A stretch of DNA of 38,494 nt from a virus. The translations under genes and the position numbers were made by a program. The notes beneath the pieces were generated by a model, which did not search any database, was not told where the DNA came from, and saw only the letters and a program-made list of their open reading frames with translations. Shown here in pieces: positions 1 through 38,494 of this stretch; the stretch's first letter is position 1, and the number at the start of each line of letters is the position of its first letter. Where the stretch lies: IMG/VR virus record IMGVR_UViG_3300030688_000063, positions 1-38,494 of that record. One strand, given 5' to 3'.

Positions 1-134
1 TTCGCTCAACGGCTATCGATCCGCCTGATTGGTTTGACATGCGTGTTATGCAGCAACAGAGAGATAAGCGCCTTCGGTCGTTACGCAAGCGCAAGTTAAA
101 TCGTAACTGGATATCCCCGCGGTTCCATCGATAA
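1..134 (+). CDS. C-terminal end of an unidentified phage gene (partial)
   Basis: An open frame runs from position 3 to a TAA at 132-134 and encodes about 43 residues before the stop. The visible part is strongly basic, with many Arg and Lys in the second half, and contains the run DPPDWFDMRVMQQQRDK. It has the look of a nucleic-acid-binding or structural small protein, but I do not recognise the family. It ends 15 bases before the next start, which fits the tight packing of the plus-strand operon. Another frame is also open for 32 codons here, so the call rests on protein-like composition and spacing only. Confidence 0.4.
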   Translation, partial: RSTAIDPPDWFDMRVMQQQRDKRLRSLRKRKLNRNWISPRFHR

Positions 135-149
135 TTTTGAGGTGACACT

Positions 150-485
150 ATGGCCTTCCCTAATTCTCAGTCCAACCCTGCCTCTGCTATCCCTGTCTGG
201 ATTGCCTCCGCACCTGCAGGTAGCGGCTCAACTCAGCATGTTGTCAACCTGACGACCAATGAGACTCTGCCCATAACGACAGGACCAACGTTACTCGAAA
301 GTATTATTGTCGGGGTGGCGGGCGTGACTTCGACTATCGTGGTTGACGACGGGTCTAGTGTGAAACTTACACTGTCTACTACAGCCGTTAATGTTTATCC
401 GGTGAATATCCCAATCGCTACGGCGCTCAACGTCACAACGGCCGGCGGCACTGCGGCGAATATCACGCTTATCTATTCAGAATAA
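150..485 (+). CDS. Small beta-rich virion-type protein, paralogue of the protein at 11401-11733
   Basis: This is a 111-residue protein without cysteines, rich in Thr, Val, Ile and Ala, which predicts an all-beta fold. A GAGGTGAC ribosome site precedes the ATG by a few bases. It shares a core pattern with the 110-residue protein at 11401-11733: a TPGT/TGPT turn, a VGxxGxTxTI strand, and a YPVxxPxA strand followed by a Thr/Gly turn and a terminal ITLIYSE or LAVSYN strand. Proteins of this size and composition in head and neck operons are often capsid decoration or fibre-anchoring proteins. That role is inferred, not shown. It lies directly upstream of the small terminase gene. Confidence 0.75.
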   Translation: MAFPNSQSNPASAIPVWIASAPAGSGSTQHVVNLTTNETLPITTGPTLLESIIVGVAGVTSTIVVDDGSSVKLTLSTTAVNVYPVNIPIATALNVTTAGGTAANITLIYSE

Positions 486-511
486 CCGGAGGCAATTACC
501 GAGCTAGCACC

Positions 512-1273
512 ATGGCTAAAGCTAAAACTAAGGAGCAACTTGAGCAAGAGTTAGCTGCTGCGCTCGCTCAAGTTGAAGAGGTGCAAGCGGCGTACATGAA
601 GGCCATCACGCCCAAGGCCGCGAAGTATAAGCCTACAAAGCTTGTCACATTTACTCATGCGGTTATGACTGAGCTTTGTAGCTATATCGCCGGTGGCCCA
701 GGTGTGCGAGGAATGACCGTTACTGATGCGACTAATCAACCTGGCATGCCGAGTATGAGCCTGCTATTTACCTGGCTCGATAAGGCTGCGGCACCTGAAG
801 AATACCCTGAGTTTAAAGGCGTAGCAGAGATGTACGCGGCTGCGCTTGAGGTCCGCTTGCAATCTATGCAAGACGAGTGTGTCCAGATTGCCGATGATGA
901 CCGTATCTCGCTAATCGAAGAGACTGAACAAGAGCTAGTGTATCGGCGCGGCAAGCTTGTTATCGACCCCGAAACAGGCAAGCCTAAAATCCGTATCACC
1001 AAGCAAAAGATTAAACGCATTGACAACACTCAACGTGCCACCTTACAGATAACGACACGCCAATGGATCATGGGGCGCATGACGCCTAAAAAGGTTAGGG
1101 TTAGTCAAATGGACTATCGCATTAGCCAGGGTAGCGCAACTAATCAGGAAGGCGCTGACGACCCGGCTTTGATCCGTATCATCGGTGGCTTGCCGGCCGA
1201 CGCACAAATCCGCGAAGAGCCGAAAGTGACGTATCTCGAACAGGCTGAGGACGGGGTGAATCGCGATGCCTGA
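512..1273 (+). CDS. terS: Terminase small subunit (Sf6 gp1-like)
   Basis: The 253-residue protein is the likely DNA-recognition subunit of the packaging motor. It binds concatemeric phage DNA and hands it to the large subunit. It starts with a charged coiled-coil-like segment (about residues 5-30). A helix-turn-helix-type segment follows at about 68-90 (VTDATNQPGMPSMSLLFTWL), matching the 'xxPGMPSxSTxFxWL' pattern of Sf6-type small terminases. The C-terminal half has the long charged helices expected of the oligomerisation region. The gene overlaps the large terminase start by 8 bases, the usual terS-terL arrangement. The length is larger than the roughly 140 residues of Sf6 gp1, mainly through the C-terminal extension. 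Confidence 0.85.
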   Translation: MAKAKTKEQLEQELAAALAQVEEVQAAYMKAITPKAAKYKPTKLVTFTHAVMTELCSYIAGGPGVRGMTVTDATNQPGMPSMSLLFTWLDKAAAPEEYPEFKGVAEMYAAALEVRLQSMQDECVQIADDDRISLIEETEQELVYRRGKLVIDPETGKPKIRITKQKIKRIDNTQRATLQITTRQWIMGRMTPKKVRVSQMDYRISQGSATNQEGADDPALIRIIGGLPADAQIREEPKVTYLEQAEDGVNRDA

Positions 1274-2534
1274 AATCATCCTGCCTACACTACACCAGGG
1301 GCAGATAAACGCGCATCTCGCACGTGGCCGGTTTAAGGTATTGCGATGCGGGCGCCGCTGGGGCAAGACTGAATATCTGACTACGGTTGCTTGCGATGCT
1401 GCGGTTAAACGTGAGTCGGTTGGTTGGTTTACGCCGGAATACAAGCAGCAAACCGAGGTGTATGAACAGATCCTTGATACCCTGGAAGTCGTTAAACGCC
1501 GGTCGTCTAAAACCGAAGGTGTGATCCGGCTAGTCACAGGAGGCCGGATTGACTTCTGGACCTTAGAGAACCCGCGTGCCGGCCGGTCCCGCAAGTACCA
1601 CAAAGTCATCCTTGACGAAGTGGCCTTTGCTAAACCGAACATGATGGATATATGGACTAAATCCATTAAACCTACCTTGCTCGACTACCGCGGCACAGCG
1701 ATTGCAGCGAGTACGCCGAACGGGGTTGACCCAGATAATTTCTTTTACAAGATATGCAATGACCCTGAGAACAAGCACGGGTTTATCGGCTATCATGCGC
1801 CGTCGCATAGCAACCCTTTCCTGCCGCCCGAGGAGTTAGCTCTACTCCGGGTACAGAATCACCCGCTTGTCTTTAAGCAAGAATACCTCGCTGAGTTCGT
1901 GGATTGGTCCGGGGTGCAATTCTTTAGCCTCACGGCGATGCTCGATAACGGCGTGCCCGTGCCGACCCCTCAGCACATCGATACTGTGTTCGCCGTGATC
2001 GATACAGCAGTTAAGACAGGCAAGGATAACGACGGTACCGGCGTAACGTATTATGGATATTCCGAGTTCCACGGCACGCCGCTTACCATCTTGGATTGGG
2101 ATGTGCTGCAGATCGAAGGCGCGCTGCTTGAGACCTGGCTACCCACGGTTTTCCAGAACCTAGAAGCGCTGTGCGTTAAGACCAAGGCGCGTAACGGATC
2201 ACAGGGCGCTTTCATCGAAGATAAGGCTTCAGGTACTATCCTTATCCAGCAGGCCTTGCGTCGCGGGTGGCCTGCACAGGCAATTGACAGTAAACTTACG
2301 GCACTAGGCAAGGATGAACGGGCGATTAGCGTCTCAGGCTATGTCTATCAAGGTCTCGTTAAGATCACTCAATACGCTTACGATAAGGTAGTGCAATACA
2401 AAGGCGAAACCCGGAATCACTTTCTCACCCAGGTGCTCGGATTTAAGATAGGCGTGAAGGATCAGGTAGATGACCTACTGGACTGCTTCACTTACGGTAT
2501 CAGCTTGGCCCTCGGCAACGGCGACGGCTACTAA
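1266..2534 (+). CDS. terL: Terminase large subunit (packaging ATPase and nuclease)
   Basis: The 422-residue protein is the packaging motor that pumps DNA into the prohead and cuts it. The N-terminal ATPase has Walker A CGRRWGKT at residues 28-35 and Walker B VILDE with D117-E118. The C-terminal RNase H-like nuclease shows three acidic clusters: D246 in AVIDTAVKTG, E318-D319 in FIEDKASG, and D402-D403/D406 in QVDDLLD. The length is typical for a compact large terminase. It overlaps the small subunit gene by 8 bases and the portal gene follows 11 bases after its stop. Confidence 0.97.
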   Translation: MPEIILPTLHQGQINAHLARGRFKVLRCGRRWGKTEYLTTVACDAAVKRESVGWFTPEYKQQTEVYEQILDTLEVVKRRSSKTEGVIRLVTGGRIDFWTLENPRAGRSRKYHKVILDEVAFAKPNMMDIWTKSIKPTLLDYRGTAIAASTPNGVDPDNFFYKICNDPENKHGFIGYHAPSHSNPFLPPEELALLRVQNHPLVFKQEYLAEFVDWSGVQFFSLTAMLDNGVPVPTPQHIDTVFAVIDTAVKTGKDNDGTGVTYYGYSEFHGTPLTILDWDVLQIEGALLETWLPTVFQNLEALCVKTKARNGSQGAFIEDKASGTILIQQALRRGWPAQAIDSKLTALGKDERAISVSGYVYQGLVKITQYAYDKVVQYKGETRNHFLTQVLGFKIGVKDQVDDLLDCFTYGISLALGNGDGY

Positions 2535-2545
2535 GGATTTAAATC

Positions 2546-4018
2546 ATGGCCGAATACGAAATCAGCAACGGCACGGGCACAGGGCAAGCTTTTGCTCAGA
2601 TTATGAGCGGCGGCGATATCCAGCCAGGTGACTCACCCTCTTACGAGCTGTGTAAGCTGATATATCGCTATCACCCGCTCGGGGCCAAGATGGCGCGCGC
2701 GCCGATTAAGATGGCGCAATCTCAAGAGCGCAAGATAACGATTAACGGCGGCCCCGAGGATCGTTTGCGCAAAGCTTTTGAGGACGAGTGGCTGAATCTT
2801 GAGAATGACAAGAACATCCTCAACGTCGGTTCGCTATCTCGGGTGTACGGGGTTGCGACGGTCATTGTCGGTGCCGTCAATATTCCGACAGATAAACCGA
2901 TCGACCCGTTCAAGTGGCCTAAGCTTGAGCTTTATTTCAACGTACTCGACCCTTTGAATACGTCGGGCTCACTCGTGCTTAATCAAGATCCTAATGCACC
3001 TGACTTCCTGAAATACAAGGACGTGACGGCCGCCGGCCAGGTTTATCACCGCAGCCGCGCCTGTGTGCTAATGAATGAAGAGCCGGTATTCCTAGACTAC
3101 ACAGGTTCGGCCTTCGGCTATGTCGGGTGTTCGGTCTATCAGCGGGCACTCTACCCACTTAAGACGTTTATCGAATCAATGCGTACCGATGATCTTGTGA
3201 CGCGCAAGGCCGGAGTGTTGATTGCCAAGTTGAAACAGATCACAGGCGTTATCACTAACTTGATGCAGCGTGCCGCAGGGCGTAAGCGAGATCTGTTGAA
3301 GGAAGCGACGACCAACAATGTGATCAACATTGGCCCGGAAGATTCGGTTGAGACGCTTAATATGCAAAACGCGGATACCGCTATGACGGTAGCGCGTAAG
3401 AACGTATTAGAGAACGTCGCTGTTGCCGCGGACATGCCGGCCAAGCTATTGAATAGCGAGACCTTCGCGGAAGGTTTCGGGGAAGGTACCGAGGACGCTA
3501 AGAACGTGGCGCGATATATCGATAATATTCGTAAGTGGCTCAATCCGGCCTACGCTTATTTCGATGAAATTACGATGCATCGCGCTTGGTCCCCCGAGTT
3601 CTATGCGTGCGTGCAAGCCGACTTCCCTGAGTATCAAGCTATCCCCTACGAGCAAGCTTTTTACAAATGGAAAAATAGCTTTAGTGCTACTTGGCCTTCC
3701 CTGCTGATTGAGCCGGAAAGCGAACAGGTCAAGGTCGAAGATGTGAAGCTCAAAGCTATTGTCGCCGTGATGGAAGTTATGACGCCCTTAGTCGATCCGA
3801 CTAATAAAGCTGAGGTTATGCGCTGGGCCTCGGATAACCTGAGCGAAATGAAGCTGATGTTTAGCACGCCGCTTATGCTTGAATTTGACGAGTTGCTTGC
3901 TTTCCTGCAGAAACAGCAACAGGCTAGCGAGGATGCCGCTAGTCAGCTAGCACAGCAAGACACTCAGCAAGCCGAGACGCCGACCAGTCGACCAAAGCCT
4001 TTTGCTGTAACTGCCTAA
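2546..4018 (+). CDS. Portal protein (DUF1073 / Phage_portal_3 type)
   Basis: The 490-residue protein forms the dodecameric ring at the capsid vertex through which DNA enters and leaves. I recognise the DUF1073-type portal pattern: an N-terminal segment around LCKLIYRYHPLGAKMARAPI, a middle region with PLNTSGSL and YHRSR, and a helical region containing LLNSETFAEGFGEGTEDAKN near residue 300. The C-terminus is long, Gln- and Ala-rich and probably disordered (about 450-490). Its place between the large terminase and the minor head protein is the standard one. The ATG is preceded by TAAGGATTTAAATC. Confidence 0.92.
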   Translation: MAEYEISNGTGTGQAFAQIMSGGDIQPGDSPSYELCKLIYRYHPLGAKMARAPIKMAQSQERKITINGGPEDRLRKAFEDEWLNLENDKNILNVGSLSRVYGVATVIVGAVNIPTDKPIDPFKWPKLELYFNVLDPLNTSGSLVLNQDPNAPDFLKYKDVTAAGQVYHRSRACVLMNEEPVFLDYTGSAFGYVGCSVYQRALYPLKTFIESMRTDDLVTRKAGVLIAKLKQITGVITNLMQRAAGRKRDLLKEATTNNVINIGPEDSVETLNMQNADTAMTVARKNVLENVAVAADMPAKLLNSETFAEGFGEGTEDAKNVARYIDNIRKWLNPAYAYFDEITMHRAWSPEFYACVQADFPEYQAIPYEQAFYKWKNSFSATWPSLLIEPESEQVKVEDVKLKAIVAVMEVMTPLVDPTNKAEVMRWASDNLSEMKLMFSTPLMLEFDELLAFLQKQQQASEDAASQLAQQDTQQAETPTSRPKPFAVTA

Positions 4019-4031
4019 TCAAGGAGTCGTT

Positions 4032-4304
4032 ATGCTCGATAAGTACACGCTGCGTGTTAGCGTCGATACCAAGGTCCATAGGATCGAACTCGTTACGATG
4101 CATCCGGTGTTTGAATACGAAGGTATGACGGGCGCCAAGCATTATGTTGCTGCAGGGATAGAAGATTTTGACTCTGAGGCTATTTGCACTTGGTTTGTTG
4201 AACTTTTTACCCAGCAGGAAGTAGCGAGCACGATGTTAAAGACGCATCGTTTCGGTTATATCAAAGACAAAGAATTCATCCCTTTGACCTCGGCCCATGG
4301 CTAG
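4032..4304 (+). CDS. Hypothetical protein between portal and minor head genes
   Basis: This is a 90-residue protein with a strong AAGGAGTCGTT ribosome site. It overlaps the next gene by 8 bases, so it is clearly part of the head operon. The composition is mixed alpha/beta: an N-terminal strand-rich half, then a helix at about 50-65 (DSEAICTWFVELFTQQEV). I do not recognise a family. Co-transcription with portal and minor head genes suggests a head-assembly role, but that is inference. Confidence 0.75.
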   Translation: MLDKYTLRVSVDTKVHRIELVTMHPVFEYEGMTGAKHYVAAGIEDFDSEAICTWFVELFTQQEVASTMLKTHRFGYIKDKEFIPLTSAHG

Positions 4305-5115
4305 CAAATCCTTTTTCCAAGTCATCACCGAAGCGATCCGCGATATCGAGGCGCACGGCTATGACTCTCAAGCGCGTATCCAGCGGTGGATACTCGTGAT
4401 ACGCGAGGCTGCGGCCAGGCATTACACCCCGCAAAGCATGGTCGAAAATATGTTGAACGGCATGCTGCGTACCGTGTACACGCGTTTTATCGAGAAAGAC
4501 GGCGTGTACAAAGTGCATCCAGGCATATCGCGCTTTACGATCGACCAGATGAAGCCTAGTCTGCATCGCGAGTTAGAGCGCCGCATGGAAGCCTCGCGTA
4601 ATTTGATCAAGTTGCATCGCGAGGAAACGATACGCAAGACGATTCAGCGCTTTGAAGGTTGGTCGACCTCGGTACCGGCCGGCGGGAGCAACGTAGTAGA
4701 GGTGAAAGAGGTTAAGGAAAATTTAACTAAACCCCTCACCTCACTACCCTATGAAGAGCGGCGCGTGTTGATTGATCAAGCGCACAAGCTGATATCGAAT
4801 ATCAACGATATCATCGCACTCGACAATAACGCTTTGTGCGCTGTTTGGGATTCACGCTGGCGTCAGCCGGGGTACAACTATCGGCCTGACCATAAAGAGC
4901 GTGACGGGAAATATTATGCGATCCGCGGTAACTGGGCGATGCAGAAAGGTTTGATGAAAGTCGGCCCCGCCGGTTATACCGATCAGATTACGCAACCCGG
5001 CGAAGAGCCCTTTTGCCGCTGTAGCTACGTTTATGTGTACAATCTCGCCAGTGTGCCGGATTATATGCTTACGGTCTTGGGCATTAAAAGCTTAGAGCGA
5101 GTCGCAACACAATGA
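4297..5115 (+). CDS. Minor head / head morphogenesis protein (SPP1 gp7 / Mu gpF-like)
   Basis: The 272-residue protein resembles the phage head-morphogenesis family, whose members attach to the portal inside the capsid and may travel with the DNA. The N-terminal two thirds are helical. The C-terminal third carries the family signature, a run of basic and aromatic residues around WRQPGYNYRPDHKERDGKYY followed by GEEPFCRCSYVYVY. The CRC motif is typical of the domain end. It starts inside the preceding gene (8-base overlap). The next gene follows after 27 bases. Confidence 0.85.
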   Translation: MASKSFFQVITEAIRDIEAHGYDSQARIQRWILVIREAAARHYTPQSMVENMLNGMLRTVYTRFIEKDGVYKVHPGISRFTIDQMKPSLHRELERRMEASRNLIKLHREETIRKTIQRFEGWSTSVPAGGSNVVEVKEVKENLTKPLTSLPYEERRVLIDQAHKLISNINDIIALDNNALCAVWDSRWRQPGYNYRPDHKERDGKYYAIRGNWAMQKGLMKVGPAGYTDQITQPGEEPFCRCSYVYVYNLASVPDYMLTVLGIKSLERVATQ

Positions 5116-5142
5116 TAAACATCGGGGTTTTAAAGGCAAACC

Positions 5143-6879
5143 ATGGCTGAGCTAAAACGCGCAGCCGGGGTGATGTTTGTTTCCGGCAATCAAATCTTGC
5201 TGACGAAACGCAGCCTATCCTGCGATTACCCTGGTACCTGGGCTTTTCCGGCCGGGGGCCTAGAAGCTGGCGAGTCCCCTGAGGAAGCAGCGCGGCGCGA
5301 GTGCCGTGAGGAACTGAAATACGAATGCTCGGACCTGACGCAGCTTAGCTATTCGAACGATGGTCACAACGAATTCACGACTTTCGTTAGCCGGGTTGAG
5401 CAATTCACGCCGACCTTGAATAGTGAGTCAGATGCGTTTATGTGGGTGGACTTCGGCGCTTACCCGGCGAACCTGCATCCCGGCGTGCAAGACCTGCTCG
5501 GCAATAATCATTTGCAGGCGAACAATAGCCAAAACTCGGCCGATATTAGCGAGTTGGACGTAGCCCGGTCGATCGCTTCCGGCGATTTGCCTTCCCCTCA
5601 AATTTACTCAAACATGGCTCTGTTCGCGATTCGCGTAACAGGCACTGGCATTGCGTACCGTAGCTTAGATCAAGAATATGTGCTACGTTTGCCAGAAAAT
5701 TACCTGACCAAAGAGTTTTTAGCGCGATGTAACGGCGTGCCGGTTATTATGTTGCACCCGAAAAAGCGCACTCTAGACTCGAAAGAATTTAAAAAGCGTA
5801 TCGTCGGCTCGATTATGTTGCCTTATATCAAGGGTGACGAGGTTTGGGCAATAGCCCGAATTTACGATGCCGATGCTGTAGAGATTATGTCGGACCCGGA
5901 TTTTAAGGTATCGACCTCGCCCACGGTTGTTTTCAGGGAAGGCGCGAACGGTATGCTGCAGTTAGCCGACGGTACGCCTTTCTTAATTGAAGGCAAGCCA
6001 GGGCTTATTGATCACGTGGCAGTCTGTGAGTTGGGAGTTTGGGACAAAGGCGGCGCGGCTGCTGGCGTTATATCGGATTCAGCAAATGGAGAATCAATCA
6101 TGACGGAAGAAGAACTGAAGGCTAAAGCCGACGCCGAAGCCAAGGAAGCAGAAGACAAGAAAAAAGCGGACGAAGCTAAGGTCAAGGCCGATGCCGAACA
6201 GCCAGCTTGGGCTCGTTCCTTGGCGGATAGCGTAGCAGCTATGGGCGCCCGGATGGACAGTATGGAGGAAGCCCGTAAAGGCGACAAGAAAGCCGATAAA
6301 AAGGCTGACGGCGAAGAGTTGCCTGCCCCGACGATGACAGCCGCCGATAAAAAGGCGGACGAGAAAGCCGAGGAAGCGAACAAAAAGGCCGACGCAGCTA
6401 TGAGCGAAAACCAAGCGCTTAAAAAACGCCTGGAAATGCTCGAAGGCAATTTGCCGCGGGATACGCAAGCGGCTGACTACGGCCTGTTCGCTACCGCACA
6501 GGCTCGCGCTGATAGCGTGTACTCGGCCCTCGGCCAGCGCGCCCCGGCGCCAATGTCCGGCGAAACGCTGCTGTCGTACAAAAAGCGGCTGGCTCGCCCG
6601 TTGCAAAAGCACTCCGGCGCTTGGAAGGATATCGAGCTGACGCCGGAACTGCCGGAAGCCGTGCTAGCGATGGCTGAAGAAACGATTTACGCCGATGCCA
6701 TGGTGAGCGCGCATACCGTTGATGCAGGATCGGCTGAGCTTCGCCCGATTATCCGCACCGACGCTACCGGCCGCCAGATCACCGAATATGCAGGCCACAG
6801 CCCGCGTAGCTGGATGGCGCCGTTTATGAGCGAGCCCCGTCTAGTGACCCAAATCAACAAAGATCCACGGAAGGGCTAA
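5143..6879 (+). CDS. Nudix - DUF2213 prohead protease - scaffold fusion protein
   Basis: The 578-residue protein has three parts. Residues 6-125 are a Nudix hydrolase domain. The Nudix box begins at G38 and has E44, R52-E53 and E56-E57; the usual late Gly is K59. Residues about 160-315 match the DUF2213 family, thought to be the prohead maturation protease: an HP motif (MLHPKKR), a FKVSTSPTVVF strand, and DHVAV followed by GVWDKGGA. Residues 320-440 are an extremely Lys/Ala/Glu/Asp-rich coiled coil typical of scaffolds. A folded tail (445-578) ends the protein. It sits immediately before cement and capsid genes, the correct place for protease plus scaffold. The Nudix part could act on nucleotides; its use during assembly is unknown. 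Confidence 0.88.
   Translation: MAELKRAAGVMFVSGNQILLTKRSLSCDYPGTWAFPAGGLEAGESPEEAARRECREELKYECSDLTQLSYSNDGHNEFTTFVSRVEQFTPTLNSESDAFMWVDFGAYPANLHPGVQDLLGNNHLQANNSQNSADISELDVARSIASGDLPSPQIYSNMALFAIRVTGTGIAYRSLDQEYVLRLPENYLTKEFLARCNGVPVIMLHPKKRTLDSKEFKKRIVGSIMLPYIKGDEVWAIARIYDADAVEIMSDPDFKVSTSPTVVFREGANGMLQLADGTPFLIEGKPGLIDHVAVCELGVWDKGGAAAGVISDSANGESIMTEEELKAKADAEAKEAEDKKKADEAKVKADAEQPAWARSLADSVAAMGARMDSMEEARKGDKKADKKADGEELPAPTMTAADKKADEKAEEANKKADAAMSENQALKKRLEMLEGNLPRDTQAADYGLFATAQARADSVYSALGQRAPAPMSGETLLSYKKRLARPLQKHSGAWKDIELTPELPEAVLAMAEETIYADAMVSAHTVDAGSAELRPIIRTDATGRQITEYAGHSPRSWMAPFMSEPRLVTQINKDPRKG
6100..6879 (+). CDS. Possible separate scaffold protein from an in-frame internal start
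   Basis: An ATG at 6100 lies in frame with the fusion gene (residue 320) and is preceded by AATGGAGAATCAATC, giving a GGAG Shine-Dalgarno at good spacing. It falls exactly at the border between the protease domain and the charged coiled coil. Translation from here would yield a 259-residue scaffold-only protein, as lambda Nu3 is made from inside gene C. The sequence shows the start and site. Use of it in vivo is inferred. Confidence 0.4.
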   Translation: MTEEELKAKADAEAKEAEDKKKADEAKVKADAEQPAWARSLADSVAAMGARMDSMEEARKGDKKADKKADGEELPAPTMTAADKKADEKAEEANKKADAAMSENQALKKRLEMLEGNLPRDTQAADYGLFATAQARADSVYSALGQRAPAPMSGETLLSYKKRLARPLQKHSGAWKDIELTPELPEAVLAMAEETIYADAMVSAHTVDAGSAELRPIIRTDATGRQITEYAGHSPRSWMAPFMSEPRLVTQINKDPRKG

Positions 6880-6882
6880 GCC

Positions 6883-7494
6883 ATGACGACAAGCGCTATC
6901 TCACTCAACCCGAATATCACGACTAATGCGACGGGTACGTTCTCTGCGACTACCTACGGCATGGTCCAGGGTATCGCAATGGATGACCCGAACATCCGCA
7001 ATTCACTGGCCGGCGGCGTCCTGGCTAGCACCGAAACCCTGCCGATGTGGGGTGGCGTGGTTATCGGCGAATACCTGAATCTGGCCGACGACGCTAATGG
7101 CCTGGGCAATAATATCGAGCGCGCGGCGAATCAAGCTGGCGCTACCGGTATGACGGTTTATAACCAGCTCAATAACGCGATCACGACCCCGCAAAGCAAT
7201 GCGCCGGCCGTGCCGAGTGGCGGGACGGTGAACTTCTACCGGTTCGGCTCGCATGCGCGTATCGCAGTACAGTGCGACCCTGCACTGGTCAGCCTGAATA
7301 CCGGTCTGATCAACCAGCAAGTGTCCTGGGATTATGTCAATCAGAAATTGATTGCATATAACGCTACGCCCGGCGCCTTCCCGTGCAAGATCCTCAACGT
7401 GATCGCAACCGGCTGTATGATCGTGCAATACAACTCAGGTACTGGATTTGTCACCTGGGCTTATAACGGCGCTTGCGCTCTTATCGAAATTTAA
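6883..7494 (+). CDS. Putative capsid cement/decoration protein
   Basis: The 203-residue protein is rich in Ala, Gly, Asn and Thr, begins with a flexible Thr/Asn arm and predicts mostly beta structure. It has no catalytic motifs. It starts four bases after the protease-scaffold stop and ends 12 bases before the major capsid gene. In many phages this slot encodes the structural cement or decoration protein that stabilises the expanded shell. The function is therefore assigned from position, size and composition. A minor alternative is a second capsid shell protein. Confidence 0.7.
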   Translation: MTTSAISLNPNITTNATGTFSATTYGMVQGIAMDDPNIRNSLAGGVLASTETLPMWGGVVIGEYLNLADDANGLGNNIERAANQAGATGMTVYNQLNNAITTPQSNAPAVPSGGTVNFYRFGSHARIAVQCDPALVSLNTGLINQQVSWDYVNQKLIAYNATPGAFPCKILNVIATGCMIVQYNSGTGFVTWAYNGACALIEI

Positions 7495-7506
7495 GGAGCT
7501 ACTACC

Positions 7507-8529
7507 ATGGCAAATCTTGCGCCTGCCTATTCCCAGGTAAGCCCGAATTACACAGCCCCCGAAATCATCCTGAATTTTAATCAGGTATCCGGGGCCTTCG
7601 AAATGTTTGCGACAGGCGAGCCAATGGTGCGCTTGGGCGACGGTGATCTGTACGTGTATCAAAAGCGCATGGACATTCGCACGATTGCTGCCGCCGGCCA
7701 AGTCGCTTACAACCAACTGCCGAGCGTATCGGTTGTGCCTTCGCAGATCAACACACCGACGTATCTGTTGCGCGTGCGCGCTGAGTACGATCACCACGAT
7801 ACGGCTGGCTTTAGCCGCTGGGGCGCATCGCTGCCCGAGTCGCAAAAGCTCGGCATGCGCCAGGGTATCTTTCAGGCAAGCCGTAACGCTGCGATTTACG
7901 GGATGAACCCGGCCGGCGGCGAAGGCATTATCAATACGGCCGGTGCCACGGCGATTAGCTTGCCGCCCGATTCGAATGGTAACGATACGCTCGTCACTTA
8001 CGATAACGGGCAATTGGCTGAGTTTTTCCTGACGCTAGTTACCTCGATCCTGACCCGTATGTACCAGATGGGCCAAGTCGGCCGCATCGTCGTATTGGGT
8101 CCGCAACGGATCTTGGCGCCGATGGAAATGCAAAATATCGTCCAGCTTACGCAATTCCAGCGTACCGGTGCCGGTACGGAAACTTCGAAGGGTTTGATCG
8201 AAGATATCCTGAAACGTAACGGTTACACCTTGGAATGGTGCTATGACGACACACTCCAGGGCCAAGGTGCGGGCGGCACAGATGCGGTGATTCTGACAGT
8301 ACCTGAGATCAAGAAACCCAAAATCCCGAACTGGAATACCAATACGTTTGCCGATCTGACGCCGGGTATGTTGGCTACAAACGTGATGTACTGCGACATG
8401 GTCGCGCCGCGGGAAATCCCGACCCCGTTGCCGGGTGGCGCTATCGACGTGCTGAGCGAATTGCGTATCACGTCGGGCTGGGGCCAACGCGGCGAAGCTG
8501 TTACGGTTCTGTCGATCCAGTACGAATAA
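7507..8529 (+). CDS. Major capsid protein (DUF2184 family, HK97 fold)
   Basis: The 340-residue protein matches the DUF2184 type of HK97-fold major capsid protein. The N-arm reads MANLAPAYSQVSPNYTAPEI. A middle region follows with VRAEYDHHDTAGFSRWG and the helix ESQKLGMRQGIFQASRNAAI, corresponding to the spine helix. GRIVVLGPQRILAPMEM leads to the C-terminal strands ending in LRITSGWGQRGEAVTVLSIQ. A strong TTAAGGAGCTACTACC ribosome site precedes the ATG, as expected for the most abundant virion protein. A hairpin terminator lies about 35 bases after the stop, so transcript level may drop after this gene. Confidence 0.93.
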   Translation: MANLAPAYSQVSPNYTAPEIILNFNQVSGAFEMFATGEPMVRLGDGDLYVYQKRMDIRTIAAAGQVAYNQLPSVSVVPSQINTPTYLLRVRAEYDHHDTAGFSRWGASLPESQKLGMRQGIFQASRNAAIYGMNPAGGEGIINTAGATAISLPPDSNGNDTLVTYDNGQLAEFFLTLVTSILTRMYQMGQVGRIVVLGPQRILAPMEMQNIVQLTQFQRTGAGTETSKGLIEDILKRNGYTLEWCYDDTLQGQGAGGTDAVILTVPEIKKPKIPNWNTNTFADLTPGMLATNVMYCDMVAPREIPTPLPGGAIDVLSELRITSGWGQRGEAVTVLSIQYE

Positions 8530-8563
8530 GCTGTTCGGTTAAGACGTAGAGACAGTTACCCCT

Positions 8564-8594
8564 AGGGGCTAGGCAAACCCTGCTTAGCCCCTTT
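8564..8594 (+). terminator. Hairpin terminator after the capsid gene
   Basis: AGGGGCTA (8564-8571) pairs perfectly with TAGCCCCT across a loop of about 14 bases and is followed by a short T-rich stretch (TTTCACT). The T tract is poor, so this is probably a partial terminator that sets the capsid mRNA above that of the downstream genes. It could also act as an mRNA 3'-end stabiliser. Confidence 0.6.
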
Positions 8595-8615
8595 CACTAT
8601 AGAGAGTAAGTCACC

Positions 8616-9194
8616 ATGGCTAAGACGCACGCTACCTTGTATATCGCTAACTGCTCGACCTTGGATCAGGATTTTCACTTTCGGGTATCCGATGTGCCGA
8701 AGCTGATTATTCAGCGTATCCCGGCCGGCTCGCAAAAGGCGCTGCTCAGCAAAGAGATCAAGCTCAGCGACATCGATAAAATTATCAAGCAGCACGCCAA
8801 GTATGGTTTGATCGATGCAAAGGAAATTCCCCGTACCACGAAATTCGTAGGGCTGTGCTACTCCCTTGATGTGCCGGTGTCGCATGACACGCTTGTTACC
8901 GCGATTACGCATAACAAAGACGTTCTGCTTGATAAGGCGCATTTGATCCGCACGGTCCAGGCTGAAGCGCTGCATGCGCAAGTACAAGACCAAGCTGACC
9001 GTCTGGCTGGTGAACTAGGTTCGCAGGCACCGAAGCTGGCAGGTATCGAGATGCAAATTGAGCAAGAAGTAAAGCGCGGAGAGGACCAAGGCGCGGACCG
9101 ACTAGAGGAAGTCATCTCTGTGTCTAAGCCGGGTTCGCCGATGGCTCAGAAAGGCGCTGAGCGTGCGCGTCAAGCCAAGAGCAACCGCCGTTAA
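8616..9194 (+). CDS. Uncharacterised head-region protein with coiled-coil C-terminus
   Basis: The 192-residue protein is preceded by a TAGAGAGTAAGTCACC leader. Residues 1-100 look globular and beta-rich (ATLYIANCSTLDQDFHFRV). The segment 105-150 is a charged amphipathic helix (QAEALHAQVQDQADRLAGEL). The tail from 165 on is Ser/Gly/Lys/Arg-rich and likely disordered. I do not recognise a named family. Its location directly after the capsid gene and before the connector genes points to a virion or head-completion function. Confidence 0.75.
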   Translation: MAKTHATLYIANCSTLDQDFHFRVSDVPKLIIQRIPAGSQKALLSKEIKLSDIDKIIKQHAKYGLIDAKEIPRTTKFVGLCYSLDVPVSHDTLVTAITHNKDVLLDKAHLIRTVQAEALHAQVQDQADRLAGELGSQAPKLAGIEMQIEQEVKRGEDQGADRLEEVISVSKPGSPMAQKGAERARQAKSNRR

Positions 9195-9217
9195 TTGATC
9201 AACTTAGGAAAAGTTAA

Positions 9218-9655
9218 ATGCCCACGTTAGCCGGTTATTTGTGGTTTTTACGCAATATCGTTGAGGTGCCGGTTCCGGCATTGCCTGACGATTCGCCGGC
9301 TATCGCTTGGTCGTTTAACATGGCGCTTGCAATGGTCAATGCTGAAATTCAATGCGAGATACCGCTTTTATATGCTGTTGCGGTAAACAACTTCGCGGCA
9401 GACTGGCTGATCAACTGGGCGCCGGATCAAGAAGGTCAAACCTATTTTACGTTACTACGTAAAAGTAACCGGATTCTCTCTTTCGTGGCCGGTGTGATTA
9501 ACGCGTCGGCCGATGAAACGGACAGCCAGTCTTTTATGGTGCCGGATACGTTTAAGAATTTCGGCGTACAAGATTTACAAAACCTTAAAACGCAATACGG
9601 CCGCGAGTATCTAGCGATTGCGCAGCAGGTCGGAAGCCTTTGGGGTATGTCATGA
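9218..9655 (+). CDS. Putative head-tail connector protein
   Basis: The 145-residue, mostly helical protein has the size and place (after the capsid gene, before neck genes) of head-tail connector or adaptor proteins. Those proteins dock under the portal ring. The helical segments are SPAIAWSFNMALAMVNAEI and LLYAVAVNNFAADWLINWA. The last part, LKTQYGREYLAIAQQVGSLW, is also helical. No enzymatic motif is visible. The stop overlaps the next start as ATGA, implying translational coupling. Confidence 0.65.
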   Translation: MPTLAGYLWFLRNIVEVPVPALPDDSPAIAWSFNMALAMVNAEIQCEIPLLYAVAVNNFAADWLINWAPDQEGQTYFTLLRKSNRILSFVAGVINASADETDSQSFMVPDTFKNFGVQDLQNLKTQYGREYLAIAQQVGSLWGMS

Positions 9656-9852
9656 GTTACAAATTAAACGTCGTCAAGGTACACCAAGACATATGCGGCG
9701 CCCTAGGCCTAGACGCCAATGAGGTGCTAGCGATTACTATCGAATTCGCAGGGCGCTCGGTGCCCGTTGTTACCGTCGAATTTATGCCGGAGCAAGTAGG
9801 CCTAGAAAAAGTGGCTAACGTACTAAAGCGCTATGCGCTCAGGGAGCTATAG
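9652..9852 (+). CDS. Small neck-region hypothetical protein
   Basis: The start is set at the ATG at 9652, which forms an ATGA overlap with the preceding stop. A TTG twelve bases earlier would add only four residues and lacks support. The 66-residue product is alpha/beta: strand KLNVVKV, helix VHQDICGALGL, strands LAITIEF and PVVTVEF, and a C-terminal helix. The family is unknown. The overlap and position make it part of the connector/neck cluster. Confidence 0.7.
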   Translation: MSYKLNVVKVHQDICGALGLDANEVLAITIEFAGRSVPVVTVEFMPEQVGLEKVANVLKRYALREL

Positions 9853-9854
9853 GA

Positions 9855-10373
9855 ATGGCTTTTACTCTGCACCTCGGTGTGATCGACGTACCTTATGCGT
9901 TTTCGTCGGTCAACACGACGCCGGTACCGAAGCGGGCAAAAGGTAAAGCTGCCCGCGGTAAGGCGCTTGTCAAGCTGGCGACGGAGCGTAAAGTGCAAAG
10001 CGGTACCGAGACAACCGGCGACGTGGCGGACTGGCTGGAAACCAAGTACGGTGTGATGGCTAAGTTTTGGGAGTTGCAGGGCCAAGTCTGTGCTGACGCC
10101 CTGGGCCAGTCTTTAGTTGGCTACCTGCAAAATCAGCAACTCGGTGCGCCCGCCGGTAGCAACCCTTTTGCCCAAGGTGAAGATGCCATAGCGCAGATGT
10201 TTCGCCAGTTTCTCAGTGATGACGAAATGGCGCATGCAGGTGTGCCCGGTGTGCCAACTCAGGCCGCCTTGGACGGGTTTAACCCTCGGCTGAAAAGTAA
10301 GCAAGGATCACCGCGGCCGTCGTTTATTGCGACAGGTCTTTACCAAAAATCGTTTAGAGCCTGGATAGAATAA
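9855..10373 (+). CDS. Putative neck / tail-completion protein
   Basis: The 172-residue protein has a basic N-terminal half (RAKGKAARGKALVKLATERK), a helical centre, and a C-terminus reading RPSFIATGLYQKSFRAWIE. The pattern 'PSxxxTGLYxxSFRxWV' ends several phage neck or tail-completion proteins that join head and tail. The stop overlaps the next start by one base (TAATG). The family assignment is tentative and rests on the C-terminal pattern and gene order. Confidence 0.65.
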   Translation: MAFTLHLGVIDVPYAFSSVNTTPVPKRAKGKAARGKALVKLATERKVQSGTETTGDVADWLETKYGVMAKFWELQGQVCADALGQSLVGYLQNQQLGAPAGSNPFAQGEDAIAQMFRQFLSDDEMAHAGVPGVPTQAALDGFNPRLKSKQGSPRPSFIATGLYQKSFRAWIE

Positions 10374-11383
10374 TGGCCTCAGCCGTCGAAAGTGCTGCCT
10401 CGGGCTCGCCTCTTAACGCTGCGTTAGAGGCAGGGCTTGACAACATTTCATACAACCAGACGATTACTTTTACCAAGTACATACGACTGGTGCTGCCGCT
10501 CGACGGCTATGTTTTCTGGGTGCGCGCGGATCAAGTATCCCCTGGCGCTTTGCTTAACGCGCATCGCCTGAACCAGCTTTGCTTGAATGCGCCGACCAAG
10601 GTTTTAACGCCGGCGCCGACGCTCGTAGTGCAAGGCGCCTTCCATTTCATGACGAATCAGGAACAGCGTCAAGACGAAACCCTGGCTATCAATTCAGTGC
10701 TGTTTAATTGCACCGAGGAGATCCAAGATTTTAACGAGATTGGTCCTAATTCGATCTGGATAGGCGAGTTCGAAGGTGTGCGTTTTGCCTTTACTCGGCG
10801 CCGCATGTTTTTCGAACAAGCCGGCATATTCCACTACCAGGGCGAAGCCATCTATGCCGCTATGGAGTCGCAGATTATTGACGACGTGACAGGGTTCGAC
10901 ACGCAGAACGTGATCGTCTCGAACAGCCTGCCTATGTGGCTAAGCTTAGACCAGTTTATGCCGATGTACCCGTCGTTCTTGGTACCAGATAACATTGAAC
11001 CGCCCTACGCTTCGGTGCATATCGAGCCCTCCGGCACCCGTGCGATTCAGCCGGTACCGTGGAATGATTCAATGTCGAATCACTACCAACTGGTGCGCGA
11101 TAAAGTCAAAATTACGATCTACGGTTTGCGTAATTTTAACGCGCTGGACTTTCAGGATTACATTTTCAACTACTCACTGGAAACCGATAATTTCGGCCTA
11201 GTCGGTGAGATGCCTGTCATGCGTGACGAAAAGCGTATCCAGTCAGAATTGAATGTAATCGCAATGAAAAAGGTTTTCGAGCCTGAGATTAGTTACTATC
11301 AAACCCGCATTAGAAACATAGCGCAACAAGATATCCTCAGCGCTACTGTAAACTATGGCATCGATCCTACCCCTGTCGTTTAA
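10373..11383 (+). CDS. Uncharacterised conserved neck/tail structural protein
   Basis: The 336-residue protein shows no catalytic motif. It is rich in aromatic residues and beta strands, for example FTKYIRLVLPLDGYVFWVRA near the N-terminus and VKITIYGLRNFNALDFQDYI near residue 245. A protein of this length and pattern sits before the tail sheath in related myoviruses, to the best of my recognition, but without a firm function. It may be the tail terminator or neck component. It is translationally coupled to the upstream gene through TAATG. Confidence 0.7.
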   Translation: MASAVESAASGSPLNAALEAGLDNISYNQTITFTKYIRLVLPLDGYVFWVRADQVSPGALLNAHRLNQLCLNAPTKVLTPAPTLVVQGAFHFMTNQEQRQDETLAINSVLFNCTEEIQDFNEIGPNSIWIGEFEGVRFAFTRRRMFFEQAGIFHYQGEAIYAAMESQIIDDVTGFDTQNVIVSNSLPMWLSLDQFMPMYPSFLVPDNIEPPYASVHIEPSGTRAIQPVPWNDSMSNHYQLVRDKVKITIYGLRNFNALDFQDYIFNYSLETDNFGLVGEMPVMRDEKRIQSELNVIAMKKVFEPEISYYQTRIRNIAQQDILSATVNYGIDPTPVV

Positions 11384-11400
11384 TAGCCGGAGATAACACC

Positions 11401-11733
11401 ATGCCTCAAACAGCGCAACAAGTCGCAATTTTTCAGCAAGCCGGCTCGAACGTCAACGTCTTGGAGACGGCGGCGAAATCGACACATCTCAACATTACAG
11501 CCGCCACAGTGGTTAAGGCCACGCCCGGTACCGCCGTTATCGTCAACGTTTTGGTCGTCGGTACCGGTACCGGCACGATTAATGATTGTGCGACAACGGG
11601 CGCCGTCGCTACCGCAAACGAGGTGTTTGTTATCCCTGAAGCCGTGGGTAGCTATCCGGTACATTTCCCTTGTGCAGTGGGGATTGTCGTCACGCCTGGC
11701 ACGGGTCAAACCCTGGCCGTGTCGTATAACTAA
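11401..11733 (+). CDS. Small beta-rich virion-type protein, paralogue of the protein at 150-485
   Basis: The 110-residue all-beta protein resembles the 111-residue protein at 150-485 over its last 75 residues, with shared TPGT turn, LVVGTGTGTI strand, YPVHFPCAV strand and C-terminal Tyr. A CCGGAGATAACACC leader precedes the ATG. It lies between a neck protein and the sheath gene. A structural role such as decoration, whisker or tail-ornament protein is plausible. The sequence shows only the paralogy and the fold class. Confidence 0.75.
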   Translation: MPQTAQQVAIFQQAGSNVNVLETAAKSTHLNITAATVVKATPGTAVIVNVLVVGTGTGTINDCATTGAVATANEVFVIPEAVGSYPVHFPCAVGIVVTPGTGQTLAVSYN

Positions 11734-11747
11734 GCCGAGGCCGCGTT

Positions 11748-13058
11748 ATGTCCAATGATATTGTCCAAATCAACGTATCGCAGCAGGTCGGTGCTACCTC
11801 GTCGACGCTGCAACAGACCGGTGCGTGTATCTCAAATGGGGCGACGACCTTAGCCGAAGGCACGACGGCGCTAATCACGCAAACCTCAGATTTAACGCCG
11901 TTGCTCGTGGCCCCGCAGGCCCTTACCTCGCTAACGTGGCTCTCCTCGGTTGTGACCGGGACTACTACGACCCCGCACGGCTATACGACAGGGCAATCGA
12001 TTTACCTGACGATTGCCGGTGCCGCCCCGGCCGGGTATAACGGCACTTTCCTTGCCTCTATCACAGGGGCCAGTACCTTCACCTACCCCCTGACGACCAA
12101 CCCCGGTACCGAGACAACACCCGGCACAGTCATTAGCGGCTCGGTAGCAGAATTGACGTCCATGATTGACACGTTTTTCGCGAACGGGTCGACCGTCTCA
12201 GTCAATGTACTTGAAGTCGGCGCGGTAAGCTCGACGGTAGGTATCGCAAATTTTGACACTTGGCTGACGGCTAATCTGAACAAAATCTATCTGGCCTTGC
12301 TACCGCGTTCCTGGGCCGCCGACTCGACTCTGCTGCCCTTGGGCAAGTTGTACTCGTCTACGACAAGCAAGTTTTACATGCTGACAACCTGCAGCATGGC
12401 TGACTATGCCGAGTACGCAGCGACCAAGTGCTTCGTCACCGCAGTAGAAGCGGCCGGCGTAGCTACCCCGCCGAGTACCGAGTTTGATCTTGCGTCCTTT
12501 ATGTGGAACGTGCTCAATCAGAACCCGAGCACGACAAATAAAGTCCCGCCGATGGCCTTCCGTTTTGTCAGCGGGGTAACGGGTTCGAATTTTACCGGGC
12601 CACAGCAATCGGCGCTTAAAGCCGGTTTCTGTAACTATTTCATTACGGGCGCGGAAGGTGGCATTTCAAACATCATCACTAAATGGGGTACGACAGCGGA
12701 CGGCCGCGATTTTACTTACTGGTATGCGGTTGACTGGCTTCAGATCAATATCGCCTTGGCCTTGTCAAACGAGATTATCAACGGGTCAAATAACCCGATC
12801 AATCCGCTCGGCTACAACCAAAACGGCATCAACCGCCTGCAATTGCGCGCACAGCAAACGACCAACAGCGGCATCACGTATGCTTTGATCTTGTCTCCCG
12901 CCACGGTTCAAGCTGTGCCGTTTGCACAGTACGTAGTCGACAACCCGAATGACTACCTGGAAGGCATCTATAACGGGTTTTCACTGGTTATGACCCCGCA
13001 AATCGGGTTTAAATCGATCACGTTTAATATTAGCGTGACTGACTTCATTACAAGCTAA
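11748..13058 (+). CDS. Tail sheath protein (DUF3383 family) with inserted beta domain
   Basis: The 436-residue protein belongs to the DUF3383 type of contractile tail sheath. It forms the outer tube that shortens on infection. Family-like features are the N-terminal VQINVSQQVGATSSTLQQTG, the central alpha/beta part (FYMLTTCSMADYAEYAATKC) and the C-terminal strands FSLVMTPQIGFKSITFNISV, which would form the subunit handshake. Residues 61-130 form an extra beta domain (TTTTPHGYTTGQSIYLTIAG and NGTFLASITGASTFTYPL) that looks like the E1 FCCH-type module and recurs in the baseplate J-like protein. The tube gene follows directly. Confidence 0.9.
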   Translation: MSNDIVQINVSQQVGATSSTLQQTGACISNGATTLAEGTTALITQTSDLTPLLVAPQALTSLTWLSSVVTGTTTTPHGYTTGQSIYLTIAGAAPAGYNGTFLASITGASTFTYPLTTNPGTETTPGTVISGSVAELTSMIDTFFANGSTVSVNVLEVGAVSSTVGIANFDTWLTANLNKIYLALLPRSWAADSTLLPLGKLYSSTTSKFYMLTTCSMADYAEYAATKCFVTAVEAAGVATPPSTEFDLASFMWNVLNQNPSTTNKVPPMAFRFVSGVTGSNFTGPQQSALKAGFCNYFITGAEGGISNIITKWGTTADGRDFTYWYAVDWLQINIALALSNEIINGSNNPINPLGYNQNGINRLQLRAQQTTNSGITYALILSPATVQAVPFAQYVVDNPNDYLEGIYNGFSLVMTPQIGFKSITFNISVTDFITS

Positions 13059-13070
13059 GGAGCCTGACAA

Positions 13071-13517
13071 ATGGCAACTAATCCTATGGTTCCACAGGGC
13101 ACCCTAAACCGGTTACGGGGCTCCTACTCTGTCGTCAATTTCCCGGCACTAAACGTTCCTGCGTCCTACCTGGGTAAAGCCGGTATCTCGCTGACGTTTG
13201 ACGGGGAAGCGACGACGTATATTCCGACGATGACCGGCGCCGTTACCTCGCCGGAGCCATATCAGATGGTGACGGTTGAAATCCCCCTGCTGAAAACTCA
13301 AGGGCTCGCGCAGCAGTACGAGACGCAAAAGCAACTGAGCACTTTGCTCGGGGATTCGACGGTCTACACCGATAGTTCGGCGCTGCCTCAGTTCGACCTG
13401 ATCAACACCTCGATCGGTACGATCAAAGAATTGAAATTCGGCGGGGAAGATGCCGGGTACGTGGTGGAAATTAAAGGCTACACACTGATCAACAGTTCTT
13501 TGTGGGACCTGCTCTAA
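13071..13517 (+). CDS. Tail tube protein
   Basis: The 148-residue, beta-rich protein sits directly after the sheath gene and before the tail chaperones, the standard slot for the inner tube subunit. The sequence includes FDGEATTYIPTMTGAVTSPE and the alternating strand YQMVTVEIPLLKTQGLAQQY, consistent with the gp19-like tube fold. It is rich in small residues and lacks charged patches. An AAGGAGCCTGACAA ribosome site precedes the ATG. Confidence 0.88.
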   Translation: MATNPMVPQGTLNRLRGSYSVVNFPALNVPASYLGKAGISLTFDGEATTYIPTMTGAVTSPEPYQMVTVEIPLLKTQGLAQQYETQKQLSTLLGDSTVYTDSSALPQFDLINTSIGTIKELKFGGEDAGYVVEIKGYTLINSSLWDLL

Positions 13518-13546
13518 TTTAACCGGCAGTAACGATAGGAGGCACT

Positions 13547-14131
13547 GTGTCTATTAACAAGCAAATGAATATCGTGGTCGAAGTTGAAACGGATATCGGC
13601 GTGCTGCATGTGCATTCAACGCCGATCACCCTGGAAAACTTCGAGCGCCATTACTTGATTATGTCCAAGACTTGGGCCGCCCTGTACGGCGAAGGTCTTG
13701 GGGCAATCAGCGGGCCGCGTGTGTCCTACTTGATGCTCAAGGATATCGCGACCTCACGTAAAATGTGGGATGGCCAGGACGGGGTGAAAAATACACTGGT
13801 GGCCGAAATTATCCGGCTTTCCAATGTTGCCCTTCCTGACGCTAACGGCGGCTGGCGACGTACTTCTCTTGACCGGGCGCAAGAGGAAAAAATGCTAGGC
13901 GCTACTGAAATGAGCGAGCTTTTAGGGGCACTTGTGTTTTTTACGTTGGCCTCTGCGATACAGCGTGGGAAAGAACTGTTGATCACGCTAGCCGGGATGA
14001 ATGGCGTATGGGGCACACGCGCCGCATCGTGGAGCTTTACGGAGTACGTCGATTCCTTGCAGACGTCGACAGAGGCCGCGAATACTGGCGAGATGGCGGA
14101 GACGATCCCTCTTTCATCTGTGCCGCACTAG
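13547..14131 (+). CDS. Tail assembly chaperone, zero-frame product
   Basis: The gene starts with GTG behind a strong ATAGGAGGCACT site and encodes 194 residues. Located between tube and tape measure, it fits the tail assembly chaperone that wraps the tape measure during tube assembly. The N-terminal part is strand-rich (MNIVVEVETDIGVLHVHSTP) and the rest helical. Its 3' end overlaps a second frame (-1) that stays open to the tape measure start. This is the genetic layout of lambda G/GT-type programmed frameshifting, so the protein probably also exists as a longer fusion. Confidence 0.85.
   Translation: MSINKQMNIVVEVETDIGVLHVHSTPITLENFERHYLIMSKTWAALYGEGLGAISGPRVSYLMLKDIATSRKMWDGQDGVKNTLVAEIIRLSNVALPDANGGWRRTSLDRAQEEKMLGATEMSELLGALVFFTLASAIQRGKELLITLAGMNGVWGTRAASWSFTEYVDSLQTSTEAANTGEMAETIPLSSVPH
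13936..13943 (+). other. Candidate -1 frameshift site (T6 run) in the tail chaperone gene
   Basis: In the chaperone frame the codons read GTG TTT TTT ACG, so a run of six T lies in phase for a one-base backward slip. The -1 frame has its last stop at 13906-13908 and stays open from 13909 to 14253, so a slip here yields a longer fusion. The first base is G, so only the second tRNA re-pairs perfectly. This is a candidate, not proof. Confidence 0.4.
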
Positions 14132-14253
14132 ATTGGGCCTCCGGCGAGGGCTTCACGCGGTTTTTCTTGGAGTATGGGCTCGGCTGGGACTCGGCGCAAG
14201 AATTCAGGCATCGTCACATAGTTAAAGCAATTCGACAAAGAGGGGGCCTGTAA
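14008..14253 (+). CDS. Tail assembly chaperone, -1 frame extension
   Basis: This frame, read in -1 phase to the gene at 13547, encodes 81 residues from the ATG at 14008 (a second ATG at 14001 is in another frame). The product ends with a TAATG overlap onto the tape measure start, which argues that the frame is truly translated. The sequence reads like a folded helical domain (DDPSFICAALDWASGEGFTR). No good ribosome site precedes the ATG, so expression as the C-terminal part of a frameshift fusion starting at 13547 is more likely. The -1 frame is open upstream to 13909. Confidence 0.65.
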   Translation: MGHTRRIVELYGVRRFLADVDRGREYWRDGGDDPSFICAALDWASGEGFTRFFLEYGLGWDSAQEFRHRHIVKAIRQRGGL

Positions 14254-16322
14254 TGCCTGTATCGATCCTAGAAGTCGATGTTAATGACGAAAAATTTAAA
14301 CAGTACGAGGCCACATTTGCCAAGTACGAAGCCCTCGCACGTACCCTGCCGAGTACGTGGGAGGCTGTCAATAAAGCGACTTCAGCCAATATCTCGGCGC
14401 TCAGGCAATCCGCGGCGCAAATAGCTAAGATGCAAAAAGCTATGGCCGGGATTGCCAAGCAGCAGAACTTAATGATGCGGGTCAGTCAGACGACAGCGAC
14501 CCAGTTTGTCAGCCTTGCAAAAAGCTCAGGGTCGATCGCGTCCAATATCACTAAAGCTACGACGTCGCTGCTTAAATGGGCAGGCATTACGTCCGTGCTA
14601 GGGGGTTTAGTCGGCGGTGGCGGCCTGTTCGGCATTACACGGCTAGCTGAGTCAGTATCGGACAATCGGCGCCAATCTCAAGGGCTTGGCACAACATATG
14701 GCGAGAACAAAGCTTTTGACTTGAGCTACGGCAAGTATGTCGATTCAGGAAGCTTTCTGTCTAACGTCAATGCTTCGGTACATGACCTGTCGAAACGCTG
14801 GGCGCTGAGTGCGCTTGGAATTTCTGAACACGACATACAGAACAAAGACACCGCGCAACTCGCGCAGGAAGCGCTGCCTTTGATCCGCCAGAAATACCTT
14901 GCTAGCGGGCGGACAGCACAGGGCGCACATGCCTACGGCCTTGACCAGTTTATGAGCTTGGAGGATCTGAACCGGCTCGCTAAAGCCTCGCCCGAGGATC
15001 TGCAATCCGCTCAAAATACCTATGGCAAAAACAGCAAACTACTTGACCTGAGTGATCAAACGGCCGAGTCCTGGCAAAATTTTAAGTACCAGTTAGATAC
15101 GGCCGGCGACAAAATCGAAAACGTATTCGTGAAAGCCTTGGACCCTTTGATTCCTTCTTTCACCCAGTTATCCGACGCGCTTGCTAATGCCTTCGGCACG
15201 GTGCTAGGCGACCCGCATTTTAAAGAATATTTAGCTGACGCTGCAGCCGGTCTGCAAGACTTCGCGAAGTACCTGGTATCGGATGACTTCAAGGAAAGCA
15301 CACATAAATTTTTTGCAGTAATCGACGCCCTTGGCACGCACCTTTACGACCTACTGGGTAAGCTGGGCTGGGTCGGCCCCGATTCGAGCGGGGGCTCAGG
15401 TGCGGGGGGCGATAAACCCGGCGCCGCGCTCGACCCTAATGCCTATGCCGATGCGACAAGTGAACAGGAAAAAGGCATCCGGGATATAGGCATTTTTCAC
15501 GGCAACCTCAGCACGGCTGCAGCGATCAACGATGCGATCACGCATCCTAACGATTATGCCGCCCGCGAGAAAGCACGCCAAGCCATGGCTGCGGCCTCGG
15601 ATTCGGTAAAAAACCCGACCATGGGGCCGATCATGAAAGGCTTGTTTGACGAGTACGGTTTTAGCTCGCTAAACGATTCGCCTGAGACTGTGATCAATAT
15701 GGACGAAGTGCCGGCGATTAAGCCGAAGGCTAAAACCGTTATGCCTTCCTCTTCTGAGCCGAAAGAGACGCCTATCACGATGCTTGATATGAGCGACTTC
15801 CCGGAAACAGCTAACGCTATGAGCGCCCCGGACGTATCAAGCGGGGTTAGCGGGCCGCACGGCGAACGGCATAACCCAGGTAACTTGCGCGTACCTGGCG
15901 CAAATGCTTTTCAGTCTTTCGCCTCAGATGCCGACGGCGTACAGGCCATGGCGAATCAGCTATTGCTTTATCAAAGCCGTGATCACCTGGATACGCTACA
16001 AGATATCATTTCGAAATATGCACCGCCGAAAGATGCGCAGGGCCATTTCGAAAATGATACCCCGCGGTATATTCGCGACGTGAGTAAAGAAACGGGATTT
16101 GATCCGAAAGAGCATTTAAGCCTGACAGATACCGCTACGCTTTCTACGGTTATGAGTGCGATGCTGAAAGAAGAAGGCTCGAAAGGCTATAGCGCGGATA
16201 AGGTGGCTCAAATCATCAGCGCTAAGCAAGGGCAAGGCTCGATAGCGCAGCCTGTCATTATCGAGATTAACAACAACACGGGGGGGAGCGCGATCGTTTC
16301 CTCTCGGTCTATAGCGTACTGA
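14253..16322 (+). CDS. Tape measure protein with C-terminal lysozyme-like domain
   Basis: The 689-residue protein sets tail length and threads through the tail tube. The first 110 residues are a heptad-like helix rich in Ala, Lys and Ser. A Gly-rich hydrophobic segment (about 110-130, ITSVLGGLVGGGGLFGIT) may insert in the membrane at DNA ejection. A long helical middle follows, then a Pro/Asp/Ser linker (375-530). Residues about 535-665 form a separate domain beginning RHNPGNLR and containing NQLLLYQSRDHLDTLQDIIS, YAPP and YIRDVSKETG. This resembles virion-associated peptidoglycan-active domains. The protein is short for a tape measure, which suggests a fairly short tail. Confidence 0.9.
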   Translation: MPVSILEVDVNDEKFKQYEATFAKYEALARTLPSTWEAVNKATSANISALRQSAAQIAKMQKAMAGIAKQQNLMMRVSQTTATQFVSLAKSSGSIASNITKATTSLLKWAGITSVLGGLVGGGGLFGITRLAESVSDNRRQSQGLGTTYGENKAFDLSYGKYVDSGSFLSNVNASVHDLSKRWALSALGISEHDIQNKDTAQLAQEALPLIRQKYLASGRTAQGAHAYGLDQFMSLEDLNRLAKASPEDLQSAQNTYGKNSKLLDLSDQTAESWQNFKYQLDTAGDKIENVFVKALDPLIPSFTQLSDALANAFGTVLGDPHFKEYLADAAAGLQDFAKYLVSDDFKESTHKFFAVIDALGTHLYDLLGKLGWVGPDSSGGSGAGGDKPGAALDPNAYADATSEQEKGIRDIGIFHGNLSTAAAINDAITHPNDYAAREKARQAMAAASDSVKNPTMGPIMKGLFDEYGFSSLNDSPETVINMDEVPAIKPKAKTVMPSSSEPKETPITMLDMSDFPETANAMSAPDVSSGVSGPHGERHNPGNLRVPGANAFQSFASDADGVQAMANQLLLYQSRDHLDTLQDIISKYAPPKDAQGHFENDTPRYIRDVSKETGFDPKEHLSLTDTATLSTVMSAMLKEEGSKGYSADKVAQIISAKQGQGSIAQPVIIEINNNTGGSAIVSSRSIAY

Positions 16323-16324
16323 TT

Positions 16325-17101
16325 ATGATCAGCTTAGGGCGCGAGCTTTTTCGACTTGGGTTTGAAGTATCCCCTATCATTTTGACAGGCGGTATCGCTA
16401 GCTCGATTCCCGGCGGCATGCTGCCTATCATCACGATCACCGAAGCGGCAAGCTTTGTGACGGATCTGCTCAACGGCTCGGTTGACGATACCTTAGACAA
16501 TTTCTTTGCCCACTATCGGCCGCTACCCGGCTCGTCGCTCGTAGATAACGATATCGGGCAATACCCATTTGCCAATCAAACCGTGGCGGCCAATGCGACG
16601 ATAGCCATCCCTTTGACTATATCCCTGCAAATGATCTGCCCTGTGCGCAAGGCGGGGGGCTATACAGCCAAGTTGATCACCTTTACCGCGCTTACTCAGG
16701 TACTTGCGATGCATACCGCGCAAGGCGGTTTATACACAGTGGCTACCCCCGCACAAATTTATACGAATCTTATTTTGCGTAAGCTGCATGACGTATCGGC
16801 AGGGCAAAGCGCGCAGGCGCAACATACTTATCAGTGGGATTTTGAGCAACCCCTTGTTACGTTTAGTGCAGCCGCCTCGGCACAAAATAGCCTAATGGGC
16901 AAGCTATCGAGCGGCACGCAAATATCTGGTGATCCAACTTGGTCCGGGGCGCAAACAGCCGTAGGCAGTACGCTATCCGGCGCCGTCAGCACGACCGTGA
17001 CAGGCGCGCAGAACCTGACAGGTACATTGACGGGGGCCGCGTCCGGCGTGACAGCTAGCGCGGTGCCTAGCGGCTCTTCTATTGTGACGAGTTTGCCATG
17101 A
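16325..17101 (+). CDS. Tail/baseplate protein, possibly tube initiator
   Basis: The 258-residue protein begins two bases after the tape measure stop and overlaps the next gene by ATGA. The first 190 residues look globular with a hydrophobic N-terminus (SPIILTGGIASSIPGG) and strand-helix segments. The last 60 residues are Gly/Ser/Thr-rich with repeated 'TGA' and 'SGA' turns and are likely disordered. In simple myoviruses this slot, between tape measure and baseplate plug, holds the protein that starts tube polymerisation. I infer that role from gene order only. Confidence 0.7.
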   Translation: MISLGRELFRLGFEVSPIILTGGIASSIPGGMLPIITITEAASFVTDLLNGSVDDTLDNFFAHYRPLPGSSLVDNDIGQYPFANQTVAANATIAIPLTISLQMICPVRKAGGYTAKLITFTALTQVLAMHTAQGGLYTVATPAQIYTNLILRKLHDVSAGQSAQAQHTYQWDFEQPLVTFSAAASAQNSLMGKLSSGTQISGDPTWSGAQTAVGSTLSGAVSTTVTGAQNLTGTLTGAASGVTASAVPSGSSIVTSLP

Positions 17102-17370
17102 GTACCGTAATTACACCTTTCACGCCTTCAGCTAACGCGCCTTTCACTTTTCAAGCTGTGCTCGACGGCACGGCCTATACCGTGACGGTGTATTGGGGTT
17201 TATTCGGTCAGCGCTGGTATATCTCGATTACGACAAGCGACAACGTGCTCGTTAAATACTGTGCAATGGTTGGCTCCCCCAACGGATACAACATAAACTT
17301 GGTCGCAGGCCGATTCACATCACAGCTTGTTTTCCGGGCGCCGTCGCAGCAGTTTGAGGTAATCGGCTAA
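17098..17370 (+). CDS. Baseplate plug protein (Pam3 gp18-like)
   Basis: The 90-residue beta-rich protein matches the phage baseplate plug family: an N-terminal PFTPSANAPFTFQAVLDG, then YTVTVYWGLFGQRWYISI with its conserved aromatic strand, and LVAGRFTSQLVFRAPSQQFE. The family closes the central channel of the baseplate before contraction. It overlaps both neighbours, ATGA upstream and TAATG downstream, so it is tightly coupled to the hub gene. Confidence 0.85.
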   Translation: MSTVITPFTPSANAPFTFQAVLDGTAYTVTVYWGLFGQRWYISITTSDNVLVKYCAMVGSPNGYNINLVAGRFTSQLVFRAPSQQFEVIG

Positions 17371-18320
17371 TGCGCTACTACGCCATTACGATTACAGATC
17401 CGGCCGGCGTAGCCCCGACACGCGCATGGAGTTCTTTGCTCGACAGCGGCGCGTTTAATCCGGCTGCGGCGCAAATCGAACTCGACATACCCACGGTGCC
17501 TTTTGCTACACCCATGGGCCAGGCTTACTTGCGGATCTGGGGGCCCTCGCTGCAAGACGTGGCGCAAGCTTCAAATTTCAACGGGCGCAATATCACGATA
17601 GCCGGGGGTATGTCTAAAGGCCTGCCCTTGGCAAACCCAAAACAGGCCGGCGTGCTCGTCATAGCGACGGTGCAACAAGCCTTCGGCAATTGGGAAGGTA
17701 TCAACCAGTCGCTTGATTTTAACTTGATCCCGAACGGCGTGAATTTTACGCAGCCGGCGAACTTGGTTCACAATTGGACGGCAGGCACGCCGTTAGCCAC
17801 GGTGATTAAAAATACCCTGGCCGTAGCCTTTCCTACCTATACCGCGAACATCAACATTAGCCCGAACCTTGTACTTGCTCATGACGAGCCGGGGTTTAGT
17901 CAATCCCTGGTGCAATTCGGCACGTACATTAAATCCGTCAGTCAAGCAATTCTCGGCGGTACTTATCCGGGCGTGGATATTGTTCTGCGCAATAATGTAT
18001 TCAGCGTGTATGACGGTACGACAACCAAGACGCCAACTCAGGTAGCTTTTACCGATATGATCGGGCAAGCGACTTGGATCAACCCCGGCCAGATATCGTT
18101 TTACAACGTCATGCGCGCCGATATCAACGTGGGTGACTACATCAAAATGCCGCCAGGCCAGGTCACGACCACGCCGCAATCTTTATCGCAGTATCGGCAA
18201 GGCTCGGTGTTCCAGGGTACATTTCAAGTCGACATGGTGCGGCACGTCGGGAATTTCCGCCAGCGCGACGGCCGTGGCTGGGTGACGAGCTTTTACGCGC
18301 ATCCGGTTGTTACCTCATGA
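17370..18320 (+). CDS. Baseplate hub protein
   Basis: The 316-residue protein follows the plug gene and precedes the spike gene, which is the hub position in Pam3-type baseplates. The N-terminus has the beta-rich hub start (TRAWSSLLDSGAFNPAAAQI, followed by ELDIP). A middle domain carries the LIPNGVNFTQPANLVHNW segment. The C-terminal part has strand pairs (VGDYIKMPPG, RHVGNFRQRDGRGWVTSFY). No enzymatic motif is visible. The ATGA overlap with the spike gene fits equimolar expression of hub and spike trimers. Confidence 0.82.
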   Translation: MRYYAITITDPAGVAPTRAWSSLLDSGAFNPAAAQIELDIPTVPFATPMGQAYLRIWGPSLQDVAQASNFNGRNITIAGGMSKGLPLANPKQAGVLVIATVQQAFGNWEGINQSLDFNLIPNGVNFTQPANLVHNWTAGTPLATVIKNTLAVAFPTYTANINISPNLVLAHDEPGFSQSLVQFGTYIKSVSQAILGGTYPGVDIVLRNNVFSVYDGTTTKTPTQVAFTDMIGQATWINPGQISFYNVMRADINVGDYIKMPPGQVTTTPQSLSQYRQGSVFQGTFQVDMVRHVGNFRQRDGRGWVTSFYAHPVVTS

Positions 18321-19036
18321 ACACCTTAAAAACTCCGTTCGCTTTATCTCAAAACCAGTTTGCCCGAGATAAAGCACTTGACGCGATTCAGCTAACCGGC
18401 CGGTCTCTTCCGGCGCGCGTGGTCAAGGCGAGCAAATCGTTTATGACGGTGAGTTTCCAGATATCGAGCATCTTCACGCTGATGCAAGTGACGGTGCCAC
18501 TTATCGGCCCAGAATATATCCGATATCCGATGCAATCCGGCGACGGCGGGTTCCTGGTGGCGGCAGATGCACGGCTCGGCGGTATCAGTGGCCAGGGGGG
18601 AGGCACGGCCACGCTTAATCAACCTGGCAATTTATCCGCACTGGTGTTTATTCCTTTCGCTACAACCGCTTGGTCTGAGGTTGACCCGCAAGCGGTGACG
18701 ATCTACGGACCGAACGGGGTTGTTATGCGTGATACGGGTTCGGGTGCCGTAGTGACGGTCCTGCCGACGCAGATCACGCTAGCCGTGGGTTCTGTTAACA
18801 TCACGATCAATGCTTCAGGAATTACACTTAACGGGCCGGTGACGACGATCGATTCCCCGGTGATTGTGCTGAATGGTGAGCTTTCACAGGGTACCGGCGC
18901 TACGTCTTACGCGGCAACTTTGCAAGGGCCTGTTACGGTTATTCAGGAGGTCACAGCAAACGGGATACCGCTGAGCGCGCACGTACATCCAGGGGTGCAG
19001 CCGGGTACAGGCGATACAGGCGCACCTATCGTTTAA
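18317..19036 (+). CDS. Baseplate spike (central puncturing protein)
   Basis: The 239-residue protein has the gpV/gp138-type plan. An N-terminal OB-fold-like region occupies about residues 30-130. From about 140 to 200 there is a beta-helix-like stretch of alternating Ile, Val, Thr and Gly (VNITINASGITLNGPVTTID). The C-terminal tip is SAHVHPGVQPGTGDTGAP with H222-x-H224. In P2 gpV and related spikes an HxH motif binds an iron ion at the membrane-piercing tip. The gene sits between hub and gp25-like genes, as expected. Confidence 0.88.
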   Translation: MNTLKTPFALSQNQFARDKALDAIQLTGRSLPARVVKASKSFMTVSFQISSIFTLMQVTVPLIGPEYIRYPMQSGDGGFLVAADARLGGISGQGGGTATLNQPGNLSALVFIPFATTAWSEVDPQAVTIYGPNGVVMRDTGSGAVVTVLPTQITLAVGSVNITINASGITLNGPVTTIDSPVIVLNGELSQGTGATSYAATLQGPVTVIQEVTANGIPLSAHVHPGVQPGTGDTGAPIV

Positions 19037-19044
19037 GGATTGAC

Positions 19045-19389
19045 ATGAGAACCTATGGCCGCATCACGAATAACGACGGGTCCTTATCCTGGGTTGAGGT
19101 GCAGACTGCCGCGAACGGCGACAATTCGCAAATCTATCTGACGACTTTGATCCAGTGTTTAAAGCTGGTCTTGGGGGAAAGTCCGTTTTATGCGAACTAC
19201 GGTATCCCCGCGATTCAGTCAGTGCTGACGCAGATTTTCCCTGATTTTTACGTGACGCAGACACAAAGCCAGTTCGCGCCGTACTTTGCTAGCCTGCTCG
19301 TCTATAAGCAGGCTAGTGCGACTCCGACTTACAATATCGCCTGTACTACCCTGTTAGGCGCGCAGATAGCCCTTAAGGTGCCTCAATGA
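19045..19389 (+). CDS. Baseplate wedge protein, gp25/XkdS-like
   Basis: The 114-residue protein has the gp25-type core ESPFYANYGIPAIQSVLTQ. The family uses this core to link the first sheath ring to the baseplate. A beta-rich N-terminus (SLSWVEVQT) precedes a helix (SQIYLTTLIQCLKLVLGES). It overlaps the baseplate J gene by ATGA. The position between spike and J-like genes is standard for contractile phage. Confidence 0.82.
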   Translation: MRTYGRITNNDGSLSWVEVQTAANGDNSQIYLTTLIQCLKLVLGESPFYANYGIPAIQSVLTQIFPDFYVTQTQSQFAPYFASLLVYKQASATPTYNIACTTLLGAQIALKVPQ

Positions 19390-20801
19390 GCCTCCCCCTT
19401 GTTATGACTGCAGCCGGCCCGCAACCGGAGGCCCCAACTACGATCCTGGCGAATATCATCGCTTATGCTGAAGCGCAAGCCCCCGGCTATACCGCGAATT
19501 TGCCGGCATCCCTGATCGAAGATATTTCGAGTACCGATACCGGGGCTGTCATCCTTTGCGATGCGGCTCAGCTTGAGCTGATCAACTCAATTACGCCCCT
19601 CGGCGCCAATCAATTTATTCTGAATCAACTCGGCGCGCAAACCGGCGTAGTGCAAGGGCTTGATACCAATACGAGTGTCTATGTCGTATTTAGCAGCACA
19701 ACACCTGGCTTCGTTATCAATATCGGCTTTACGGTATCCGACGGCCAGTATCAATATATAGCGCAAGACAACGCGGTTATCGGGTCAAGCGGCTCGACGG
19801 TACCTGTATTTTGCGTGGCTTCGGTAGCGGGGTCTTGGGCTGTGCCGATCAACACGGTCAATGAAATAATCACCTCAGTTCCGGCACCTATCGTAGTGAC
19901 GTGTACCAACTTGGTGACGGGCGTACCGCAGGCTGCGGCACAGACTGAAGAGGATTATCGAGCGCAAGTTGTGCAGGCGCAAGAAGCTACCGGCGTAGGC
20001 ATGCCGAGCTTTTTACGTACTCAATTGCAAAACGTACCTGGGGTGCAAGCCCGGTTAATCTCGATCATTCAAGGTACGGGGCAATGGGAAGTGATCGTAG
20101 GCGGGGGTGACCCTTATGCCGTGGCTCTTGCGATCTATAACGGCGTGCTCGATATTTCCACGTTGATAGGATCGACGCTTAGCGTACTGGGTTTAACACA
20201 GGCAAATCCCGGCGTCGTGACAACCAGTCTCAATCATGGTTTCGCCACGGGCCAGGTGATCAATATAGCCGGCATTGTTGGGCCGACCTCACTCAACAAT
20301 ACCCCGCTTACTATCACGGTGCTGACACAGACGACTTTCTCTATCGGTGTCAATACGACTTCTTTGCCGGCCTGGGCCAGTGGCGGAGTAATTACGCCGA
20401 ATCTGCGTAATGAAGTCGTGTCGATCAACAATTTCCCTGACGTGTATGTGATCCTTTTTGTGCTGCCTCCACAGCAAACGGTAGGCGTGATCGCAACGTG
20501 GAACACAGATAGCCCGAATTTTATCAGCGCTGCCTCCGTGTCGAATTTAGCTACCGCGCCCTTGGCGGCATACGTTAACAGTATCGTAGTCGGCCAGCCG
20601 ATCAACCTGATTCAAATGTCGACAATTTTTACCGAGTCGATAGCCAGTGTAATCCCTGCTGAATTCTTGACCCGGTTAGTGTGGTCTATCACGATCAACG
20701 GGATTACGACGGCGCCGCAAACAGGTACTGAGATCGTACTCGGGGACCCTGAAAGTTATTTTTTCTGTACAGCGGCGAACATCTCAGTAGTGCAAGGCTA
20801 A
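19386..20801 (+). CDS. Baseplate J-like wedge protein with inserted beta domain
   Basis: The 471-residue protein shows the Baseplate_J plan. The helical N-terminus (PTTILANIIAYAEAQAPGYT, LPASLIEDISS) leads into a beta section. A conserved AAAQTEEDYRAQVVQAQEA region (about 182-200) follows, then ATGVGMPSFLRTQLQNVPGV. It forms the peripheral wedge of the baseplate. Residues 265-340 are an insert reading TSLNHGFATGQVINIAGIVG then TITVLTQTTFSIGVNTTSL, similar to the insert in the sheath protein. The length exceeds a typical J protein mainly because of this insert. Confidence 0.9.
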   Translation: MSLPLVMTAAGPQPEAPTTILANIIAYAEAQAPGYTANLPASLIEDISSTDTGAVILCDAAQLELINSITPLGANQFILNQLGAQTGVVQGLDTNTSVYVVFSSTTPGFVINIGFTVSDGQYQYIAQDNAVIGSSGSTVPVFCVASVAGSWAVPINTVNEIITSVPAPIVVTCTNLVTGVPQAAAQTEEDYRAQVVQAQEATGVGMPSFLRTQLQNVPGVQARLISIIQGTGQWEVIVGGGDPYAVALAIYNGVLDISTLIGSTLSVLGLTQANPGVVTTSLNHGFATGQVINIAGIVGPTSLNNTPLTITVLTQTTFSIGVNTTSLPAWASGGVITPNLRNEVVSINNFPDVYVILFVLPPQQTVGVIATWNTDSPNFISAASVSNLATAPLAAYVNSIVVGQPINLIQMSTIFTESIASVIPAEFLTRLVWSITINGITTAPQTGTEIVLGDPESYFFCTAANISVVQG

Positions 20802-20804
20802 GCC

Positions 20805-21515
20805 ATGCTAACTAAAACGATACCCTCCTGTCTGTACTGGGAGTATAACGACGATCAGGATCTACAGGCATTTGTCGACGCCTATAACGCACAGACCCAG
20901 GCCTACATTGACTGGTTTAATGCCATTAACTTGCCTGTGTATGCGGGCAACGCTCAGGTTGTAGGGCCGCTCTTGGATTGGGTGCTGACAGGCATTTACG
21001 GTCAACCCCGACCTGTGTTGCTTGGTACGCGCACGACGGAAGCCGGCCCGCTGAATACCTACACGCCTAACAGTATGGTGCTTAACGCACTGAGAAAAAT
21101 CCGGCCGGCGAATATCCTGCCTACATCCGACGATGTATATAAGCGCATCGCAACATGGAACCTCTATCGAGGTGACGGGCCGCAGGTTAATATCGCATGG
21201 CTTAAACGCCGGGTCGTCCGGTTCCTGATCGGGGTTCAAGGCACGGCGCCCAATATTGACGAGACGAGCCAGGTTAGCGTTACCTTTGGTGCGGGTCGTA
21301 TAATCTACATCAACATTTTGCCCGGTATCGGGGTGCTGAACGGCGGCGCACTTTTTAATGTAATGGGGTTTAACACGCACGCTTTTAACGAAGTTGATAT
21401 TACGACGTATAGTTATATGAACGTGGGGCTTGCCTATGTACTACAGCAAGCGATTAATGCCGGCGTCGTAGAACTTCCTTTTCAGTATACCTACATCGTA
21501 GGGATAAACGCATAA
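20805..21515 (+). CDS. Tail protein gpI-like (DUF2612 type), baseplate wedge
   Basis: The 236-residue protein follows the J-like gene, as gpI follows gpJ in P2-like order. It carries the DUF2612-type features: an N-terminal helix with DNLxAF-like YNAQTQAYIDWFNAINLPVY, then LLDWVLTGIYGQPRP, and a helix-strand C-terminal part (NVGLAYVLQQAINAGVVELP). The family connects wedge to tail fibres. The stop overlaps the fibre gene by TAATG. Confidence 0.8.
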   Translation: MLTKTIPSCLYWEYNDDQDLQAFVDAYNAQTQAYIDWFNAINLPVYAGNAQVVGPLLDWVLTGIYGQPRPVLLGTRTTEAGPLNTYTPNSMVLNALRKIRPANILPTSDDVYKRIATWNLYRGDGPQVNIAWLKRRVVRFLIGVQGTAPNIDETSQVSVTFGAGRIIYINILPGIGVLNGGALFNVMGFNTHAFNEVDITTYSYMNVGLAYVLQQAINAGVVELPFQYTYIVGINA

Positions 21516-22378
21516 TGACCTATTTTCTCGGCGCCAATAACGCAAGCACTAAGCTAGCCTCAGCGATCACCAGTAGCCAAACGACAATTCCGGTCACTGC
21601 GGGAACCGGTGCCCTCTTCCCTTCGCCAGGGGCTGGGCAAGTTTTCGCTCTTACGTTAGTAGACCAGGCTACAGGGCAATTACGCGAGGTGACGTATTGC
21701 ACCTCGCGCACAGGGGATGTGCTAACGGTCTTACGTGGGCAAGAAGGTACGACAGCACGAGCCTATCAGATATACGACTTAGCCCTAAATCTATTTACCG
21801 ACGGTACATTTTTAAATCTAGCGCAGCAACCCTCTGACGCCTTCGGCGGGTCATCTCAAACCCAAGTCTACGCAGGCAATCCGAACGGGCATGTAGCGGG
21901 TACCGGGGCTAGTACAGGGCCTGGGGCGCCCTCTCTCGTATGGGACATCACGGATAGTGCTTACTGGTTATGTACAGCAACAGGCACAGCTTCTACCGCA
22001 ACTTGGCTGAAAATAACCGGGCCTATCTCAGGGTTAAGTATTGGATTTGGCCTTTACAATGACGGTGCGGGTAATCTCGCTGTATCTCCGAATATCGTAG
22101 CGGGGAGTACGACCATCACTGGCTCAGGAACGTACCCTCCTGGGTTTTATTTCGTGGATACGACAGCAGGACCTATCACTGTTACCCTAGCGGCTACTCT
22201 CACTCTTGCCTATACTTTTGAAGATTCTAATCAGAGCTGGGCCAATAACAACCTGACTATTATAGGTAACGGAAACTTGATAGGTAAGCCAAACCTAAAA
22301 GTATCAAGCCTTAATGCGATGCAAGCTGGGGGCCAATTCTCCTTAGTCGCTAACTCCTCTTACTGGAGACTTGTTTAA
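21515..22378 (+). CDS. Tail fibre protein with baseplate-attachment module
   Basis: The 287-residue protein starts with a module of about 105 residues (TSSQTTIPVTAGTGALFPSP; LRGQEGTTAR) that also begins the protein at 24645. This is presumably the piece that docks on the baseplate. The remainder is Gly/Ser/Thr-rich and beta-like and ends in NLTIIGNGNLIGKPNLKV and a terminal Trp-Arg-Leu-Val strand. It is probably a short fibre or the proximal part of a fibre whose distal part is the next gene. The stop is adjacent to the next ATG. Confidence 0.78.
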   Translation: MTYFLGANNASTKLASAITSSQTTIPVTAGTGALFPSPGAGQVFALTLVDQATGQLREVTYCTSRTGDVLTVLRGQEGTTARAYQIYDLALNLFTDGTFLNLAQQPSDAFGGSSQTQVYAGNPNGHVAGTGASTGPGAPSLVWDITDSAYWLCTATGTASTATWLKITGPISGLSIGFGLYNDGAGNLAVSPNIVAGSTTITGSGTYPPGFYFVDTTAGPITVTLAATLTLAYTFEDSNQSWANNNLTIIGNGNLIGKPNLKVSSLNAMQAGGQFSLVANSSYWRLV

Positions 22379-23914
22379 ATGTCCACGCCTATATCACAGT
22401 TTTTAACCGCACCGCAGCCTCAGGCGAATGCTGGTGTTGCCGTTGCGCTCAATAACCTTCTGCAATTGTTCCCGGATGGAAATGTCTATCCGGCGCAGGT
22501 ATCCGACTATGCGGCCACGGCGAACACTGGAAATATTTTAGCCCCGACCACTCTTTCAAATGCCTACGCAACTACGTTCCCCGGAGGCGCGCTCGCGGCA
22601 CAAGGTCTTGACGGGTCTTATTATGTCCTGGCCGCGGACGGTAGCTCCACCACAGACGGGCTTACACTAACAAAATATACGGCTCTAGGCGTATTGGTTT
22701 CGAGCGTGGTGCTCGATAGTTCTGCATCGAATAGCTGCCCGCAGGCCAATGTTTTTATCCTGTCCAATGGTAACATCGGCGTCGTATGGAGTGAGTCCAG
22801 CGTAGGTGCCAAATATGCCGTATATAACGTATACCTTCAGGCTGTTCAATCTGTGGCGGTGCCGACAGGCGGGGGCACTACTTACGCAGCGAATATTGTC
22901 TCTTGCGCCATTACTGTCGGCGGCTTTGCGCTGTTCTATGGTACAGCCGCGACCACTTCAAGCCTGACTATCTATAACAATTCCGGTGCCCAACAAGCAA
23001 CGGCCTCGCTCGCCGCAACGGGTAGCGCTGTTCCTTCGGCGATCGCGCAGATATCAAATGGCAACCTCGCGTTGACATATAACACCGGATCTGCGCATCA
23101 AGTCACCATATACAATACGAGTGCAGTGCAACAGGTTGCGCCCTTCGCCGGGCCGACAACAGCCGGCGGTCCGGCCTGTATCGCTTCAGTATCTGGGTAT
23201 TTCGCACTATCGAGTTACGTTAGCTCAACACAAATATCCTATACGGTTTATAGCAACGCGGGCGCGAAGCAGGGCTCTACCCTTTCGTTCACGGCACTAG
23301 TCCAAACCTACTATGCTTTCCCGCTTGTATCGGATGGTACAAATTTCTGGGCTGTCTACGTTACAGGCTCTTCGCCGAGCACTTTCAATTTCACCAAGAT
23401 AACCACGGCCGCGGTTAGCACCACGTATCTGGGCGGCACAGTAACCTCTCTAGCGACAAGCACTTTTTCGCTTGCCTACGATGGCTACGGTAATTTGATT
23501 TCCACGGTGTGTAATTTCACTAATAACGCCAGTGGTTCGATCTATTACACCGTGTTTAATATCAACCTACTAATTTCTCTTGTCGCTGTGACTCAGGTAA
23601 GCACGTACTACGGGGCTTACACCAACGCTATTGCAGTTGGCGACGGCGCAACTCTTATCGTCGGGGCATCTGCGCTGTCCGGTACGGCTGCTTATCAGAC
23701 GATTATTAAATATGTTAATACCGCAATACTCGGGGCGGCAACTATTGCTGCGGCGATTAATACCCCCGTAACTTTTGATACGACGAGCGGGTATAAGCAA
23801 ATTACACCCTTGAAAGGTACTTTTTCGAAAACCTTCAACAATAAGACGAGTTCTAACGTCTACGGCAATGCAGGTACGATCATTTCAACCGCCGTGACTT
23901 TGCAAGGAATGTAA
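22379..23914 (+). CDS. Large repetitive beta-rich tail protein, probable receptor-binding part
   Basis: The 511-residue protein is almost entirely beta, with Ser, Thr, Gly, Ala, Tyr and Val dominating. From residue 60 to 450 it shows propeller-like units of about 45-50 residues that alternate strands such as YVLAADGSS, ILSNGNIGVVW, ISNGNLALTYN and LVSDGTNFWAVYV. The 'sNGNxxxxw/y' phrase is common in phage beta-propeller tail tips. It lacks the shared N-terminal module of its neighbour. The likely role is host recognition at the tail tip. The exact fold needs a structure prediction. Confidence 0.72.
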   Translation: MSTPISQFLTAPQPQANAGVAVALNNLLQLFPDGNVYPAQVSDYAATANTGNILAPTTLSNAYATTFPGGALAAQGLDGSYYVLAADGSSTTDGLTLTKYTALGVLVSSVVLDSSASNSCPQANVFILSNGNIGVVWSESSVGAKYAVYNVYLQAVQSVAVPTGGGTTYAANIVSCAITVGGFALFYGTAATTSSLTIYNNSGAQQATASLAATGSAVPSAIAQISNGNLALTYNTGSAHQVTIYNTSAVQQVAPFAGPTTAGGPACIASVSGYFALSSYVSSTQISYTVYSNAGAKQGSTLSFTALVQTYYAFPLVSDGTNFWAVYVTGSSPSTFNFTKITTAAVSTTYLGGTVTSLATSTFSLAYDGYGNLISTVCNFTNNASGSIYYTVFNINLLISLVAVTQVSTYYGAYTNAIAVGDGATLIVGASALSGTAAYQTIIKYVNTAILGAATIAAAINTPVTFDTTSGYKQITPLKGTFSKTFNNKTSSNVYGNAGTIISTAVTLQGM

Positions 23915-23917
23915 ACG

Positions 23918-24343
23918 ATGACAACTTATACATTAACGGGTGACGGCCAGACTTACGCCAGTTCAATATCGCCGGTCTATGACGTGCTATTCCGCTTTTG
24001 GCGCTGTCAGGACGCCAACGGTAACGACTTCAACGTGACTGACCCAACGGGCTCGACGTTTACCGTAAGCGGGGGCTATACGCCAAACTATGTCACGATA
24101 CCGACGTTCAAACTGTTGTTCTCGCCGGCTGAGGAAGTCGCAATTTATGCAAGCGTCGATCCCCAGGTGGTGCGGTTTGTCGCGCTAGTTGACGACCCGA
24201 AAACGATGGCGCTAGATTTGAATTTGCCTGCTGTGATCGAGCGGGTAACCTATCTTTCTACGATGCCAGCCAGTGACCCTCCGGGGGCTTTGCCGATATC
24301 AGAGGCACGTCTTGCCCAGGTACTTAGCGGGGTGCTGCAGTGA
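23918..24343 (+). CDS. Hypothetical tail-tip associated protein
   Basis: The 141-residue protein starts four bases after the preceding stop and overlaps the next start as GTGA. The first half is beta-rich with aromatic residues (YDVLFRFWRCQDANGNDFNV), the second half has short helices and a Leu-rich C-terminus (ARLAQVLSGVLQ). I do not recognise a family. Its neighbours are fibre genes, so it may be a fibre chaperone or connector. Confidence 0.65.
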   Translation: MTTYTLTGDGQTYASSISPVYDVLFRFWRCQDANGNDFNVTDPTGSTFTVSGGYTPNYVTIPTFKLLFSPAEEVAIYASVDPQVVRFVALVDDPKTMALDLNLPAVIERVTYLSTMPASDPPGALPISEARLAQVLSGVLQ

Positions 24344-24648
24344 CACGCCTGGAACTCTTCGGCATGTGGCTTCTGGTCGTGCTCTTCACGCCAGTGCTGC
24401 TTATCGCCATGCTCATACAGGCGCTATTCGGATCAGAGGCACGCGCTAAGAGCATGGCAATAGCCCAGGACGAGTGCGGTAGCTCCCTGTTCGGTAACCC
24501 GCCCACGGAGACAATTAGTACAGCCACGGGCAACGCCTTAGTTGAAGGTAAGCGCTGGGCTAAACTCGTCGCGCCTTTCATCGACTTTATATTCGGCAAA
24601 GGGCATTGCTTAGCCAATGCCTCTATCCCACCTGAGGGTTCACCATGA
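24340..24648 (+). CDS. Small membrane protein in the fibre cluster
   Basis: The 102-residue product starts at GTG (overlap GTGA with the upstream stop) and ends in an ATGA overlap with the next gene. Residues about 5-29 form one hydrophobic helix (GMWLLVVLFTPVLLIAMLIQ). The rest is soluble with two cysteines (C46 and C90). A membrane protein wedged between fibre genes is unusual for a virion component. It could be a superinfection-exclusion, host-surface or lysis-related protein. Those ideas are inference. Confidence 0.68.
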   Translation: MTRLELFGMWLLVVLFTPVLLIAMLIQALFGSEARAKSMAIAQDECGSSLFGNPPTETISTATGNALVEGKRWAKLVAPFIDFIFGKGHCLANASIPPEGSP

Positions 24649-25295
24649 GCGCTATCGTTGAACTATTTGCTAATAACGCACAGACCACGTTAGCGGCGCC
24701 GATCGTTTCTACTTCCACGTCTTTAACTGTAGCAACCGGGACCGGTGCGCTTTTCCCGAACCCGAATACCGGGCTCAATCAGTTTTTCCGCATTACCTTG
24801 GTTGACGCACTAACCGGTCTTGTCAATGAGATCTGTTTTTGCACAGCACGCACAACCGATGTAATGACGGTCATACGTGCGCAGGAAGGTACTGCGGCGG
24901 ACAACTGGCTGGCCGGCGATAGCGTGTCCAGTTTCATCACCGACGGCACTATGACCAATCTCGTCCAGGCAGGCGCCAGTGTCGGGGTAAAGGCTACGCC
25001 AGGATGGCGCAATAACCCAGACGGCACTATTACGCAGTGGGGAAGCGGCACATTGCCGGCCAGCGCGGCGACAACCTCAACCGTGGCAGTTACGTTTCCT
25101 GTGGCCTTTACTTCTGGTGTATGGGCGATGCAGATTACCCCCTACGGGTCAGCCAATAGCAGTACCGGCGGCCAGCCTACAACTGGGGCGCAAGGTGCGC
25201 CTACGCTAACCGGATTTACTGCCAAAGGGGATACGCTAGGTTACGCTACGTTCAACCAGGCCGTGGCCTTTACCTGGGAAGCGACAGGCGTATAG
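24645..25295 (+). CDS. Second tail fibre protein, shares the N-terminal module
   Basis: The 216-residue protein has an N-terminal module (about 1-105: VSTSTSLTVATGTGALFPNP; VIRAQEGTAADNW; SFITDGTMTNLVQ) matching that of the protein at 21515. The C-terminal domain (about 120-216) begins NPDGTITQWGSGTLPAS and has the strand VAVTFPVAFTSGVWAMQITP. This is the pattern of the gp53-like C-terminal domain of tail fibres and is a likely receptor-binding tip. The protein is short, so the fibre would be compact. Confidence 0.82.
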   Translation: MSAIVELFANNAQTTLAAPIVSTSTSLTVATGTGALFPNPNTGLNQFFRITLVDALTGLVNEICFCTARTTDVMTVIRAQEGTAADNWLAGDSVSSFITDGTMTNLVQAGASVGVKATPGWRNNPDGTITQWGSGTLPASAATTSTVAVTFPVAFTSGVWAMQITPYGSANSSTGGQPTTGAQGAPTLTGFTAKGDTLGYATFNQAVAFTWEATGV

Positions 25296-25300
25296 TATTT

Positions 25301-25350
25301 AAGCGGCTTACTGCCCGAAGGTCGCTTAGCTTTTAAGCGGCTTTCTCTTA
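25301..25350 (+). terminator. Possible hairpin terminator between fibre and lysis genes
   Basis: AAGCGGC (25301-25307) can pair with GTCGCTT (25321-25327, one G-T pair). A second short hairpin, GCTTA with TAAGC (25324-25338), overlaps it. T-rich bases follow. The two hairpins exclude each other, so this may be an attenuator-like or weak termination signal in the 69-base gap before the lysis genes. Confidence 0.35.
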
Positions 25351-25364
25351 TCAGGAAAAGACTT

Positions 25365-25775
25365 ATGAGCACCGAAACCGAGATTAGCGAACTACGCGAG
25401 CGCATGGGCCGCGCTGAGCACCAGTTAGACGTCGGGGGCGATCGGTTTAAAGAGGTATCGGAGGCGTTAAACGGGCTCGCCTCTGCGGTGACTGAGATCA
25501 AGGAGCACCTAGGGCGGCAAGATAGTTCTAGCGCTGAGATTAAATCTTCGATTGAAGGAATCGTCGGCATGTGGGAAGGCGGGGCGCGCTGGGGCCGAGG
25601 GTTTTGTAAAGCGGCGCGCACTTATGAATGGGCTGTGACCTGGCTGCTATCTAAAAAAGGTTTAGCGACTTTAGGTATCATAGCGCTTGTCCATTATCTG
25701 ACCTTTCAAACCCTACCCGTATGGGCGACTTGGGCGATGAAAGGATATGCGTTGCTTGAAAAATTTGCAGGGTAA
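25365..25775 (+). CDS. Coiled-coil membrane protein ahead of the holin
   Basis: The 136-residue protein has an N-terminal coiled coil (about 3-70: SELRERMGRAEHQLDVGG, LNGLASAVTEIKEHLGR) and one hydrophobic helix at about 97-118 (KGLATLGIIALVHYLTFQTL). This arrangement recalls XhlA-type or antiholin proteins next to holins. The gene lies three bases before the holin gene. Role in lysis timing is inferred from context. Confidence 0.68.
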   Translation: MSTETEISELRERMGRAEHQLDVGGDRFKEVSEALNGLASAVTEIKEHLGRQDSSSAEIKSSIEGIVGMWEGGARWGRGFCKAARTYEWAVTWLLSKKGLATLGIIALVHYLTFQTLPVWATWAMKGYALLEKFAG

Positions 25776-25777
25776 TC

Positions 25778-26080
25778 ATGACTACACCACTGGGTAATCT
25801 TCCTACACCGCCAACGGTAACGCGACGTGGCTTCCGGCTGCGTTTAGTTGATGACTGGCGCGAGTGCTGGAAATATGGTTCGATCCATATCGCCGCCACC
25901 TTCGCCGGTCTTTACCTAGCCGTGCCGCGGCTGCTACCCTCCTTGGCGGACCAGTGGCCGAACGTGGCGCCATTTGTCATGCGCTTTTTCCCGCACGCCG
26001 ATGGATCTGTCGCCCCCGCTATCGGCTCTCTGCTGATTATTCTGGCCCGTGTTTTAACTTTTGACCGAAGAGGTGAGTAA
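25778..26080 (+). CDS. Holin (phage holin family)
   Basis: The 100-residue protein carries the RLVDDWRECWKYGSIHIAAT opening typical of one phage holin family. It has a hydrophobic helix (about 36-52, with AATFAGLYLAVPRLLPSLA) and a second one at about 78-92 (APAIGSLLIILARVL), ending in DRRGE. It would pierce the inner membrane so that the endolysin reaches the wall. The stop TAA overlaps the endolysin start (TAATG). Confidence 0.82.
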   Translation: MTTPLGNLPTPPTVTRRGFRLRLVDDWRECWKYGSIHIAATFAGLYLAVPRLLPSLADQWPNVAPFVMRFFPHADGSVAPAIGSLLIILARVLTFDRRGE

Positions 26081-26727
26081 TGGCTGTCATTAATCCGAAT
26101 TTAGTAGGCGGTACGAATATCACGGCTTTCCTCGATATGATCGCTTCAAAAGCCAGTGAAGGCACGGCAAGCAGCCCAGTTACGGCTAACGACGGCTACG
26201 ACGTAATTGTGTCGGGCATCAACGGCCATAACATTTTCACGGATTATAGCCAGCACCCTTTCGCCTCCGGCCGTGCGCCGGTCGTCGTGAATCACGCAGG
26301 CTTGACCTCTACGGCCAGTGGCCGGTACCAGTTTCTGGTAAAAGACTGGCTGGCCTATAAAGCGCTGCTATCCTTGCCGGACTTCAGCCCTCTATCTCAA
26401 GATAAATGGGCTATCCGGCTGATCAAAGAATGCAATGCTATTCCCGCGATTCTGGCCGGCGACTTAGATACAGCTATCGGCCTGTGCGCGCATATCTGGG
26501 CCAGTCTGCCCGGTAATAGTTACGGCCAGCCCGAATCGACGGACGCAGCCTTAGAGGCTGCGGATACTGCGGCCGGCGGGGTAATCGGTGCGCCTGCCGC
26601 CGAATCGGTACCCGAGCCTATGCCGGTACCGGCCGCCACCCCTGAAGGTACCCTGGCGGCTGTCGAAGCGCCTGTACCCGCACCCTCCTTGGTGCAAGAT
26701 GTCGTATCCTTCATTGAAAGGATCTAA
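26080..26727 (+). CDS. Endolysin, GH104-type muramidase with C-terminal tail
   Basis: The 215-residue protein cleaves peptidoglycan. The catalytic domain (about 10-155) shows FLDMIASKASEGT with the probable catalytic Glu at residue 27, GYDVIVSG, FTDYSQHPF, TSTASGRYQFLVKDWLAY and SPLSQDKWAIRLIKECNA. These are characteristic of GH104 phage lysozymes. A Pro/Ala-rich, low-complexity tail of about 60 residues follows (PEPMPVPAATPEGTL). It lacks a signal peptide, so release depends on the holin. Confidence 0.93.
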   Translation: MAVINPNLVGGTNITAFLDMIASKASEGTASSPVTANDGYDVIVSGINGHNIFTDYSQHPFASGRAPVVVNHAGLTSTASGRYQFLVKDWLAYKALLSLPDFSPLSQDKWAIRLIKECNAIPAILAGDLDTAIGLCAHIWASLPGNSYGQPESTDAALEAADTAAGGVIGAPAAESVPEPMPVPAATPEGTLAAVEAPVPAPSLVQDVVSFIERI

Positions 26728-26729
26728 TC

Positions 26730-27035
26730 ATGACGCTGCTTTTATCTCTATTTTCAAGCAAGCTGTTCCTCGGGCTATTGGCCTTGGGTGCCGGTTGCCT
26801 CGGTAGCTGGTTCCACGGCCGCGCTACAGGGGCCGCAGCGGCCACGGCTAAGGCAAGTACGCAGATTGCCCTAGCTAACAGTCAAGCAGCCGCAGCACAA
26901 GGCCAAGCGAAGGCTGCACAGGCCGTAACAGCCGATGTGCAGAACAGTGTAGCGGCGCAAAAAGCGACAACCGCTATCCCTGATGCATCGATCGATGCTG
27001 ACTTAAGCGCCATGGGCGAACTGAGGAAAGACTAA
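26730..27035 (+). CDS. Inner-membrane spanin (Rz-like)
   Basis: The 101-residue protein has an N-terminal membrane helix (about 8-28, FSSKLFLGLLALGAGCLGSW). A long Ala/Gln-rich coiled coil follows (ATAKASTQIALANSQAAAAQ). This is the plan of i-spanins, which span the periplasm and fuse inner and outer membranes. It lies right after the endolysin and its stop overlaps the lipoprotein gene by one base (TAATG). Confidence 0.82.
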   Translation: MTLLLSLFSSKLFLGLLALGAGCLGSWFHGRATGAAAATAKASTQIALANSQAAAAQGQAKAAQAVTADVQNSVAAQKATTAIPDASIDADLSAMGELRKD

Positions 27036-27265
27036 TGCGCACGCTAATTAGAGTGTTAGTAGCTTGTACAGGACTTGCCCTGGTGTCATGCGCAAGCCAA
27101 GCCCCTCTCATGCTGCCCTCGGCACCCGTGATAATCGATAGCGCCTGTACTTGGCTTTCTCCTATGTCGGCTTCGGCCTCGGATACGATCGAGACACGGC
27201 GCGAGATCGATACTTTTGACCGAGCCTATCGAGCAAACTGCCCTGCTGTAGCGCCGAGCAAATAA
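27035..27265 (+). CDS. Outer-membrane spanin-like lipoprotein (Rz1-like)
   Basis: The 76-residue protein has a signal peptide with lipobox LVSC followed by Ala, so C19 would be lipidated and the +2 Ala favours outer-membrane sorting. The mature part contains SACTWLSPMSASASDTIETR and ends with FDRAYRANCP. It starts at the last base of the Rz-like stop. Together they form a two-component spanin. Rz1 is here a separate frame placed after Rz, not nested inside it as in lambda. Confidence 0.82.
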   Translation: MRTLIRVLVACTGLALVSCASQAPLMLPSAPVIIDSACTWLSPMSASASDTIETRREIDTFDRAYRANCPAVAPSK

Positions 27266-27317
27266 ATCGTGTTATCGTAGCGGCTCTTACCTTATTAACT
27301 TGAACCAAGGAAACAAA

Positions 27318-27755
27318 ATGAGCGATCAGACCGTAACTGGCGAAACCCCGGAAGCCGTACCCGCAGCCGAACCTGTCACCGAAGTATCGACCCCTGAAGT
27401 TGCTGCTACCGCAGAAGCGAGCACTGCGGCCGTCGTCGAAACCCCGGCTGTTCAAGATGCCGTGCAAGCTGAACCCGTCGTCGAAACCCCGGCTGTTCAA
27501 GATGCCGTGCAAGCTGAACCCGTCGTCGAAACCCCGGCTGTTCAAGATGCCGTGCAAGCTGAACCCGTCGTCGAAACCCCGGCTGCGGTGTCCGCTGATC
27601 CGAGTACAACCGGCGTGGTGATTACCCATACCGATCACGACGAAGCTACGGACTTGGCCGCAGAAGTGGAAAGCCATATCAAGACGGCTTACGACGACGC
27701 CGGCGCGGAAGTACACGCCTTGTGGGCGCGCCTGAAGGAACTGCTGCATCTGTAA
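27318..27755 (+). CDS. Acidic repeat protein at the end of the late operon
   Basis: The start is the ATG at 27318 behind AAGGAAACAAA; an upstream TTG at 27300 is less likely. The 145-residue product is very rich in Glu, Val, Ala, Pro and Thr. It holds three perfect copies of VVETPAVQDAVQAEP plus a fourth partial copy, encoded by a 45-bp DNA repeat. The C-terminal 55 residues (ATDLAAEVESHIKTAYDDAG, WARLKELLHL) look helical and folded. The function is unknown. It lies after the spanins and before the strong terminator. Confidence 0.72.
   Translation: MSDQTVTGETPEAVPAAEPVTEVSTPEVAATAEASTAAVVETPAVQDAVQAEPVVETPAVQDAVQAEPVVETPAVQDAVQAEPVVETPAAVSADPSTTGVVITHTDHDEATDLAAEVESHIKTAYDDAGAEVHALWARLKELLHL
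27432..27585 (+). repeat. 45-bp tandem repeat (3 full copies plus partial)
   Basis: The unit starts GTCGTCGAAACCCCGGCTG. Full copies begin at 27432, 27477 and 27522, and a partial copy starts at 27567. The copies are identical by eye, which indicates recent expansion by slippage or recombination. The frame is kept because 45 is divisible by three. Confidence 0.95.
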
Positions 27756-27792
27756 AAGTTATCGGGCGCTGAGTTAGGCCCTATTGAAATGG

Positions 27793-27830
27793 AAAGCCCC
27801 GGATACCTGCTAAGGTCCGGGGCTTTTTAA
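27793..27830. terminator. Strong bidirectional terminator between convergent modules
   Basis: AAAGCCCCGGA (27793-27803) pairs with TCCGGGGCTTT (27816-27826), extended inward by ACC/GGT around a bulged T. The right side is followed by TTTTT on the plus strand and the left side begins with AAA, so a poly-U tail exists in both directions. It sits 37 bases after the last plus-strand gene and faces the end of the minus-strand module. Confidence 0.92.
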
Positions 27831-27874
27831 CGGACATTACTCCGTCGTGTGCATGGCATCCTCCGCCTGGTAGA

Positions 27875-27888
27875 GATAAGGCCTTATC
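27875..27888. promoter_or_regulatory. Perfect 14-bp palindrome in the convergent intergenic gap
   Basis: GATAAGGCCTTATC is its own reverse complement. It lies in the roughly 115-base stretch between the terminator and the first minus-strand stop, where no gene is seen. It could be a protein-binding site or just a small hairpin. The gap holds nothing else that I can name. Confidence 0.35.
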
Positions 27889-27944
27889 GGGCCGGTATGG
27901 AGCGGATAGGACGCTCAGCCTAAGTGCTTTAATTCTAACCTAAG

Positions 27945-28148
27945 TCAATCAGGCCCTTCCGCCAAGTCTAGATTAACGAGAGTCTGCGCGATAGCTTCCT
28001 CTGTTTCCCCGAAGCAAATATAAAAATTTCTGAAGGCTACCCCGATTTGACTCCCCGGAAAGCTAATTGGCTTACCCTCCATAAGAAGCTCAAGGTTACG
28101 CCGGCTAAGCCCGAGGACGATGCTCGACCCGATGGTCGCTTTGATCAT
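27945..28148 (-). CDS. Small hypothetical protein, last gene of the minus-strand module
   Basis: The 67-residue protein is preceded by GGGAGGCGAGTGAA and overlaps its upstream neighbour as ATGA. The sequence IGSSIVLGLSRRNLELLMEG followed by KPISF and NFYICFGETEEAIAQ looks like a folded alpha/beta protein. I recall similar small proteins in many phages but no known function. The neighbouring genes are likewise short accessory genes. Confidence 0.75.
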   Translation of the reverse strand: MIKATIGSSIVLGLSRRNLELLMEGKPISFPGSQIGVAFRNFYICFGETEEAIAQTLVNLDLAEGPD

Positions 28149-28330
28149 TTCACTCGCCTCCCGAACATCAAAGGCCGTGCGGTATAACTCGGTGCAGGTG
28201 CAACTTCCTCAACAGCTTTCAAGGCTTCCAGACGCTTACGCTCGCGCCGGAAAGTCACGCTGATATCCGTCTCAGCACTATTGCGGTATTTGAATTTCGG
28301 GTCTTTCAAGCTTTTCGTGGGGTTAGCCAT
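28145..28330 (-). CDS. Small basic hypothetical protein
   Basis: The 61-residue, Lys/Arg-rich protein has a good CGGAGACAGCC leader. Its stop overlaps the next start (ATGA). It contains a charged helix (TFRRERKRLEALKAVEEV) and a flexible C-terminus. No family is recognised. It could bind nucleic acid, which is inferred from charge alone. Confidence 0.7.
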   Translation of the reverse strand: MANPTKSLKDPKFKYRNSAETDISVTFRRERKRLEALKAVEEVAPAPSYTARPLMFGRRVK

Positions 28331-28341
28331 GGCTGTCTCCG

Positions 28342-28530
28342 TTAAGCGAAATGTTTATTGTGTAGCCGCTCTAATGTCTCGACCTGCTTATCGCTGAGCC
28401 ACGTGAGATCGTTTATAGAGCTAACGCTAAGAAGGCCGCTTACGAAGCCTTGTTCCCAATCGTTTAAATCTTTCGTGCCTAGCAAGCCTTCAAGGCGGGA
28501 AAGCATTTCAGTGGTGCTAACGTGGCGCAT
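28342..28530 (-). CDS. Small helical hypothetical protein
   Basis: The 62-residue protein starts behind a strong GGAGGAATAAACC site. It reads as three helices: STTEMLSRLEGLLG, LNDWEQGFVSGLLS and LSDKQVETLERLHNKHF. The 'WEQGFVSGLLS..LS.KQ...LE.L..KH' pattern is a short motif I have seen in phage small proteins of unknown role. It is tightly packed with its neighbours. Confidence 0.75.
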   Translation of the reverse strand: MRHVSTTEMLSRLEGLLGTKDLNDWEQGFVSGLLSVSSINDLTWLSDKQVETLERLHNKHFA

Positions 28531-28533
28531 GGT

Positions 28534-28740
28534 TTATTCCTCCGGGTGACGGGCTAGCTGATCTGCGGCTAATGCCTCTTCAGCTAGTTTAGCGAGTCTT
28601 GGGCCTTCGAGCCCGGGATTGCGCATGATGCCGATAAGCGCCTGCATAAGCCGTTGATTACTTGCTTCAAGTGCGGTGATCTTGGCTGATTTTTGCAGGC
28701 TACGCACATGGCCTAGCGACCGATTACCGAGTAAGGGCAT
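28534..28740 (-). CDS. Small coiled-coil hypothetical protein
   Basis: The 68-residue protein is preceded by TAGGAGGTTAAT. The middle is a Leu/Ala heptad-like helix (LQKSAKITALEASNQRLMQA) and the C-terminus is another helix (LAKLAEEALAADQLA). A dimerising coiled coil is likely. The function is unknown. The gene begins one base past the stop of the beta-solenoid gene. Confidence 0.7.
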   Translation of the reverse strand: MPLLGNRSLGHVRSLQKSAKITALEASNQRLMQALIGIMRNPGLEGPRLAKLAEEALAADQLARHPEE

Positions 28741-28741
28741 A

Positions 28742-29608
28742 TTAACCTCCTAACCGTGACCGAGCGACCTCGATCAGCAAATGGTATTCTTTGCCAATCT
28801 TGGAATCCGCACCGTGCTTAATATCTACGGCGGCTAAAAATTCAGTATCAGTGCCTAAGAAGCATCCTCGTGTTACTTTTAACCCTGCTTCCGCTTTGAA
28901 TACAGTAAGCGTGCCGTTTTCACTTCCGACTTTGGAAAACCAAATTAAATGCGCATCGCCGTAGATCCATGCATCGCCGGAGATCCGTGCATTGCCGAAG
29001 ATCTGTGCCTTGCCGAAGATCTGTGCCTTGCCGGAGATCTGTGCATCGCCGTAGATCCATGCATCGCCGGAGATCTGTGCATTGCCGGAGGTCTGTACAT
29101 CGCCGTAGATCCAGGTATTGCCGGAGATCTGTGCATTGCTGAAGATCTGTGCATTGCTGAAGATCTGTGCCTTGCCGGAGATCTGTGCATTGCCGGAGAT
29201 CTGTGCATTGCCGGAGATCTGTGCATTGCCGGAGATCTGTGCATTGCTGAAGATCTGTGCCTTGCCGGAGATCTGTGCCTTGCCGGAGATCTGTGCATTG
29301 CCGGAGATCTGTGCATTGCCGGAGATCTGTGCATTGCCGGAGATCTGTGCATTGCCGGAGATCTGTGCATCGCCGGAGATCCAGGCATTGCCGGAGATCT
29401 GTGCATCGCCGTAGATCCGTGCATCGCCGTAGATCCAGGCATCGCCGGAGATCTGTGCCTCAGCACTGAAGTTATCTTCTTTTTCTACAAAACCCCCTAA
29501 ATCCCCGATAGTTACATCCGAGAAAGAAGCCAAGGCTTTAATGCGAAAAAGTTTTACACCGAAAACATTTACTATGAATTCGCTAGTCAGTTCGAATTTT
29601 TTAGACAC
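28742..29608 (-). CDS. Hexapeptide beta-solenoid protein (YdcK-like repeats)
   Basis: I place the start at GTG 29608, since GGAGGAAAGTTATC precedes it; upstream codons lack a ribosome site. The 288-residue product has a short N-terminal domain (about 1-50) with VTIGDLGGFVEKEDNFS. About 29 tandem six-residue units (GNAQIS, GDAWIY, GKAQIF) follow. The protein ends in a C-terminal cap (about 230-288). The repeats match the YdcK-type beta-solenoid, a left-handed helix related to hexapeptide transferases. No catalytic His is obvious. The cellular role in phages is not known to me. Confidence 0.85.
   Translation of the reverse strand: MSKKFELTSEFIVNVFGVKLFRIKALASFSDVTIGDLGGFVEKEDNFSAEAQISGDAWIYGDARIYGDAQISGNAWISGDAQISGNAQISGNAQISGNAQISGNAQISGKAQISGKAQIFSNAQISGNAQISGNAQISGNAQISGKAQIFSNAQIFSNAQISGNTWIYGDVQTSGNAQISGDAWIYGDAQISGKAQIFGKAQIFGNARISGDAWIYGDAHLIWFSKVGSENGTLTVFKAEAGLKVTRGCFLGTDTEFLAAVDIKHGADSKIGKEYHLLIEVARSRLGG
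28955..29464 (-). repeat. 18-bp tandem repeat array encoding the beta-solenoid
   Basis: The plus-strand unit is about GCCGGAGATCTGTGCATT, 18 bp, repeated roughly 29 times with drift toward both ends and near identity in the centre. Most units contain the palindrome AGATCT and nearly all contain GATC. Since no unit has a stop in several frames, long false reading frames appear on both strands here. Confidence 0.93.
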
Positions 29609-29726
29609 GATAACTTTCCTCCAGGATAAGATGGACCAGCACAATAATTAAATACTCAAGCAATGCGCCGTGGTCCTGGCCTCGTAGTCGGATTAGTTCG
29701 ATAAGATTCGCGGCAGGTCGGCTCAT
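29601..29726 (-). CDS. Short hypothetical protein (41 residues)
   Basis: An ATG at 29726 follows GTAGGGGTTAATT and opens a 41-residue frame whose stop overlaps the GTG start of the beta-solenoid gene by 8 bases. The sequence has a basic, helical start (NLIELIRLRGQDHGALLEYL) and a hydrophobic C-terminal stretch (LIIVLVHLIL), possibly membrane-associated. It fills what would otherwise be a gap. The overlap and ribosome site are the support. Confidence 0.6.
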   Translation of the reverse strand: MSRPAANLIELIRLRGQDHGALLEYLIIVLVHLILEESYRV

Positions 29727-29735
29727 AATTAACCC

Positions 29736-29951
29736 CTACTGATCAAGCGCATCAGCGCGCCCGAGTTCAAAAGCAAACCACTCGATACTGGCACTGCGAT
29801 AGCCGTTTGTCTGTAGGCCTGACGCGGCGCTATTCCAGCCCTGTTGATACGCTAGGGCCGACGTAAGGCTGTCGTCCATCAAGGCCAGGAGCAACGGTGC
29901 GAGCCAGGTATGCAATTTAGGTCCGGGGTAAGCGAGATGCAGATGGCTCAT
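29736..29951 (-). CDS. Small hypothetical protein
   Basis: The 71-residue protein starts behind CTGGAGTAATTC and overlaps the upstream small membrane protein by ATGA. It contains LTSALAYQQGWNSAASGLQT, an aromatic-rich helix, and ends IEWFAFELGRADALDQ. The 'AYxxGWxAA..G......NPY' style is common in small phage proteins that resemble ribosome-modulation-factor-like helices, but I cannot assign a function. Confidence 0.72.
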   Translation of the reverse strand: MSHLHLAYPGPKLHTWLAPLLLALMDDSLTSALAYQQGWNSAASGLQTNGYRSASIEWFAFELGRADALDQ

Positions 29952-30070
29952 GAATTACTCCAGGTAATGACGTAGGCCAATCCACCGCCAATGGCGAGTG
30001 CGGCCATAGCACTAAAAACGGCAATCGCAATACCTGCGGCGAGGATGCGTAATGTAGATGTGACGGTCAT
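29948..30070 (-). CDS. Short single-span membrane protein (40 residues)
   Basis: An ATG at 30070 follows TCAGGATAAATC and encodes 40 residues dominated by one hydrophobic helix (LRILAAGIAIAVFSAMAALA, then IGGGLAYVIT). The stop forms an ATGA overlap with the next gene. The start site and coupling support translation. Part of the frame overlaps the C-terminal end of the gene at 30012-30224 in a different frame. The function is unknown. Confidence 0.6.
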   Translation of the reverse strand: MTVTSTLRILAAGIAIAVFSAMAALAIGGGLAYVITWSNS

Positions 30071-30224
30071 GATTTATCCTGATTAGCCAGCGAACTTCAA
30101 ACCCGTTAGCCCGGGCGATAGCGCACCACTGGAAGCGGGCGGTAATCGACGGAAAGCACAGCAGCCCGTTAGGTTTGACGTAGGCGCCAAGCATGCGCGC
30201 CTTGAAAAGGAGATAAGACGGCAT
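30012..30224 (-). CDS. Small hypothetical protein overlapping the membrane peptide
   Basis: The 70-residue frame is basic and Cys-containing (LGAYVKPNGLLCFPSITARF, IARANGFEVRWLIRI) and looks protein-like in its first 50 residues. The last 20 residues lie over the 40-residue membrane protein in another frame. The ribosome site is weak (TGAGCTAAATAAT). It starts five bases after the preceding stop. Both genes may be real with a 59-base overlap. Confidence 0.5.
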   Translation of the reverse strand: MPSYLLFKARMLGAYVKPNGLLCFPSITARFQWCAIARANGFEVRWLIRINHDRHIYITHPRRRYCDCRF

Positions 30225-30229
30225 ATTAT

Positions 30230-30463
30230 TTAGCTCAGAAACGCAGCGATAGCCTTATATGTGTACTTGATGCCCAGGGTTTTGCATGTGTTTTCGATGC
30301 CTCTGCCCTCTTTATTCGCTATGCCTTTAATCAGTCCTGAAGTCATTTTCTCTGCCAAGCTTTCTGGGGTGTAACGCGCCGCGACCATTGCATATTCAGT
30401 GGTTGCGAAAAGGCGCGTGTATTGGGCCGTCAATTCAGCTTGAAATTTCTGGGCGTTATTCAT
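30230..30463 (-). CDS. Small hypothetical protein with structured 5' leader
   Basis: The 77-residue protein is helical at the start (NNAQKFQAELTAQYTRLFAT) and contains TPESLAEKMTSGLIKGIANK near the middle, then NTCKTLGIKYTYKAIAAFLS. I do not recognise a family. It is preceded by AAGGGACAGAGAAA and by copy B of the repeated hairpin leader (30471-30531), suggesting post-transcriptional control shared with the gene at 30550-30813. Confidence 0.75.
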   Translation of the reverse strand: MNNAQKFQAELTAQYTRLFATTEYAMVAARYTPESLAEKMTSGLIKGIANKEGRGIENTCKTLGIKYTYKAIAAFLS

Positions 30464-30470
30464 TTTCTCT

Positions 30471-30531
30471 GTCCCTTGGTCTCGTCAGTGTGCGCTCTAC
30501 GCACAGACCGGTTCCCACCTGTTTCGACCTT
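30471..30531 (-). promoter_or_regulatory. Repeated hairpin leader, copy B
   Basis: On the minus strand the element reads AAGGTCGAAA, a variable 12-base part, then GGTCTGTGCGTAGAGCGCAC and ACTGACGAGACCAA, ending in the ribosome site. TGTGCG-TAGAG-CGCACA forms a perfect 6-bp stem, and GGTC/GACC can close an outer stem. A 34-base core (30476-30509) is identical to the core of copy A at 30826-30859, exactly 350 bp away. Confidence 0.7.
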
Positions 30532-30549
30532 CAAGCGCAGCTGGCAATC

Positions 30550-30813
30550 TCACGGATTGTAGTCATGTGCGTAATTGCCGACTTCGATCACATCAAAACC
30601 ATTGCCGGCAATCGTTTTGTAACCGCCGATGCGCGAAGTAACGTCATTGACAGCATCACGGGCCACGTTGCGTTTCACGCCGCGAGCACGTAGAGCACGG
30701 ACAGCCATTGATTTGCTGAAACAATACTGTACGGCATTCGCACCACGGTAAGCCGGATGGCCGATACGAATTACAGTCTTTTTGTCGTTACTAGCCGCAA
30801 TGATTGTGCTCAT
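30550..30813 (-). CDS. Small hypothetical protein with structured 5' leader
   Basis: The 87-residue protein is basic in the middle (SMAVRALRARGVKRNVARDA) and has an N-terminal strand pair (TVIRIGHPAYRGANAVQYCF). The end, GGYKTIAGNGFDVIEVGNYA, is strand-rich. It might bind nucleic acid, judged from charge only. It follows AAAGGACAAAGATC and copy A of the repeated leader. The family is unknown. Confidence 0.75.
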   Translation of the reverse strand: MSTIIAASNDKKTVIRIGHPAYRGANAVQYCFSKSMAVRALRARGVKRNVARDAVNDVTSRIGGYKTIAGNGFDVIEVGNYAHDYNP

Positions 30814-30820
30814 GATCTTT

Positions 30821-30882
30821 GTCCTTTGGTCTCGTCAGTGTGCGCTCTACGCACAGACCCGCTAAGTGCGGGTTTCGACCTT
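30821..30882 (-). promoter_or_regulatory. Repeated hairpin leader, copy A
   Basis: The same design as copy B. It begins inside the stop codon of the upstream gene, with AAGGTCGAAA, then CCCGC-ACTTA-GCGGG as a first stem. The identical TGTGCG-TAGAG-CGCACA stem follows, then ACTGACGAGACCAAAGGACA before the ATG at 30813. The first stem has a different sequence from copy B yet can still pair there with one mismatch. That favours an RNA-level structure. Confidence 0.7.
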
Positions 30883-31195
30883 TACCCGGCGCGCAACACG
30901 GCAAGGACCTTTTCAGCGCCTACACGATCTATTAAGCGCTGAATTTCGCCCTTTCCCGCTACCACGTAATCGCCTAACGCGGCGATAGTGCTCATGTAAG
31001 GAATCGTACAAACGCGTTTCCCACTATCTCGGTGTGTCACAGAGACTTCGGCGAATTTACCTAGCTGCGTAACCACGAAACGGCATTGAATGTTTTTGAC
31101 GTAAAAGGCGAATGTTGCGAGTTGATCAGCCTCAAGGGTCTTTTGCCCGTCAGGGCCAGCGCACATAAATGTTTTTTTTGCGGTAATTTGGTCAT
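30882..31195 (-). CDS. Hypothetical protein read through an A8 frameshift site
   Basis: The only start with a good ribosome site (CCGGAGTACACGAA) is ATG 31195, giving MTKLPQKK. After CAA AAA AAA the zero frame runs out of protein-like sequence and stops at 31061. The -1 frame continues as TFMCAGPDGQKTLEADQLAT for about 95 residues to 30882 and looks like a real folded protein (FAEVSVTHRDSGKRVCTIPY). Thus the functional product is about 105 residues made by slippage at eight A. Alternatively it starts at ATG 31166 (94 residues) without a ribosome site. The family is unknown. Confidence 0.65.
31172..31179 (-). other. A AAA AAA slippery site in correct -1 phase
   Basis: Eight consecutive A on the coding (minus) strand read CAA AAA AAA CAT in the zero frame. 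Both tRNAs can re-pair perfectly after a one-base backward slip, the textbook A AAA AAA heptamer. Transcriptional slippage on the same run would have the same effect. A sequencing or assembly error in the run cannot be excluded. Confidence 0.55.
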
Positions 31196-31234
31196 TTCGT
31201 GTACTCCGGTAAGGTTGTGTGCTTCAGTAACTAC

Positions 31235-31264
31235 AGAATAGCACATTAACCTTTTTCGTGTAAA
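31235..31264 (-). promoter_or_regulatory. Candidate sigma70 promoter for the small-gene cluster
   Basis: On the minus strand TTTACA (31264-31259) and TATTCT (31240-31235) are separated by 18 bases, close to consensus TTGACA/TATAAT. The region between the methyltransferase stop and ATG 31195 is AT-rich compared with its surroundings. Transcription would start at about 31228 and serve genes leftward. Confidence 0.5.
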
Positions 31265-31270
31265 TTATTT

Positions 31271-32587
31271 TTAAAGATTTAGCACATGCATCGTAGCTAG
31301 AATGAACTCCTTTGCGGCTTCAGCATTGATCGCGTTACCGTACCCTTTTAGACGGCCTACCCGGTTTCCTTGGTCTTTACGCGGAACCTCGGCGCCGGTT
31401 TCTTGATCGGCGCGCATTCGTCCCACGCTTCCGGCAGGCCCATTAACCAACGGCTTAAGGCTGGGTTCAACTGGCCGCCACTTTCCATCTCGGCATCCGA
31501 GCCAGTCAGCCTCTCGCCAGAAGCCATTAGTCGGGCCGGCCCTACCATCTGCGCTTGCATCGGCAGTCCGTTGCGGGGGTCCGGGGCTAAACTGCCCCTT
31601 TTCTCCGCATCGTTCGCCCGTGGCGTCGCCCATCCCAGCAGCAAGGGCGCTGTCTGCCCCAGGGTCAATCCGAAGCCGTTCCCATTCCCGTGCTTCTCCT
31701 TGCATTGCTCCCGGCGTTGCTCCAACCTCACCAAGTCCTTCGGCTCGAACTCCTTGGCGGTGGGCGTCGGCCACCCCGCTAACGTTGCAACTGCACTTAA
31801 CGGCTTCCCTCGCGCATGCGCAAACCGTTCCCGGTTGAATTTGTCTGAGGCGCTTTCCGATTTCCAGTCCCGTGCTGCTGCTGTCGGCCAACCCGTTAAA
31901 ACTACCGCCTGTTTCAATGCTAATCCGCCCTCGCGCCCCGGCGGTATTTTGTCCCCCGTCCCATCGTTTGCTCGTGGCGTAGGCCAACCCGTTAAAGCTA
32001 CCGCCCCTGGCAATCGGTCCGCCCCCTGGCCTGGGCCGCCCTTCGGGCCACCCTTCGGGCCACCCTTCGGGCCATCCTGGCCGCATGGCGTGGTCCACCC
32101 AGTACGTTCTATCTCGGATGTGCGGCGCACCGACGCCCGCAGCCGGAAACGCGAGACACCCATAGGCGTAGTCCAGGCTTTCCATGTCAGTGTGTACAAG
32201 GTCGATCCAAGGTTCTGAATCCTTGCCCGCAACTTGCTCGCCAAGGATAAGCTCAGGAGCGCACTGTTTAATGAGCCAAAGCCACGCAGGCCACAAGTGC
32301 CGCTCGTCAGCAAACCCGCCTCTTTTGCCTGACGCGCTGAAAGGCTGGCAGGGGCAGCTTCCGGTCCATATAGGCTTATCTTCGGGCCACCCTGCAAGCT
32401 TGAGGGCATACGACCAGACCCCGATACCGGCGAAAAAGTGACACTGAGTAAATCCGATAAGGTCGATAGGCTTAACGTCTTCAATACTTCGTTCATCTAC
32501 GTATCCTTTAGGTATCCGCCCCGCATCGATTAAATTACGCAGCCACTGCGCTGCGTAAGGATCATGCTCGTTATAGTAATTAGCCAT
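31271..32587 (-). CDS. DNA (cytosine-5) methyltransferase
   Basis: I use ATG 32587; a TTG two codons earlier is possible. The 438-residue enzyme methylates cytosine in DNA using S-adenosylmethionine. It shows motif I FFAGIG at 51-56, motif [11 protein letters not shown] with catalytic Cys80, and motif VI as EQV (E117). A motif VIII-like [11 protein letters not shown] follows, and motif [16 protein letters not shown] is near the end. The long middle is the target-recognition region with several LA[DY]-type repeats. No restriction endonuclease is seen nearby, so it is probably a solitary protective methylase. A second frame covers most of it. The start has no clear ribosome site. Confidence 0.9.
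31357..32496 (-). CDS. Long ORF nested in the methyltransferase gene, GW(P/T)TP-repeat protein
   Basis: This 379-residue frame lies wholly inside the methyltransferase gene in another phase. Its ATG at 32496 has an AAAGGATACGTAG ribosome site, better than that of the host gene. The protein has a distinct plan: an N-terminal [36 protein letters not shown], then about five GW(P/T)TP-type units ([20 protein letters not shown]). It ends [21 protein letters not shown] recognise very similar proteins, including the final [14 protein letters not shown] block, from other proteobacterial genomes and phages, which argues against chance. The function is unknown. Confidence 0.6.
32029..32076. repeat. 12-bp tandem repeat within the methyltransferase region
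   Basis: The unit CCCTTCGGGCCA repeats about four times. In the methyltransferase frame it gives EGWP repeats and in the nested frame GGPK repeats. Both frames are kept because the unit length is divisible by three. Confidence 0.85.
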
Positions 32588-32598
32588 TTGCAAGAGGT

Positions 32599-32736
32599 TT
32601 AGTGGGAAGGAGAAAGAACAGCAGGTTCTTTTTTAACTTGTTCTCGATACCAAGCGAACAGTCCCGCTTCATACGCTGCGTATACTTTGCGTCTAGCACG
32701 CTCCTGCCTCCATTGTCGTAGGAAGTTAAAAAACAT
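32599..32736 (-). CDS. Short basic hypothetical protein (45 residues)
   Basis: ATG 32736 opens a 45-residue frame ending at 32599, 11 bases before the methyltransferase ATG. The first part is aromatic and basic (FFNFLRQWRQERARRKVYAA, YEAGLFAWYREQVKKE), a likely amphipathic helix. It overlaps the stop of the upstream gene by 11 bases. The ribosome site is weak, so coupling to the upstream gene is likely. It occupies what would otherwise be an empty gap. Confidence 0.55.
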   Translation of the reverse strand: MFFNFLRQWRQERARRKVYAAYEAGLFAWYREQVKKEPAVLSPSH

Positions 32737-32929
32737 AGCCGTCGCCCATGGCTTTATTAGCTAGGAAACGAAGCACATTATGCAGTGCTTCGTTTTCGGG
32801 GATACCTGCGCATGCTCCTTGTATTTGCTCGCTTAGAACCTCCTGCGTAGCACGGGCTCTATAATGCTCAAAGGTGCCATCTTCATGAAAAACTAGGGCG
32901 CGCATACGTTCCTCTATTAGATCTTCCAT
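32726..32929 (-). CDS. Small hypothetical protein next to DNA polymerase
   Basis: The 67-residue protein starts behind TATAGGAAATAGACC, three bases after the polymerase stop. It begins with helix MEDLIEERMRALVFHEDG, then FEHYRARATQEVLSEQIQGA and LHNVLRFLANKAMGDGYVF. The family is not recognised. Co-transcription with polymerase suggests a replication accessory role, which is inference. Confidence 0.72.
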   Translation of the reverse strand: MEDLIEERMRALVFHEDGTFEHYRARATQEVLSEQIQGACAGIPENEALHNVLRFLANKAMGDGYVF

Positions 32930-32932
32930 GGT

Positions 32933-35188
32933 CTATTTCCTATAACGTTCGACTTCAATACCTTCGGCGTCTATCGGGCATCCTTCTGCCCAAGGCGGTA
33001 ATACACATAAAAGTGTTTTGTATTCCTCGACGCTACCGACGCCGTAGCGCATGAGTGCATCGCCTTCGTCATGCACATGCAAGATTGTTTGATATCCAGC
33101 TGCTTCGGTGCGCACGAGTCCTGCCTGCAAGATATCGGCCGCGACAGCCTGAGTAATGTTTTCGGCCGCCAGCCCGCCATGCATTGACTGCCAACCCCAA
33201 AACGTACCTTTAACTTGTGACCTAAAAACGAATTCAGTTTTCTCTTGAACATCAAACCCCGGGTGTAGGTAGGTAACGTATTCGCTTTCAGACGAACCCT
33301 CGGGCGTGGTCAAATCAAGTAAGCTGCTACCGTCGCCGCGAGTCTCGAAATTAACCTCAATAATACGCTCATGAGGGGTTAATGGATGCTTGTTCTTATC
33401 ATAAATTTCGTAGCGTCCTGTCTCGTCATTCCAGACCACTTTATTCTTGCGCAGCCGAGGGAACGGATAGTACAGCTTACGCCCGCTCGGCAACTGGATC
33501 ACGAAGGTGGCGAATTGCGGCATACCCGGTGCATTGTGATATTCCATACCAAAATGACATCGGTACCCGCTGAGTACGCGGCCTGATCGTACCGACTCAA
33601 TAATCAATTCTTGCAAGCCTGCCCACATCTGGGTAATCCGGCTATTCGCTTTGCGCCAGGATTTGACGAGGGGCAATAGCTCTTCGTACTTTAAGCCATA
33701 TTGGCTAATGGCCCCCATGCGTATCAGTGCCGCTACCGCCCCTTGAAAGGACAAGGCGAGCTCGCTGATTTTGCCAGATTGACGTACCTTGGAATCTTTG
33801 CCGATATCTTCTATCGGGATGTTGAACATGCGAGACGCCGCGGCTTCATAGATTTTGCCGTGTGTGCGGAACACCTCTAGGCGCCACTCTTCGTTCGCGA
33901 GCCAGGAAATGATACGGGCTTCAATCGATTTATAGTCGACCACGATCTGGCGATGGCCAGGGGGTGATAGCACAGCAGGGCGCAAGACTGAGCTAAACAC
34001 GTCCATCGCCCGAGGGAAAAACTGCAGCACGTTATCAAGCGACATATGCGTGATCTGCTCTGCCACTAAGACCGGTACATTTACCCCTTTAAGCTGCGGG
34101 TATTTCTTGTCTTGGACCTGGGTACCAATGACCGGTTTCGCCAAGTTGTGAAATTGCACAATGCGCCCTGCGTGCCTGCCCGTACCGGCGCCATGGATTA
34201 AAAACATACCGCGTATGCGCCCGTCGCGGCACATAGCCGATAGCATCCTGTCAAACTTTTTTACGCTCGTCTTGGCGGCCTGCTGGCGTAGCTCTAAGAC
34301 GCGCAGCACAAGCGCATTATTCTCGCTGCGTGCGGCGCCTTGACGAAGGGCTTGGATCGCGATCGACACGTTAGGTGCCGCCATGCTCGCTAACGTTTGT
34401 ACTTTAAATCGGCCCCGCTCGTCGGCGGCCAGGTGTTGAAAATGTAACTGCTCATTGATCAGCGCATGGAGCTTGGCAACGTGCGTCGTGTTATAGCCTG
34501 TCAGTGCGCGGCACTCCGTATTCAGGCGTGCAATATACTCGTCACGCAGCATACAGATATGCTCAACCATAGGTTTATCTATCGGCACGCCACGCGCATT
34601 AATCTCGTAATCCAGTTTCCAGAATTGCACCATAAACGGCGACAGCTCAGGCAATAGCTGGTCAATACCTTCCTCGGTATCGGTGTCGTTTATGCAGTAT
34701 TCATAGAGCTTGGCAAAATCTTCAGGGGCGTTTTGGGGGGTATAGCGGGTACTCGGGTTGGACTTAGACGGCGTGCGCGGCTGCGACAATTTCAGCATGA
34801 CGCGCTTGCCCTCTTCGTCTTTCTGAATCGGCGTACCCAGTACTTCGGCGCATTGGCCTAACGAGCGCGGTAGAGCGCACACGGCGGCCTTGAGCGCTGT
34901 GTCGCGCATCTTGGCAAGCGGTACCTCGGGCAGGCCGTAGTAGCGCGCCGCACGGGTATGCGTAATGAGATATTCGAACCCTGCGTTAAAGGCATGAAAC
35001 GTTTCACACTCGCGCATCGCATACGCTAGATCGCGCACATCTAACCCCGGGTACCAGATCCGCGTCGGAGCCGCGTCGATCTTATACGACATACAGAGGA
35101 TATCGAGCGTGTCCGATTCGGCGTACTTGAACATCGAATTTTTAATCGGCTCGGTGTTGAACGTTTCGTAGTCGCCTGAGAGTTTCAT
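32933..35188 (-). CDS. DNA polymerase, family A, with 3'-5' exonuclease
   Basis: The start is ATG 35188, which overlaps the upstream stop as ATGA; a longer frame to 35335 has no ribosome site and overlaps another gene. The 751-residue enzyme replicates phage DNA. The exonuclease has DxE (D6, E8) in SGDYETF and a FNAGFE Exo II-like motif. The polymerase has motif A VVDYKSIEARI with D418, motif B-like KISELALSFQGAVAAL, and motif C HVHDEGD with HDE at 706-708. There is no 5'-3' nuclease domain, as in T7. An N-terminal DnaQ-like fold is followed by the polymerase hand. Confidence 0.95.
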   Translation of the reverse strand: MKLSGDYETFNTEPIKNSMFKYAESDTLDILCMSYKIDAAPTRIWYPGLDVRDLAYAMRECETFHAFNAGFEYLITHTRAARYYGLPEVPLAKMRDTALKAAVCALPRSLGQCAEVLGTPIQKDEEGKRVMLKLSQPRTPSKSNPSTRYTPQNAPEDFAKLYEYCINDTDTEEGIDQLLPELSPFMVQFWKLDYEINARGVPIDKPMVEHICMLRDEYIARLNTECRALTGYNTTHVAKLHALINEQLHFQHLAADERGRFKVQTLASMAAPNVSIAIQALRQGAARSENNALVLRVLELRQQAAKTSVKKFDRMLSAMCRDGRIRGMFLIHGAGTGRHAGRIVQFHNLAKPVIGTQVQDKKYPQLKGVNVPVLVAEQITHMSLDNVLQFFPRAMDVFSSVLRPAVLSPPGHRQIVVDYKSIEARIISWLANEEWRLEVFRTHGKIYEAAASRMFNIPIEDIGKDSKVRQSGKISELALSFQGAVAALIRMGAISQYGLKYEELLPLVKSWRKANSRITQMWAGLQELIIESVRSGRVLSGYRCHFGMEYHNAPGMPQFATFVIQLPSGRKLYYPFPRLRKNKVVWNDETGRYEIYDKNKHPLTPHERIIEVNFETRGDGSSLLDLTTPEGSSESEYVTYLHPGFDVQEKTEFVFRSQVKGTFWGWQSMHGGLAAENITQAVAADILQAGLVRTEAAGYQTILHVHDEGDALMRYGVGSVEEYKTLLCVLPPWAEGCPIDAEGIEVERYRK

Positions 35189-35553
35189 ATCGTAACCACG
35201 GGTATATTGTATGCCTGAGCCAGGGTAATAATCGGCGCTACTTCGTCGCCGGGGAGGGACAGCACTACGTCGGGTACCGTGGTTTTCATTAGCCAGGATG
35301 CACGCACCGATTCGGCCGCACGGCCGTAAAACCAAGAATTCGTTTCAATGCGCAAAACGGGTATGCCGCCGAGGAAGGCCCAACGCTGTGCAAGCGCGTC
35401 AGTGAGATGCGGGCCGCCGAGGATAAGAGTCAACTCGAAAGGCCGTTTAGTCTCTAAGCACTCTTGTTTTTCTCGCCGCTGTAGCCTGTCAAGTGCAAGA
35501 GCGATCTCTTCGTAGTTAGGTTTTTCGCAGCCCCCGCTGATCAATATTTTCAT
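35185..35553 (-). CDS. SLOG / DUF2493-like nucleotide-binding protein
   Basis: The 122-residue protein has a Rossmann-like SLOG pattern: KILISGGCE at the N-terminus, LTLILGGPHLTDALAQRWAF where a GGxxG(A)D motif is usual, then GIPVLRIE, and a later PDVVLSLPGD. SLOG proteins bind or process nucleotides and are common in phage next to replication genes. The ATGA overlap ties it to DNA polymerase. The exact ligand is unknown. Confidence 0.75.
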   Translation of the reverse strand: MKILISGGCEKPNYEEIALALDRLQRREKQECLETKRPFELTLILGGPHLTDALAQRWAFLGGIPVLRIETNSWFYGRAAESVRASWLMKTTVPDVVLSLPGDEVAPIITLAQAYNIPVVTI

Positions 35554-35565
35554 GCTAACCCCGTT

Positions 35566-35597
35566 AAAAAGCCTGCCAGCTTTTCGGGCTGACAGGC
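35566..35597 (-). terminator. Terminator after the ssDNA-binding protein gene
   Basis: On the minus strand GCCTGTCAGC (35597-35588) pairs with GCTGGCAGGC (35580-35571) with one G-T pair. It is followed by TTTTTAAC, a standard intrinsic terminator. It lies between the ssDNA-binding gene and the SLOG gene, so it would lower expression of polymerase relative to the binding protein. Confidence 0.8.
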
Positions 35598-35619
35598 GGG
35601 TTAAAGCGAAGAGCGTGGA

Positions 35620-36711
35620 TTAATACGGTACGTCGGAATGAGGTACGGCGTATCCGTTTGATACAAGCACCTCGTCTGTCCAGCCATTCTGATAAAACGA
35701 TTGCAGCGATGCGCCGGCCGCTTTAGTCGTCATAACGAGACCTGCCGGCGTAGCAGGTACCGAAGGGGGCGGCGGGGCGGCGGGGGCCGCAGCAACAGCG
35801 CGTACTGCATAGCCGTGCAACACAAGTTGGTCGTCGGTCCAGCCACCGTCGTAAAACGATTGCAGCGATGCGCCGGCCGCTTTAGCCGTTAGCACAAGAC
35901 CAGGGGGGGCCATAGCAGGCTGAGGTGCTGCGAACCCAGGGGATACAGCATGCGGTGCGACGGCCGGTGCTGGAGTGTAGGGTTGCATCGGTGCCGCATA
36001 TTGCGTGGCCCCCTGAGCTTGCGGGACGCTACCCGTAACAAACTCGTCAGACCATTCGTCCTCAGCCATCATATTACTGCCGGCTAAAGCTTCGCCTGGG
36101 CGCACAAAGATTACGTTATTCAACGAGGCCCATACGCCGGTATTGTTGTCATTGTCTGATCCATAGAATGTGATCGAGCAATGTACGTAATCCCCAGATT
36201 TGACTTCGTGCGGGCTGGTGATCAGCGAGCCGTCCAGGCGGCGCACTTCCAGTTCGCGCCCGTTCGGCGTACCCGTATTGAGCACCCAGTGATTTTTGCA
36301 TTCCGGGCCCCGGGGTTTACCTCTCGGGGCAGGTAAATCGCCGTCGCGTAAAGAACAATCCGCCCATTTCGTCGGATCGTGAGGCCACTTTTTAGCTTTA
36401 GCGGCATTGATAGCTACCTGGCACATATTCCACGTGGCTTCGGACTTCGGAATAAGCAAACTGGTCGTCTTTTCGAGCACGCCGGTTTTTGGGTTCAGCT
36501 TGCCCTCGATGCCGTACCAGTGGGAAACGCGCACATTGTGCAGTTTGACGCGGCGCGGATCGGGGCCCGCAGGGGGTGCAGCCGGGGCACCGTAAGGGGT
36601 ACCCGGTGCAGGCGTACCGTAAGCTGGCGGGACAGGAGCCGCGGGCGCATAAGCGGGAGGCACTTGCGGGGCGCCGGGGGGCGTATAAACGGGGGCTAAC
36701 GGTGCATTCAT
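35620..36711 (-). CDS. DUF2815-like ssDNA-binding protein with duplicated C-terminal motif
   Basis: The 363-residue protein has a Pro/Ala/Tyr-rich N-terminal tail (1-50). A DUF2815-like OB-fold domain follows (about 52-225, with RRVKLHNVRVSHWYGIEGKL, SLLIPKSEATWNM, DYVHCSITFYG and GVWASLNNVIFVRPGEALAG). A disordered linker leads to two copies of a helical motif of about 32 residues near 277-308 and 329-360 (KAAGASLQSFY..GWTD..LV..GYAV). It probably coats single-stranded DNA during replication or recombination. The terminator downstream and the polymerase next to it fit this. The two C-terminal motifs may recruit partners. Confidence 0.82.
   Translation of the reverse strand: MNAPLAPVYTPPGAPQVPPAYAPAAPVPPAYGTPAPGTPYGAPAAPPAGPDPRRVKLHNVRVSHWYGIEGKLNPKTGVLEKTTSLLIPKSEATWNMCQVAINAAKAKKWPHDPTKWADCSLRDGDLPAPRGKPRGPECKNHWVLNTGTPNGRELEVRRLDGSLITSPHEVKSGDYVHCSITFYGSDNDNNTGVWASLNNVIFVRPGEALAGSNMMAEDEWSDEFVTGSVPQAQGATQYAAPMQPYTPAPAVAPHAVSPGFAAPQPAMAPPGLVLTAKAAGASLQSFYDGGWTDDQLVLHGYAVRAVAAAPAAPPPPSVPATPAGLVMTTKAAGASLQSFYQNGWTDEVLVSNGYAVPHSDVPY
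35694..35884. repeat. Direct repeat of about 33 bp within the ssDNA-binding gene
   Basis: AAAACGATTGCAGCGATGCG followed by CCGGCCGCTTTAG occurs at 35694-35726 and 35852-35884. It encodes the identical KAAGASLQSF part of the duplicated motif. Flanking sequences have diverged more, so the identical core may reflect conversion or selection. Confidence 0.85.
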
Positions 36712-36778
36712 GATAAGGGCTCACTGGATAAAGGTTTAGGTTTGTACTCGGGTTCTCGGGATCGCGGTTACGTGCTGC

Positions 36779-38374
36779 TTACTTCAACTTCAACTTCAGG
36801 AAATCAAGGGCTCCTGGGGCGGGGGTAAAGGCCGGAGGTCCGGGCGGGATAATAGGAGGCGCAACCGGTTCGAATTCAACCGGATAGACTTTAGCGCCTG
36901 GCATACCGAGCGCTTCCGCCAATGCCTCAGCAAGAAGGCCAGCTACAGCCTCATTAGAAGCAGGTAATTTACCATCTTCGGAATAGTGATCTTGCGAATA
37001 ATCATGCCCGACGATGACTTTTTGTAAAGACTGACCGTCGGGGCCACGTGTTTCGACCGGCGTATCAGGTGGATTTTTATGCACGTGATCAGCAAGCTCG
37101 GTTGACCACTCTTCGATAAATTTTTCGTCGCCGGTATACTCCTTACGCCGCGCACCTTCCTTCGGGCCGAATATCGGTTTCGGGTATCCTTTCCGAGTAA
37201 ATTCCTCGTCAAGTCTCTTAACAAGCTTTTTACCGCCGAAAGGATGCGCAGCTAGCACCGTCTCAATCTGTGCCACGGATTTAGCGATGGGCTGCTCATA
37301 ACAGTCCGGGTAGAGGGTTGGAGGAAAAGCCTCTCTAAACTTGGCTTCGTCAGATAAGTAACGCAGGCGATTGCCGTTAAACAGAGCAAAGTCTGCAAAT
37401 TTCTGACCCCGAAAAGCTTGTTCTTTCCCTTGCTCGATAACCTGATTGGCCCAGGAGCGGGCCAAGTAGGCGGCCCGAATTTTCTGATTGTCATCTTGCA
37501 TGACTTCCTCAAACGTGGCGAGTGCAGGTAGCGCGGCGCCAGCTGAATTCTGCTCCGCGATAGCCTGTTTAGCAGCCTCATACCCTGGTTTTTGCAGTTC
37601 CGGGCAGATCGTGGCGGCTGGGCAAAAGCGGCATTGCTCGACGCCGGGATTAAGCGGCGCATCCGGCTCACGGGTAGCCAGTATTTCATCTTTCAGCTTG
37701 ATCGCATCTTGTTCAAGATAGGGCAGATCGCACGACCATACGTCGTGATGTTCGTATAGCCGATTGCGGTTCTCGACGCGGGGTTGAAAGATATGCAGGA
37801 CTACCCGTTTTGGGTATTGCACGCCGGTACGCACAAGATTAAAAAACGCCCCACTGGCATAGTAAAGCGTTTGTGGGTGTTCTTTCGCGTAACGTTGCAG
37901 CTTACCGAATTTAAAATCGAAAACATGTAGCGTCGGCCCTTCAAACACTTCGCCGGTTTCCACCTCAATAAAACCTGCAGGCACATACACCCAGGCGTCA
38001 CAGCGCCCGCGGGCATCTTCGACAAGCCACGATAAATCTAGCGCATCTTCGATACCGTAAATCGCGCCGGGGATACTGGCATAGCGCTCGAAATAACGGG
38101 AATAGCTGACAACCGAGCGGAAAATCTCCAAGTCGCCGCCGTTGTTTGTCCACGTTGCATAAAGTACCGCACGCTGACCGTGATCACGCTCCTTCAGCAC
38201 AACCTCAGCGAAGGCGTGCGCCTCAATACCATCCTCGGTATATTCCCGTGGCACCTCGGGCGGCGCATAGCGCGATAGCCGCACTGAGCCAGGGCATTTA
38301 GAGAAACGCTCCCGAGCTGACGCACCGACTTCGCTATGCTCGCGTATCGGCAGTTCAATCGTCGCTATTTGCAT
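36779..38374 (-). CDS. DUF2800 / Cas4-like PD-(D/E)XK nuclease with iron-sulfur cluster
   Basis: I choose ATG 38374 with GAGGCGGATC ahead of it; a TTG at 38404 would add ten residues. The 531-residue protein has an N-terminal Cys27 in SKCPGSVRL, an EDGIEAHAFAE motif, a DFKFGK core with D153 and K155, and C248-x2-C251-x5-C257 in CRFCPAATIC. These four cysteines match the AddB/Cas4-type 4Fe-4S arrangement. The C-terminal region is Pro-rich. It is likely a DNA nuclease for recombination or replication intermediates. It precedes the ssDNA-binding gene in the operon. Confidence 0.88.
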   Translation of the reverse strand: MQIATIELPIREHSEVGASARERFSKCPGSVRLSRYAPPEVPREYTEDGIEAHAFAEVVLKERDHGQRAVLYATWTNNGGDLEIFRSVVSYSRYFERYASIPGAIYGIEDALDLSWLVEDARGRCDAWVYVPAGFIEVETGEVFEGPTLHVFDFKFGKLQRYAKEHPQTLYYASGAFFNLVRTGVQYPKRVVLHIFQPRVENRNRLYEHHDVWSCDLPYLEQDAIKLKDEILATREPDAPLNPGVEQCRFCPAATICPELQKPGYEAAKQAIAEQNSAGAALPALATFEEVMQDDNQKIRAAYLARSWANQVIEQGKEQAFRGQKFADFALFNGNRLRYLSDEAKFREAFPPTLYPDCYEQPIAKSVAQIETVLAAHPFGGKKLVKRLDEEFTRKGYPKPIFGPKEGARRKEYTGDEKFIEEWSTELADHVHKNPPDTPVETRGPDGQSLQKVIVGHDYSQDHYSEDGKLPASNEAVAGLLAEALAEALGMPGAKVYPVEFEPVAPPIIPPGPPAFTPAPGALDFLKLKLK

Positions 38375-38494
38375 GATCCGCCTCGTCGAAAATGACAAGA
38401 TCAAAATACCGACGTTTGCTCATTTGCTGCATTGTCGGCGCCGCACGGGGGAGCCTGATATCGCCCCGGTGATGCGTACTCATAATGCAGCGCT
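38355..38494 (-). CDS. C-terminal end of an unidentified phage gene (partial)
   Basis: An open frame enters from the window end and stops at 38355-38357, overlapping the nuclease gene start by 20 bases. The visible ~45 residues include IMSTHHRGDIRLPRAAPTM, then MSKRRYFDLVIFDEADHANS and DD. The phrase DLVIFDEADHA looks like a Walker B/DEAD-type segment, but nothing follows it. The overlap with the next gene supports a real gene in this frame. Whether it is a helicase fragment or an unrelated protein cannot be decided from the part seen. Confidence 0.5.
   Translation of the reverse strand, partial: RCIMSTHHRGDIRLPRAAPTMQQMSKRRYFDLVIFDEADHANSDD

Follow-up and report, generated by a model that had tools for sequence, protein, structure and literature searches.

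The window analysed here is the whole of IMG/VR virus record IMGVR_UViG_3300030688_000063 (38,494 bases). Its minus strand carries, at 31271..32593, a 440-residue frame for a cytosine-C5 methyltransferase, hereafter alpha, whose listed start is TTG, with an ATG also present at 32587. A second frame of 379 codons, hereafter beta, is nested in the +1 phase within the alpha gene at 31357..32496 (−). It starts at ATG 32496, 7 nt behind an AAAGGA ribosome-binding-like site (32504..32509, −) that is supported by the sequence and by the starts of homologues. An earlier note, made from the letters alone, had placed the nested frame and its start at these positions, and both the list of open reading frames and the sequence confirm this. 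The same note had taken the large frame for a methyltransferase, which is borne out by matches to PF00145 (E=3.4e-11, profile 64-159) and phrog_363 (E=2.2e-78, profile search) and by the alpha family profile A2, which detects M.HhaI with E=1.4e-13. Beta matches phrog_1008 (E=2.7e-35) and phrog_31772 (E=6.8e-31) in profile searches, and tblastn at E 1e-5 gives matches in 200 phage records for the nested protein and in 380 for the methyltransferase.

Alpha displays motifs I-VIII and X of a cytosine-C5 methyltransferase. The catalytic motifs I, IV, VI and VIII are all present, as judged from PF00145 and alignment A2, in which motif I was identified by eye. The stretch from motif I to motif VIII (FFAGIG, PCQPFS, GEQV, IRDR) occupies 32090..32437 (−), where alpha is overprinted by the leader and the N-terminal domain of beta. 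It is followed by a variable region with GLAD/GVAD readings (31538..32089, −) and, according to alignment A2, by the ten residues of motif X (31328..31357, −), at which the nested frame stops. No motif-IX-like block was seen by eye in alpha in alignment A2, such a block being situated in the other frame; a 26-residue motif IX profile gave no match on alpha but is too insensitive for this to carry weight.

The beta protein can be divided into a leader (about residues 1-42; 32371..32496, −), an N-terminal domain (residues 44-132; 32101..32367, −), an array of five W-P-T-P modules and a motif-IX-like block. The earlier note had counted about five GW(P/T)TP units; past residue 130 there are indeed five W(P/T/A)T(P/A) units, beginning at W134, W171, W203, W242 and W289. 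Its proposal that the repeats in the two frames are phase-shifted readings of the same DNA holds as well, alpha reading four of the five as GLAY, GLAD, GVAD and GMGD. Each module has a relative in another locus: module 1 (WTTPCGQD..., residues 134-170; 31987..32097, −) shares 70% identity with a module of L027, module 2 (residues 171-202; 31891..31986, −) 91% and 97% with modules of L186 and L020, and module 3 (residues 203-241; 31774..31890, −) 74% with a module of L082. Module 4 (residues 242-288; 31633..31773, −) is 72% identical to a module of L072 and aligns with the single-chain enzyme of L443, while module 5 (residues 289-318; 31543..31632, −) is 67% identical to a module of L294 and 66% to one of L352. 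The motif-IX-like block (residues 341-360; 31417..31476, −) stands out by fixed third bases and lies at the same place as motif IX in L443.

A first set of homologous loci comprised L001-L257 and the window (258 records, 210 distinct genes; L019 repeats the window). All 258 loci have the nested frame, always in the +1 phase, with more than 80% overlap in 252. Gene 58 of the laboratory phage N15 shows the alpha/beta organisation as well. Among the six others, L035, L126 and its duplicate L201 have one in-frame stop in alpha with beta open, L084 is frameshifted in both frames, and in L146 and L238 the beta frame extends past the end of alpha. Defects also occur in the larger group: L169 and L214, which are duplicates, carry one alpha stop while beta stays open, alpha is frameshifted in L143, and a frameshift in L051 breaks both frames. 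The alpha stops in L035, L126 and L169 may represent either natural alpha-null alleles or sequencing errors. The openness of the nested frame in this set is biased, since its loci were either found via beta (L001-L178, except L019 and L013-L018, phage records chosen from nested-protein matches) or, though found via alpha, are near relatives (L179-L257).

Due to this bias, ten distant phage records were added, which were our own choice from a spread of matches and not a random sample. Their hosts are Xanthomonas, Escherichia (two), Cronobacter, Erwinia, Lactobacillus, Mycobacterium, Gordonia, Bacteroides and Stenotrophomonas. The alpha match covers the catalytic part alone in eight of them and includes the C-terminal end in Cronobacter phage JC01 and Erwinia phage pEp_SNUABM_08. 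All ten possess a frame with beta features in the +1 phase, which is nested to 96-100% in eight. In Upyo (L453) the two frames overlap by half, and in Rita (L452) beta is truncated, with the later modules and motifs IX and X in the alpha frame. L451 and L455 have a degenerate motif-IX block. The earlier note would have dismissed beta as a chance frame if homologous methyltransferases did not keep it open; they do keep it.

The length of the nested frame was compared with that in genes whose methyltransferase codons had been permuted among their own synonymous positions. In the window the longest +1 frame has 379 codons, against a mean of 131 and a maximum of 271 in 200 shuffles. For the 210 distinct homologues the mean longest +1 frame is 333 codons observed and 170 shuffled; the observed length was never reached by shuffles in 103 genes and was reached by at least 5% of the shuffles in 34. 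A chance open frame, held by codon bias and the alpha amino-acid sequence, thus has in its favour that the +1 frame is long even after shuffling, and since length is not unusual in 34 of the 210 genes, it is not decisive in every one of them.

Substitutions, however, speak clearly against chance. In 27 independent gene pairs with 80-100% alpha identity, differences at alpha codon positions 1/2/3 follow the pattern of an ordinary gene outside the nested frame (0.063/0.046/0.163 before it and 0.037/0.025/0.139 after it). In the variable region (0.219/0.130/0.164) and the C-terminal overlap (0.059/0.021/0.043), the fastest-changing position is alpha position 1, which is the wobble base of beta. 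With the few SS sites excluded from the substitution analysis, dNN/dNS of the nested frame in motifs IV-VIII, the variable region and the C-terminal overlap amounts to 0.41, 0.36 and 0.20 for the 27 pairs, 0.54, 0.45 and 0.37 for 62 pairs, and 0.55, 0.48 and 0.35 for 67 pairs. Before and after the frame the values are 0.79 and 1.84 for the 27 pairs, and 1.04 and 1.00 for the 62; the flanks give 1.02 and 0.92 for the 67. The +2 frame shows no signal of constraint in the same three regions of the 67 pairs (dNN/dNS 1.26-1.52). Calculated in 15-codon bins, the rate of changes that alter beta while leaving alpha the same is 0.54-0.85 up to nested residue 42, 0.06-0.44 over residues 43-387 and 0.41-0.51 beyond. 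Alpha itself is constrained in its motif I-VIII part (dNN/dSN 0.17-0.20), whereas its reading of the variable middle is nearly neutral filler (0.80-0.92; 0.89 in another set).

Moreover, 26 conserved alpha columns have a fixed third base, defined as one third base above 0.90 where pooled usage is below 0.70. They lie at beta residues 52-127 and 342-353, and include GTT (1.00, alpha V375), CCC (1.00, alpha P377), GCG (1.00), CCT (0.98) and CCG (0.98). All four bases occur among the fixed third positions, each as beta requires, and none of the columns fixed in this sense falls within residues 1-48 or beyond the nested frame. The nested frame is therefore real and under purifying selection: the comparison of synonymous and non-synonymous rates proposed in the earlier note was run for both frames, and substitutions conserve the nested frame in addition to that of the methyltransferase. 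A chance frame is rejected by the substitution tests and by the fixation of third bases, and relatives encoding the same protein free of overprinting (see below) argue in the same direction, which leaves this explanation a negligible probability.

Constraint on beta does not begin at its start codon. Over about the first 28 residues nested dNN/dNS is 0.56 (CI 0.25-1.35) for the 27 pairs and 0.99 for the 62, and the 67 pairs give 0.96 for the leader. A conserved domain in the start region was thus ruled out: save for a favoured start codon, residues 1 to about 42 lack nested constraint and form a leader. Among the 210 distinct genes, an ATG is found at nested position 7 in 149, at position 1, as in the window, in 76 and at position 11 in 70. 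An ATG with a Shine-Dalgarno-like match between nested positions -6 and 48 is present in 175 of the 210 and absent in 35. The start codon and leader are variable, while the domain past residue 43 is constant. The ATG at nested position 7 is favoured, the aspartate codon there being GAT in 166 of 200 cases, compared with 50 of 190 at D11.

Across 307 distinct beta proteins, one to seven W-P-T-P units are found apiece; in the group of the window the N-terminal domain usually accounts for the first of them. For comparison of modules the loci were divided into three groups, which we named 'A_proteo', 'Acin' and 'Firm/other' after the query that found them. Single-linkage clustering merged most modules, so that pairwise comparison alone was used. 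Between groups, 139 ungapped pairs with at least 60% identity over 24 residues were found among 1086 modules in the beta reading, with a mean identity of 69.8%, as opposed to 31.6% in the alpha reading of the same DNA. The same search with the alpha readings of the 1086 modules returned one such pair. In the 13 pairs listed, modules 82-88% identical stand in proteins whose N-terminal domains are 22-46% identical, and module 5 of the window is about 66% identical to modules of both other groups ('Firm/other', L294; 'Acin', L352). By these comparisons, distant phages have modules in common in the beta reading alone, as would be expected if recognition cassettes were exchanged, and the modules may well bind DNA.

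The relatives fall into three architectures. In type A, to which the window belongs, alpha carries motifs I-VIII, the filler and motif X, and beta is nested. In type B, alpha ends after motif VIII and beta consists of the N-terminal domain, modules, motif IX and motif X, so that the modules, IX and X are free of alpha overprinting. Its members are Gordonia phage Upyo (L453) and the viral contigs L277, L290, L293 and L295; L294 belongs here in part, no alpha having been seen beside its beta. In type C, motifs I-VIII, modules, IX and X form a single chain. The viral contig L443, in which PF00145 spans profile positions 1-293 of 324, from motif I through the IX-like block, is its sole clean case. 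L292, L417 and Rita (L452) are single chains that keep the beta N-terminal domain and first module or modules in the other frame, and one frameshift may therefore explain them.

A regular-expression screen of 125 further loci, duplicates included, recognized the type A pair in 99. The remaining 26 were assigned by eye: 14 are type A (alpha is frameshifted in L279; L282 is the same contig as L429; L305 is truncated by the end of the locus), four are type B, one is L294 and two are single chains (L292, and L297, which equals L417). L280, L286 and L329 resemble plain frameshift alleles running alpha into the end of beta, L261 looks like a deletion remnant and L303 was left unassigned. Homology across architectures is detectable: in one pairwise BLASTP comparison, window beta residues 242-372 match residues 223-342 of L443 with 48.9 bits (E=8e-11), and the match of beta to L417 is weaker (E=3e-4). 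When profile A3 was run on 22 proteins, it detected four beta proteins of type B (E 3.9e-14 to 6.5e-31), L443 (1.7e-7) and L292 (9.8e-7), and neither L417 nor any ordinary methyltransferase.

Since relatives carry the modules and the IX-like block either in a second gene ending in motif X or between motifs VIII and X, beta is most likely the second half of a split cytosine-C5 methyltransferase, contributing target-recognition modules and motif IX, while alpha would contribute motifs I-VIII and X. A separate protein, such as an anti-restriction protein or an inhibitor, that merely overlaps the methyltransferase is very unlikely. Genes of this kind are common in phages, and the function of beta is read here from sequence alone; however, in L443 the same modules and IX block form part of the methyltransferase chain, placed in frame between VIII and X, in type B they are linked to X, and beta has no significant match in Pfam, NCBIfam or PADLOC, including their anti-restriction and defence profiles. 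Of the functions suggested in the earlier note, the methyltransferase partner is thus retained and specified as the second half of the enzyme, whereas the inhibitor and the protein acting on host restriction found no support in these family searches.

A different division of labour, in which beta supplies motif IX and a docking domain only and recognition resides in the variable region of alpha, has a precedent in the two-chain enzyme M.EcoHK31I, whose predicted target-recognition domain (TRD) is placed in the large subunit in the accessible text of its description (PMC3404938). For the window such a division appears unlikely: the variable region of alpha evolves almost neutrally, module identity between groups is seen in the beta and hardly in the alpha reading, and the type B relatives and L443 hold modules with no alpha reading over them. 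Recognition by beta is favoured on these grounds, which sets the window apart from M.EcoHK31I in that the recognition-like modules lie in the nested subunit.

The existence of single-chain relatives (L443, L417, L292 and L452) could also indicate that ribosomes pass from alpha into beta by programmed frameshifting, yielding a fused chain in place of a product with an internal start. Such a shift after motif VIII would skip the N-terminal domain, which is nevertheless under selection (dNN/dNS 0.41-0.55), and an ATG at nested position 7 is favoured; this route is highly improbable. Selection on the N-terminal domain favours a separate beta chain over a frameshift fusion as the only product.

With two frames, both under selection, and the motifs divided between them, the preferred reading is that of one enzyme encoded in two overlapping frames, in which beta sets the target and phage DNA is protected; we give it a probability of roughly 0.83. 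The alpha frame would yield the catalytic half, made up of motifs I-VIII, a poorly constrained linker and motif X. The nested frame, presumably translated from its own internal ATG, would yield the beta half, in which the N-terminal domain is followed by the W-P-T-P array at the place of target recognition and by motif IX. Alpha and beta would then assemble into the active enzyme, beta determining the methylated sequence, probably with one target per module. Methylation of the phage DNA by this complex could protect it from host restriction.

Structure prediction adds detail for the N-terminal domain. An AlphaFold model of beta alone (144 sequences) reached a pLDDT of 61 and a pTM of 0.30 and predicts a helix at residues 75-96 and a hairpin at 101-123, the mean pLDDT over residues 81-120 being 84-90. 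The model of the single chain L292 (77 rows) has a pTM of 0.64 and a good catalytic half; its module region lies mostly below pLDDT 50, and the stretch from motif IX to just before motif X at about 30-60. Foldseek places C5 methyltransferases at the top of its matches to this chain, with 169-181 columns aligned in the first twelve. Neither model displays a TRD fold. Searches against the PDB gave no match for the beta profile and three insignificant ones for L293. Motif IX in beta is assigned by homology to L443, the direct profile comparison being negative: the 26-residue profile touches LMGF/LMGLP of ordinary C5 methyltransferases at the right place but does not score them above shuffled sequences, one of which had the best score, and hhalign found motif X alone (probability 3.6).

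The small subunit of M.EcoHK31I is read from an alternative frame inside the gene of the large subunit, and the nesting seen here in the +1 phase (258/258 loci, above 80% overlap in 252) resembles it. This enzyme (YGGCCR) is the closest known one by its described organisation. In the accessible texts it is a natural two-chain C5 methyltransferase (PMC3404938, PMC3439449), whose large subunit comprises motifs I-VIII and X while its small subunit has IX (PMC3404938). The window corresponds to this on both sides, alpha having I-VIII and X without IX (PF00145, alignment A2, M.HhaI match) and beta the putative motif IX. M.EcoHK31I is known from type II restriction-modification in E. coli (listed in PMC6456624, and likewise only listed in PMC4574080), whereas pairs of the window type are spread over phages of many hosts. 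M.AquI (CYCGRG) is likewise a split C5 methyltransferase of two chains, but it has motif X in the small subunit, unlike the window, where X is in alpha and the genes overlap almost fully; among the relatives, X is found in beta in L277, L290, L293, L295 and L453.

The multispecific C5 methyltransferases of the Bacillus phages SPbeta and phi3T have, between motifs VIII and IX, a number of target-recognition units that can be exchanged. The window shares with them the phage origin and several units resembling target-recognition ones. However, they are single chains, while in the window the enzyme appears split, no IX-like block being seen by eye in the alpha chain. Furthermore, the W-P-T-P modules (PTPRAN, PTAAAR, PTPTAK, ATPRAN and TTPCGQ, by eye) deviate from P(STCA)PT(ILV)(TASV), given in the accessible text of PMC2413257 as the C5 TRD 'TL' consensus ahead of motif IX.

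In the PHROG listing phrog_1008, phrog_31772 and phrog_363 are all labelled 'DNA methyltransferase', and it contains no statement that the first two are the second frame of the third. Both frames are annotated as methyltransferases in PhiXhv-5 and Paenibacillus phage BN12, so that the nested ORF is not wholly unannotated; neither these records nor the literature searched state its role. The methyltransferase gene of Edwardsiella phage eiAU has been described with no second frame mentioned in the accessible part of that paper (PMC3025963), and PMC8903798, on overlapping genes in viruses, has no word beginning with methyltransferase or methylase. No description of this phage family was found in the literature searched, whose scope excluded most subscription papers and all bioRxiv preprints. 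What is new here is the breadth of the overprinted pair, the module array and the proposed placing of recognition in the hidden frame.

Extending this to phages at large, we consider it an even chance that many phage genes annotated as 'DNA cytosine methyltransferase' encode only a catalytic half, with hidden +1 recombining cassettes that each have their own target, render the enzyme multispecific and are exchanged across bacterial phyla, the alpha reading over them being a nearly neutral linker. If so, many phage cytosine methyltransferases would stand in databases without their recognition half, and an annotated coding sequence cloned recoded or alone would therefore give an inactive or unspecific protein. 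Predictions of specificity would be aimed at the wrong frame. The pair would, in addition, be an overlap of wide occurrence on one strand with both frames serving one enzyme, including a region where the hidden and not the annotated frame is under selection. Annotation easily overlooks overlaps this long, and mutations that are silent in one frame allow the claim to be tested here; the cassettes would provide a means to test the swapping of DNA recognition between phages.

Several minor observations were made at the loci. In L261 (Dunaliella viridis virus SI2, a Caudoviricetes; 2389-2862) alpha is without catalytic motifs, while the last module, the motif IX block and motif X persist in two overlapping frames, which resembles a deletion remnant. 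In Gordonia phage Upyo (L453, 1313-2575) gp53 is annotated from 1877 but beta is open from 1313, inside gp54, so that the annotated start may be too late. Escherichia phage Delraymugoa (L448; Krischvirus, Straboviridae) has the overprinted pair between the genes for the large and small subunits of ribonucleotide reductase. In EBPR siphovirus 2 (L018, 1135-3630) alpha extends to 840 codons, about 370 residues being inserted immediately ahead of the PCQ motif, an intein-like position; the insertion also interrupts the nested frame, and the beta match resumes past it. In the window itself, a beta-solenoid repeat protein (PF18836 YdcK repeat, E=1.3e-26) is encoded at 28742-29644 (−), and the opposite strand of its gene contains a 183-codon open frame (28949-29500, +) that is probably a mirror of the repeats.
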